From the NCBI GenBank assembly GCA_039680175.1, contig JBDKTO010000061.1, positions 1 through 35,599 of the forward strand: 35,599 nucleotides of DNA. The letters run 5' to 3'. The notes beneath the pieces were generated by a model, which was not told where the DNA came from, did no database searches, and worked only from the letters and a program-made list of their open reading frames with translations. A program made the position numbers and the translations under genes. This DNA comes from Veillonellales bacterium (GTDB taxonomy: Bacteria > Bacillota > Negativicutes > JAAYSF01). Of the stretch, positions 1 to 35,599 are shown piece by piece (the stretch's first letter is position 1; the number at the start of each line of letters is the position of its first letter).

Positions 1-110
1 GTTTTCAAGGAACACTCGGCTGTTCTCAGCCTGCTGCCGTTTGCGACGACGCGCATGGATGCGCTAGTGTCGAGGGTGTGCCATGGACGGCACGCTTACC
101 CGAGACAGCT
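1..110 (-). ncRNA. Structured leader, probably the 5' leader of an rRNA operon leaving the window
   Basis: Read on the minus strand this stretch follows a strong promoter and folds into successive hairpins. They are a stem TGTC-GA-GGGT-GTGCC closed by GGCAC-GCTT-ACCC-GA-GACA (68-107) with facing GA/GA steps, a perfect GCGCAT/ATGCGC hairpin (51-64), and GGCTG/CAGCC (18-31). The last bases read GTTCCTTGAAAAC, which resembles the boxA-like sequence TGTTCTTTGAAAAC found just upstream of 16S and 23S genes in Firmicutes. No open frame is present. I infer that an rRNA operon starts just beyond the left edge on the minus strand. Another structured RNA is possible because the rRNA itself is not visible. 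Confidence 0.55.
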
Positions 111-115
111 TTTAT

Positions 116-144
116 ATATTACCACGGTTTAACCACTATGTCAA
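116..144 (-). promoter_or_regulatory. Near-consensus sigma-A promoter driving the left-edge leader
   Basis: On the minus strand there is a perfect -35 TTGACA (139-144), a 17-base spacer and a -10 TAATAT (116-121). Transcription would start near 109 and run left out of the window into the structured leader. The strength and position fit an rRNA promoter. Confidence 0.75.
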
Positions 145-164
145 TATTTATTTCCCCAATTCTC

Positions 165-221
165 AACAACCTATCAGCTATTTACTCCATTTAATCTTTA
201 CGACTGAACTGATAGGTTGTT
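165..221. repeat. 13-bp perfect inverted repeat downstream of tyrS
   Basis: AACAACCTATCAG (165-177) is the exact reverse complement of CTGATAGGTTGTT (209-221), with 31 bases between. It lies between the tyrS stop and the leftward promoter. It has no T-run on the minus strand, so it is not a classical terminator. It could be a transcript 3'-end stem or a protein-binding site upstream of the promoter. Confidence 0.55.
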
Positions 222-245
222 ATTCTAACCAAATCAATATGAACT

Positions 246-1463
246 TTATTCTACTATAATCCGATGATAGCTTTTCTTGCCTTTACGGATGATTAAGCTA
301 TTGCTGTCAAACAGAGCCGCATTCAGCAAGAAATCAGGATCAAGGATCTTAGCCTCGCCGATATAAAGACCGCCTTGTTGAATTAGCCGCCGACCTTCGC
401 TTTTAGATGCGATAATTCCCGTATTGGCAAGCACATCAATCAGCTTTTTCCCTACACTATCCGATCGAATTGTCACCGTCGGTGCATTATCCAATGCTCC
501 GATTCCGCCGAATAACGCTTCCGCCCCCTGCTGAGCCTTTTCAGCTTCTTCCTGGCCGTGGACCAGCTTTGTAACTTCAAAGGCCAGGGTTTTCTTGGCA
601 ATATTAATTTCTTTATCTTTAAGTGCACCTAGCCGGTGAACCTCAGTCATTGGCAAAAAGGTAAGCAGCGCTAAGCATTTTTCTACATCAGCATCATCAA
701 CATTGCGCCAATACTGATAAAAATCATAAGGAGAAGTTTTTTCGCCGTCAAGCCACAAAGCACCTTTCTCCGTCTTACCCATCTTTCTCCCATCACTTGT
801 GGTGAGAAGAGTAAAGGTAAGTCCGTAGGCCGGTTTACCTTCTTTGCGGCGAATAAGATCCGCCCCGGCAAGAATATTGGACCACTGGTCGTCGCCGCCC
901 ATTTGCATAATGCATCCGCACCGGCGGTTGAGTTCTAAAAAATCATAACCCTGCATTAACATATAGTTAAACTCCAGGAAAGATAACCCTTTTTCCAATC
1001 GCTGCTTAAAGCATTCAGCAGTCAACATGCGATTGACTGAAAAATGAACGCCAATATCCCGGAGAAATTCCACATAATTAAGTCCCAGCAACCAATCCGC
1101 ATTATTAAGTAATAATGCCTTGTCATCAGTAAAATCAATAAATCGCTGCATCTGTTTTTTAAAGCGTTCGCCGTTATGCCTTATATCATCCTGCGTCATC
1201 ATTTTTCGCATATCCGTCTTGCCTGAGGGGTCCCCTACCATCGCTGTTCCACCGCCAATGAGACAGACAGGACGATGACCGGCCCGCTGCATATGTGCCA
1301 TAACCATCATTCCCAGAAAATGGCCAACATGCAGGCTGTCGGCAGTAGGATCGAACCCAATATAAAATGTAATCTTTTCTTTTGCTAACAGTTCGGCAAT
1401 CTCATCGTCGTGAGTAAGCTGTTGGACAAACCCACGTTCTTTAAGAGTATCAAGAACATTCAT
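246..1463 (-). CDS. tyrS: Tyrosyl-tRNA synthetase
   Basis: Class I aminoacyl-tRNA synthetase that activates tyrosine with ATP and charges tRNA-Tyr in the cytoplasm. The 405-residue length is normal for bacterial TyrRS. Visible marks are the HIGH-type signature HVGH in [16 protein letters not shown] (about residues 34-49), the tyrosine-site segment around YMLMQGYDF and QMGGDDQW, and the KMSKS-type loop as KMGKT. The C-terminal S4-like RNA-binding domain (about 340-405) contains [11 protein letters not shown]. The ATG is preceded by AGGAGG eight bases upstream. The gene stands alone: the upstream terminator at 1526-1560 closes the tRNA operon, and the short 5' region has no room for a T-box leader. 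Confidence 0.97.
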
Positions 1464-1525
1464 TGCTCAAAAGCCTCCTTTTATTTATCAAATCTATATT
1501 AAATCCAAATTCTTTTCAAGAAGGA

Positions 1526-1560
1526 CAAAAAACTCCTGACAAGTCAGGAGTTTATTTTTT
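1526..1560 (-). terminator. Intrinsic terminator of the five-tRNA operon (bidirectional)
   Basis: The stem AACTCCTGAC (1531-1540) pairs with GTCAGGAGTT (1543-1552), flanked by A-runs and T-runs on both sides. On the minus strand the stem is followed by TTTTTT, directly after the last tRNA gene. It separates the tRNA operon from tyrS. Confidence 0.85.
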
Positions 1561-1562
1561 AT

Positions 1563-1651
1563 TGGTGCCGAGGACCGGAATCGAACCGGTACGGAGATCA
1601 CTCTCCGAGGGATTTTAAGTCCCTTGCGTCTGCCAGTTCCGCCACCCCGGC
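1563..1651 (-). tRNA. tRNA-Leu (anticodon TAA)
   Basis: An 89-base class II tRNA with a long variable arm. Acceptor GCCGGGG pairs with CCTCGGC, discriminator A, and encoded CCA at 1563-1565. The anticodon loop reads ACTTAAAAT with TAA in the centre. It is the last gene of the Asp-Phe-Gly-Cys-Leu operon. Confidence 0.96.
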
Positions 1652-1694
1652 AAAAGGGTTTTAAACTTTTCTAATGGAAAAACTAAACTTTTTT

Positions 1695-1768
<74 letters not shown>

Positions 1769-1774
1769 TTAAAA

Positions 1775-1849
1775 TGGAGCGGAAAACGAGATTCGAACTC
1801 GCGACCCCCGCCTTGGCAAGGCGATGCTCTACCGCTGAGCTACTTCCGC
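1775..1849 (-). tRNA. tRNA-Gly (anticodon GCC), copy 1
   Basis: A 75-base tRNA with acceptor GCGGAAG, anticodon loop TTGCCAA and encoded CCA. It is identical to the second copy at 8174-8248 apart from one base in the D loop. Confidence 0.96.
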
Positions 1850-1855
1850 ATTATA

Positions 1856-1931
<76 letters not shown>

Positions 1932-1943
1932 ATTTAAACAAAA

Positions 1944-2020
1944 TGGCGACCCGGATGGGACTCGAACCCATGACCTCCGCCGTGACAGGGCGGCATTCTA
2001 ACCAACTAAACTACCGGGCC
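1944..2020 (-). tRNA. tRNA-Asp (anticodon GTC)
   Basis: A 77-base tRNA with acceptor GGCCCGG, anticodon loop CTGTCAC, discriminator G and encoded CCA. It is the first gene of the five-tRNA operon, just downstream of two tandem promoters. Confidence 0.96.
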
Positions 2021-2040
2021 ATATGATGAATTGCATAGTT

Positions 2041-2069
2041 ATTGTATTTGATTTATCGGAATATGTCAA
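2041..2069 (-). promoter_or_regulatory. Proximal promoter of the tRNA operon
   Basis: On the minus strand: TTGACA (2064-2069), a 17-base spacer and TACAAT (2041-2046). The predicted start is near 2034, about 14 bases before tRNA-Asp. Confidence 0.8.
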
Positions 2070-2119
2070 CCCTTATTCCTCAATCAAAATTACTTTATGC
2101 AATCGCAGTAACATTGGAT

Positions 2120-2147
2120 ATTATAACATATCCATTATTATTGTCAA
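2120..2147 (-). promoter_or_regulatory. Distal promoter of the tRNA operon, overlapping the cheY stop
   Basis: On the minus strand: perfect TTGACA (2142-2147), a 16-base spacer and perfect TATAAT (2120-2125). The TGA stop codon of the upstream response-regulator gene (2144-2146) is part of the -35 hexamer, so the two genes are packed without spare sequence. Confidence 0.8.
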
Positions 2148-2530
2148 GAGTTTTCATAAAGAGAAGCAGACTCCTCCAAAATTTTATTAACCGTATCCCT
2201 TACTTGATTAGGATCAAATGGCTTAACGATAAAATCTGATGCCCCAGCCTTTAGAGCATCAGTGATAACGGCTCGCTGTCCAATAGCCGTTACCATAATA
2301 ACCCGCGCTAATGGATTTTCCGCATGAATGAGTTTTACCGCTTCGATACCGTCCATCTTCGGCATAGTAATATCCATTGTCGTAAGATCCGGCTGAAACT
2401 GGCGATACGCCTGCACTGCCTCTTTTCCATTCCCGGCTTCAGAAACTATTTCGTGCCCGTTGTCAATCAGAATCTTTTTTAACATCATACGCATAAATGC
2501 TGAATCATCACAAACCAATATTCGTGCCAA
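2144..2530 (-). CDS. cheY: CheY-like single-domain response regulator
   Basis: A 128-residue receiver domain with no output domain, so it should act by binding a partner such as the flagellar switch when phosphorylated. The acidic pocket D8-D9, phospho-acceptor D53 (TMDITMPKMDG), T81 (MVTA) and K103 (VKPF) are all present, so it should be active. Translation starts at TTG (2530). The ribosome site GTAGGAGG overlaps the TAG stop of thiD, which suggests translational coupling. No chemotaxis or flagellar genes are in view, so a role in motility is likely from family resemblance but not proven by context. Confidence 0.85.
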   Translation of the reverse strand: MARILVCDDSAFMRMMLKKILIDNGHEIVSEAGNGKEAVQAYRQFQPDLTTMDITMPKMDGIEAVKLIHAENPLARVIMVTAIGQRAVITDALKAGASDFIVKPFDPNQVRDTVNKILEESASLYENS

Positions 2531-2544
2531 AAGAAAATACCCTC

Positions 2545-3351
2545 CTACTCAATCAAGCCTGACTTCCTATATAATTCATAAAAATGATGAGTGGGACCGA
2601 CCCCACCGCCTAATTGAAACCCATGTTGGATCGCAATCGTGACATAACGCTTTGCCTCTCGAATCGCAGTCTCCACTGACAGTCCTTTCGCCAATCCGGC
2701 GGCAATAGCGGAAGAAAAAGTACATCCTGTGCCATGAGTATGAGCATTATCAATTCGTTCATTGGAAAATACGGTAAAAATTCGTCCGTCATATAATAGA
2801 TCACAGGCATCCCCAGGCAAATGTCCCCCTTTAATCAATACATACGTCGGCCCCATGTTTTTAATAGCAATAGCGGCCTTTTCCATACCGGTTCTGTCTT
2901 CAACAGAGAATCCGGCAATCTCTGAGGCTTCATAAAGATTTGGTGTTACAATCAGAGCTAAGGGGACTAATCGTTCAATCAACGCCGCTACCGCATTCGG
3001 CTGCAGCAAATAGCTGCCGCTTTTCGCTATCATCACCGTATCTAACACAACATTTTTCGCCCGGTATTGTTGTAAAGCATCGGCAACTGTATTGATAATA
3101 GCCGCACTTGACAGCATGCCAATTTTCACAGCATCCACCGGAATATCGGTATAAACAGCAGCAATTTGATCACGGATGATTGCCTGATCCAGTTCTCTGA
3201 TACTAGTTACTCCACAGGTATTTTGAGCAGTAATTGCTGTAATCGCACTCATGCCAAAAACGCCACAGGCAGCGAAAGTTTTTAAATCTGCCTGAATTCC
3301 AGCTCCGCCACTGGAATCTGAACCCGCAATCGTCAACGCCGTATGCAACAT
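2545..3351 (-). CDS. thiD: Hydroxymethylpyrimidine/phosphomethylpyrimidine kinase
   Basis: Ribokinase-family enzyme that phosphorylates HMP and then HMP-phosphate to give HMP-pyrophosphate for thiamine synthesis. Its 268 residues match the family. The N-terminal substrate site TIAGSDSSGGAGIQADLKTF is at residues 7-26. The middle KGGHLPGD and the C-terminal anion-hole/ATP segment HGTGCTFSSAIAAGLAKG carry the catalytic Cys/Gly pattern of ThiD. The ATG has AGGAGG upstream. Its stop overlaps the ribosome site of the downstream response regulator. A transporter of the family that can carry thiamine precursors lies close by, divergently oriented. Confidence 0.92.
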   Translation of the reverse strand: MLHTALTIAGSDSSGGAGIQADLKTFAACGVFGMSAITAITAQNTCGVTSIRELDQAIIRDQIAAVYTDIPVDAVKIGMLSSAAIINTVADALQQYRAKNVVLDTVMIAKSGSYLLQPNAVAALIERLVPLALIVTPNLYEASEIAGFSVEDRTGMEKAAIAIKNMGPTYVLIKGGHLPGDACDLLYDGRIFTVFSNERIDNAHTHGTGCTFSSAIAAGLAKGLSVETAIREAKRYVTIAIQHGFQLGGGVGPTHHFYELYRKSGLIE

Positions 3352-3376
3352 AAAGGGATATTCCTCCTACTGACCA

Positions 3377-4042
3377 TTATTCAGTTAACCTGCGGCGCAT
3401 TTCAGCAAGTGTTGGCCTAAGGTTAACTTCTATTTTTTCTTCCAGTTCATTTAGCTGTTTACATTCAAATACTGCAGCCATTTCCGGTGTTCGGTGAAGA
3501 CGAAGTTCACCGAAAAAATCATCGCGAAAAACATTATAATAAATCGTTAAGTTGCTCTCGGCAGCAAAATCGCTATAATCAATAATAATATAAGCACCAT
3601 TAAGCACTTTTAGCGGTTCAAACGGCCGAATATACAGCTCAAACCCGGAAATTTCACTTGGCAGCTGTTTCGCATATGTCCACTCTAAAATCTTTTTATC
3701 TTTAACAATACTGCTTAATGCGCTTTCATTAAATACAGCTAAATCATGTATCGTTTTTGCCATTCGCATGGAAAGAACTCGTTCTAAAGCAGAAAGATCG
3801 CCAACGATAAACCCAATATCGCAATATTCGGTAAGGCCAGCAACTACCTGTGCTAAATAATCCTTCGTTTCGCTATCATATAAAACAGAAAAGCTGCGAT
3901 GACAGCCGGAATTTTCATAACAAAAAATCAAAAACTGAGTATTCCGCCTTGTTAATTGCTTTTTTAAGATAAAACCATTTATTTCTGCCGGCAATGATGC
4001 TAAAAATGTCCATTGCTGAATCTCCTGAATTACATCTTCCAT
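3377..4042 (-). CDS. Uncharacterised 221-residue protein with two similar halves
   Basis: I do not recognise a family. An open frame continues upstream to 4231, but those codons overlap the oppositely transcribed lipoprotein gene, so I place the start at the ATG of MEDVIQEIQ (4042). The upstream GGGAG is 12 bases away, so the start is not certain. The two halves resemble each other: W-T-F-L-x-x-LPAEINGF-I-L near residue 11 and W-T-Y-x-x-x-LPSEISGF-E-L near residue 119, each followed by a hydrophobic strand-rich stretch. No signal peptide or membrane segment is visible. The C-terminal end is charged (EIEVNLRPTLAEMRRRLTE). It lies just upstream of thiD with 25 bases between, so it may share a transcript with thiD-cheY. 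Confidence 0.6.
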   Translation of the reverse strand: MEDVIQEIQQWTFLASLPAEINGFILKKQLTRRNTQFLIFCYENSGCHRSFSVLYDSETKDYLAQVVAGLTEYCDIGFIVGDLSALERVLSMRMAKTIHDLAVFNESALSSIVKDKKILEWTYAKQLPSEISGFELYIRPFEPLKVLNGAYIIIDYSDFAAESNLTIYYNVFRDDFFGELRLHRTPEMAAVFECKQLNELEEKIEVNLRPTLAEMRRRLTE

Positions 4043-4172
4043 CTCTAATTTCAACTCCCACTTTATTAGATATTCTGTATTATCCTGAAAAAACCTGCTT
4101 GCTTGGTAACCAAAAGTCAATCCGGTGAATATCATGCAGTAGTTTCTAAACAAAGCATCAGGGGGGATACAT

Positions 4173-5249
4173 ATGAATAGGGGTATCTGGGTAAAATTGA
4201 TTTCACTGCTGGTTGCGGCACTTTTTCTCACAGCCTGCGGTCAAAATCCTGCTACCCAAACCTCACTAAAACAAGGTCCGGCATGGGCAGCCACGCTGAC
4301 TCCGCTTTCCCAGGAAACGGTAGTAAAAGTAGGTATGAAACAAGTCGTTTCCGATGCCGGAATTCTCATCGGCATGGCCAAAGGATATTACAATGATTTA
4401 GGTATAAAAATTGAACCGGTGCAATTCAATTCCGGACAGGAGATGATCAACCAGCTTGCTGCCGGACAATTGGATGTTGGCGCAACGGTTACAGCCTCCG
4501 GCTTATTCAATGCCATATCCCGGGATATTCCTGTGAAAATTGTAGCGGATAAAGGCATTAACGTTCCCGGCAAGGGCTATTACCGGTTGGTTATTCGCAA
4601 AGACTTAGTAGATACTATCAAAGATTATACTGACTTGCGCGGTAAAAAAATTGCCATTGTCGGTACAGCTTCTTTGGATGAAATTGCCTTGGTACGGGTT
4701 TTGGAAAAAGGCGGTTTAACCGTCAATGATATTGATCTGCAAGTCATCCGGGCTTTTCCTGACATGCTGGTTTCCCTTGGCAATAAGAGCATTGACGCCG
4801 CCATGGTCATCGAGCCTTTTGTAACTCAGGGTATGTCAAAAGGCCTTCTGGACCCATGGAAAGATCCCGCCGAATATGATCCTGACGCCCAAACAGCACT
4901 GCTTGTATTTGGCCCGAGCATGACGAAAAATCCCCAAATTGCCGATCGCTTTATGACGGCATATATAAGATCGATACGGGATTACAACGATGCTTTTTTT
5001 AAAGACAAAGACAAACAACAAATTGTCAATATCCTTTGCAAGTACTCAGTTACTAAAGATCCTGTTCTCTATGAAAAAATGTTTCCCACCGGCTTAAATC
5101 CCGACGGTTATGTTCGTATGAAAGGAATCGAAATGGACTTAGCCTGGTACAAACAAAACAATTTATTGAAATCCGACCTTCAAGTTCAGGATGTTGTCGA
5201 TAACCAATTTGTCGATTTTGCCCTGAAAGTCCTGGGTAAATATCAATAA
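4173..5249 (+). CDS. ABC transporter substrate-binding lipoprotein (SsuA/TauA/ThiY-like)
   Basis: The solute receptor of an ABC importer, anchored by lipid on the outer face of the cytoplasmic membrane. The signal peptide ends in the lipobox LFLTAC with C22 as the lipidated residue. The mature part has the NMT1/SsuA pattern: VKVGMKQVVSDAGILIGMAKGYY, then AAGQLDVG and LRGKKIAIVGT. The family takes up sulfonates, taurine, nitrate or the thiamine precursor HMP and its formyl derivative. Closeness of thiD makes a pyrimidine precursor of thiamine attractive, but no TPP riboswitch is visible upstream. GGGGGGA precedes the ATG. It is followed by its permease and ATPase genes in the same direction. 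Confidence 0.88.
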   Translation: MNRGIWVKLISLLVAALFLTACGQNPATQTSLKQGPAWAATLTPLSQETVVKVGMKQVVSDAGILIGMAKGYYNDLGIKIEPVQFNSGQEMINQLAAGQLDVGATVTASGLFNAISRDIPVKIVADKGINVPGKGYYRLVIRKDLVDTIKDYTDLRGKKIAIVGTASLDEIALVRVLEKGGLTVNDIDLQVIRAFPDMLVSLGNKSIDAAMVIEPFVTQGMSKGLLDPWKDPAEYDPDAQTALLVFGPSMTKNPQIADRFMTAYIRSIRDYNDAFFKDKDKQQIVNILCKYSVTKDPVLYEKMFPTGLNPDGYVRMKGIEMDLAWYKQNNLLKSDLQVQDVVDNQFVDFALKVLGKYQ

Positions 5250-5279
5250 TGCTATTTACTGCCGGGAGGCGATTATAAA

Positions 5280-6050
5280 GTGAAAATTCCTAATCATACT
5301 ATTTTAATCCGCACCCTTTCTGTGTTATCGCCCCTTAGTTTGCTGCTGCTGTGGGAGTTTTTGGCTCGCATAAATGCTATCGACATACGGTTATTGTCAA
5401 GTCCCAGCCTAATCATCCAATCTTTTATCCCGCTGCTGCTTTCCGGAGAACTGCTTTACAATACTTTTGTCAGTGTACAGCGGGTGTGGTGGGGATTTCT
5501 GGTAGGTTCCATTCCCGGCGTACTGCTCGGTATCAGTATGGGATTATCGCCTTTGGTTCGCTCGGCCTTTGAACCGATGATCGCCGCCACCTATCCCATT
5601 CCCAAACTAGCCCTGATGCCATTGATTCTCCTCATCTTTGGCTTGGGTGAAACCTCAAAAATATTTACCATCGCTATTGGCGTCTTTTATTTAGTAGTCA
5701 TTAATACGATGGCCGGAGTATTAAGTATTGACAAAATTTATTTAGATGTAGCCAAAAATTTCGGGGCCAGCCGTAAAAATTTTTATCTGACCATCGCTTT
5801 ACCCGGCGCTTTGCCAATGATTTTTGCCGGCTTAAAACTCGGCATGGGAATGGCGTTAATTCTAATCGTCGCCGCTGAACTGTCGGCAGCCAAAGCCGGC
5901 GTTGGCTGGATGATTTGGCGGGCCTATGATATGTTTGATATTGAGCAAATGTTTGTGGCTTTGATTATGCTGTCAGTACTGGGTTATCTTTTTTCGCTTT
6001 TATTGGATATGTTTGAACGCTGGGCACTTCCCTGGAAACAACAAACTTGA
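5280..6050 (+). CDS. ABC transporter permease (SsuC/TauC/ThiX-like)
   Basis: Membrane component of the importer, 256 residues with about six hydrophobic segments. The conserved cytoplasmic EAA-type loop that contacts the ATPase is at about residues 155-185 (LDVAKNFGASRKNFYLTIALPGALP). Translation starts at GTG (5280) with GGGAGG upstream. It lies 30 bases after the receptor gene and 18 bases before the ATPase start, so the three genes form one operon. Confidence 0.92.
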   Translation: MKIPNHTILIRTLSVLSPLSLLLLWEFLARINAIDIRLLSSPSLIIQSFIPLLLSGELLYNTFVSVQRVWWGFLVGSIPGVLLGISMGLSPLVRSAFEPMIAATYPIPKLALMPLILLIFGLGETSKIFTIAIGVFYLVVINTMAGVLSIDKIYLDVAKNFGASRKNFYLTIALPGALPMIFAGLKLGMGMALILIVAAELSAAKAGVGWMIWRAYDMFDIEQMFVALIMLSVLGYLFSLLLDMFERWALPWKQQT

Positions 6051-6068
6051 CAACAGGAGGTGCAGTGC

Positions 6069-6872
6069 ATGAATTATGAAATCGATAGCATAACGATATC
6101 GAATGTTAATAAAATTTTTACTACCCGATCGGGACGGGTGGCTGCACTTCAAGATATCAATCTGACAATCGGCGATGGCGAATTTTTCTGTATTGTCGGT
6201 CCCAGCGGCTGTGGAAAAACTACGCTGCTTCGCATTTTAGCCGGACTGGAAGATGCCTCAAACGGTAAAATCCAGATAAATACCGTTAACAATACGAACC
6301 GTCCTTTAAATTCAATGGTCTTTCAAGAACAATCGATTCTGCCTTGGATGACAGTGCTCGATAATGTGGGATACGGCTTATGTATGAGGGGTATTGCAAA
6401 AAAAGAGCGCAAAAAAATCGCCCAGCATTACATACACATGATCGGGCTGGATAAATTTGCGCAAGCCTACCCCTGCCAGCTTTCCGGCGGCATGAAACAG
6501 CGAGTCAGCGTTGCCCGCGCTTTTGCCAATGACCCGGAAATATTGCTAATGGATGAACCTTTTGGCGCATTGGATGAACAAAACCGAATTATTTTACAGC
6601 AAGAACTGCTTCATATCTGGGAAAACAGCCAAAAAACCACCGTATTTATCACCCATAGTATTGATGAAGCCTTATGCCTGGGCGACCGGGTAATGGTAAT
6701 GACTGCCCAGCCCGGCAGAGTCAAGGCCATTATTGATATCGATTTACCCCGTCCCCGGGATATTGCCAGCATCCGAACCACCTTGCACTATAACGAGTTA
6801 TTCCAAAGAATATGGCTCAGCCTGCGAGATGAAGTACTCAAAGGCAAAGAACATGAACTAAGCGGCCTATAA
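6069..6872 (+). CDS. ABC transporter ATP-binding protein (SsuB/TauB/ThiZ-like)
   Basis: A 267-residue ATPase that energises the importer. Walker A is GPSGCGKTT, the Q-loop is [10 protein letters not shown], the signature is LSGGMKQRV, Walker B is [13 protein letters not shown] and the switch histidine is in [13 protein letters not shown] at 6060 lies inside the ribosome site AGGAGG (6055-6060), so the ATG at 6069 is the proper start with eight bases of spacing. It is the last gene of the operon and is followed by a terminator at 6876-6920. Confidence 0.93.
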
Positions 6873-6875
6873 ATA

Positions 6876-6920
6876 AAAAAGCCTGAATCCGACGGCAAAT
6901 AGACCGGGTTCAGGCTTTTC
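6876..6920. terminator. Bidirectional intrinsic terminator
   Basis: GCCTGAATCC (6881-6890) pairs with GGGTTCAGGC (6906-6915) through one G-T pair. TTTT follows on the plus strand and TTTTTTATTT on the minus strand. It ends both the ABC operon and the small convergent gene. Confidence 0.85.
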
Positions 6921-6946
6921 AAGGCTGCAGGCGCCATTGGCTCATA

Positions 6947-7138
6947 CTACTCTTCTTCCGTTCCGCCATAGGTATAATCAAATTCAGCAGTTGCAATATT
7001 GTTCGCTACTATCGCATTTTCTACCGGATCAGGCAGATCCGTAGAATCTTTCTTTGAATATGCTCTTATATCCCTTGGTTCCTGCTCAAAAAAATCTCGT
7101 TCCTTCGGTAAATAAGGTGCTTTCTTTTTATTTTTCAT
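6947..7138 (-). CDS. Small uncharacterised protein, 63 residues
   Basis: A Lys-rich N-terminus (MKNKKKAPYLPKERDFF) is followed by an acidic, Pro-containing tail ending TYGGTEEE. It has no membrane segment or recognised motif. It is supported as a real gene by a clear AGGAGG nine bases before the ATG and by the terminator just after the stop. Function unknown. Confidence 0.65.
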   Translation of the reverse strand: MKNKKKAPYLPKERDFFEQEPRDIRAYSKKDSTDLPDPVENAIVANNIATAEFDYTYGGTEEE

Positions 7139-7344
7139 CGTTGCTGCCTCCTCTTTATGCCTTGACTATATCTAGTTTTTCACGTATTAAAAAATATATG
7201 AGCGACAACAAAACCCAACCCCCGTTGTTGAATTCTAAAAAATTCAAATAAAAAAGGAACCATCCGTATGAGACTGTCATCTTCGGTTATATCGGCGTCT
7301 ACCCTAAGATAGTTTTTTATATCGTCTAGCGTCATAGAATCGCC
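7139..7344. other. Intergenic region without a recognisable gene
   Basis: AT-rich spacer between the small minus-strand gene and the mazEF promoter. I see no ORF with a ribosome site, no tRNA and no terminator. A short near-repeat AAAAAATT/AATTCAAAT around 7230-7250 is the only structure noticed. Confidence 0.5.
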
Positions 7345-7377
7345 TTGCTTTTAGTATATACATAGAATATACTAAAA
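7345..7377 (+). promoter_or_regulatory. mazEF promoter with overlapping operator
   Basis: -35 TTGCTT (7345-7350), a 17-base spacer and -10 TATACT (7368-7373). Superimposed is a perfect 11-bp inverted repeat TTTTAGTATAT (7349-7359) / ATATACTAAAA (7367-7377) with seven bases between. An operator covering both promoter boxes is what autorepression by the antitoxin, alone or with toxin, would need. Confidence 0.75.
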
Positions 7378-7398
7378 CTAAGAAAGGATGTGCCTAGC

Positions 7399-7650
7399 AT
7401 GATTATTACAAGCATTGCAAAATGGGGGAATAGCCAAGGAATCCGCCTGCCCAAAGAAGTGTTAGAACAGGTGAATTTGAAGCATAAAGATAAACTATCC
7501 GTTGTTATTAATGGCGAAGAAATTATTCTAAAAAAAATCGTTGAAACAAATGAAAACAGGCTTAAAAAATTATTTGAGAATTACACAGCCGGAGATTATA
7601 TCTGCAAAGAAATAGAATGCACTCCTGCTGTTGGCAAAGAGGTTTTCTAA
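7399..7650 (+). CDS. mazE: MazE-type antitoxin (AbrB/SpoVT swapped-hairpin fold)
   Basis: An 83-residue DNA-binding antitoxin. The N-terminal swapped-hairpin signature ITSIAKWGNSQGIRLPKEVL is at residues 3-22, followed by the LSVVINGEEIILKK strand pair. The C-terminal tail (about 50-83) should wrap the toxin. A GTG at 7390 is also open, but AAAGGA ten bases before the ATG at 7399 favours that start. The stop overlaps the mazF start by one base (TAATG). Confidence 0.88.
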   Translation: MIITSIAKWGNSQGIRLPKEVLEQVNLKHKDKLSVVINGEEIILKKIVETNENRLKKLFENYTAGDYICKEIECTPAVGKEVF

Positions 7651-7991
7651 TGTTTCGACAATCGCCTGAAATAGGAGATATAATTCTTCTTAACTTTGTC
7701 CCTCAGTCCGGCAATGAAATCCAAAAAAGGCGGCCAGCACTTGTCATTTCTTGTACGTTTTTTAATGAAACTACTGGATTTTCAGTCGTCTGTCCAATAA
7801 CTTCAACCCAAAATAGCTTCCCTTTGCATATATCTTTAGACAGCAGGACAACTACCCACGGCGATATCTTAATCGAACAGCTAAAATCATTGGATTATAA
7901 TGCACGTTCATGGTCTTTTTTAGAAAAAGCACCAAACGACATCTTAGATCGTGCTATAGATTTAGCCAAAAACTATATAATAGGTAAATAA
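7650..7991 (+). CDS. mazF: MazF/PemK-type endoribonuclease toxin
   Basis: A 113-residue mRNA interferase. The family core is visible: GDIILLNFVPQSGNEIQKRRPALVIS at the N-terminus with the catalytic Arg region, then VVCPITS and the later DILIEQLKSLD segment. The start is the ATG overlapping the mazE stop, which gives coupled translation. A terminator follows at once. Both genes look intact. Confidence 0.9.
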   Translation: MFRQSPEIGDIILLNFVPQSGNEIQKRRPALVISCTFFNETTGFSVVCPITSTQNSFPLHISLDSRTTTHGDILIEQLKSLDYNARSWSFLEKAPNDILDRAIDLAKNYIIGK

Positions 7992-7995
7992 TTTT

Positions 7996-8027
7996 AGCCG
8001 GATAATGTTTTTATTATCCGGTTATTT
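7996..8027 (+). terminator. Terminator of mazEF
   Basis: CCGGATAAT (7998-8006) and ATTATCCGG (8013-8021) form a perfect 9-bp stem with a T-rich loop, followed by TTATTT. Confidence 0.75.
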
Positions 8028-8045
8028 CATTGTCGCCAAAGAGGC

Positions 8046-8083
8046 ACGATAAAAAACGACCCGGCTTGAAGCCGCGTCGTTAC
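8046..8083 (-). terminator. Terminator of the Trp-Gly tRNA pair
   Basis: AACGAC-C-CGGCT (8055-8065) pairs with AGCCG-C-GTCGTT (8069-8081). On the minus strand it is followed by TTTTTT, just after tRNA-Trp. Confidence 0.8.
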
Positions 8084-8094
8084 TAGATTTTTAA

Positions 8095-8170
8095 TGGCAG
8101 GGGCAGAAGGACTTGAACCCTCAACCAATGGTTTTGGAGACCACTACTCTACCAATTGAGCTATACCCCT
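8095..8170 (-). tRNA. tRNA-Trp (anticodon CCA)
   Basis: A 76-base tRNA. Acceptor AGGGGTA pairs with TGCCCCT, discriminator G, anticodon loop CTCCAAA and encoded CCA. Confidence 0.96.
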
Positions 8171-8173
8171 ATA

Positions 8174-8248
8174 TGGAGCGGAAAACGAGATTCGAACTCG
8201 CGACCCCCGCCTTGGCAAGGCGATGCTCTACCACTGAGCTACTTCCGC
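8174..8248 (-). tRNA. tRNA-Gly (anticodon GCC), copy 2
   Basis: A 75-base tRNA that differs from the copy at 1775-1849 by a single D-loop base. It lies three bases before tRNA-Trp and shares its transcript. Confidence 0.96.
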
Positions 8249-8313
8249 ATATCACTATCCTGCGTCATATGATCAAAATATCATTTCTGCTGCAAAGTCC
8301 TGAACAAGTTCTA

Positions 8314-8342
8314 ATAATATCATGGATTTATCTATATTTCAA
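8314..8342 (-). promoter_or_regulatory. Proximal promoter of the Gly-Trp tRNA pair
   Basis: On the minus strand: TTGAAA (8337-8342), a 17-base spacer and TATTAT (8314-8319), upstream of tRNA-Gly. Confidence 0.65.
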
Positions 8343-8386
8343 CATGGGATACTGCCTATTTCAGCGAATTATTATTTTCTGGCGCT

Positions 8387-8415
8387 ATCATACTCACTTT
8401 TCCCCTTGTTTACAA
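8387..8415 (-). promoter_or_regulatory. Possible distal promoter of the Gly-Trp tRNA pair
   Basis: On the minus strand: TTGTAA (8410-8415), a 17-base spacer and TATGAT (8387-8392). Tandem promoters would match the arrangement at the five-tRNA operon. I see no T-tailed terminator between pyrE and this point, so pyr transcripts may also read into the tRNAs. Confidence 0.5.
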
Positions 8416-8499
8416 TATATTTCAGCTTGGGAATCAAAGCTTTCCCCTATATAACAGTAACGGCCTATCATAAACAAGGCTGTTTGCTTCGTAATTGCT

Positions 8500-9072
8500 T
8501 TATAATTTCCGGCTGCCCCGTTTGGTCATAGGCAGTCCTTTTTTACATAAAGGACAAGAATCCGGGCTAAAAGTTTCTACTGTGAGATGCAATAATGCCT
8601 GAGCCGGAATCCCGAAATCCACTTTTCCGCCGCTGCGGTCTACCAGTAATCCTACTCCCACCGGTATTCCTCCCTGCTCGCGGACAACATCAATGACCTC
8701 CCTCACCGAACCGCCGGTGGTGACAATATCCTCGACAACCAGAACCCGTTCCCCCGGTTTAATAACAAATCCCCGCCGAAGAGTCATCCTGCCATTTTCC
8801 CGTTCCGTAAATATAGCACGGGTGCCCAGATTTTTCCCCACCTCGTGAGCCAAGAGGATACCGCCGGTCACCGGACCGACAACTACTTCAATTTTTTCAT
8901 TGGCAAACTTACCTGCCAGCACTTTGCATAACTGAGCTGTATATTCCGGATATTGGAGAACTTTAAATTTTTCTACATATAAAGGGCTGTGCAAGCCGGA
9001 CGTCAGGAGAAAGTGTCCTTCTAATATAGCCCCTGTATCTAAAAACATTTTTTTAACTGCTGCTTCATTCAT
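8500..9072 (-). CDS. pyrE: Orotate phosphoribosyltransferase
   Basis: Joins orotate to PRPP to make OMP. The PRPP-binding motif VLVVEDIVTTGGSVREVI is at about residues 111-128. The early catalytic loop shows ARAIFTERENGRMTLRRGF. The 190-residue form with a C-terminal Cys pair (SCPLCKKGLP) is one variant of the family. It is the last gene of the operon; its ATG overlaps the pyrF stop by four bases (ATGA). Confidence 0.96.
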   Translation of the reverse strand: MNEAAVKKMFLDTGAILEGHFLLTSGLHSPLYVEKFKVLQYPEYTAQLCKVLAGKFANEKIEVVVGPVTGGILLAHEVGKNLGTRAIFTERENGRMTLRRGFVIKPGERVLVVEDIVTTGGSVREVIDVVREQGGIPVGVGLLVDRSGGKVDFGIPAQALLHLTVETFSPDSCPLCKKGLPMTKRGSRKL

Positions 9073-9785
9073 TTCACACCCTCCATTTCACGAAGAATAT
9101 TTTCCGCTGCCAGCTTCGCATCGGCGGCTGCAATAATTGGGCGTCCCACTACCAGATAATCGGCCCCATTCTGCAGCGCGCCTGCCGGAGTAGCTGTCCG
9201 GCTTTGGTCATTCAGGCCGGCACCTTGAGGTCGTATGCCGGGAGTGACAATCAGAAAATCCCGGCCGCAAGCTTTACGAATTTCCGCCGCTTCACGCGGT
9301 GAAGCCACAACCCCGTCCATACCGGATTGCTGAGCCAGCCGGGCAAGATGAATTACCTGCTCCGCAGTATTCTTGCCATATCCCAAAATCGACCATTCTT
9401 TCTCACTAATACTTGTCAAAACTGTAACCGCAACTAATTTTGGCCGGACAATTCCCCTATTTCTCGCTTGTTCGGCAACCGCCTGAGCGGCCTCCCGCAT
9501 CATCGACGGACCGCCGGAAGCATGTACGGTTAACAAAGAAATTCCCAAGCCGGTAAGAGCAGCCGCACTTCGCGCCACTGTATGGGGGATATCGAAAAAT
9601 TTCAAATCCAAAAAAACCTGCTTGTCCTGCCGGCGCAAAAAATCCAGCGCTTCCCGGCCAACACTGTAATATAATTCCATGCCCACTTTGTAATAACTAA
9701 CGCTGTCGCCTAATGCAGCGACAATTTGCTTAACCTTAGCAAGATCCGATACATCAAGGGCTACAATCAGCCGTTGATCATTCAT
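9069..9785 (-). CDS. pyrF: Orotidine 5'-phosphate decarboxylase
   Basis: Decarboxylates OMP to UMP, the last step of the pathway. The 238-residue TIM barrel carries the catalytic Lys-Asp array as FLDLKFFDIPHTV (about residues 59-71). It also has the phosphate-binding end TPGIRPQG and the later YLVVGRPI. GAGGAG lies upstream of the ATG. It sits 15 bases after pyrD. Confidence 0.96.
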   Translation of the reverse strand: MNDQRLIVALDVSDLAKVKQIVAALGDSVSYYKVGMELYYSVGREALDFLRRQDKQVFLDLKFFDIPHTVARSAAALTGLGISLLTVHASGGPSMMREAAQAVAEQARNRGIVRPKLVAVTVLTSISEKEWSILGYGKNTAEQVIHLARLAQQSGMDGVVASPREAAEIRKACGRDFLIVTPGIRPQGAGLNDQSRTATPAGALQNGADYLVVGRPIIAAADAKLAAENILREMEGVK

Positions 9786-9800
9786 TACGCCACTCCTCTA

Positions 9801-10709
9801 CTATTGTGTAATCATTTTGCCGACTAACTGTCTCACCTGAGTCAGTCCTCGCTGCTGTAAATACTCGCCAATCCCCTCTGCCACTGTCCGGGCAGCACAG
9901 GGATTAACAAAATTTGCCGTTCCCACCGCCACCGCACTGGCTCCAGCCAAAAGAAACTCGATGGCATCCTCAGCCGTCATAATGCCGCCCATGCCAATCA
10001 GCGGCACCTTTACCGCTTGCGCTGCCTGCCAAACCATCCGCAGTGCCACCGGCTTCACGGCAGGCCCTGATAAGCCGCCGACAATATTGCCAAGAACCGG
10101 CTTCCAGCTGTGAATGTCAATTGCCATGCCCAATAACGTATTAATCAGCGAAATGGCATCTGCGCCGGCCGCCTCCACTGCCTGAGCCATAGAAACAATA
10201 TCCGTCACATTGGGTGATAATTTGGCAATAACCGGTACGCGGCTGTTATCCTTGACTTGCCTTACTACTGAAGCCGCACTGTTCCGGTCTGTGCCAAAGG
10301 CAATTCCCCCCTGCTTGACATTGGGACAGGAGATGTTGACCTCAATTCCGGCCACACCGGGAATATTCAACCGGCTTGCCAGTTCGCCATACTCTTCCGC
10401 CGTTTTCCCGGAAATATTTACAATAATCGGTACTTCATACGTTGATAGTTTCGGCAATATTCCCTGAATAAATTCTTCCACCCCAGGATTTTCAAGCCCA
10501 ATAGCATTCAGCATACCGGCCGGAGTTTCGGCAATCCGCCGTCCCGGATTGCCGGCACGAGGTTCCAGCGTCGTACCTTTTACTACGATCGCGCCGATCT
10601 GGTTAATATCCATAAAGTCGCGATATTCCAGGCCAAAGCCGAAAGTACCCGATGCCGTCATGACCGGTGTTTTCATTTTAATACCGGCAATATCAGTAGC
10701 CAAGTCCAA
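9801..10709 (-). CDS. pyrD: Dihydroorotate dehydrogenase, class 1B catalytic subunit
   Basis: Oxidises dihydroorotate to orotate with FMN and works as a heterotetramer with PyrK, passing electrons to NAD. The 302-residue protein shows [23 protein letters not shown] with the catalytic Cys typical of class 1, and the FMN phosphate site GMGGI plus [12 protein letters not shown]. Translation starts at TTG (10709), immediately after the pyrK stop, with GGGGAGG eight bases upstream. Confidence 0.95.
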
Positions 10710-11486
10710 TTATATTACCTCCCCGGCCCAAAATACCGGACCGTCGGTACAAATCTTTTTACGTGATCCGTCTTTGGCGGCACAAGTGCAGGACAAGCAG
10801 GCTCCTATGCCGCAGGCCATATATTCTTCCAACGAAACCTGGCAGGGGATATTTATTCCCTGGGCAATTTTAGCAACCGATACCAGCATGGGATGGGGGC
10901 CGCAGCAATAAATCATGTCAAATGACTTTTGTTCCAGCAAATCAGGCAGAACATCGGGAGCAACTCCGCGCTGCCCCAAACTGCCGTCATCAGTCGTTAT
11001 ATGAATATCTTGGCAGATAGAAGCAAACATATCCTGCCAAAACATCTCTTCCCGCGTGCGACCGCCTAACAATATTTCCACCGGACGCGGACAGAGCTTT
11101 TTGGCAAGATACTGCAAGGGAGCGATGCCCATACCGCCGCCGATAAGGAGCGGCCGTTCTCCCCGCAGTGTAAATCCCCTGCCCAAAGGTCCCAGACAAT
11201 CAATATTTTCCTGGGCCTGAAGTTTTGCCAAACGGGCGGTCCCCCGCCCGACAACGCGATAAATGACACTAACGGTATTATGCTGCCGGTCAACATCGGC
11301 AATACTAAGGGGACGCCGCAGCAGCGGATCGGCACTATCAGGCTCAGACACTCTCACGTGAACAAACTGTCCGGGAACAGCCTGACGGGCAATTTCCGGT
11401 GCAGCAAAGACCAGTTCATACACATCATTGCTAAGTTTCCGCTGTCCGGCAATTACCGCCCGCACCACTGTCTTAGGCAAGATCAT
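10710..11486 (-). CDS. pyrK: Dihydroorotate dehydrogenase electron-transfer subunit
   Basis: FAD and [2Fe-2S] subunit that links PyrD to NAD. The FAD-binding motif is [10 protein letters not shown], the NAD-binding loop is [12 protein letters not shown], and the iron-sulfur cysteines are in [15 protein letters not shown] plus a later Cys (KKICTDG). The frame is open to 11546, but the upstream codons lie inside carB. I take the ATG at 11486, preceded by a G-rich ribosome site, giving 258 residues and a 14-base overlap with carB. Confidence 0.94.
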
Positions 11487-14400
11487 CTCCCCCTCCCACA
11501 TAATCCTGCAAGGCCAGCACATACACCAGCCTGCGCTCCCGGACAAAAGTCATTACATTCAATACTTCTTGAACAGTGTCCATGGAAGTCAGGCAGGCAA
11601 TAGCGTGTTCCACCGTTGCCCGGCGAATTTTGTAGCCGTCCCGCTGAGGTTCTCTGCCATGAGTCAGCGTGTTAACAACCATATTGATTTTACCGGTTTT
11701 AATCATTTGAATGATATCCGGTTTATGTTCATGTACCTTCTGCACCGTATCGACAACAAGACCGATGGATTGTAAATACCGGGCCGTTCCGCCGGTAGCC
11801 ACAATATGATATCCCAGTTCGGCAAATCCTTTTGCCAATTCACCGGCTTCCGCTTTATCTTTATCCGCCACCGTAAAAAGAATCGTTCCCTGTTCCGGTA
11901 CGTTCATGCCGGCAGCGGTAAGCGCTTTATATAAGGCCCGGGCATAATAATAATCTATGCCCATAACTTCACCGGTTGATTTCATCTCCGGCCCAAGGGA
12001 GATATCGACTTGCTGCATTTTCGCAAAAGAGAAAACAGGTGCTTTTACTGCAATATAAGGTTTAGGCGGCAATAAACCGGATTCATATCCCAGGGAGCGC
12101 AATGTTTTCCCCATAGCAACCCGGGTCGCAACATTAACCATAGGAATATCGGTTACTTTGCTGAGAAAAGGAATCGTCCGGCTGGAGCGTGGGTTCACCT
12201 CAATTACATAAACAACTTCATCCACAACTACATATTGAATATTAATCAGGCCTTTTACCTTTAACCCTAAAGCCAGCCGTTTTGTATAATCCACAATTGT
12301 CTGAATGACTTTTTCCGACAGCGACTGGGGAGGATACACCGCAATGCTGTCGCCTGAATGTACACCGGCCCGTTCTACGTGTTCCATAATTCCCGGAATT
12401 ACTACGTCCTCCCCATCCGCTATGGCGTCTACCTCTACTTCTGTTCCCTGCATATAGCGATCTACCAGGACAGGATGTTCGTGGGAAGCTTTCACTGCAC
12501 GGGTCATATAATCTTTGAGTTCTGCCTCATTATAAACGATTTCCATCGCCCGGCCCCCCAGCACGTAGGAAGGCCGCACGACTACCGGATAGCCGATTTT
12601 TGCGGTTTCGTCAACAGCATCTTCCCCATTGGTAACCGTTACCCCTTTAGGGCGGGGTATATTGCTTTTTTCCAGCAGCTCATCAAATTTTTCCCGGTCT
12701 TCTGCCCGATCAATATTCTCCACACTGGTTCCCATAATCTTTACCCCGGCTTCAGCCAGAGATTCAGCAAGGTTAATAGCTGTCTGTCCGCCAAACTGGA
12801 CGATAACCCCTTCCGGTTTTTCTTTATCGATAATGTTTAATACATCCTCGGTTGTCAGCGGTTCAAAATACAGCCGATCCGACGTATCAAAATCGGTACT
12901 TACCGTTTCCGGATTGTTATTTACAATTATCGATTCAATACCCATTTGCCGCAAGGCCCATACCGAGTGAACCGAACAATAGTCAAACTCAACGCCCTGG
13001 CCGATGCGAATCGGGCCGGACCCCAATACCATCACTTTGCGATGAGAAGTAACCTGAACCTCATCTTCCTGAGCATACGTAGAATAGTAATAGGGTGTGG
13101 CAGCTTCAAATTCAGCAGCGCAGGTATCCACCATTTTATAACAAGGCATAACATTCTGCTGCTTTCTCAATTTCCTGATATCAACGGTTTCCTGCGACAC
13201 CAATTCAGCGATAGTCTGATCGGCAAATCCCTTCTTCTTGGCTTGCAGCATAAGCTCCGCGGTAAGCGGTTCTGCCGACAGCCGTTTTTCCATATTAATA
13301 ATAGTAAGTATCTTCTCTAAGAAAAATCGATCAATGCCGGTTATCCCATGAATCTCAACAAGAGAAATTCCCCGCCGTAAGGCTTCGGCTACCACAAACA
13401 GCCGTTCATCATTGGCCACCGTCAGCTTCTCATGAATTTGTTCGGTAGTAAGCTTGGCGATTTCAGGAATAGAAAGATGGTGCAAGCCGATTTCCAATGA
13501 CCGTACAGCTTTTAGTAAAGCCGCTTCAAAGCAGCGGTCAATGGACATGACTTCACCGGTGGCTTTCATCTGCGTACCCAGTATACGGTCGGCAAACATA
13601 AATTTATCAAACGGCCAGCGAGGAAATTTGACAACTACATAATCCAAGGCAGGTTCGAAACAAGCCATGGTCTTTTTCGTCACCGCATTTACGATTTCGT
13701 CCAGATTATAGCCGATAGCGATTTTACTGGCGACTTTGGCAATGGGATAGCCTGTGGCTTTGGACGCCAAAGCGCTGGAACGGCTGACACGGGGATTTAC
13801 TTCAATAACATAATATTGATCGCTGTCAGGGTTCAGAGCGTATTGAGCATTACAACCGCCCTCTATTCCCAATTCCCGGATAATTTTTAAAGAGGCTCCG
13901 CGAAGCATTTGATATTCGTGGTCTGTCAGCGTTTGCGACGGTGCCACCACGATACTGTCGCCGGTGTGAATTCCTACCGGATCAATGTTCTCCATATTAC
14001 AAACAGTGATGCAGTTATCAGCAGCATCCCGCATCACTTCATATTCAATCTCTTTCCAGCCGGCCACGCTGCGTTCCACCAGCACCTGACCGATCATGCT
14101 GTATTTCAGGCCCCGATTTACTACATCGACTAAATCAGCCTCATTATCTACAATGCCGCCGCCGGTTCCGCCCAAGGTATAGGCCGGACGGACAATAATC
14201 GGGTAACCGATTTGTTTGGCAAACTCCCTGGCGCTCTCGATATCTTCAACAATCGTACTTTCCGGAATCGGTTGATCCAGTTTCTGCATTGTTTCCTTAA
14301 AGAGTTCCCGATCTTCGGCCTTTTTGATTGCTTCCAAAGAAGTCCCCAGCAATTCCACGTTATATTTTGCCAATACACCCCGTTCAGCCAGTTTTACTGC

Positions 14401-14694
14401 TAAATTCAATCCCGCCTGGCCGCCTAAAGTCGCAAGCAGCCCGTCGGGAAGTTCTTTGGCGATCACTTCCTCCAAAAACTCCGGCGTTAACGGTTCAATA
14501 TAAACCCGATCGGCAATATTCGCATCCGTCATAATCGTAGCCGGATTACTGTTTACCAGCACCACTTCCAGCCCTTCCTCTTTCAGGGCACGGCACGCCT
14601 GAGTTCCGGCATAATCAAATTCGGCCGCCTGGCCAATTACGATAGGGCCTGAGCCAATTACCATTACCTTACGCAAATTTTGTTTTTTCGGCAC
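11473..14694 (-). CDS. carB: Carbamoyl-phosphate synthase, large subunit
   Basis: Makes carbamoyl phosphate from bicarbonate, ATP and ammonia channelled from CarA. Its 1,073 residues match the family. Two homologous halves are visible, each opening with a dinucleotide-like start ([22 protein letters not shown] and [20 protein letters not shown]) and an ATP-grasp domain. The C-terminal MGS-like domain (about 940-1073), with [14 protein letters not shown], is the usual site for UMP inhibition. The ATG lies two bases after the carA stop. Confidence 0.97.
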
Positions 14695-14696
14695 AG

Positions 14697-15761
14697 TTAT
14701 TCCCCCTTCTTCAGCAGCGTCATAAATTCGTCAAACAAATACGTATTGTCATCCGGGCCTGGCGCTGCCTCCGGGTGATACTGCACCGAAAAAATCGGCA
14801 GTTGAACGTGACGCATTCCCTCTACCGTGCCGTCATTTACAGCCCGGTGGGTAACTTTTAAATTCTTATCGGACAAAGATCCTTCCTTTACCGCATACCC
14901 GTGATTCTGTGAAGTAATATGGACCCGGCCGGTTAAAAGATTTTTTACCGGTTGATTTGCGCCGCGATGACCAAATTTCAACTTATAAGTATCACCGCCC
15001 AAAGCTAACGCCAGTAATTGATGACCTAAACAAATCCCAAAAATGGGTTTCTTACCAACCAATTTTTTTATTTCATCAATTACGCCCGGCAAATCCTTCG
15101 GATCACCCGGTCCGTTGGACAGGAAAATCCCATCCGAATTCAGTGCCAAAATTTCCTGCGCGCTGGTTTCAGCCGGAACGACGGTTAGATCGCAGCCCAG
15201 TTTATGTAAGGAGTTAAGGATATTCCGCTTAATGCCGAAATCCATAACCACTACGTGAGGACCTGCTTGCGGAATCCGGTAGGCTTTCTCGGTTGTAACC
15301 TGTTTGACCACCTGCGTTTCAGGCGGGATTGACAACAGTGCCTTCGTCTCCTCCCAGCTGTAACCTTCAGGCACAATAACTCCCTTCATCGTACCTGAGG
15401 AACGGATTGCCCGGGTGATAGCCCGGGTATCCACATCATACAGGCAAGGAATTTGCCGCGAAACCAGATAATCAGTCAGGTTATTCTCTGCCTGCCAATT
15501 GCTTGGCCGCTCACACAGTTCGCTGATAATAAATCCTTTTACATAAGATTGCCGGGATTGTTCAAACAGATTAGCTACCCCATAGTTCCCGATCAGCGGG
15601 TAGGTCATTGTCACGATCTGTCCGCAGTAGGACGGATCCGTCAGGATTTCCTGATAACCTGTCATCCCTGTATTAAAAACCACTTCCCCGTCAGTGGGGG
15701 TGTCTGCCAGCATTTTCCCACAATACTCACTGCCGTCTTCCAGCACTAATTTGCCATTCAT
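14697..15761 (-). CDS. carA: Carbamoyl-phosphate synthase, small (glutaminase) subunit
   Basis: Class I glutamine amidotransferase that supplies ammonia to CarB. The 354-residue protein has the CarA-specific N-terminal domain with [20 protein letters not shown]. It also has the nucleophile Cys in [18 protein letters not shown] and the His-Glu pair in [13 protein letters not shown]. Its start overlaps the pyrC stop by four bases. A carA-carB pair inside the pyr operon implies pyrimidine control rather than a separate arginine-controlled copy. Confidence 0.97.
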
Positions 15762-17047
15762 GCAACCACCTCACCATTTTCCATAATCACTTTACCGCCG
15801 ACAATAGTGGCCACCGCTTTCCCCTTTAATCGTTTCCCCAGGAAAGGTGTAGATTTCCCTTTTGTATAAAAAGTATCACTATTTACTATCCATTCCTTAT
15901 CCGGGTCAATAACGGTTATGTCCGCCGCGGCGCCCACCTTCAATACTCCGGCCTCAATCCCCAGGATCCTGGCCGGTGCAGTTGACATCTTGTAAATCAA
16001 TTCCGGCAGAGTAAACTCTCCCGTATGGTACAAACCGGTCAACACAACCCCCACTGCAGTTTCCAAGCCGGAGAAGCCGCTTGGCGCGAACGGGTACTCC
16101 TGATCTTTTTCTTCAAAAGCATGGGGAGCATGATCCGTCGCAATAGCGTCAATTGTACCGTCCTTCAATCCGGCCCGCAGTGCCTCAACATGATCCCGGG
16201 ACCGCAGAGGCGGATTAACTTTCGTGGCAGTATCAAATCCCGTCACCGCTTCGTCGGTTAACGTAAGATGATGGGGTGTCGCCTCCGCCGTAACCTTGAC
16301 CCCCCGCTTTTTGGCCTGACGAATCAATTCTACCGCTCCTTTACTGCTGACATGAGCAATATGGAGCGAAGCTCCGGTATATTCAGCCAATAAAATATCC
16401 CGGGACACCGCAATATCTTCCGCTACCGAAGGACGCCCCTTAATTCCCAGCATGGCGGAAACAGCGCCTTCATGCATAAAGCCCTCACCGGCCAGAGCTT
16501 CGTCCTCCGCATGGGAAATAATCGGGCGGCCAAACGCGGTGATATATTCCATCGAGTTCCGAAGCAGACGGGCATTATCAACGTAATGCCCGTCATCGGA
16601 AATAGCCACGGCTCCGGCAAGCAGCATATCGCCAATTTCAGCCATTTCCTTGCCTTCTTCCCCTTTGCTTAAAGCGCCAATAACTTTTAAATTTACTACG
16701 CCCTCGCTTTGTCCCCGCTGCAGCAGGCCAGCTACCAAAATAGAACTGTCCACAACCGGCTTCGTATTCGGCATACAGGCGACAGTAGTAAAGCCGCCGG
16801 CCGCTGCCGAACGGGTTCCTGACGCAACATCTTCTTTGGCCTCAAGCCCCGGCTCACGCAAATGCACATGCATATCTACAAGCCCGGGGGCAACGACAAA
16901 TCCCCTGGCGTCATAAACTTGCGCCCCGTCGGCCGGCAAATCTGCTCCCATGGCGGTAATACGGCCAGCTTCAATGAGAATATCCCCAATATGATCAACA
17001 TTTTCCACCGGGTTTATAATCCGGCCACCCTTAAGCAGTAATTTCAA
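15758..17047 (-). CDS. pyrC: Dihydroorotase
   Basis: Cyclises carbamoyl-aspartate to dihydroorotate. The 429-residue type I enzyme of the amidohydrolase fold shows zinc ligands in [11 protein letters not shown], and [25 protein letters not shown] and IATDHAPH. Translation begins at TTG (17047) with GGGAGGG upstream, so the gene overlaps pyrB by 17 bases. Confidence 0.96.
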
Positions 17048-17987
17048 TTTCTTTCCCTCCCATCAAAACCAAAAACAGTGCGGCCATTCGAACTGCCAGT
17101 CCATTTTTTACCTGTTCTTGAATAGAAGACTGCTCACCGTAAGCAATATCCGGCGCAATTTCCAACCCCCGGTTCATGGGACCGGGATGCATTAGAACCA
17201 CATCCGGCTTAGCCAGTGCCAACCGCTGACGATTAATTCCGAAGATACGGGCGTATTCCCGTACCGTGGGAAATAAGCCGCGTTTTTGCCGTTCCAGTTG
17301 TATGCGCAGCACATTCACCACATCCGCTCCTTCAACAGCTTCCTCCACCCGGTTATGAACTTGAACCCCCGCCTGCTCAATGTCCCGGGGCATTAATGTC
17401 TGAGGTCCTGCCAAATGCACTTCCGCTCCCATTTTCTGTAATCCCCAGATGTCGGAACGGGCAACCCGGCTGTGGAGAACATCGCCAATAATTGCCACCT
17501 TAAGACCTTTTAATGTTCCCTTGCGTTCTTTTATCGTAAACATATCCAGCAATCCCTGAGTAGGGTGTGCGTGAGCGCCGTCGCCGGCATTGATGATCAC
17601 CGGACTGACTGTCTGCGCCGCATAATGGGCTGCTCCCTCGGCCGAATGGCGCATAACAATGGCATCCACTCCCATCGCTTCCACGGTCAGAAGCGTATCA
17701 CGCAAACTTTCTCCTTTCACTACGCTGCTGGCACCAGTCGTGATGTTTACCACATCCGCCCCCAGATATTTTCCGGCTAATTCAAAAGAAGTACGGGTAC
17801 GGGTACTGGGCTCAAAAAAAAGATTAATAATCGATTTCCCCCTCAGGGTAGGCACTTTTTTAATATCCCGTCCGATTATCCCCTTCATTTCCTTGGCAGT
17901 ATGGAGAATAAGTTCCATTTCCTCTACCGACATAGCTTCCAACCCTAAGATGTTCTTTCCCCGAATTGACACCTGGCTCTTGGTCAT
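17031..17987 (-). CDS. pyrB: Aspartate carbamoyltransferase, catalytic subunit
   Basis: Condenses carbamoyl phosphate with aspartate. The 318-residue protein has the carbamoyl-phosphate motif [13 protein letters not shown], then [11 protein letters not shown] and [11 protein letters not shown]. No regulatory PyrI gene follows, as is normal for Firmicutes. First gene of the operon. A G-rich ribosome site precedes the ATG, and two attenuators lie upstream. Confidence 0.97.
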
Positions 17988-18025
17988 CGCCGCTCCCCCT
18001 CATAATGTAATAAATTAATGGGCCG

Positions 18026-18118
18026 TAAATAAAATCCCTGCCATGGGTGGCAAGGATTCTTTGGTTAAACCATCCGGCATGACCATGCCAGATACTTCCT
18101 TGCCGACCACACAGGATC
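18026..18118 (-). promoter_or_regulatory. PyrR-type attenuator 2, adjacent to pyrB
   Basis: On the minus strand, in order: a PyrR-box hairpin GATC-CTGTGT-GGTC (18105-18118), an antiterminator arm GGCAAGGA (18097-18104), a hairpin around ATCTGGCATG (18072-18093), and a terminator (stem 18033-18042 with 18049-18058) followed by TTTTATTT. GGCAAGGA is the exact complement of TCCTTGCC in the terminator's 5' arm, so antiterminator and terminator exclude each other. The box matches the published consensus ARUCCNGNGAGGYU except for one loop base (T in place of A). PyrR bound to UMP should favour termination. No pyrR gene is in the window. Confidence 0.8.
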
Positions 18119-18145
18119 AATTTAAAGGATAGTATTTGTATTTTT

Positions 18146-18208
18146 GCGATGTAATAGCCTTATCCACCGATCCTTCCCGGTTTCTCTGAACCGTTTTAAA
18201 GGCATCGC
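18146..18208 (-). promoter_or_regulatory. Long hairpin domain with a third PyrR-like CAGAGA loop
   Basis: Within the leader from promoter 2, GCGATG and GCCTT on the 5' side pair with AAGGC and CATCGC on the 3' side. This encloses the hairpin CGGTT-CAGAGA-AACCG (18178-18193). The six-base loop fits the CNGNGA loop of a PyrR box, but the stem next to the loop has U-A pairs instead of the consensus U-G/C-G pairs. Its role is inferred only. Confidence 0.45.
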
Positions 18209-18228
18209 TTATAATTATACGATATTTA

Positions 18229-18267
18229 TTTATATATATACTAACAAATATCGTCAAGCAATGTCAA
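18229..18267 (-). promoter_or_regulatory. pyr operon promoter 2
   Basis: On the minus strand there are two overlapping choices: TTGACA (18262-18267) with TAGTAT (18238-18243), spacer 18; or TTGACG (18252-18257) with TATAAA (18229-18234), spacer 17. Either starts a transcript that contains only attenuator 2. Confidence 0.65.
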
Positions 18268-18283
18268 TACCCCATATAAAAGG

Positions 18284-18365
18284 ATAATAAAAAGCCTTCT
18301 GGCGTGTGCTGCGCAAGAAGGCAAATAATACATAAAAACGTCCCCCTTGCCAGCCTCACAGGACT
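18284..18365 (-). promoter_or_regulatory. PyrR-type attenuator 1
   Basis: On the minus strand a perfect PyrR box AGTCCTGTGAGGCT (18352-18365) matches ARUCCNGNGAGGYU at every position. It is followed by GGCAAGG, then an intrinsic terminator whose stem is GCCTTCT (minus; 18316-18322) with AGAAGGC (18294-18300) and tail TTTTTATTAT. The segment CCTTTAA...CCTGTG.GG..GGCAAGG aligns with attenuator 2, so the two are related duplicates. No gene lies between the two attenuators. Confidence 0.88.
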
Positions 18366-18393
18366 AACTTAAAGGCCTTATTCAACTAGTTAC

Positions 18394-18422
18394 AGAATAG
18401 CAGAATCTTCATAGACTGTCAA
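18394..18422 (-). promoter_or_regulatory. pyr operon promoter 1
   Basis: On the minus strand: perfect TTGACA (18417-18422), a 17-base spacer and TATTCT (18394-18399), just after the stop codon of the amidohydrolase gene. Transcripts from here meet attenuator 1 and then attenuator 2. Confidence 0.75.
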
Positions 18423-18428
18423 TACTTT

Positions 18429-19754
18429 TTAGGCTCTTTTCCCAGCAGCCGTCAGCAGTTCCACTGCCGCACCGGCAGCTGCAGCAATCGCCAGCGTCAG
18501 AGCTTGTTCATCGAAATCAAAACTGGAATCATGATGTCCGGCTTTCAAATCAGTTCCCACCATTACATAAGCTGCCTGTCCGCCCCGTTCCTGAACCCGT
18601 TCCATAAAATAAGTACAGTCTTCACTTGCACCAAAGTCGCATTGTTCCACAATGTCATTGAAAATCCCCATCCGTTTTACGAGAGTGCCTAAGCGGTCAA
18701 CCAGAAGCGGCGAATTGCTGCAGCCTGCCGCGCCGCCCATTTCCGTGATAGCTACTTCCACTCCGTACATGGCCGCCGCACTTTCAATAATCCGCACCGC
18801 CTCACTGGACATATACTGATTGATCTCGCTGGTAACACCCCTGGTTTCCAGCTTTAGTACAGCCTTGGCCGGGATAACATTGCGCCCGCTGCCACCATTC
18901 AAAACGCCTACATTAATGCGGGACGCCCCCTGGCTGTGACGGGAAATAGCGTGAAGATTCAAGGCTGCAGTCGCCGCTGCCAGCAATGCATTGCGTCCTG
19001 CTTCCGGCGCAGCTCCGGCATGGGCCGGAACGCCTTTAAATACGGCATCATACTTAGTCGTCGCCAAAAAGCCGCGGATATTACAGCAAAACTGACCTGT
19101 TTTCTGCATCTTGAAGCCAAAATGCATGCCTAAAAAATAATCCACATCATCCACAATACCCTTAAGCGTCATAGCTTTCGCGCCGCGAACGCCTTCCTCC
19201 GCCGGCTGAAAAATCAGCTTGATTGTCCCGGCCAGCTTGTCTTGCAGACGCACCAGTATTTCCGCTACCGCCAAGCCAACGGCAGTATGCCCGTCGTGAC
19301 CACAGGCATGCATAGCGCCTTTATTAATGGAAGAAAAATTCTCCCGGTAAGGCCGGTGCCGGTCGCCTTCCGTTTCCAAAACATCATTGGCATCCATATC
19401 AAACCGCAGCGCTACCGTCGGGCCCGGTTTAGCAAAAGTCATCACACCGACAACCCCGGTTTTCCCGCCCTTCATCTTTTCCACCCATTTAGGATTGGCC
19501 CCCTGGGACAAGGCTCTTTCTGCCTGATGTGATAATTCAGCCGCAGCCGGTACTCCCATCATCGCCTCAGAAACCAGCACTTCATCACCGGCAGACACCT
19601 GATATCCCAAATCCGTCAAAGCGTCGGCAACAATAGAAGCTGTCCGGAACTCTGTCCACCCAGCCTCTGCATGACGGTGAATATCCCGCCGCCGCCCAAT
19701 CGTTTTTTCCTGCAACGATTTTGCCAATTGAATCACTTCCTGATCAAACTCCAT
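18429..19754 (-). CDS. M20-family amidohydrolase, AbgA-like (p-aminobenzoyl-glutamate hydrolase type)
   Basis: Cytoplasmic di-zinc amidohydrolase. The sequence follows E. coli AbgA closely: WTEFRTASIVADAL, the metal-binding MHACGHDGHTAVGL, the catalytic FQPAEEGVRGA, and GHHDSSFDFDEQ near the C-terminus. AbgA with AbgB cleaves p-aminobenzoyl-glutamate, a folate breakdown product. No AbgB partner is next to it, so the substrate could be another N-acyl amino acid. The frame is open to 19820, but GGGAGG eight bases before the ATG of MEFDQEV (19754) supports that start, giving 441 residues. Confidence 0.85.
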   Translation of the reverse strand: MEFDQEVIQLAKSLQEKTIGRRRDIHRHAEAGWTEFRTASIVADALTDLGYQVSAGDEVLVSEAMMGVPAAAELSHQAERALSQGANPKWVEKMKGGKTGVVGVMTFAKPGPTVALRFDMDANDVLETEGDRHRPYRENFSSINKGAMHACGHDGHTAVGLAVAEILVRLQDKLAGTIKLIFQPAEEGVRGAKAMTLKGIVDDVDYFLGMHFGFKMQKTGQFCCNIRGFLATTKYDAVFKGVPAHAGAAPEAGRNALLAAATAALNLHAISRHSQGASRINVGVLNGGSGRNVIPAKAVLKLETRGVTSEINQYMSSEAVRIIESAAAMYGVEVAITEMGGAAGCSNSPLLVDRLGTLVKRMGIFNDIVEQCDFGASEDCTYFMERVQERGGQAAYVMVGTDLKAGHHDSSFDFDEQALTLAIAAAAGAAVELLTAAGKRA

Positions 19755-19823
19755 CTTCTCTGCCTCCCTGTCTTGTATAATTTTTCTTGTATAATAATTC
19801 ATTTTACTGCCTCGCTGCAATAC

Positions 19824-20423
19824 TCAGCGTCCCAATGCTTTCTTTGCCAATTTATCGACAAATTCATTGCCTGCAACACCGGTATGCCCTTCCACTTTGG
19901 CAAAACGGATCCAGCTCGACCGGGGAAAAATAAACTTGACATACGCCTGCGTAAACTTATTTTTAGCTTGCCATGACCCTTCAGCCCAGGCAGCGATGCC
20001 CATATAGTCATGATGAATCATGACCGGTTTTATCGCATTCGCCTCCGCCCACTTAATTGCCTTAACCGTAGCGGCCAATTCTCCTGCTACATTATTCATT
20101 CTGGCAGCTTCCTCATCCTCGCCGACGCCGCTGTCCGCAAACAAAACCTTACCGCCCTGATAGACGGCAAAGGCCCAGCTATATTGATTTTTATAATAGC
20201 TGCCATCCACGAAAATATCAATGGCAAGTTCGTGTTTTTCATCACTCTGTACTTCAGAAATTTTCGCCGCCTGATTTACATATGCTTTCGCCTCCGCTTC
20301 CGTAAGAAAGCTTTTAAATATTGCATTGGGGAACCCGTCAATTTGCTGTTTGCATTGCCCCCAGTTACTATAAACCCCCGGCACTCTTCCGGCCCTGACG
20401 CCGTAATATTTTTTACTTGCCAC
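19824..20423 (-). CDS. rnhA: Ribonuclease HI with N-terminal hybrid-binding domain
   Basis: Degrades RNA in RNA-DNA hybrids. The N-terminal domain (about residues 1-50; KKYYGVRAGRVPGVYSNW) is the caulimovirus VI/viroplasmin-type hybrid-binding domain of eukaryote-like RNases H1. The catalytic domain follows with Asp in IFVDGSYY, Glu in NNVAGELAA, Asp in IHHDYMGI and a final Asp in NEFVDKLAKKAL. I choose the GTG at 20423 because AAGGAG lies 11 bases upstream and the product then starts like other members; the frame stays open to 20450. It lies just downstream of the TPR gene. Confidence 0.9.
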   Translation of the reverse strand: MASKKYYGVRAGRVPGVYSNWGQCKQQIDGFPNAIFKSFLTEAEAKAYVNQAAKISEVQSDEKHELAIDIFVDGSYYKNQYSWAFAVYQGGKVLFADSGVGEDEEAARMNNVAGELAATVKAIKWAEANAIKPVMIHHDYMGIAAWAEGSWQAKNKFTQAYVKFIFPRSSWIRFAKVEGHTGVAGNEFVDKLAKKALGR

Positions 20424-20450
20424 AGTACAATCCGCTCCTTGATTACTCAA

Positions 20451-21899
20451 CTATGATTCCACTCGTTTTAAAGCTGTTTTCACTCTTGCTATCACTTCAG
20501 TCCAATCACCCGGCTTGTCCTGACGGAAAAGCCGCAGCGTTGGATACCATGAACTGTCTTTTCGTTCAAGCTGCCAACGCCAATCCGGAGCAAACGGTAC
20601 GAGCAGCCATGTTTTCTTTCCCATAGCCCCGGATAAATGAGCTACTGCTGAATCCACTGTTATAACTAAATCAAGATTTGTTATCAAACCTGCCGTTTGG
20701 GAAAAATCAACCAAATCCGGAGAAAAATCTATAACAGCATCATTCGTTGTCGTTAAATCAGCTGCATGACTGCCCACTTGCAGATTAATCCACTTGACCG
20801 TTTTTACAGATAAAAGGCTGCTAAACAGCGAAAACGGGATCGAGCGATTGCGGTCATTATGATGCTGGGGATTTCCGGCCCAAACAATACCCCCTCGCGC
20901 CAGTAGACCGCCACATATGCCGTCAAGCCGTCGCCGCCATTTTGCGACTAAGCCGCAATCCGGCTTTATATAGGGAACCGTCTGAGGAATGCTCGTTGCC
21001 GAAGTATTCAGTATCACCGGCAGACTGGGTAGGGAACAGGCAAAATCATAGTGACCCGGTGGTACATTCTCACCGGCATAAACAGTCAAAGCCGGATAAG
21101 AAGCTGCTATCAAACCCGCTAATGGCTTCTGCACCCATAAAACAATTCCCGACGCTAACTTCGCTATTTTATCTACATAGCGAATATATTGAATCGTGTC
21201 GCCAAACCCTTGTTCATAAAAAAGCAATATCTTGGATCCTGTTAAGTTTTCTCCCCGCCAGGGGCGTATTCCCGCGGCCCGCTTCGTACTCTGCTTTAAT
21301 CGCAGCGCATCATAGGATTGCCAGCCAAGTTCATATTTCCCCTGCAAAAGGTACAAAGTTGCAAGCGAAAATGCAGCATCAGCATAATCCGGCTGCAACC
21401 GGATTGCCTGTTTTAGACAGGATTCGGCTTCCGCCAATCGTTTCATCGTTTTATAACAGTTCCCCAGATTATAATAGGACTCCGTATACCGGGAATTCAA
21501 AGCAATGGCATGGCGATACAATTTCTCTGCTTCATCTAAACGAACAGCTTCCTCTAATACCAACCCCAGATTATTATATACTTCCGGACAATGAGGATTG
21601 AGTTCAATCGCCTGACGCAGACATGCTTCCGCATCGGTCAAGCGATGAGTATCGAGAAAAACCAACCCCAGATTATTATAGCTATATGAATCGTGAGGAT
21701 CCAAATCAATGGCCCGGCGGAGAAAAATCTCCGCTTCCGCCAACTTGTTCATTCTTTGCAAAACCAAGCCCAAATTATTATAGGCCCGGGAATATTGGGG
21801 GTCAAGTTGAATCGCCCGGCAAAAAGCCACAACCGCTTGTTGAAATTCTCCCCTCATCGTCAATTGTATTCCATAGTCTAGACACTGACTGGCCGTCAT
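20451..21899 (-). CDS. TPR protein with C-terminal GT9-like (heptosyltransferase-fold) domain
   Basis: 482 residues. The first 200 hold about six tetratricopeptide repeats of the form AYNNLGLVL...EAE..LRRAIDLDP. The C-terminal 280 residues look like a glycosyltransferase family 9 fold: ILLFYEQGFGDTIQYIRYV, GIVWAGNPQHHNDRNRSIPF and DLVITVDSAVAHLSGAMGKKTWLLV. Such fusions are found with protein or cell-surface glycosylation, but the acceptor is unknown. Its own ribosome site GAGGAG six bases before the ATG at 21899 rules out the slightly earlier ATG. Confidence 0.82.
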   Translation of the reverse strand: MTASQCLDYGIQLTMRGEFQQAVVAFCRAIQLDPQYSRAYNNLGLVLQRMNKLAEAEIFLRRAIDLDPHDSYSYNNLGLVFLDTHRLTDAEACLRQAIELNPHCPEVYNNLGLVLEEAVRLDEAEKLYRHAIALNSRYTESYYNLGNCYKTMKRLAEAESCLKQAIRLQPDYADAAFSLATLYLLQGKYELGWQSYDALRLKQSTKRAAGIRPWRGENLTGSKILLFYEQGFGDTIQYIRYVDKIAKLASGIVLWVQKPLAGLIAASYPALTVYAGENVPPGHYDFACSLPSLPVILNTSATSIPQTVPYIKPDCGLVAKWRRRLDGICGGLLARGGIVWAGNPQHHNDRNRSIPFSLFSSLLSVKTVKWINLQVGSHAADLTTTNDAVIDFSPDLVDFSQTAGLITNLDLVITVDSAVAHLSGAMGKKTWLLVPFAPDWRWQLERKDSSWYPTLRLFRQDKPGDWTEVIARVKTALKRVES

Positions 21900-22013
21900 G
21901 GGCTGCTCCTCTGCGCACACAATAAAAGTTATTTTTTTACCACATATTACAAGTAATTGCTATTTTTTAATTCGACGAATACGTTGGCAACTCCTTCGCG
22001 GCCGGCGGTTGAT

Positions 22014-22214
22014 TCAATAATGTTTTCCCTCATATCGGCAGGCTGCATTGATCTGCAGCCGCTGCTTTTCCGGAATTGTGTCCCAGGCTTCCCATGCAGC
22101 TGCATAATATTCACGGAGTATCGTTTCTTTTTCTTTCTCAGCCATTGGCGGTGGAGCAACGACATAAACCGTAATATTGCCAAATTTATATGTTGCATCA
22201 TACTTGCGTTCCAT
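22014..22214 (-). CDS. Small 66-residue protein next to the serine recombinase
   Basis: A soluble protein beginning MERKYDATYKFGNITVYVVAPPP, followed by a charged helical region (EKEKETILREYYAAAWEAW). A good ribosome site, GAGGTGATC, precedes the ATG. I recall short proteins with the pattern V-APPPM-EEE beside serine recombinases in Clostridia and Bacilli, so it may be a recombination accessory factor, but this is by resemblance only. It is divergent from recombinase 1 and is probably part of the same element. Confidence 0.6.
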   Translation of the reverse strand: MERKYDATYKFGNITVYVVAPPPMAEKEKETILREYYAAAWEAWDTIPEKQRLQINAACRYEGKHY

Positions 22215-22274
22215 CTGATCACCTCAGTATAACTTATGAGGCGGTTCGATGGGGACAACACTTTATATTGACTG

Positions 22275-22302
22275 TTTTTACCGTTTATTTTACTATTATA
22301 AT
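22275..22302 (+). promoter_or_regulatory. Likely promoter of recombinase 1
   Basis: A perfect -10 TATAAT (22297-22302) with a weak -35 TTTTTA (22275-22280) at 16 bases. The recombinase start lies about 50 bases downstream. The flanks GGGGACAACA (22251) and TGTGTCCC (22331) form an imperfect inverted repeat around it. Confidence 0.45.
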
Positions 22303-22353
22303 ATACTGTTAAATTCTGCCAAAGATTAAATGTGTCCCTAAGAGGTGATCGCT

Positions 22354-23922
22354 GTGGACAATAAACGGAATACCAGCCTCAAAGACCTTGAGCCGGCTTG
22401 CTTCTATCTTCGCAAATCCCGTGAAGATCAGGAAGCGGAAGCCCGTGGCGAAGGAGAAACTTTAGCTAAGCATAAAAAAGCGCTTTTCCGCCTTGCCAAA
22501 GAATACGGCGTAGCTATTACGAAGGTGTTTGAAGAAATAGTTTCGGGGGAAAGCCTCATCCACCGACCGGAAATGCTGGAATTACTTAAAGAAGTCGAAA
22601 GCGGCAGCTGGAAATCGGTATTTTGCATGGATATTGACCGGCTTGGCCGCGGCGGCATGCAGGACCAGGGACTTATCATTGAAACGTTTAAAAATACAAA
22701 TACTAAAATAGTTACGCCGCGCAAAATATACGATTTAAACGATGAATTTGACGAAGAATACACCGAATTTGAGGCGTTTATGGCCCGAAAAGAATTGAAG
22801 ATCATTACCCGGCGCCTGCAAGGCGGTCGGCTGCGCTCCGTTGAGGACGGCAACTATCTTGGCACTGTGCCGCCATACGGCTACCAGATTGAGAAAAAGG
22901 ATCGCAGCAGGTATTTGGTTAAAAATCCGGAGCAAAGTACCGCCGCCGCGTTAATTTGGAAACTATACCAACAGGAAGATATGGGGACTAACAAAATTGC
23001 CAATGAATTAAACCGGCTCGGCTATGTTTCATACACGGGGAAAAACTGGTCTGCTTCTTCTATCCTGTCGATGCTGAAAAATCCGGTCTATGCCGGTGTT
23101 ATAGCCTGGAAGAAAAAAGAACAAAAAAAATCTGCTGAACCCGGAAAAAAGCGGGATACCAAATCCCGGCCCCGCAGTGAACAAATTTGGATATATGATG
23201 CTCATGAACCTTACATTTCCCTTGATGAATTTCACAAGGTTCAGGATAAACTAAAAAAGAAGTACCATCCTCCATTTCAGCTTATTAACGGTTTAGCCAA
23301 TCCGCTTGCCGGACTAATCAAGTGCGAACTGTGCGGCCTGTCCATGGTTTACAGGCCATACTCCAACCAAAGAGCCCACCTCATATGCTACAACAGACAT
23401 TGCCATAACAAAAGCAGCCGTTTTGAATATGTAGAGGATGCGGTTATAAGCGGTCTTGAACATTGGCTCAATCAGTACCGTGCCCAATGGGACGCCAATC
23501 CCCAGGCAAAAAAAAATAATAACATGGCCTGCTTAAAAGAAAAAGAACTAAAAAAGCTGCAGAAAGAACGTAATGAGCTAGCCCGGCAAAAGGACAATTT
23601 ACACGATCTGCTTGAAAAAAAAGTCTATGATATAGAAACCTATCTGGACAGGTCAAAAAAGCTTTCCGAACGAATCACAAACGTTGACAATGCCATATCC
23701 GAAACTGAGACCAGCCTGGCAAATGAAATCATGCGCCGAAAAGCCCAAAAAAGCATTATGCCGAAAGTAAAAAATCTTCTGGACATTTATCGAAAGGCGA
23801 CAAGTCCGGAAGCAAAAAACAAACTACTGAAGTCAGTTTTGGAGTATGCGACATACTTAAAAGAGCCAAATCAAAAAGGGCGAGACTTCTCGCTCGTGCT
23901 GCACCCTAAGCTGCCGCAGTGA
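22354..23922 (+). CDS. Large serine recombinase 1
   Basis: A 522-residue site-specific integrase/excisionase. The N-terminal resolvase domain (about 10-150) has the catalytic serine in CFYLRKSREDQ and the Arg-rich DIDRLGRGG. Next come the recombinase domain with PPYGYQI, a zinc-ribbon (CELCGLSMVY ... CYNRHCHNKSS) and a coiled-coil (about 400-470). The GTG at 22354 follows AGAGGTGATC, which is itself the ribosome site, so the GTG at 22345 is not the start. Its stop lies 27 bases from the sigK fragment. It differs clearly from recombinase 2. Confidence 0.9.
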   Translation: MDNKRNTSLKDLEPACFYLRKSREDQEAEARGEGETLAKHKKALFRLAKEYGVAITKVFEEIVSGESLIHRPEMLELLKEVESGSWKSVFCMDIDRLGRGGMQDQGLIIETFKNTNTKIVTPRKIYDLNDEFDEEYTEFEAFMARKELKIITRRLQGGRLRSVEDGNYLGTVPPYGYQIEKKDRSRYLVKNPEQSTAAALIWKLYQQEDMGTNKIANELNRLGYVSYTGKNWSASSILSMLKNPVYAGVIAWKKKEQKKSAEPGKKRDTKSRPRSEQIWIYDAHEPYISLDEFHKVQDKLKKKYHPPFQLINGLANPLAGLIKCELCGLSMVYRPYSNQRAHLICYNRHCHNKSSRFEYVEDAVISGLEHWLNQYRAQWDANPQAKKNNNMACLKEKELKKLQKERNELARQKDNLHDLLEKKVYDIETYLDRSKKLSERITNVDNAISETETSLANEIMRRKAQKSIMPKVKNLLDIYRKATSPEAKNKLLKSVLEYATYLKEPNQKGRDFSLVLHPKLPQ

Positions 23923-23943
23923 CATTTACTGATAAACACATGA

Positions 23944-23957
23944 GGGGAACTCATTCC
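23944..23957. other. Candidate attachment-site junction of element 1 in sigK
   Basis: Sigma-K homology ends here. On the minus strand the junction reads GGGAA-TGAG-TTCCC, a small inverted repeat centred on the last sigK codon, and it contains AATGA (23951-23955). The recombinase 1 stop is 27 bases away, the usual closeness of a serine-integrase site to its gene. The exact crossover bases cannot be fixed without the other junction. Confidence 0.5.
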
Positions 23958-24042
23958 CTTCCTTATCAACACCGATGGGATCATACAAACTTACTTCGGC
24001 CCGGGTTCTGCGGGTGCTTCGCAGATGCATTAGAATTTCATT
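23950..24042 (-). pseudogene. sigK: Internal fragment of sigK (sigma-K), 31 codons, flanked by two recombinase genes
   Basis: On the minus strand an in-frame segment reads [13 protein letters not shown] then [18 protein letters not shown]. This is sigma-K sequence from the region 2.4 end onward (about residues 113-143 of B. subtilis SigK, which reads ENEILMHLR...DPIGQDKEGNE). Homology stops at both ends: before it lie the last codons of recombinase 2, and after GNE the frame runs into FPSCVYQ and a stop. The right end begins with AAT-GAA at 24042-24037. AATGA is, from memory of the skin-element work, the five-base crossover sequence in B. subtilis sigK at the same codons. The left end is AAT-GAG. 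I read it as a middle exon of a sigK split by two elements. Exons 1 and 3 are not in the window. Confidence 0.85.
24038..24042 (-). other. Candidate skin-type crossover core AATGA (element 2 / sigK junction)
   Basis: AATGA on the minus strand encodes the Asn-Glu where sigK homology begins, and its TGA is also the stop codon of recombinase 2. Position and sequence match the B. subtilis skin crossover site. The bases just outside read CGTTGCGTGAGAATAGCA, loosely like sigK codons for RCIE, as expected for half-site similarity. Confidence 0.6.
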
Positions 24043-25798
24043 TGCTATTCTCACGCAACGGCTCAGCAGTATTCCCCTCAGTTTCAGTAGGTCCATCGCC
24101 GCTCTCCGAAAGGAATTCATCCGGCGGCAATTCAATTCCAGCGCTGTCGTCAGAGCCAAATAAATATACATGAACATTCTCGCCGTCCCAAACTACCTTT
24201 TTCACAAAGGTGCGTAAGGCGGCGCGTTTTTGTTCAACGCTCATATCGTCTATCGTATCCCTAAAGGTTGTGAGCATCTGACGGATAATATCAAACTCAA
24301 TATTAGAAAGGGCATGACTGGCTGTAAGGCTCTCCATTTCAGAAATATGGCTTTTCATTATTTCGCCCTTGCCGTGCAGCTCATCAATTTGTTTAACAAT
24401 ATAACTCTCGGCTGCTGTGCCCGCCGCTTTAGTGAGTGACGATACCAGCGCGGTAATCTCTTTTTCATTCTCCGCAAGCACACCGCGCAGGCGATCTAAA
24501 TTATCGTCATATTCTTCACGATTGCCTTCCAGTTGTTTTTTCCCGAGTTCAAGCTGACGGATAAATTCTGAGCTGTCTGCGCCAAGTCTTTTTATTTCTT
24601 CACACACAACTCTGTCAAGCATATTTCCATTAGCGTTCTTCATCTGACAGACATGAGAACGACTCTTTTCCTTCATGGCACAAAGATAAGAATAAATAAA
24701 CTCTCCGTGTGCATCTAGGCGTTTACTTAGTTTAGGACGCATATAGTCACCGCAGGTGCAAAATAAAAGACCGGAAAGCAGCGCGACATTGCTTCTGGGT
24801 TTACGGAAGGACTTAGACCGATTCTGTTCTAAATATTCCTGTACCGTAATCCATTCCGTACCTTTGATTAGACCTATGTGCTTCCCCACAGCCACAATCC
24901 ATTCGTCCATGGGGCGTATTTGGTTAGCCTTACCGGACTTTTGAATCGTACGGTTATAGGCCATGATGCCATGCGTGCTGTCAAAATCTTCTTTTTCGGC
25001 AAACAATTCTACCTCGTTTTCGACTAGGTAACGATAAGCATCTTCATCAGCAATCATATATACCGGATTGGTAAGAATATTACGGAGAGCAAAGCGGGTA
25101 AACAATTTGTTGTTTTTCGTTTTATAACCGTTTTGAATGAAGTACGTTTCCGTTTTTGTCAGTGAATTTGTTTCCAAAAACACTCTATAAATCTGTTTAA
25201 TGATTTCTGCTTCTTCGGGAATGAGTGTTAACTTACAGGCTTTTTTTGTTTTTCCTTCTACCGTTATCTTCTCCACTGATTCAGACTTATACCCTGTGGG
25301 CGTTCTGCCACCAAGCCAACGGCCGGTTTTGGCTAACTCGTGCATATTATCACGGATACGCTCAGCTATCGTTTCACGCTCTAGCTGCGAAAATACAGAG
25401 GAAATATACATCATGGCTCTACCCATAGGAGAAGAAGTATCAAATTGTTCCTTAATAGAAATAAAGGAAACATTCAAACCATCCAATTCCTCAATCAGCT
25501 TGGCAAAGTCACCTATGTTACGGCTTATGCGGTCAAGGCGATAGCAGACGATAGCAGAAAAGGTATTTGCCCTTGCATCAGCCATCATCTTCTTAAAGTG
25601 AGGACGCTCCGTATTTTTTCCCGAAAATCCTTCATCTTCATATATTAAGATACTTTCGTCATTGCAATTAGGGTAATGGGCACGAATATACTGCCTGCAT
25701 AGCTCGACTTGATTTTCGATACTTTCGCCCTTCCCTGTAAATTTAGATTTACGAGAATAAATGGCAATCTGTTCCGTATTTTCTTTCGTTTGCTTCAC
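24038..25798 (-). CDS. Large serine recombinase 2 (candidate sigK-intervening-element recombinase)
   Basis: 586 residues. The N-terminal resolvase domain shows [20 protein letters not shown] with the catalytic serine, and [22 protein letters not shown]. Next are a recombinase domain ([13 protein letters not shown]), a zinc-ribbon-like segment ([10 protein letters not shown], later SHVC) and a C-terminal coiled-coil. It is closer in style to the [11 protein letters not shown] recombinases of clostridial skin and transposon elements than to recombinase 1. Its stop codon lies in the AATGA junction with sigK, so it sits at the very end of its element. In a sporulating host it would be expected to excise the element in the mother cell; that role is inferred. 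Confidence 0.9.
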
Positions 25799-25836
25799 TT
25801 TATCGCACCAGCCTTTTATGTTCTATATTGTCATTT

Positions 25837-25842
25837 ATTATA
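25837..25842 (-). promoter_or_regulatory. Extended -10 promoter of recombinase 2
   Basis: The minus strand reads TGTTATAAT, an extended -10 (TGnTATAAT), about 40 bases before the start codon. No good -35 is present. A sporulation-specific sigma factor is not excluded but is not evident. Confidence 0.45.
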
Positions 25843-25871
25843 ACACAGCGTCCACAATATAAAACAGGACA

Positions 25872-25917
25872 AAAGACAAGCCGCTAATCCTAAATTTAGG
25901 ATTAGCGGCTTGTCTTT
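25872..25917. terminator. 46-bp perfect palindrome, probable terminator after the nuclease gene
   Basis: Two 23-base arms (25872-25894 and 25895-25917) are exact reverse complements with no spacer; the centre is CCTAAATTTAGG. On the minus strand it follows the restriction operon and is trailed by CTTTTG, a weak U-tract. It separates that operon from the recombinase 2 promoter. Confidence 0.7.
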
Positions 25918-25963
25918 ACCAGCGATTCAAGAAAAACTCTTTAATGAACGAGGCATATTGAAC

Positions 25964-26944
25964 CTACATCAAGCTAAGCATCAATTCTCCGTTTTGTGCA
26001 ATATCATACTGGAATAGCTTAATTTCTTTGCCCTCAAATTGCTTCCTTTTTTGAACGTAGTCCACAACATCCGCGTCAAACCGTTTGGCGATGGCACTAA
26101 CTCGCACCATGTTCATATCACCCTGAACCTTTTTATGAATAAACCATGCTTCATAGCCAATCAATTGCCGGAGAGCCTTAGCATCAAAACGATCTAGTTT
26201 TACTTCTATTATGTCGTAAGACATCGTTTGCTGTTTATTCTGAGGGTTGCCAAAAAACAAAAGAATATCAATCTCTGTCCCGAGATTAGTGGGGACATAG
26301 CTCAGATAGTCGGAGTAGTTCCCAAATATATCCTGAAATTCACCTTTAACAAAAGCACCCAACAGTAATGCCATGAGAGACGCTTCATAGCGTGGAAGGT
26401 GACCGCCGTCCATTTTATGAATTTTCTCAAATAGATTTGCCGGCTTAACGGGGTAGGGTTCCATAATGATATTTTTGCTCATCGTAAATGGATTAATTTT
26501 CAGATATTCTTGTAATAAAATATCAAATTCTAAATCAGAAATAGAGAACATTGCATTCGTGCCGCTTGCACGTTTAAGTGCAAAAGTCCATATTTTGCCG
26601 GAGTTTCTTAAATCAAAAATATCATTAAGGCGCAACGGCTTTGCGAAGCTGTATTGCGTGCTTTCCAAGCGATAACGAAAGGGATATGTTTTATCACTCC
26701 ACACTGGTGTATCATCATAAAATGGTTTGCCTGCGGCCTTCCATATTCCCCTCAGTTCCTTTACGCCTGTTACATAAAACAGTATGTAATCGCCCTCTTT
26801 AACAATAGCCATTCGGGAAAGTAGCGCATCATTCGTGGCCAGTTCGTTTTTGGAGCCGGAAACAGCTTCCGGCAATCCTACGATTCCTCTGTGCGTACAA
26901 ATAGCATAATTTCCTTCATCGAGCACAAATATATGCGCAGGCAT
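25964..26944 (-). CDS. EVE-like domain fused to a PD-(D/E)XK nuclease
   Basis: 326 residues. The N-terminal 120 resemble the EVE/PUA-like fold that reads modified bases or RNA: VKEGDYILFYVTGVKELRGI, then FYDDTPVWSDKTYPFRYRLE. The C-terminal part has PD-(D/E)XK nuclease marks: E187 in RYEASL, D226 in GTEIDILLF, E247-V-K249 in IIEVK, and Q260...Y264 in LRQLIGYE, a pattern of RecB/NucS-like nucleases. The likely role is cleavage of modified or foreign DNA (type IV-like restriction) beside the type I system. The ATG is ten bases after the immA stop with AGGTGA upstream, so it is the last gene of the operon. The domain calls come from reading motifs, and the substrate is unknown. Confidence 0.7.
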   Translation of the reverse strand: MPAHIFVLDEGNYAICTHRGIVGLPEAVSGSKNELATNDALLSRMAIVKEGDYILFYVTGVKELRGIWKAAGKPFYDDTPVWSDKTYPFRYRLESTQYSFAKPLRLNDIFDLRNSGKIWTFALKRASGTNAMFSISDLEFDILLQEYLKINPFTMSKNIIMEPYPVKPANLFEKIHKMDGGHLPRYEASLMALLLGAFVKGEFQDIFGNYSDYLSYVPTNLGTEIDILLFFGNPQNKQQTMSYDIIEVKLDRFDAKALRQLIGYEAWFIHKKVQGDMNMVRVSAIAKRFDADVVDYVQKRKQFEGKEIKLFQYDIAQNGELMLSLM

Positions 26945-26954
26945 ACTCCTTCAC

Positions 26955-27728
26955 CTACCATTTCAAAATTGTCATTGCTGAGCCATCAACATAACTGCCG
27001 CGAGTGCATTCATAAACCTTTTGTTCCGGTACTGTACGGAGAAGCCAATTTGGCGAATCACATTCCACGAAATTACTCTGCTGCTTTTTGTTGATTATCA
27101 TTTCATGCGCTACTGTTTCACCTGGCAAAGAGGCATGCCCGCCCCAAAACCCCTTTGCGGCCCGTGAAACCTTGTAACTGGTAACTTTTCCGTGTTTTGA
27201 AAAAACTACAATACAAGGCTTTTGCGTTAATTCCACTAAACGATAGCTGCAAGCCTGTTTTGATACCATAAACTCAATTGCCAAACCTGCAATGAGAGCA
27301 AAATCAATCTCAGCTCCCAACATCAGCAACAAAAAACGGTCCTGCGGCATTAGCAATTCAACAGCGAAACGGTTTGCCTCCGCTTCGCGCCCTTTATGCT
27401 CCATACTGGTTTCTGAGACGTTACACTTGATACCAAGCTGGCCATCTTTTGAAAAACTCGGGGGATGATTTAGAAAGTAATGCCCCAGCTCATGTGCAAA
27501 CGTAAAGTTGTGGCGAGCGGTATTATCAATGCGCGTGTTTACAAGAATGCCGCGCTGGTCTCCCTTAAACACCAGCATCCCGTCCCATTTATCGGGGTAG
27601 TCTTTTTGTTTGTATTTGACACCTTCACTGTCGGCAATAGCACCGAGCGACAGAGCTGGAATATCACCGACTTTTTTATCCGATAAAACCTGCTTTGCCT
27701 TTGCAACGGGGTCAGCTATTGCAATCAT
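26955..27728 (-). CDS. ImmA/IrrE-family metallopeptidase
   Basis: A zinc peptidase of the family that cleaves repressors, as ImmA does to ImmR in ICEBs1. The site FAHELGHYFLNH is at about residue 77 from my start, and the downstream Glu is in EAEANRFAVELLMP. About 257 residues, longer at the C-terminus than ImmA. The frame is open to 27788, but the ATG at 27728 lies in the end of hsdS (17-base overlap) and gives a natural start (MIAIADPVAKAKQVL); its ribosome site is weak, consistent with coupling. No HTH repressor partner is visible nearby, so its target may be within the restriction operon or elsewhere. Confidence 0.82.
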   Translation of the reverse strand: MIAIADPVAKAKQVLSDKKVGDIPALSLGAIADSEGVKYKQKDYPDKWDGMLVFKGDQRGILVNTRIDNTARHNFTFAHELGHYFLNHPPSFSKDGQLGIKCNVSETSMEHKGREAEANRFAVELLMPQDRFLLLMLGAEIDFALIAGLAIEFMVSKQACSYRLVELTQKPCIVVFSKHGKVTSYKVSRAAKGFWGGHASLPGETVAHEMIINKKQQSNFVECDSPNWLLRTVPEQKVYECTRGSYVDGSAMTILKW

Positions 27729-29310
27729 CCCCAAACATTTCTTTGATATCGCGCACGGCTTCATCCGAAAGCCCTTGCATTTCACCACGCGCGGCGATTC
27801 CGATTTCTAATTTGTCCTCGCCTTGTTGCGGGAACGGCACAATATTGGATGCTGTCCGCTTTACAGAAATATCCTTCGCTGCTTTCAGTTCGTCGCACAG
27901 CGCCATCAGCTCGTCCACTTTGGCGACGATGCGCTGCTGCTCGGCAAGAGGCGGAAGGGGAAGAGGCAAGTGAAAAAATATATCTTTATTTAAATGAGGA
28001 ATTGCTGCACCCTTTTTTGAGTTTCTAAGCAAATCCTTGTGTAATTCGATGAACCTAAGAATAAACGGCAACCATAATGCTTCTACAATATGAAGCACTT
28101 TGAATGTACTCCCCATGTAACCTTCCATAGGAGAAATAAAAACTTCACCAGAATTTTCGCCATCTACCAAGATAAGTTTAGTTCCTTCTTTTATGAATTT
28201 ACCCTCATCAACTATCGCGGGCGTTTTTTGTCCTCTTAATACTTTTGCCTCAAGATAAGGCAATGGGTTTCCGCTTGCTTTTTCCCCTTCTAATAAAGAG
28301 ACAACTCCACCCAGCCTGCACCACATCCACCCATCCGGCAAATCGTATGGGATTTCGTCCTCTGCAATAGGCGGCAGGGGCTTTTCTTTTTTGATTTTGC
28401 CTTCCCTGACAAGCTGTGCTTTTTCCTGCTGAATGCGTTTTAGCAATTCCACTACTGGTTCGTCATGGACATTTTGCGGCACAAGTTTGCCCTGCACCGC
28501 TGCTTGCAGGATGGACTTCGGCAAATATTCGGCAAAGCGGCTTTCCAGCGCGTCCAGCTCTTTTTCCGCTGCTTCCAGTTCGTCGCATAACGTCATCAGT
28601 TCGTCCACTTTGGCGACGATACGCTGTTGCTCAGCAAGAGGCGGGATGGGAATCAACATAGTCTCAACCCCTCCCACGCGGAGGTGTTGTACAGTCAACC
28701 CCACTGGCTTATCTTGAACATATTCCATCAGGTTTGGATTTTGAAGAAAAAACAAAATGAACTTTGGAACAATAGTCTCTGGCATCAATCTAATTAGCAT
28801 TAACCGTTGACCAAGACAAACTCTTATATTTTGAGGCAACATGCAAACTTCCCCCATTGGGGCTTCTCTGGTAATAATAATGTCGCCCGCTTCAGGAATG
28901 CAGCGAGCACTCCACCGTTCAAATGTATTCTCGGTAACAAATTTTAAGCCTTCCGGTTGAAATTTCCCATTGCGTACATTCGATGTGCGCATAAGTGGTA
29001 TACCTGATTTAGAATAAGGCGCAGTTTTATTGTGGCAGTCAACGACCAAACCAGAGCATTGCATTAAAGTTGCCCATTTCCAACCATCCGGCAAATCAGA
29101 AACATCATCTGGAATCGTCTGTTTTTTTTGCTTTAATTGCTGAATTCTTGCTTCGTCTGCATTAGGATATTCGGACTCAAGAAGTTTCTCTCTTTTTTGA
29201 GCAATTCTATCTAATAATATGGATGCCGGTTCGTCGTGGACGTTTTGCTGCACAAGTTTGCCCTGCACCGCCGCTTGCAGGATGGATTGCCGGAGTTGGG
29301 CAGCTTTCAT
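27712..29310 (-). CDS. hsdS: Type I restriction-modification specificity subunit
   Basis: 532 residues. Recognises the bipartite DNA target and joins HsdM and HsdR. Two target-recognition domains are separated by conserved helices: SILQAAVQGKLV at residues 9-20 and again at 266-277, and PPLAEQQRIVAKVDELM at 223-239 and again at 453-469. Each recognition domain starts after an L-P-DGW motif. The start overlaps the hsdM stop by four bases. The tail after residue 480 is unusual and ends inside the immA start. Confidence 0.92.
   Translation of the reverse strand: MKAAQLRQSILQAAVQGKLVQQNVHDEPASILLDRIAQKREKLLESEYPNADEARIQQLKQKKQTIPDDVSDLPDGWKWATLMQCSGLVVDCHNKTAPYSKSGIPLMRTSNVRNGKFQPEGLKFVTENTFERWSARCIPEAGDIIITREAPMGEVCMLPQNIRVCLGQRLMLIRLMPETIVPKFILFFLQNPNLMEYVQDKPVGLTVQHLRVGGVETMLIPIPPLAEQQRIVAKVDELMTLCDELEAAEKELDALESRFAEYLPKSILQAAVQGKLVPQNVHDEPVVELLKRIQQEKAQLVREGKIKKEKPLPPIAEDEIPYDLPDGWMWCRLGGVVSLLEGEKASGNPLPYLEAKVLRGQKTPAIVDEGKFIKEGTKLILVDGENSGEVFISPMEGYMGSTFKVLHIVEALWLPFILRFIELHKDLLRNSKKGAAIPHLNKDIFFHLPLPLPPLAEQQRIVAKVDELMALCDELKAAKDISVKRTASNIVPFPQQGEDKLEIGIAARGEMQGLSDEAVRDIKEMFGDDCNS
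27881..28645. repeat. Long direct repeats inside hsdS
   Basis: A block of about 74 bases coding the conserved helix at 27881-27954 recurs at 28571-28644 with few differences. A second block of about 58 bases at 28457-28515 recurs at 29228-29286. Recombination between copies here, or with another hsdS, could change specificity. Confidence 0.7.
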
Positions 29311-30764
29311 AACGCATCCCCCTGTTCCATGGCGGTGGTGATGCGCTCCAATATGTTTTCAATCCGTGCGGAAATGGCGGCTTTCTCATTTAGATATTCC
29401 ACGATAAACTCATCAGGCGGTAGAATCTCCACTGTGTCGTGGGGAAAGCTGCAAAGGTCGAGGTTATAGTCACCGCTCGCGGCAATATCCTCAACCGGCA
29501 CATATTGTGAGACTTCACTTTCAATACGATTGTTCCACCACTCGCGTACAGGATCGAAGTGTGCGTCCAGCATAGGACGCGTTTTAGAGAAATGCTTATA
29601 GCCCGCAGGCATTTCCAGCCGGTAGAACCACACGCCTTTTGTCGGACGGCCCTTGCGGAAAAACAGCAGATTTGTGTTGATGTTGGTGTACGGCGCAAAT
29701 ACGTCTTTCGGCAACCGCACGATGGTGTGCAGGTCGTTTTCTTCCAACAGTTTTTTCTTGATGGCAGATTTAACGCCTGTACCGAACAGGAAGCCATCCG
29801 GCAAAACAAGGCCGCACCGACCGCCGTCTTTTAACAGCGCCATGATATGCACAAGGAACAGGTCGGCGGTTTCCGAGTTCCTCAATTCAGCGGAAACGGA
29901 CTGCGAAATAACCTTTTCTTCTGCGCCGCCAAACGGCGGATTGGTTACAATTACATGCACTCTGTCCTTTTCAGTATACTCGCCAACCGGATGGATAAGT
30001 GTGTTTCCGTGCGTGATATCCGGTACATCAATGCCATGTGCAATCAGGTTGGTCACACACAGCAGATATGGAAACGGTTTTTTTTCAATACCCTTGATGT
30101 TGGATTGCAGCATCCGGTATTCTTCGGTCGTTTCGATATTGTGGCGGTCAATTACACTGGTGAGAAAGCCGCCTGTGCCACACGCCGGGTCGAGCACCAC
30201 TTCGTTAAGTTTTGGATCTATCTGCTCAACAATAAAGTGAGTGACGGGACGTGGGGTGTAAAATTCGCCAGCCTTGCCTGCGCTTTGCAGATCTTTAAGC
30301 ATGGTTTCATACAGGCCGTTAAACAGATGCGCGGTTTTCACTTCGTCGAAGTTGATATCACCGTTTATCTTGTTCACAACCTGTCGGAGCAATGTGCCGG
30401 ACTTCATAAAGTTGTTGACGCCTTCCATTACGTTGCGGATAAGCCATTTGCGCTTTTTGGTTTCGTTTTTGGTATCCATAGACGAATCCAGATTACGTAA
30501 AGCAATAAACATCTTGTCCACATGCGAAAGAAGCGCATCGCCCGTAATGCCCTCGGAATCGTCGGCCCATGTGCTCCAGCGATATTCGCTGGGGATGACC
30601 GGCTCGTATTCGGTTTCGGTAAGTTCCCATTCCTGTTCCTTATAATCAAACGCCTTAAGGAACAGCATCCATGTAATCTGCTCGATATACTGCGCGTCGC
30701 CGTTGATACCGGCATCTATGCGCATGATATCCTTTAAGGCTTTGGTTGTGTTTGATACTGCCAT
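29307..30764 (-). CDS. hsdM: Type I restriction-modification DNA methyltransferase subunit
   Basis: A 485-residue N6-adenine methyltransferase. The N-terminal helical domain (TWMLFLKAFDYKEQEWE) is followed by GEFYTPRPVTHFIVE, the SAM-binding motif DPACGTGGF (192-200) and the catalytic motif NPPFGG (275-280). It methylates host targets together with HsdS. It lies 18 bases after hsdR. Confidence 0.95.
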   Translation of the reverse strand: MAVSNTTKALKDIMRIDAGINGDAQYIEQITWMLFLKAFDYKEQEWELTETEYEPVIPSEYRWSTWADDSEGITGDALLSHVDKMFIALRNLDSSMDTKNETKKRKWLIRNVMEGVNNFMKSGTLLRQVVNKINGDINFDEVKTAHLFNGLYETMLKDLQSAGKAGEFYTPRPVTHFIVEQIDPKLNEVVLDPACGTGGFLTSVIDRHNIETTEEYRMLQSNIKGIEKKPFPYLLCVTNLIAHGIDVPDITHGNTLIHPVGEYTEKDRVHVIVTNPPFGGAEEKVISQSVSAELRNSETADLFLVHIMALLKDGGRCGLVLPDGFLFGTGVKSAIKKKLLEENDLHTIVRLPKDVFAPYTNINTNLLFFRKGRPTKGVWFYRLEMPAGYKHFSKTRPMLDAHFDPVREWWNNRIESEVSQYVPVEDIAASGDYNLDLCSFPHDTVEILPPDEFIVEYLNEKAAISARIENILERITTAMEQGDAL

Positions 30765-30782
30765 ATTCGGTTCCTCCGTTTA

Positions 30783-33134
30783 TTATGCTGCATAGAGTTC
30801 GTGTGTAAGCTCTTTCATCGCTTGTTCGAAATTGGTTTTTCCCTTGAAAATCTTGTTTACGATATAAATGGGAGAACCGAAATCCTTGATGGGGTTGACT
30901 TTGAGGATGTCCATGCTTTCTAAGTCAGCGACGCCGGAATCAGCGTATTTCTCAAGCAGAGCATCCAGCACAGAAGCGGCTAGCTCGCCATACTTAGCGA
31001 AGTAGTTTCGCTTTTTCACGTTGTTGGCCCGTTCTCTGCGGGTCAGCGGCTTCTGATCAAAAGCCACATGGCAAAGCAAATCGAACGGGTCAAACTCCTG
31101 CCCGATTTGTTCTTGCAGTTCCTCAATTAAGATGCCTTGCGCTGCCAGCTCATCCAAAATGGCTTGCTTGCGCTCGGCGCTGTTCCACTCAGTAAGGAAG
31201 TCATCTAGCGTGGCGTAGCGGTCACGCACATTGCGGCGGGTGTAGTCGGTCAAAGATTCGGTAATCAGCTTGCCGTCCTTATCGATATATTGCACACGCT
31301 GTTTAAGTACGGTCACTTCAACATCATGAACATAGTATTTCTGCCTGCGGCCTCCCGGTGGATCAACAGCGGGTGGCGGTTCCTCGGCTCCATCGCCATC
31401 ATCTTCCGGCGGGTCATCCGGCAACGGCGGTATTTCTCCATCCGACCCTGGCGTAAACTCGGAGTCCTGCTCCACAGGCCCGTCAAAGTCCGGGTCGGCA
31501 AAAAGGCGCGTTGCGTTGCGAAAATCAAAGATAGTAAAGAACATTTTACCCAAGTCTTCGCGGACACGGGTGCCGCGTCCGATAATCTGCTTAAATTCCG
31601 TCATACTGTTGATGTTGGAATCCAGCACGATAATTTTCACCATCTGAGCGTCAACACCTGTGGTAAGCAGCTTGGATGTAGTAACCAACACAGGGTATTT
31701 GCTGGACACATCGCGGAAGTTATCAAGCTGCTTTTTGCCGATATCGTCATCGCCTGTAATGCGCATGACATATCGTTCATCTTCACCAACAAGATCACGG
31801 TTTTCGTTGACAAGTGCTTGCCGCATACGATCGGCATGTTCGGTATCAACACAGAAGAAGATAGTCTTGTCAAACCGGCTATTGTGCTTTCGCAGATAGT
31901 TGGAAACAACCTTAGCAACCATTTTAGTACGCTGTTCCAACACCAGTTCGCGGTCAAAGTCGCTGGCATTATATTCTCTATCTTCAATTACATTGCCGAA
32001 ACGGTCTGTCTGCCCGACATACGGGCGGAAACCCTCGGCATCCTTGTCCAGCAGCACACGGATGACACGATAAGGTGCAAGAAAACCATCATCTATGCCT
32101 TCTTTCAGCGAATAGGTATAGATGGGCTTGCCAAAATAGTCGATGTTGGATACGTCTTTATCTTCTTTGGGTGTAGCCGTCAAGCCAATTTGTGTCGCTG
32201 GCTTAAAATAATCCAGTATTTCGCGCCACTCGCTGTTTGCCCTTGCGCTGCCTCGATGACATTCATCCACGATGATAAGGTCAAAGAAATTTTGACTGAA
32301 TTGCTTAAAAACGTTTTTATCACCATCTCCGGTCAATCCCTGATACAGCGCGAGATAGATTTCATAAGATGTGTCAATCTTCCGGTTACGGATGATGGTC
32401 ATTTTATCTTTGAACGGCGCAAAATCGTTTACATAGGTTTGGTCGATCAGCGCATTACGGTCTGCGAGAAACAGAATGCGCTTCTTAACACCTGCCTTCC
32501 ACAGACGCCAAATGATTTGGAAAGCAGTATATGTTTTACCCGTACCTGTAGCCATGACAAGCAGCACGCGGTTTTGTCCGCGCGTTACAGCATCAACAGT
32601 AAGGTTGATTGCGTTAAGCTGGTAATAACGCGGAGGCTTGTCCTCCCGTTCCATGTAATAAGGCTGGGCTATAATTTGTTCTTGAGTATCGTCAATTTTG
32701 TTGATTTGCTTATACGCGGCCCAGAGTATTTCCGGCGATGGGAACTCGTCAAGGTTGATGATATTTTCACTAGAATCAATCCGATTGTGGAATGTGAACC
32801 CATCCCCATTAGATGTGAAAACAAACGGTATCATCATGAGCTGGGCGTAATCCAACGCCTGTTGCATGCCATCTCCGATGGCATGGTTATTATCTTTGGC
32901 TTCAACAATGGCAAGAGGAATGTGCGGTTTGTAGAACAAAACGTAGTCTGCACGCTTGGCCTCTTTACGCTTATAGCTTCCACCACGGGCGATAATACGT
33001 CCTTTGGTGATTGCGTATTCTTCGCGTATTTGAGGCACTGCCCAGCCCGCAGCTTTAATAGCCGGAGTGATATATTGCGTTCTTATCTCCTGTTCGGTTA
33101 ATTGACTTTTGTTCACTCCAATCCCCCATTCCAC
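30783..33134 (-). CDS. hsdR: Type I restriction endonuclease, motor subunit
   Basis: 783 residues. The N-terminal PD-(D/E)XK nuclease has D63 in KRADYVLFY and E78-A-K80 in IVEAK. The SF2 translocase has Walker A MATGTGKTY (194-202), IIVDECHRG (288-296) and GLTATPKED (318-325). After a Pro/acidic linker (about 580-615) comes the C-terminal helical domain that docks on HsdM. Start: the ATG at 33134 has GAGGAG only four bases away, and a GTG at 33116 is an alternative. The R-M-S order with downstream immA and nuclease genes suggests one five-gene defence operon. Confidence 0.93.
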   Translation of the reverse strand: MEWGIGVNKSQLTEQEIRTQYITPAIKAAGWAVPQIREEYAITKGRIIARGGSYKRKEAKRADYVLFYKPHIPLAIVEAKDNNHAIGDGMQQALDYAQLMMIPFVFTSNGDGFTFHNRIDSSENIINLDEFPSPEILWAAYKQINKIDDTQEQIIAQPYYMEREDKPPRYYQLNAINLTVDAVTRGQNRVLLVMATGTGKTYTAFQIIWRLWKAGVKKRILFLADRNALIDQTYVNDFAPFKDKMTIIRNRKIDTSYEIYLALYQGLTGDGDKNVFKQFSQNFFDLIIVDECHRGSARANSEWREILDYFKPATQIGLTATPKEDKDVSNIDYFGKPIYTYSLKEGIDDGFLAPYRVIRVLLDKDAEGFRPYVGQTDRFGNVIEDREYNASDFDRELVLEQRTKMVAKVVSNYLRKHNSRFDKTIFFCVDTEHADRMRQALVNENRDLVGEDERYVMRITGDDDIGKKQLDNFRDVSSKYPVLVTTSKLLTTGVDAQMVKIIVLDSNINSMTEFKQIIGRGTRVREDLGKMFFTIFDFRNATRLFADPDFDGPVEQDSEFTPGSDGEIPPLPDDPPEDDGDGAEEPPPAVDPPGGRRQKYYVHDVEVTVLKQRVQYIDKDGKLITESLTDYTRRNVRDRYATLDDFLTEWNSAERKQAILDELAAQGILIEELQEQIGQEFDPFDLLCHVAFDQKPLTRRERANNVKKRNYFAKYGELAASVLDALLEKYADSGVADLESMDILKVNPIKDFGSPIYIVNKIFKGKTNFEQAMKELTHELYAA

Positions 33135-33315
33135 TCCTCTGTGCGAATGACAAGCGCAAAAAATACATAATTACAGATAATGACATTGTATCAGAGGGGG
33201 TAAGTTCCAACCATATTTTTTCGGCAAAACCTTTTTCCTGGTTTGACGCTGCCGATTTTTTCATTTCAATAGCTAGCAAAACAACAGCACCGTCAAACCA
33301 TCACCAAACACTACT
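33135..33315. other. Spacer between the radical SAM gene and hsdR
   Basis: It should hold the hsdR promoter (a GATACAAT-like -10 near 33190 on the minus strand, without a convincing -35). A minus-strand frame here reads ...NQEKGFAEKIW..., faintly like the N-terminus of HsdM-type proteins, but it has no clear ribosome site. I do not call a gene. Confidence 0.4.
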
Positions 33316-34803
33316 TTAACACTTGTCCTTAGAATTTACGAGATTACATTTCCGTTCAAGAACCATTTTTTTATTTAGTTTTGCAATATTACAAAAATAC
33401 TCATTAACTGCTAACGGGTCTCCTAAAGGGTGTTCATTTGCGTTTCTAACCATACACATAGTACAAAACTCATTTTCTGGACATTTAATACATTTAGGGA
33501 AATCCCGTTTGCGTAAGCTTCTTAAATATTGTACCTTTATTGAATTGTTCCAAATATCGTTGAGAGATGTTTCATGTACGTTGCCTACAACGTAATCCTG
33601 CCAACCAGCACATGGATATACATTTCCATTGTCTGCTATACATATAGATGAATAACAAACACTACAGACAATGTCATCTGGATTCATACTTTTTTTCTTT
33701 TCAGCTTCCTTTTCCATTAGCTCTAAATATTTGGGTTCATTAATACTCCTTTGGTTAATAACCTTCTTGACATCATTTATAGACAAACGGTTACTCAGAT
33801 TTTGTGTTGTATGGTTATATCTTGCTATGATGACATAATCACTTCCAACATTAATATTGTGTGTTTTCCCCCAATCTGTAACATCAATATAACAGTTAAT
33901 ATTTTGCTTTATTATTGGACAACTAATTTGCAAAGGTATATCATTTTCCTTCAGTTTTAATATTGCATTTTTAGTTTTTTCAAAACTTCCTTTTATTTGG
34001 GTTATTGCATCGTGAATATTGGAATCCATTGAATATAATGATGTTTGAACACTCAAGAGGGGATTTTTTTTCATTTCTTCGATGATATCTTTATTTAGTA
34101 AAGTTAAATTACTAAGAACATTTACGGAAAAGTTGTATTCATTACATTTTTTCAGGAAATCGATAAAGTGATGGTGCATCATGGGTTCACCGCCACTTAG
34201 CGTTACATGCAACAAATTCATTTCTTTACATTGTTCTAAAATATTATAAAACAAATCAGGATCGATATGATTTACCTTGTTATCATGTGGGATATAACAA
34301 TGTACACATCTTTCGTTGCATTTGCTCGTAATTTCTATGTGTAAATTTGTAAGCTGCGGTTCGTTTTTAAAGTATTCATCAAAAAATTCTTGTGTAGATT
34401 TTTCAAAACCCTTAGTCGATGAACAATCCTTTTTTTCGCTTTTTGGTTCCACTACCTTGTATGAAAACACCGAGTCTTTTTCATTGCATTCTTGCAAAGT
34501 TTCGCCAGATACAACAAACCCGTCCAACTCAAGTAAGCAATAAAATTCTTTAGCATCGACCTTAATTGTTTCAATGTCCGCATTTGTAAATTGTATGCTT
34601 ATTTTTTTAGCGAGATCATCAAGCGTCTGTGGTTTCTTACCTAAAACAGATAAAAACACCGCTCCGCTCTGCGATACAATTTTGTCTCCAATATCATCTC
34701 TGTCATTATTCGCTTGTCTGTACCCGAAATTTCTATTGTCTGTTATATAGCCAAAAAACTTATAGTTTCTGAATATAACATTAGATTTTTGTTTGAAATA
34801 CAT
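33316..34803 (-). CDS. Radical SAM/SPASM peptide maturase with N-terminal PqqD-like (RRE) domain
   Basis: A 495-residue RiPP-modifying enzyme. Residues about 35-105 (GDKIVSQSGAVFLSVLG ... EFYCLLELDGFVV) look like a PqqD-type recognition element that binds a leader peptide. The radical SAM core has C162-x3-C166-x2-C169 (CNERCVHC) and GGEP at 204-207. The C-terminal SPASM region has Cys 380, 383, 388, 398, 438, 441, 447, 450 and 471 (for example CPENEFCTMC), enough for two auxiliary Fe-S clusters. AAGGAG lies seven bases before the ATG. The architecture is like Cys-rich-peptide maturases of Clostridia. A 38-residue precursor gene lies 71 bases upstream. The AT-rich base use differs from the chromosome at left. 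Confidence 0.9.
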   Translation of the reverse strand: MYFKQKSNVIFRNYKFFGYITDNRNFGYRQANNDRDDIGDKIVSQSGAVFLSVLGKKPQTLDDLAKKISIQFTNADIETIKVDAKEFYCLLELDGFVVSGETLQECNEKDSVFSYKVVEPKSEKKDCSSTKGFEKSTQEFFDEYFKNEPQLTNLHIEITSKCNERCVHCYIPHDNKVNHIDPDLFYNILEQCKEMNLLHVTLSGGEPMMHHHFIDFLKKCNEYNFSVNVLSNLTLLNKDIIEEMKKNPLLSVQTSLYSMDSNIHDAITQIKGSFEKTKNAILKLKENDIPLQISCPIIKQNINCYIDVTDWGKTHNINVGSDYVIIARYNHTTQNLSNRLSINDVKKVINQRSINEPKYLELMEKEAEKKKSMNPDDIVCSVCYSSICIADNGNVYPCAGWQDYVVGNVHETSLNDIWNNSIKVQYLRSLRKRDFPKCIKCPENEFCTMCMVRNANEHPLGDPLAVNEYFCNIAKLNKKMVLERKCNLVNSKDKC

Positions 34804-34826
34804 CTACATATCTCCTTAGCAATCAA

Positions 34827-34856
34827 GCGACGATGTTATTTGCATAACATCATCGC
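34827..34856 (-). promoter_or_regulatory. Stem-loop between precursor and maturase genes
   Basis: GCGACGATGTTA (34827-34838) pairs with TAACATCATCGC (34845-34856), 12 bp with one G-U, six-base loop, no T-run after it. In RiPP operons such stems often act as partial terminators or RNA-end stabilisers, so that far more precursor than enzyme is made. Confidence 0.65.
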
Positions 34857-34874
34857 CATTGATCAAATCGTCCA

Positions 34875-34991
34875 TTAGCGTCCGCTTGGTCCTGGAGGAT
34901 TGCAAGGTCTTCCGCTCGGTTTACTATTCGGACGGCATTGTGCCATCTGTACAGTACTTTGTGCCAAGATTACAGGCTTTTCATATACCAT
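34875..34991 (-). CDS. Candidate RiPP precursor peptide, 38 residues
   Basis: A short gene found by reading the region upstream of the maturase. AGGAGGTGG (34997-35005) precedes the ATG by five bases. The product starts MVYEKPVILAQS, a leader-like segment, and ends in the core CRPNSKPSGRPCNPPGPSGR. The core has two Cys eleven residues apart, six Pro, and the four-residue motif PSGR twice, with the second copy at the very C-terminus. The short leader with K-P near the start is common in precursors of radical-SAM RiPPs. Expected modification is a thioether or carbon-carbon link at Cys or neighbours by the downstream enzyme. No transporter or peptidase gene is seen next to it. Confidence 0.75.
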   Translation of the reverse strand: MVYEKPVILAQSTVQMAQCRPNSKPSGRPCNPPGPSGR

Positions 34992-35009
34992 TTTTTCCAC
35001 CTCCTTTCA

Positions 35010-35204
35010 TCGTCTTGTTGCTTTTGCTATAAAATGCAACATCTTGCGGATCGCCCGGCGGAATTATCTTGCAACTCAGCTCGAGCCACACATTACACAT
35101 AACTACTGCTTTTGCAAAATAACAATTCAACCAAGAACCCGTTATGTCATAGACGAAAGTTATTTCGGAAAGGCTCCCGTGGACGGTTCCACCGATTCTT
35201 TACC
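35010..35204 (-). ncRNA. Long structured leader upstream of the precursor gene
   Basis: About 200 bases separate a TATAAT from the precursor. The RNA would form GTGGA-ACCG-TCCAC (35179-35192), a GGAG/CTCC-type pairing with the next bases, and a GTTGC/GCAAC hairpin (35017-35040). The minus-strand frame is also open here (VYDITGSWLNCYF...), without a start codon or ribosome site at its head, so I favour a structured RNA over a protein. The family is not identified. Confidence 0.4.
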
Positions 35205-35210
35205 GTGATA

Positions 35211-35216
35211 ATTATA
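35211..35216 (-). promoter_or_regulatory. Probable -10 of the RiPP operon promoter
   Basis: A perfect TATAAT on the minus strand. The region 17 bases upstream (TGCTTT-like) is a poor -35 and falls in the arm of the hairpin at 35230-35291. Start would be near 35204. Confidence 0.4.
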
Positions 35217-35229
35217 ATTAAAAAATTCC

Positions 35230-35291
35230 GCGAAAAGCATAGAACTCCTGCCAAAATTTTAATAATTTGGCAGAGATTCTATGTTTTTCGC
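35230..35291. repeat. 62-base extended hairpin
   Basis: GCGAAAAGCATAGAA (35230-35244) pairs with TTCTATGTTTTTCGC (35277-35291) with one mismatch. After a 3x3 internal loop, CTGCCAAA (35248-35255) pairs with TTTGGCAG (35266-35273). On the minus strand GGAATTTTTT follows, so it may act as a terminator for anything upstream, or it may be a small mobile or regulatory repeat. Confidence 0.65.
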
Positions 35292-35335
35292 CATTACCAA
35301 TGGTACAGTTCACCGTATCTCCCATAACAGCGAAG

Positions 35336-35360
35336 AAGAGGGCAATGATTTTGCCCTCTT
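35336..35360. repeat. 10-bp perfect stem-loop
   Basis: AAGAGGGCAA (35336-35345) and TTGCCCTCTT (35351-35360) with loop TGATT. No strong T-run on either side. Around it (35292-35516) I see no supported gene; a minus-strand frame of 70 codons lacks a ribosome site. Confidence 0.6.
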
Positions 35361-35516
35361 TGCCCCCAAAATAGAACAATATTCAGCACCACTGTTCTTC
35401 CAATATTGAATCCTTTAAACATACGTGAGGACGTTTTCCTTGTACCATTACTTACTTTAATGATACGAAAGAAGAACGAAATCGCTCCGCGATGGCTTAA
35501 AAGCATAAAAAAAGAT

Positions 35517-35584
35517 AAAAAGTATGTCCTTTTTGTGGTATTGTTTAATTGCTAAAGAAAACAAACCAAAAGGACGTACTTTTT
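35517..35584. repeat. 17-bp inverted repeat at the right edge
   Basis: AAAAAGTATGTCCTTTT (35517-35533) pairs with AAAAGGACGTACTTTTT (35568-35584) with one G-T, 34 bases apart. On the minus strand it is followed by ATCTTTTTTT, so it could terminate a transcript entering from the right. The end of an insertion sequence is another option that the window cannot decide. Confidence 0.55.
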
Positions 35585-35599
35585 ACTTTATGATTATAT

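Follow-up and report, generated by a model that had tools for sequence, protein, structure and literature searches.

The sigK gene of the Veillonellales bacterium studied here is interrupted twice, at two sites lying 89-94 nt apart (sites A and B), and its middle exon is flanked by two convergent large serine recombinases, rec1 and rec2, each belonging to a different recombination system. The window analysed, 35,599 nucleotides long, is the whole of contig C61 of the source genome (G000), a draft of 4.08 Mb in 121 contigs rated 100% complete with a contamination value of 4.33. We are highly confident that sigK is doubly split in this genome, and the presence of two separately keyed modules appears likely. 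The whole explanation, in which two independent large serine recombinase modules occupy sigK, both must act for the gene to be rebuilt, and the site-B step in G000 would proceed by inversion, seems probable from the sequences compared below.

Three parts of sigK on three contigs

A genome-wide search of G000 with the TIGR02846 profile (spore_sigmaK; family cut-off 298.65 bits) located sigK in three places with complementary profile ranges, each on a different contig. The N part lies on C97 (8881-9219; profile 2-115) and the C part on C67 (85566-85844; profile 134-226). The middle exon is encoded on the minus strand of the window, where the profile match spans 23947-24060 (profile 107-142, E 1.6e-12) and the exact cores of the two sites delimit 94 nt at 23950-24043 (residues NEILMHLRS...DKEGNE), in frame with the other two parts. 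The original prediction of a sigK exon on the minus strand between two facing recombinases was thus confirmed. Its description of these recombinases as unrelated was only partly right, as they form different systems with their own cores but share Resolvase, Recombinase and Zn-ribbon domains, which makes them distant relatives.

No intact sigK was found in the whole genome with this profile, and no match exceeded 298.65 bits. The only fuller match, on C74, reached 256.8 bits and probably corresponds to SigE by our reading; this and the remaining matches, all below the cut-off or partial, were read as other sigma factors, and an intact sigK elsewhere was rejected. When the parts were compared with the intact gene of a relative (G002), pN/pS per exon ranged from 0.04 to 0.11 for G000 and from 0.03 to 0.11 for a second genome, G032, synonymous sites being near saturation in both comparisons. 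The complementary ranges of the parts, the low pN/pS of each of them and the occurrence of the same layout in two other genomes (see below) argue that the middle exon is not a chance match.

Attachment cores and in silico joining of the parts

The junctions of the site-A and site-B copies were aligned side by side to define the cores. Site A has the core AAATG at the ENE codons, with inverted arms ATAGC/GCTAT; in G000 the core of attR-A is found at 24039-24043 (minus strand) and its partner at C97 9204-9208. Site B has the core AATGAR (AACGAR in a few cases) at the KEGNE codons, also with inverted arms; here the core of attL-B, AATGAG, lies at 23950-23955 (minus strand) and its partner at C67 85821-85826. 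The inner arm of attL-B, TTATCAGT (23928-23935, minus strand), is 14 nt from core B, and the partner arm of attR-B, ACGGATAA (C67 85839-85846), is 12 nt from its core. Among the 25 site-B genomes, 21 have the left arm TTATCTGT with at most one mismatch and a spacing of exactly 14 nt to the core (the misfits being G003, G044, G317 and G307). Of the 18 right junctions fetched, 17 have the right arm ACAGATAA under the same tolerance, at a spacing of exactly 12 nt to the core (misfit, G044). The G000 arms on C61 and C67 carry one mismatch each.

A scripted join of the three G000 parts at their cores left both the site-A and the site-B joint in frame and produced a 236-aa ORF that aligns without gaps to the intact SigK of G002, with 90.9% identity over 231 aa. 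The parts of G032, joined likewise, gave 243 aa with 89.2% identity to the same protein. The expectation that the remaining ends of SigK would be found elsewhere in the genome, with no intact copy, was borne out by the N part on C97 and the C part on C67, both of which end exactly at att cores, and so was the claim of a double interruption, with two recombinase systems, each with its own core, three complementary parts and no intact copy found.

Element A and recombinase 1

The recombinase of element A, rec1 (586 aa; 24038-25798, minus strand; Pfam PF00239, PF07508 and PF13408), has a stop codon that overlaps the middle exon. Element A sits between the sigK halves, the N part abutting its left end on C97 and the middle exon its right end on C61; the middle of the element is unassembled. 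According to the junction alignment its right part extends from 24044 to the contig end at 35599, and its left part, which starts at position 9209 of C97, carries a left-end HTH regulator, an AlbA-type protein, a Fic protein and a small ORF that is a candidate directionality factor (RDF-A candidate). The AlbA and Fic cargo shows 92-94% aa identity with G032, G050 or G313. Three ORFs at 27712-33134 (minus strand) were named by eye as type I-like restriction-modification cargo, and a radical SAM/SPASM protein (Pfam) encoded at 33316-34803, possibly a peptide-modifying enzyme, also belongs to the cargo.

Relatives of rec1 were examined by a rec1-alignment scan of named genomes, from which the best 80 of 450 relatives were taken. 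In 72 of these best 80 of 450, sigK starts from about residue 110 at the 3' end of rec1, and in the other 8 there is no sigK at this end or the sequence ends too soon. The 72 loci indicate that rec1 is a skin-lineage recombinase common in Clostridia. The RDF-A candidate, an ORF of 55-58 aa, was found in all five Negativicutes copies of element A with enough sequence; in G000 it corresponds to the end of a frame spanning C97 13744-14067 (minus strand). Relatives of this candidate occur in 22 of the best 80 of 450 named rec1-like loci, many of which are incomplete, and the left-end HTH regulator is present in all six Negativicutes copies and in 8 of the best 80 of 450 named loci.

Between G000 and G032, pS was 0.33 for rec1 and 0.21 for the Fic cargo, as against 0.74-0.78 for the housekeeping genes carB, pyrB, dnaE and polA; for rec2 it was 0.81-0.95 against four genomes (0.87 for G032). 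The low values of rec1 and Fic in comparison with the housekeeping genes and rec2 indicate that element A moved recently and that site B is old, so that the site-A key is the newer one. The order of events first envisaged, with a second element entering later at the downstream site, is thereby reversed, with site B the older of the two layers and element A having arrived later. A phage origin of element A was rejected, since the phage matches of rec1 are all distant, with none of the 137 records reaching 60%.

In two loci, L109 (Pectinatus brassicae, G159) and L112 (G045), the element-A recombinase is followed by other DNA past the same junction. Neither genome has a full sigK match over E 1e-10, both are without spoIVA and yabG, and the rec1 of G159 contains one internal stop. 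Element A can thus exist outside sigK, as in G159 and G045.

Site B: recombinase 2 and a linked small ORF

The site-B recombinase, rec2 (525 aa; 22345-23922, plus strand; Pfam Resolvase, Recombinase and Zn-ribbon), adjoins the sigK 5' part or the middle exon in all 25 genomes of the class that carry it, at a distance of about 0.9 kb in G310; 20 of these loci were inspected directly and five more were judged by position. Near rec2, a 66-aa ORF (RDF-B candidate; 22017-22214, minus strand) belongs to a family whose members measure 62-66 aa (76 aa in G034) across site-B elements. The family is undescribed, as no Pfam, NCBIfam or PHROG entry matched it, and no member was found in the phage records searched. 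All 12 site-B elements of the initial set contain the ORF, its distance from rec2 being several kb in some (17 kb in G032). Of the 25 rec2 genomes, 22 have it, and the contigs of the remaining three stop less than 0.9 kb past rec2. A search of 380 genomes of the class found it in 25, of which 22 also carry rec2; the genomes having the ORF without rec2 are G021 and G312, where it forms relics 8-12 kb from sigK (the G312 copy being partial and with a stop), and G323.

Upstream of the RDF-B candidate there is a promoter-like motif, GTCC-N14-CATA (22235-22256, minus strand), whose CATA we take to resemble the -10 of sigma-E/K promoters. The motif precedes the ORF in all 12 elements of the first set, compared with 2 of 363 other ORFs of the same contigs in a control search that allowed spacings of 13-18, and in 6 of 10 further RDF-B ORFs, the exact motif being absent from the other 4 (18 of 22 in total). 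Its linkage, its size and this promoter-like motif together make the 66-aa ORF a likely candidate for the site-B directionality factor.

With a best match of 53%, rec2 is nearer to phage integrases than rec1. On a viral contig from IMG/VR (L265), a recombinase resembling rec2 (59% over 339 aa) and a weak RDF-B-like ORF lie about 4 kb apart, which hints that the site-B module may have come from a phage.

Chromosomal junctions at site B in G000

No discrete element separates the sigK halves at site B in G000, where core chromosome continues past both junctions. The chromosome joined to attL-B fills positions 1-22016 of the window, and the order away from attL-B is rec2, the RDF candidate, a TPR protein, an RNase H-like protein, an M20 peptidase, the pyr operon and tyrS (names mostly by eye, TPR by Pfam). 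Two small overlapping ORFs at 7390-7991 have, by eye, the look of a MazE/MazF-type toxin-antitoxin pair. On C67, attR-B is preceded by an AMP-ligase, an oppA-like gene, slt, coaE, mutM, polA, pyk and dnaE, all named by eye except for the AMP-binding domain (Pfam).

Together, attL-B and attR-B break a conserved polA-pyr cluster reciprocally. In 10 of the 11 relatives fetched (G032, G058, G055, G002, G019, G007, G034, G048, G006 and G025) the polA side and pyrB are adjacent on one strand and separated by about 0.8 to 26 kb; in the exception, G018, polA and pyrB are 0.43 Mb apart, and sigK and pyrB are on the same strand. Among the eight complete or near-complete relatives, seven have sigK on the opposite strand to pyrB and 0.5-1.0 Mb away, G018 differing again. 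In six of them the direct distance is 0.61-0.99 Mb; in G006 it is about 0.52 Mb when measured across the contig end, provided that the contig is circular.

A single inversion with one end at a minimal site-B module and the other between the polA and pyr sides would give exactly the junctions of G000. The att-B sites would then be far apart and inverted as a result of a chromosomal inversion linking site B to the polA-pyr cluster, and the reciprocal break, taken with the opposite strand of sigK in relatives, suggests that sigK repair in G000 probably takes one inversion of 0.5-1 Mb and one excision. The second key in G000 is thus probably an inversion, not an excision; its inverted geometry is deduced from the relatives, the parts sitting on three contigs of a draft. 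As for an inversion that actually works at site B in G000, we regard it as a bold but consistent reading with an even chance of being correct. The earlier proposal that a second element calls for two excisions fits G032, in which a 38-kb insert is found on one contig, but is not supported for G000, where core chromosome lies beyond attL-B and attR-B.

A huge skin element in the same orientation between the middle and C exons was rejected as first choice. It is disfavoured because the flanking cluster is contiguous in 10 of 11 relatives and because sigK and this cluster occupy opposite strands in 7 of 8 complete or near-complete ones. Same-strand geometry would instead split the chromosome into two circles.

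Distribution among the Negativicutes

A TIGR02846 survey of 60 genomes, with categories taken from our own reading of the resulting table, found sigK over the cut-off in 14 genomes, split at site B alone in 10, split at site A in G018 and G050, split at both sites in G000 and G032, and shortened in G021; no sigK part was listed for 31. Among 380 genomes of the class, rec1 (E<=1e-120) was detected in 9 and rec2 in 25. The sigK 3' part directly follows rec1 in 5 of the 9 (G000, G032, G120, G018 and G313), G050 has its N part split at site A with no 3' part after rec1, and 3 of the 9 are without sigK beside rec1, namely G045, G159 and G019, the last of which has a partial rec1 copy and its own sigK intact. 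At the G050 loci L111 and L060, the right junction after rec1 turns into non-sigK sequence within a few bases, in a genome that is 89% complete.

The double split is not unique to G000, since two more Negativicutes genomes have it, and the three belong to three families (f1, f18 and f6). In G032 the N part is on contig C31, and the middle and C parts are on C5, 38 kb apart. In G120 the N part is followed by element A on C4, and C307 carries the middle exon, flanked by rec1 and rec2; its C part was not found in this 85%-complete genome. Discrete site-B inserts contained on one contig measure 38 kb in G032, 3.0 kb in G001 and 3.4 kb in G014, with a range of 2.8-3.4 kb over G003, G001 and G014. 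Both spoIVA and yabG scored over their cut-offs in G000, G032, G120 and G018, and neither did in G045 and G159.

Two further loci contain displaced sigK ends. In Sporomusa ovata DSM 2662 (L166) the sigK 3' part occurs twice (11748-12113 and 16714-16980), one copy being complete behind element A and the other lying 4.6 kb downstream, behind what by eye is an apparent relic of the site-B right arm. In G021 (L087/L266) sigK has an apparent internal deletion, and a second C-exon fragment about 6 kb downstream is followed by an RDF-B ORF; this locus is probably a decayed site-B element.

Alternative explanations

It should be considered that the double split could be real, with both modules excised as circles, and that the site-B break in G000 arose as an assembly chimera, for instance by crosswise joining of two near-identical minimal site-B modules, of which one would sit in sigK and the other next to the pyr operon. 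The 121 contigs of the draft and the normal, discrete site-B inserts of other genomes (38 kb in G032; 2.8-3.4 kb in G003, G001 and G014) would agree with such an artefact. Nevertheless, G000 has a single rec2 match (E<=1e-120), although collapsed copies would also count as one, and both false junctions would have to show reciprocity as well as att arms at the conserved spacing. Moreover, repeats usually terminate contigs rather than being read through. We consider a chimera unlikely.

A lineage in which sigK is dead, the second interruption and the chromosome rearrangement having left the strain unable to complete sporulation, would be in line with the 31 of 60 genomes without a listed sigK part (by our count) and with the occurrence of rec1 in genomes without sigK, spoIVA or yabG (G045 and G159). 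This is hard to reconcile with three exons that are all in frame with pN/pS of 0.04-0.11, two open recombinase ORFs, matching att cores, spoIVA and yabG above their cut-offs and a double split present in three families, and we judge it improbable. That the middle exon is a stray sigK fragment on mobile DNA, with a working sigK elsewhere or missed in the draft, finds some precedent in the displaced duplicate sigK ends of S. ovata and G021 but is very improbable, given that the search of this genome, rated 100% complete, turned up no intact sigK and that the N and C parts stop precisely at the two att cores and can be joined in frame.

Proposed mechanism

The mechanism proposed starts from features observed in the sequences, namely the three parts, both att pairs, the recombinases, the RDF candidates, the promoter-like motif, the reciprocal junctions and the recurrence of the arrangement. 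Site A would hold a recently acquired clostridial-type skin element with rec1, a left-end HTH regulator and its own RDF candidate of 55-58 aa, and site B an old Negativicutes module made up of rec2 and the 66-aa RDF candidate, preceded by a promoter-like motif similar to mother-cell promoters. As long as a cell is vegetative, each recombinase on its own would keep sigK split in the attL/attR state. Both reactions would be switched by the RDFs in the mother cell, where fusion of the three parts would yield the 236-aa SigK. The site-B reaction of G000 would have rec2 and its RDF flip about 0.5-1 Mb back, joining the middle and C exons with no circle released, and that of G032 would release a 38-kb circle. 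We infer the recombination activity, its mother-cell timing, the function of the RDFs and the inverted geometry from these arrangements. In its full form, a two-key DNA lock in which each system has its own directionality factor, plus a programmed inversion of about 0.5-1 Mb that also rebuilds the polA-pyr neighbourhood, the proposal may equally well prove right or wrong. Alternatively, the double split may represent an evolutionary dead end.

Comparison with known systems

In the skin element of Bacillus subtilis, the serine recombinase SpoIVCA and the small RDF Skr (64 aa) are described as restoring the interrupted sigK (PMC6957869), with the recombinase gene downstream of the sigK 5' part (PMC10747680). 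The systems of G000 are similar in having a recombinase and a small protein at sigK, with rec2 likewise downstream of the 5' part, and differ in that two sites are occupied at once instead of one interruption per gene. The attB sites of B. subtilis and Clostridium difficile are reported to be in different regions of sigK (PMC6957869). In C. difficile, the recombinase CD1231 is expressed from a sigma-A promoter and the small RDF CD1234 is under sigma-E/SpoIIID control (PMC5025042); CD1234 has 53 aa (PMC10747680), a size close to that of the RDF-A candidate (55-58 aa), but the element is a single insertion excised as a circle. CD1231 alone carries out attP x attB recombination and inverts the DNA between inverted attP and attB sites on a plasmid (PMC5025042), whereas the inversion proposed for G000 would be attL x attR, an extension of that reaction.

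Island IV of Bacillus cereus biovar anthracis, described as a 22-kb insert in sigK without phage genes that is excised in sporulation, carries type I restriction-modification genes as element A does, but is presented as a single insertion, at nt 195 of sigK (PMC10745906). An Alicyclobacillus phage is given as another single sigK insertion (PMC13141910). The elements gin in gerE, SP-beta in spsM and yin in yabG possess a serine recombinase and an RDF or RDF candidate, and of the three recombinase genes of gin, GirC is the one whose product, with GirX, performs the rearrangement (PMC5595907, PMC10747680). They resemble the case described here in that a sporulation gene is split by a serine-recombinase element, and differ from it in being single elements in other genes. 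In the literature searched, which comprised open-licence PMC papers, we found no report of a doubly interrupted sigK or of a sporulation gene rebuilt by inversion.

Significance

It is debated whether single skin elements are regulators or tolerated parasites. A sigK with two independent interruptions in three families makes this question testable, key by key, and an old site B combined with a recent site A suggests that a second rearrangement can be accepted by a spore-former that already depends on one. For serine-integrase tools, the small site-B protein family offers a new RDF candidate. Two rearrangements, probably an excision and a very large flip of the chromosome, should precede the completion of the spore in this organism. 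If the site-B reaction in G000 does invert nearly a megabase, terminal differentiation would accommodate rearrangement on the scale of the genome as a routine part of assembling a gene.

What the first reader, a model, noticed from the sequence alone, without database searches (positions are those of the whole stretch)
25964..27728. EVE-domain nuclease and ImmA peptidase coupled to a type I restriction operon
Seen: hsdS overlaps immA by 17 bases, and the EVE/PD-(D/E)XK gene follows ten bases after immA. Known: EVE-like domains read modified bases, and ImmA/IrrE peptidases remove repressors. The trio suggests a two-layer defence: type I against unmodified DNA, the EVE nuclease against modified phage DNA, with a peptidase as a damage- or infection-sensing switch. 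ImmA without a visible HTH partner is odd.
Basis: partly seen in the sequence, partly recalled or inferred. Interest (0 to 1): 0.7.

Follow-up and report, generated by a model that had tools for sequence, protein, structure and literature searches.

The report
Restriction enzyme with built-in protease target
A bacterial restriction operon carries a DNA-damage-type protease whose missing partner appears to be the restriction enzyme's own target-recognition subunit, which ends in the kind of tail such proteases cut; the last gene, a nuclease, is a swappable extra.

Summary
The ImmA is a full-length CapP-family peptidase (PADLOC capP E=1.3e-47; best PDB fold match CapP 7t5t, then IrrE/PprI). The EVE protein has conserved E187, D226, E247 and K249 and is related to restriction endonucleases that sit beside Dam-type methylases. 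CapP goes with hsdS, not with the nuclease: six hsdRMS-capP loci carry an EVE nuclease (2), another PD-(D/E)XK-like protein (1), Hachiman HamAB (1) or nothing (2), and the EVE nuclease also occurs alone. All six HsdS proteins end in a conserved extension containing [AV]ARG, absent from 39 other HsdS entries. It resembles the tails of unrelated small proteins encoded just upstream of other ImmA peptidases. It also shares Arg-Gly, and its distance from the C-terminus, with the DdrO site cut by IrrE. Best reading: HsdS itself replaces the missing HTH repressor as CapP's substrate, giving a built-in, probably ssDNA-triggered brake on restriction. Cleavage and its effect are untested. The EVE nuclease is an exchangeable passenger restriction enzyme.

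The parts
30783..33134 (-). hsdR, type I restriction subunit (EcoAI/EcoEI-like)
   Evidence: PADLOC REase_I 1102 bits, Pfam ResIII and EcoEI_R_C
29307..30764 (-). hsdM, type I m6A methyltransferase subunit
   Evidence: Pfam N6_Mtase E=2.9e-65, HsdM_N
27712..29310 (-). hsdS, specificity subunit with two target-recognition domains and a C-terminal extension
   Evidence: Pfam Methylase_S E=1e-28, 2 stretches; C-terminus
27715..27882 (-). HsdS residues 477-532: C-terminal extension '...NIVPFPQQGEDKLEIGIAARGEMQGLSDEAVRDIKEMFGDDCNS', conserved only in HsdS followed by CapP; proposed CapP substrate tail
   Evidence: 6/6 against 0/39 HsdS; alignment; HMM and shuffle tests
27784..27795 (-). codons of the A506-A507-R508-G509 motif; predicted cleavage before R508, by analogy with DdrO (Leu106-Arg107)
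   Evidence: the cleavage itself is inferred
26955..27728 (-). capP/immA: CapP-family M78 metallopeptidase, 257 aa, overlaps hsdS by 17 bases
   Evidence: PADLOC capP E=1.3e-47; PDB 7t5t phmmer E=2.7e-9, Foldseek E=8.6e-14
25964..26944 (-). EVE-PD-(D/E)XK nuclease, 326 aa, passenger gene
   Evidence: Pfam EVE E=2.1e-4; E187/D226/E247/K249 invariant; profile match to an EVE/NucS-like restriction endonuclease family, E=2.8e-10
24038..25798 (-). large serine recombinase (Ccr/XisF-like) next to the operon; probable mobility gene
   Evidence: NCBIfam CcrC/XisF-like E about 1e-37, below cut-off
22345..23922 (+). second large serine recombinase
   Evidence: NCBIfam XisF-like E=2.5e-29, below cut-off

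Best explanation
The core is a four-gene type I R-M variant, hsdR-hsdM-hsdS-capP. HsdS has gained a C-terminal tail of about 50 residues that imitates the peptidase-sensitive tail of the small repressors that CapP/ImmA/IrrE peptidases normally cut. CapP is therefore dedicated to HsdS, and no HTH partner is needed. Most likely, ssDNA from restriction or DNA damage activates CapP (shown for CapP and PprI elsewhere, inferred here). CapP then cuts HsdS just before the Arg of [AV]ARG (inferred). Cutting inactivates or destabilises HsdS and so switches restriction off, a self-encoded form of restriction alleviation (inferred; the opposite sign is possible). A cut there would leave an IAA, LAA or LVA C-terminus, like ssrA-type ClpXP degrons (inferred). 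The EVE-PD-(D/E)XK gene is one of several exchangeable defence payloads loaded behind capP, probably a restriction endonuclease with its own DNA recognition.
For: Six hsdRMS-capP loci with immediate hsdS/capP overlap (4 or 17 bases): window, L007, L074, L093, L131, L132. HsdS genes fetched by core similarity: all six followed by ImmA carry the tail, 0 of 39 others do. The tail is conserved although the recognition domains differ (alignment). An HMM built only from nine non-HsdS ImmA partners ranks L074/L093 HsdS tails at the top of 1,971 C-termini together with an independent ImmA partner. Each HsdS tail scores above at least 99.5% of its own shuffles, and the three-lineage mean beats 1000 of 1000. 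0 of 32 genes downstream of ImmA match. IrrE cuts DdrO between Leu106 and Arg107, 23 residues from its end (PMC8072749), in a loop with residues E-L-R-G whose Arg is needed for ssDNA-stimulated cleavage (PMC10904395); the HsdS Arg lies 24-25 residues from the end and is followed by Gly. CapP fold: 7t5t and the PprI-ssDNA complex 8sln. R72, seven residues before the HExxH His as in PprI R85 (an ssDNA-binding residue), is invariant. CapP activation by ssDNA and cleavage of CapH are published (described in PMC13373217). Payload swapping: EVE nuclease, PD-(D/E)XK-like protein, HamAB (HamA 1.8e-24, HamB 1.9e-101), none.
Against: No cleavage, binding or restriction assay exists. The six loci are only about three lineages and could share one ancestral HsdS-CapP pair, so the Fisher value overstates independence. 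The window's own HsdS tail scores weakly alone (E=4.5). A fused AlphaFold model did not place the tail (pLDDT under 50). Loss of the last ~25 residues need not inactivate HsdS. The sign of regulation is a guess.
Confidence: 0.55

Rival explanations
1. One reading: CapP is an infection- or damage-sensing switch for a two-layer defence in which the EVE nuclease attacks modified phage DNA.
For: Tight gene packing, conserved catalytic residues, purifying selection on both genes, and the capP-EVE junction kept in the remnant of L008.
Against: Four of six hsdS-capP loci lack the EVE nuclease, and the EVE nuclease occurs without CapP (L032).
Confidence: 0.1
2. CapP acts in trans on a CapH/ImmR-type HTH repressor encoded elsewhere in the genome, which controls this operon.
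For: Every studied CapP/IrrE/ImmA target is an HTH repressor, and HTH genes sit directly upstream of many ImmA genes.
Against: No HTH gene is adjacent in the window, L007, L074 or L131. The partner-like tail sits on HsdS in all six loci. No trans candidate was identified; the one family search tried hit an unrelated model.
Confidence: 0.15
3. RosmerTA-like toxin-antitoxin: the ImmA protein is the antitoxin of the downstream nuclease toxin, parked behind an R-M operon.
For: In RosmerTA different toxins pair with an ImmA protein (PMC10440598), and the gene behind capP varies.
Against: No HTH domain; RmrA models match only the peptidase part, while capP matches the full length. L131 and L132 have no toxin gene. 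The same gene follows hsdS every time.
Confidence: 0.1
4. The HsdS tail is a docking tether that brings CapP to the R-M complex so that it can cut another protein (host, phage or HsdR); HsdS itself is not the substrate.
For: The same tail data; nothing computed distinguishes docking from cleavage.
Against: The tail matches the cleaved loop of DdrO (Arg-Gly and distance from the C-terminus) rather than only a binding surface.
Confidence: 0.1

Closest known systems
CapH-CapP regulators of CBASS and other immune operons
   Same: Peptidase family and fold; defence operon; upstream partner gene abuts or overlaps the peptidase gene
   Different: No CapH; the upstream partner is HsdS with a partner-like tail, so control would act on the enzyme and not on transcription
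IrrE/PprI-DdrO of Deinococcus
   Same: Fold, HExxH, the Arg at -7; target loop with Arg-Gly about 23 residues from the C-terminus
   Different: DdrO is an XRE repressor; here the carrier is a type I specificity subunit
RosmerTA (RmrA-RmrT)
   Same: ImmA peptidase with varying neighbours, defence context
   Different: No HTH; the payload is optional; the fixed partner is upstream hsdS
ClpXP-dependent restriction alleviation of EcoKI/EcoAI
   Same: Proteolytic control of a type I enzyme tied to DNA damage
   Different: Host protease acting on HsdR there; here an operon-encoded peptidase with its likely site on HsdS
EVE-PD-(D/E)XK type IV restriction enzymes (PMC7641849)
   Same: Domain order; defence location
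   Different: The EVE match is weak; relatives sit beside Dam-type methylases like an ordinary REase (L033, L034)

Membership tests
CapP metallopeptidase | HExxH M78 fold over the full length | tested here: met
   PADLOC capP 1.3e-47 over 9-255; 7t5t E=2.7e-9; fold E=8.6e-14
CapP metallopeptidase | ssDNA-contacting Arg (PprI R85 position) | tested here: met
   R72 is 7 residues before H79 and invariant; sequence position only, R207 and R267 counterparts not assigned
CapP metallopeptidase | ssDNA-stimulated cleavage of its partner | not testable with these tools
   needs purified proteins
CapH-CapP module | adjacent HTH repressor CapH | tested here: not met
   the upstream neighbour is hsdS; no HTH ORF next to capP
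RosmerTA | RmrA with HTH plus ImmA domains | tested here: not met
   257 aa, no HTH; RmrA models match only positions ~140-290 of ~380
RosmerTA | toxin neutralised by the ImmA protein | not testable with these tools
   needs expression assays
Type I R-M (EcoAI/EcoEI-like) | complete hsdR, hsdM and two-TRD hsdS | tested here: met
EVE-PD-(D/E)XK modification-dependent nuclease | EVE (PUA-like) domain | tested here: inconclusive
   Pfam 21.8 bits against cut-off 23; AlphaFold model failed, pLDDT 33
EVE-PD-(D/E)XK modification-dependent nuclease | PD-(D/E)XK catalytic residues | tested here: met
   E187, D226, E247, K249 invariant; counterparts conserved in the related family
EVE-PD-(D/E)XK modification-dependent nuclease | cleavage only of modified DNA | not testable with these tools
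   needs enzyme assays

The most novel reading that the evidence does not exclude
A type I restriction system carries its own ssDNA-activated proteolytic off-switch: CapP cuts the tail of HsdS before Arg508, exposing an IAA/LAA-like C-terminus for ClpXP, so the specificity subunit takes the role normally played by an HTH repressor. More broadly, this tail is a portable 'cut me' tag recognised by ImmA-class peptidases and attachable to unrelated proteins.
Probability: 0.35. Interest if true: 0.85.

Novelty: new variant of a known kind. Interest (0 to 1): 0.7.

Why it matters
How type I systems avoid killing their host on entry and during DNA repair is only partly understood, and the ClpX degron of HsdR was sought and not found (PMC4231737). 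An operon-encoded peptidase with an identifiable site on HsdS would be a self-contained answer that travels with the mobile system. It would also extend CapP/ImmA/IrrE peptidases from cutting repressors to cutting an enzyme subunit, give a sequence rule (a C-terminal [AV]AR tail) for finding other substrates, and show a type I operon serving as a loading dock for interchangeable nucleases.

Tried and rejected
EVE nuclease structure from 3 sequences: pLDDT 33, unusable. Fusing the HsdS tail to CapP to see docking: CapP folds well, the tail is not placed. Plasmid and phage tblastn and an IMG/VR scan for the EVE protein: none. tblastn of the HsdS tail in plasmids: only one chance-level hit. A guessed capH model number proved to be mad8 and says nothing. 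hhalign of HsdS tails against partner tails gives score 19.0 against 300 column shuffles (one artefact at 133, next 18.5), which is suggestive only. No paper in the held library was found that describes CapP/ImmA acting on HsdS; subscription papers, including Lau et al. 2022, are not held, so this is weak evidence of absence. The possibility that tail conservation is a by-product of gene overlap was rejected: the overlap covers only the last 1 to 5 codons.

Full report
What is there. The minus strand holds hsdR (33134-30783), hsdM (30764-29307), hsdS (29310-27712), an M78 peptidase (27728-26955) and an EVE-type protein (26944-25964); hsdS and the peptidase overlap by 17 bases and ten bases separate the last two genes. 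The type I subunits are ordinary and complete. The peptidase is a full-length CapP relative: PADLOC capP E=1.3e-47, and the PDB CapP 7t5t is the top hit by sequence and by fold, followed by Deinococcus IrrE/PprI, including its ssDNA complex. The residue at PprI R85 (seven before the HExxH His), part of the ssDNA patch in PMC10904395, is R72 here and invariant in relatives.

The EVE protein. Pfam sees EVE just under its cut-off. The proposed catalytic residues E187, D226, E247 and K249 are invariant down to 49% identity. The profile aligns end to end (hhalign 96.8%, E=2.8e-10) with proteins of about 385 aa that sit beside a D12 Dam-type methylase (L033), between that and an N6/N4 methylase (L034), or in another setting (L036), and that weakly match NucS_C. 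That is the place of a restriction endonuclease, so the EVE-like half may read a target sequence as well as, or instead of, a modification. Relatives are rare: own genome plus one in 300 genomes of the class, a few in 391 of another class, two in the species-level collection. They occur with hsdRMS-capP (window, L007), with only residues 174-257 of capP left (L008), alone (L032) or truncated (L030, L031).

CapP belongs with hsdS. Searching with the peptidase and with HsdS found L074, L093, L131 and L132, with hsdR-hsdM-hsdS-capP in the same order and a 4-base hsdS/capP overlap. What follows differs: the EVE nuclease in the window and L007; a 214-aa protein with a PD-(D/E)XK-like pattern and a faint REase_II match (E=0.001) in L074; HamA and HamB in L093 (E=1.8e-24 and 1.9e-101); nothing that looks like a defence payload directly behind capP in L131 and L132. 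Large serine recombinases lie near several of these loci.

The missing partner. The six HsdS proteins share a C-terminal extension, 75-76 residues after the last EQ-x-RIV motif where that motif could be placed, against 18-46 in most HsdS without ImmA. Its core is NI[IV]xFP...[AV]ARG[DE]...S.E....I...F. In a survey of all HsdS entries in the fetched loci, 6 of 6 with ImmA directly downstream have the tail and 0 of 39 others do (Fisher 1.2e-7, which overstates independence because the six form about three lineages and a few of the 39 are half-subunits). The same kind of tail ends unrelated small proteins encoded immediately 5' of other ImmA peptidases, such as MqsA-like HTH proteins and non-HTH proteins. 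An HMM trained on nine of these, with HsdS excluded, puts L074 HsdS (E=0.005), an independent ImmA partner in L088 (0.0067) and L093 HsdS (0.023) at the top of 1,971 C-termini. Each of the six HsdS tails scores above at least 995 of 1000 composition-preserving shuffles, and the mean over three lineages above all 1000. None of 32 genes downstream of ImmA matches.

Link to known cleavage. IrrE cuts DdrO between Leu106 and Arg107 of 129 residues, in a loop before the last helix (PMC8072749). The D. geothermalis loop reads E116-L117-R118-G119, and R118A abolishes ssDNA-stimulated cleavage (PMC10904395). In HsdS the Arg of [AV]ARG lies 24-25 residues from the end and is followed by Gly. If the cut is also before Arg, the new C-terminus is IAA, LAA or LVA, resembling the ssrA/ClpXP signal (general knowledge; not tested).

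Mechanism, with steps marked. Shown here: operon, families, linkage and tail. Shown elsewhere for relatives: ssDNA activation of CapP and PprI and cleavage of the upstream partner. Inferred: HsdS is the substrate, the cut is at A507-R508, and the result is loss of HsdS function. Type I systems need proteolytic restraint during DNA damage and on entry into new hosts; in EcoKI and EcoAI the host ClpXP does this through HsdR. A mobile type I system with its own peptidase would not depend on that. The reverse, activation by tail removal, is not excluded, nor is pure docking of CapP.

Verdict. The more interesting content is the HsdS-CapP pairing. It is a new variant of known kinds: type I R-M with a CapP-type peptidase redirected to an enzyme subunit. 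A precedent for such redirection is VapKSC, where a transcription-regulating pair was reused to control a toxin directly (PMC13373217).

Noticed in passing
window 33316-34803(-) and 34875-35000(-): A radical SAM/SPASM-type protein (many peptide-maturase models at E about 1e-20 to 1e-29, none over cut-off) directly downstream of a 41-aa ORF ending CRPNSKPSGRPCNPPGPSGR: looks like an unclassified RiPP precursor and maturase next to the R-M operon.
   Followed up: partly
L046, L047, L049-L052, L060, L088: Recurrent modules (often a DUF4258-like small gene, then an MqsA-like zinc-HTH protein, then an ImmA of about 255 aa) whose HTH protein ends in the same AAR tail as the HsdS proteins; suggests a general ImmA substrate tag.
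   Followed up: partly
L033 4288-6363 and L034 5229-8046: EVE/NucS-like proteins of about 385 aa beside a D12 Dam-type methylase (and in L034 an N6/N4 methylase too), an arrangement like DpnII systems but with an EVE-type restriction enzyme.
   Followed up: partly
L093 2574-12125: hsdRMS-capP followed directly by Hachiman hamAB on a contig classed as viral; hsdM is split into two overlapping frames there (4947-5276 and 5264-6382).
   Followed up: partly
L007 against the window: 96% identical EVE gene and 95% identical HsdR in another MAG, but HsdS recognition domains differ and hsdM is more diverged (dS 0.77 against about 0.25), pointing to recombination within the operon.
   Followed up: partly
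L030 8752-9617 and L031 4552-5178: Truncated EVE-nuclease remnants near AbiEii-like genes (and, in L030, a BrxC-like gene): the nuclease decays in other defence islands.
   Followed up: no

Follow-up and report, generated by a model that had tools for sequence, protein, structure and literature searches.

A two-gene radical SAM/SPASM peptide cassette with a nearly invariant core on diverse mobile elements

In the streptide system, the maturase SuiB combines an RRE with radical SAM and SPASM domains and adjoins a short precursor, SuiA (5v1t). SPASM-type enzymes also form thioethers on Cys-containing peptides, as with SkfB and AlbA for sactipeptides and PapB for a ranthipeptide. Sactipeptide thioethers connect the Cys sulphur to an α carbon and those of ranthipeptides to a β or γ carbon, typically of Asp, Glu or Thr, and SCIFF peptides carry six Cys in about 45 residues. 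The cores of competition RiPPs usually diversify. We examined a gene pair that shares the streptide arrangement and has detectable maturase relatives among these thioether formers. The pair moves between phyla, and its core was more constrained than any other part of the unit, the catalytic domain included.

The pair was found in a 35,599-nucleotide stretch from a Veillonellales bacterium, referred to here as the window. The precursor gene starts with an ATG at 34991, stops at 34875-34877 and encodes MVYEKPVILAQSTVQMAQCRPNSKPSGRPCNPPGPSGR, and exactly 71 nt separate it from the ATG of the maturase gene at 34803. The window sequence and the Pfam domains therefore bear out the original prediction of a 38-codon precursor 71 bases before a radical SAM/SPASM enzyme. 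No Pfam or NCBIfam model matched the precursor peptide. The features of the unit are as follows.

34875-34991, minus strand: very probable RiPP precursor gene, 38 codons plus stop (open reading frame with a Shine-Dalgarno sequence, homologues upstream of related maturases, purifying selection)
34938-34991, minus strand: leader MVYEKPVILAQSTVQMAQ, with the motif Y-x-[KR]-P-x-[IV]-[LW]-A-[QK]...M-A (invariant sites; the RRE-binding role is inferred)
34878-34937, minus strand: core CRPNSKPSGRPCNPPGPSGR, of which residues 1-15 are nearly invariant (pN/pS; identical plasmid copies)
about 34997-35005, minus strand: strong Shine-Dalgarno sequence of the precursor, AGGAGGTGG (from the sequence; comparable in most relatives)
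34821-34864, minus strand: hairpin separating the precursor and maturase genes (predicted fold of -23.5 kcal/mol, compensatory changes)
34812-34817, minus strand: Shine-Dalgarno sequence of the maturase, AAGGAG (from the sequence)
33316-34803, minus strand: radical SAM/SPASM peptide maturase, 495 aa (Pfam, alignments, best structural match SuiB bound to SuiA)
34504-34803, minus strand: PqqD-like leader-binding domain (RRE), residues about 1-100 (PF05402 in homologues, not in the window copy alone)
33844-34356, minus strand: radical SAM core, residues about 150-320, with CNERCVHC at 162-169 (PF04055)
33379-33678, minus strand: SPASM domain, residues about 376-475 (PF13186)

Comparison with relatives established the pairing. 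The precursor lay directly upstream in all 15 distinct intact maturase relatives, which were 40-89% identical and came from Bacillota, Bacteroidota and Pseudomonadota. Two findings would have refuted the prediction, loss of the peptide beside a retained maturase or a better precursor there; neither was made at any of them. When about 85,000 species genomes were scanned, six intact relatives (70-89% identity) turned up, all with the peptide directly upstream, besides one broken relative. A plasmid collection yielded seven conjugative plasmids, from E. coli, Salmonella and Photobacterium, whose maturases were 51-52% identical to that of the window. The precursor MSYSKPTVLAKSSTYMAQCRPNSKPSGRPCNPPGPSGR stood upstream of the maturase at the five plasmid loci that were read, and a peptide search located the same 38 residues in 7 of 7 plasmids. 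An orphan or chance reading frame was ruled out by the peptides upstream of the relatives together with the mostly synonymous variation of the core codons. These two genes are very probably a precursor and its maturase. One further pattern match, L076, was dismissed as a chance GC-rich frame.

Conservation of the peptide was demonstrated most clearly in its core. Positions 19-33 (CRPNSKPSGRPCNPP, 15 residues) were almost invariant in the group with 48-89% maturase identity. Across 12 copies, pN/pS was 0.055 for the core versus 0.40 for the leader. The maturase gave 0.34 over its whole length, with lower values for the radical SAM domain (0.25) and for SPASM (0.29). The core value falls below those of the maturase, implying that the product is more constrained than the enzyme making it. 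The plasmid copies from E. coli, Salmonella and Photobacterium matched the window at all 20 core residues, despite enzymes only 51-52% identical and differing leaders. In the leader, Y3, P6, A10, M16 and A17 were invariant in 12 relatives, with the remaining sites variable. A core variant, CRPNRRPCGRPCNPP, was seen at L024, and one Bacteroidota copy had its core shortened to CSPKPSGRPCKPPGPGR. Two outgroups, whose maturases were 40% identical, kept the leader motif and carried the cores CGSGPCGRPR and CSRRTQHVSTPINCRIP. In one outgroup genome (G1466; L055, 5279-6361), a second radical SAM gene without SPASM followed the maturase, alongside the shortest precursor, that with the core CGSGPCGRPR.

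The domains of the window enzyme were identified by Pfam as Radical_SAM (1.7e-22) and SPASM (2.4e-11). A PqqD-like domain had been predicted as well; PF05402 detected it in 12 of 13 homologous N-termini (best 2.4e-10), but not in the window copy alone, and the claim stands on the homologues only. The CxxxCxxC cysteines (C162, C166 and C169) were invariant in the aligned relatives. In the SPASM region, nine of nine Cys (C380, C383, C388, C398, C438, C441, C447, C450 and C471) were invariant in the 48-89% group, and C380, C398, C438, C441, C447, C450 and C471 were retained in the 40% outgroup. A sequence-profile search recovered SkfB, PqqE, BtrN and SuiB as solved relatives. The best fold match of an AlphaFold2 model was SuiB bound to SuiA; the model was mediocre, with a mean pLDDT of 63.5 and an N-terminus below 50. 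Leader binding and radical chemistry are inferred from the families to which these domains belong. The PqqD-like domain would bind the leader through Y-x-K-P-x-I-L-A-Q...M-A, and the radical SAM cluster and auxiliary clusters would then modify the core.

The likeliest modification, by analogy, would be a thioether link from the thiols of C19 and C30 to carbons of nearby residues, in the backbone or the side chains. We lean towards such thioethers, although the inference is weak, no chemistry has been measured and the modified residues remain undetermined. A modification without thioethers (epimerisation, hydroxylation, methylation, or Arg or Pro chemistry), with the Cys serving another purpose, is a minority possibility that deserves to be kept in mind. 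The radical SAM peptide epimerase EpeE was among the distant structural relatives of the maturase, and Pro, Gly and Arg were near-invariant in the core besides Cys. However, every core type contained at least two Cys, including the outgroup cores in which most other residues differ, and the SPASM Cys set was complete, as in thioether-forming maturases.

The intergenic spacing was 45-77 nt in most copies, with a hairpin in between; the exceptions were L023 (266 nt) and L055 (170 nt). Among nine close relatives, 7 of 15 hairpin pairs showed compensatory change on both sides. We infer that the hairpin sets a high precursor-to-enzyme ratio: the precursor would be highly expressed, and the hairpin downstream of it would probably lower expression of the maturase gene. 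In the E. coli and Photobacterium copies it resembled a partial terminator and ended in a T run. This likeness to a terminator in Proteobacteria, and an NPP/PPG stretch conserved near the stop, could also fit a cis-acting arrest or attenuator peptide, whose Pro-rich C-terminus would stall ribosomes ahead of the hairpin. That reading seems very improbable to us, because the enzyme has a peptide-binding PqqD domain, the N-terminal leader motif is conserved too, the outgroups keep leader and hairpin yet differ in core, and a phage copy occurs without a maturase. Apart from transposition and recombinase genes, no flanking ORF was common to the loci compared, so the unit consists of exactly precursor, hairpin and maturase. 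The Rfam matches in the window were sub-threshold miRNA hits, spurious and drawn by unrelated palindromes.

Genome sampling found the cassette in 3 of 398 genomes of the window's phylum, 2 of 395 Bacteroidota and 3 of 379 of the window's class. These counts include two decayed copies, in which the maturase was split by a transposase gene or lacked its N-terminus. The cassette was absent from the sampled close relatives of two carriers. The low rates and this absence indicate a patchy, mobile distribution. No cassette relative was found in the phage GenBank records or the RefSeq complete E. coli genomes that were searched. In IMG/VR, the complete cassette occurred on a contig from a Mu-like phage and on an integrative element of the Bacteroides type; a 94-kb contig had the precursor only. 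Hosts can be safely assigned for the complete plasmids and for the Paludibacteraceae copy L011 (145-kb contig; genes read as rpsL, rpsG and fusA), which sits among chromosomal genes without defence neighbours. Less certain are the hosts of L007 (an 11-kb contig of low coverage) and L010 (3.3 kb), whose names were taken from metagenome bins and could be mistaken. At L013 (5869-6791), what is left of a decayed maturase runs in frame into a RelE-like ORF, and toxin-antitoxin remnants lie on either side.

Mobility was demonstrated by the carriers themselves, which were two unrelated Tn3-family transposons (as passenger), the Mu-like phage (as moron) and the Bacteroides-type integrative element (as cargo). 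The cassette on the E. coli plasmid NZ_LT985265 (L016) lay, together with a full-length Tn3 transposase and a resolvase, between terminal inverted repeats of 49 nt (94%; 3897-3945 and 9988-10036). Outside each of these repeats stood TTATA, a 5-bp target duplication in direct orientation. On a Photobacterium plasmid (L014), a different Tn3-family element surrounded the cassette, with 55-nt repeats, the target duplication TATAT and a transposase with a broken reading frame. The two transposases were 22-35% identical in aligned pieces, whereas the maturases were 77% identical, indicating that the cassette moved between Tn3 lineages. The Mu-like phage was recognised by its terminase, portal and head genes, and the cassette had 35-42% G+C in a genome of mostly 62-73% G+C. 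In a search of the loci, the only cassettes flanked by terminal repeats were those of the two Tn3 elements and of one 3.3-kb contig (L010). That contig is bounded by perfect 94-bp inverted repeats (1-94 and about 3209-3302), which may represent a flanking element present twice in opposite orientations. For the Bacteroidota copy, relatives were searched for the empty site, but their synteny was not good enough to use.

Defence genes lay beside five loci. In the window these were a CapP-like M78 peptidase and the following feature.

27712-33134, minus strand: type I restriction-modification genes adjoining the cassette (hsdS-, hsdM- and hsdR-like ORFs recognised from sequence)

The neighbours were type I restriction-like at L007, GmrSD/NsnA-like at L008, Mrr at L012 and an AriA/OLD-like ATPase at L049. 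The count of five has no background rate to be set against, L011 has no such neighbours, and defence genes are close to most genes that mobile elements carry. A role for the cassette in mobile-element fitness or defence is plausible, but it is inferred weakly, from circumstantial evidence. The window region 22345-33134 formed an island that held a pair of large serine recombinases, an EVE-like protein, the M78 peptidase and the restriction system; the cassette lies at the far end of the island, near the contig break. Two long MITE-like palindromes (35229-35290 and 35511-35589) were seen beside the contig end.

We consider it probable, though far from settled, that the pair is a self-contained mobile RiPP cassette whose maturase modifies a fixed core, and whose product more likely works in or on the cell that makes it than serves as a classical bacteriocin. 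Because the core does not diversify, the matured peptide appears to have one fixed target. Acting inside or on its own cell, it might benefit the mobile element through maintenance, exclusion or defence. Own-cell action is favoured, with low confidence, because the unit has no gene for an exporter, a protease or immunity, although a host exporter or peptidase encoded elsewhere is not excluded. A secreted bacteriocin or microcin, with a core cleaved and exported by host machinery to kill competitors, would agree with the plasmid and transposon carriage and the small precursor usual for microcins, and one copy (L009) has a type I-like transporter beside it. The transporter adjoins an RTX-like protein, as read from sequence, which is probably its cargo. 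No exporter, peptidase or immunity gene was common to the loci, and this core is nearly the same from phylum to phylum, unlike the cores of bacteriocins, which usually diversify. We therefore regard secretion as unlikely. An equally doubtful proposal is that the fixed core matures into a cofactor, metal-binding or signalling molecule for host enzymes or receptors, as in PQQ or mycofactocin. The very strong core constraint, the PqqD-like domain and PqqE-like maturase, and a Cys-containing Pro/Gly core that could bind metal speak for it. However, the cassette brings along neither a consumer enzyme nor a receptor gene, and its sporadic mobile distribution is unlike that of cofactor pathways.

The precursor-only contig (IMGVR_UViG_3300014208_000005) was crAss-like, as shown by its muzzle protein (PF25731, 1e-190). 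It carries an intact orphan precursor, MIYTKPKILAQSTVQMAECRPNSRPSGRPCNPPKPGGV (L019, 351-467; contig 41270-41386), among tightly packed genes of the replication region, near a DnaB-like helicase. No cognate maturase was found on this contig, the record of which may be incomplete; the sole maturase-related protein was a short radical SAM protein without SPASM at about 24 kb. The orphan raises the question of phage-host conflict. Conceivably, though this is little more than speculation, the cassette encodes a mobile intracellular RiPP of inter-element conflict (exclusion or anti-phage). The hyperconserved modified peptide would then hit a single universal target in the cell or the phage. In that case, the phage precursor would be a decoy or a substrate for the host's enzyme.

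Returning to the self-contained cassette, the rarely changing final half of the peptide suggests, on sequence evidence alone, a modified peptide that has not been described and whose target is fixed. A constrained core in a pair that hops on transposons, plasmids and phages would fit a target that is fixed and conserved, and suggests a RiPP serving mobile elements. Since the E. coli plasmid copy consists of two genes, these suffice for direct testing in E. coli. In our literature search, no paper contained the string GRPCNPP or joined radical SAM RiPPs with Tn3; subscription papers were mostly outside its coverage, and an earlier description is not excluded.

Searches of NCBIfam, Pfam and PADLOC placed the cassette in no described family; only generic domains matched. 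NCBIfam gave only sub-threshold generic relatives for the maturase (best 102.8 bits against a cut-off of 500). The sactisynthase models AlbA, SkfB and StsB scored 65-71 bits (cut-offs 300-850) and PapB 58.7 bits (cut-off 340), placing the window enzyme at 58-71 bits, short of every sactipeptide and ranthipeptide threshold. The best-scoring peptide-maturase model, WgkB (NF050035), reached 95.9 bits against 650; its name refers to a W-G-K link, which is absent from the window core. PADLOC returned viperin models only, through the radical SAM core (4e-17), and matched no described defence system. A prokaryotic viperin was ruled out, as only that core is shared (NCBIfam viperin, 50.9 against 180); unlike viperins, the window family has SPASM and PqqD domains and a dedicated peptide.

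The window precursor has two Cys (C19 and C30) in 38 residues, with no Asp, Glu, Thr, Trp, Tyr or Phe in its core. It does not meet the SCIFF pattern, and the earlier statement that it is neither SCIFF nor a ranthipeptide with regular Cys spacing holds. Streptide, in which SuiB makes a Lys-Trp carbon-carbon link, as well as darobactin and triceptide-like products, need an aromatic residue in the crosslinked core, and SuiB/SuiA shares only 15-19% identity with the cassette. The core composition argues against streptide-like and, less firmly, usual ranthipeptide linkages. The product could be an undescribed RiPP class; this is not excluded, and chemistry is needed to show it. Tn3-family transposons carry toxin-antitoxin passengers abutting res, upstream of the resolvase (PMC7157771). 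Those passengers are likewise small gene pairs on several unrelated Tn3-family elements. In contrast to them, the cassette consists of an enzyme and a peptide without a toxin or antitoxin fold, and in both elements it lies downstream of tnpR, towards the terminal repeat.
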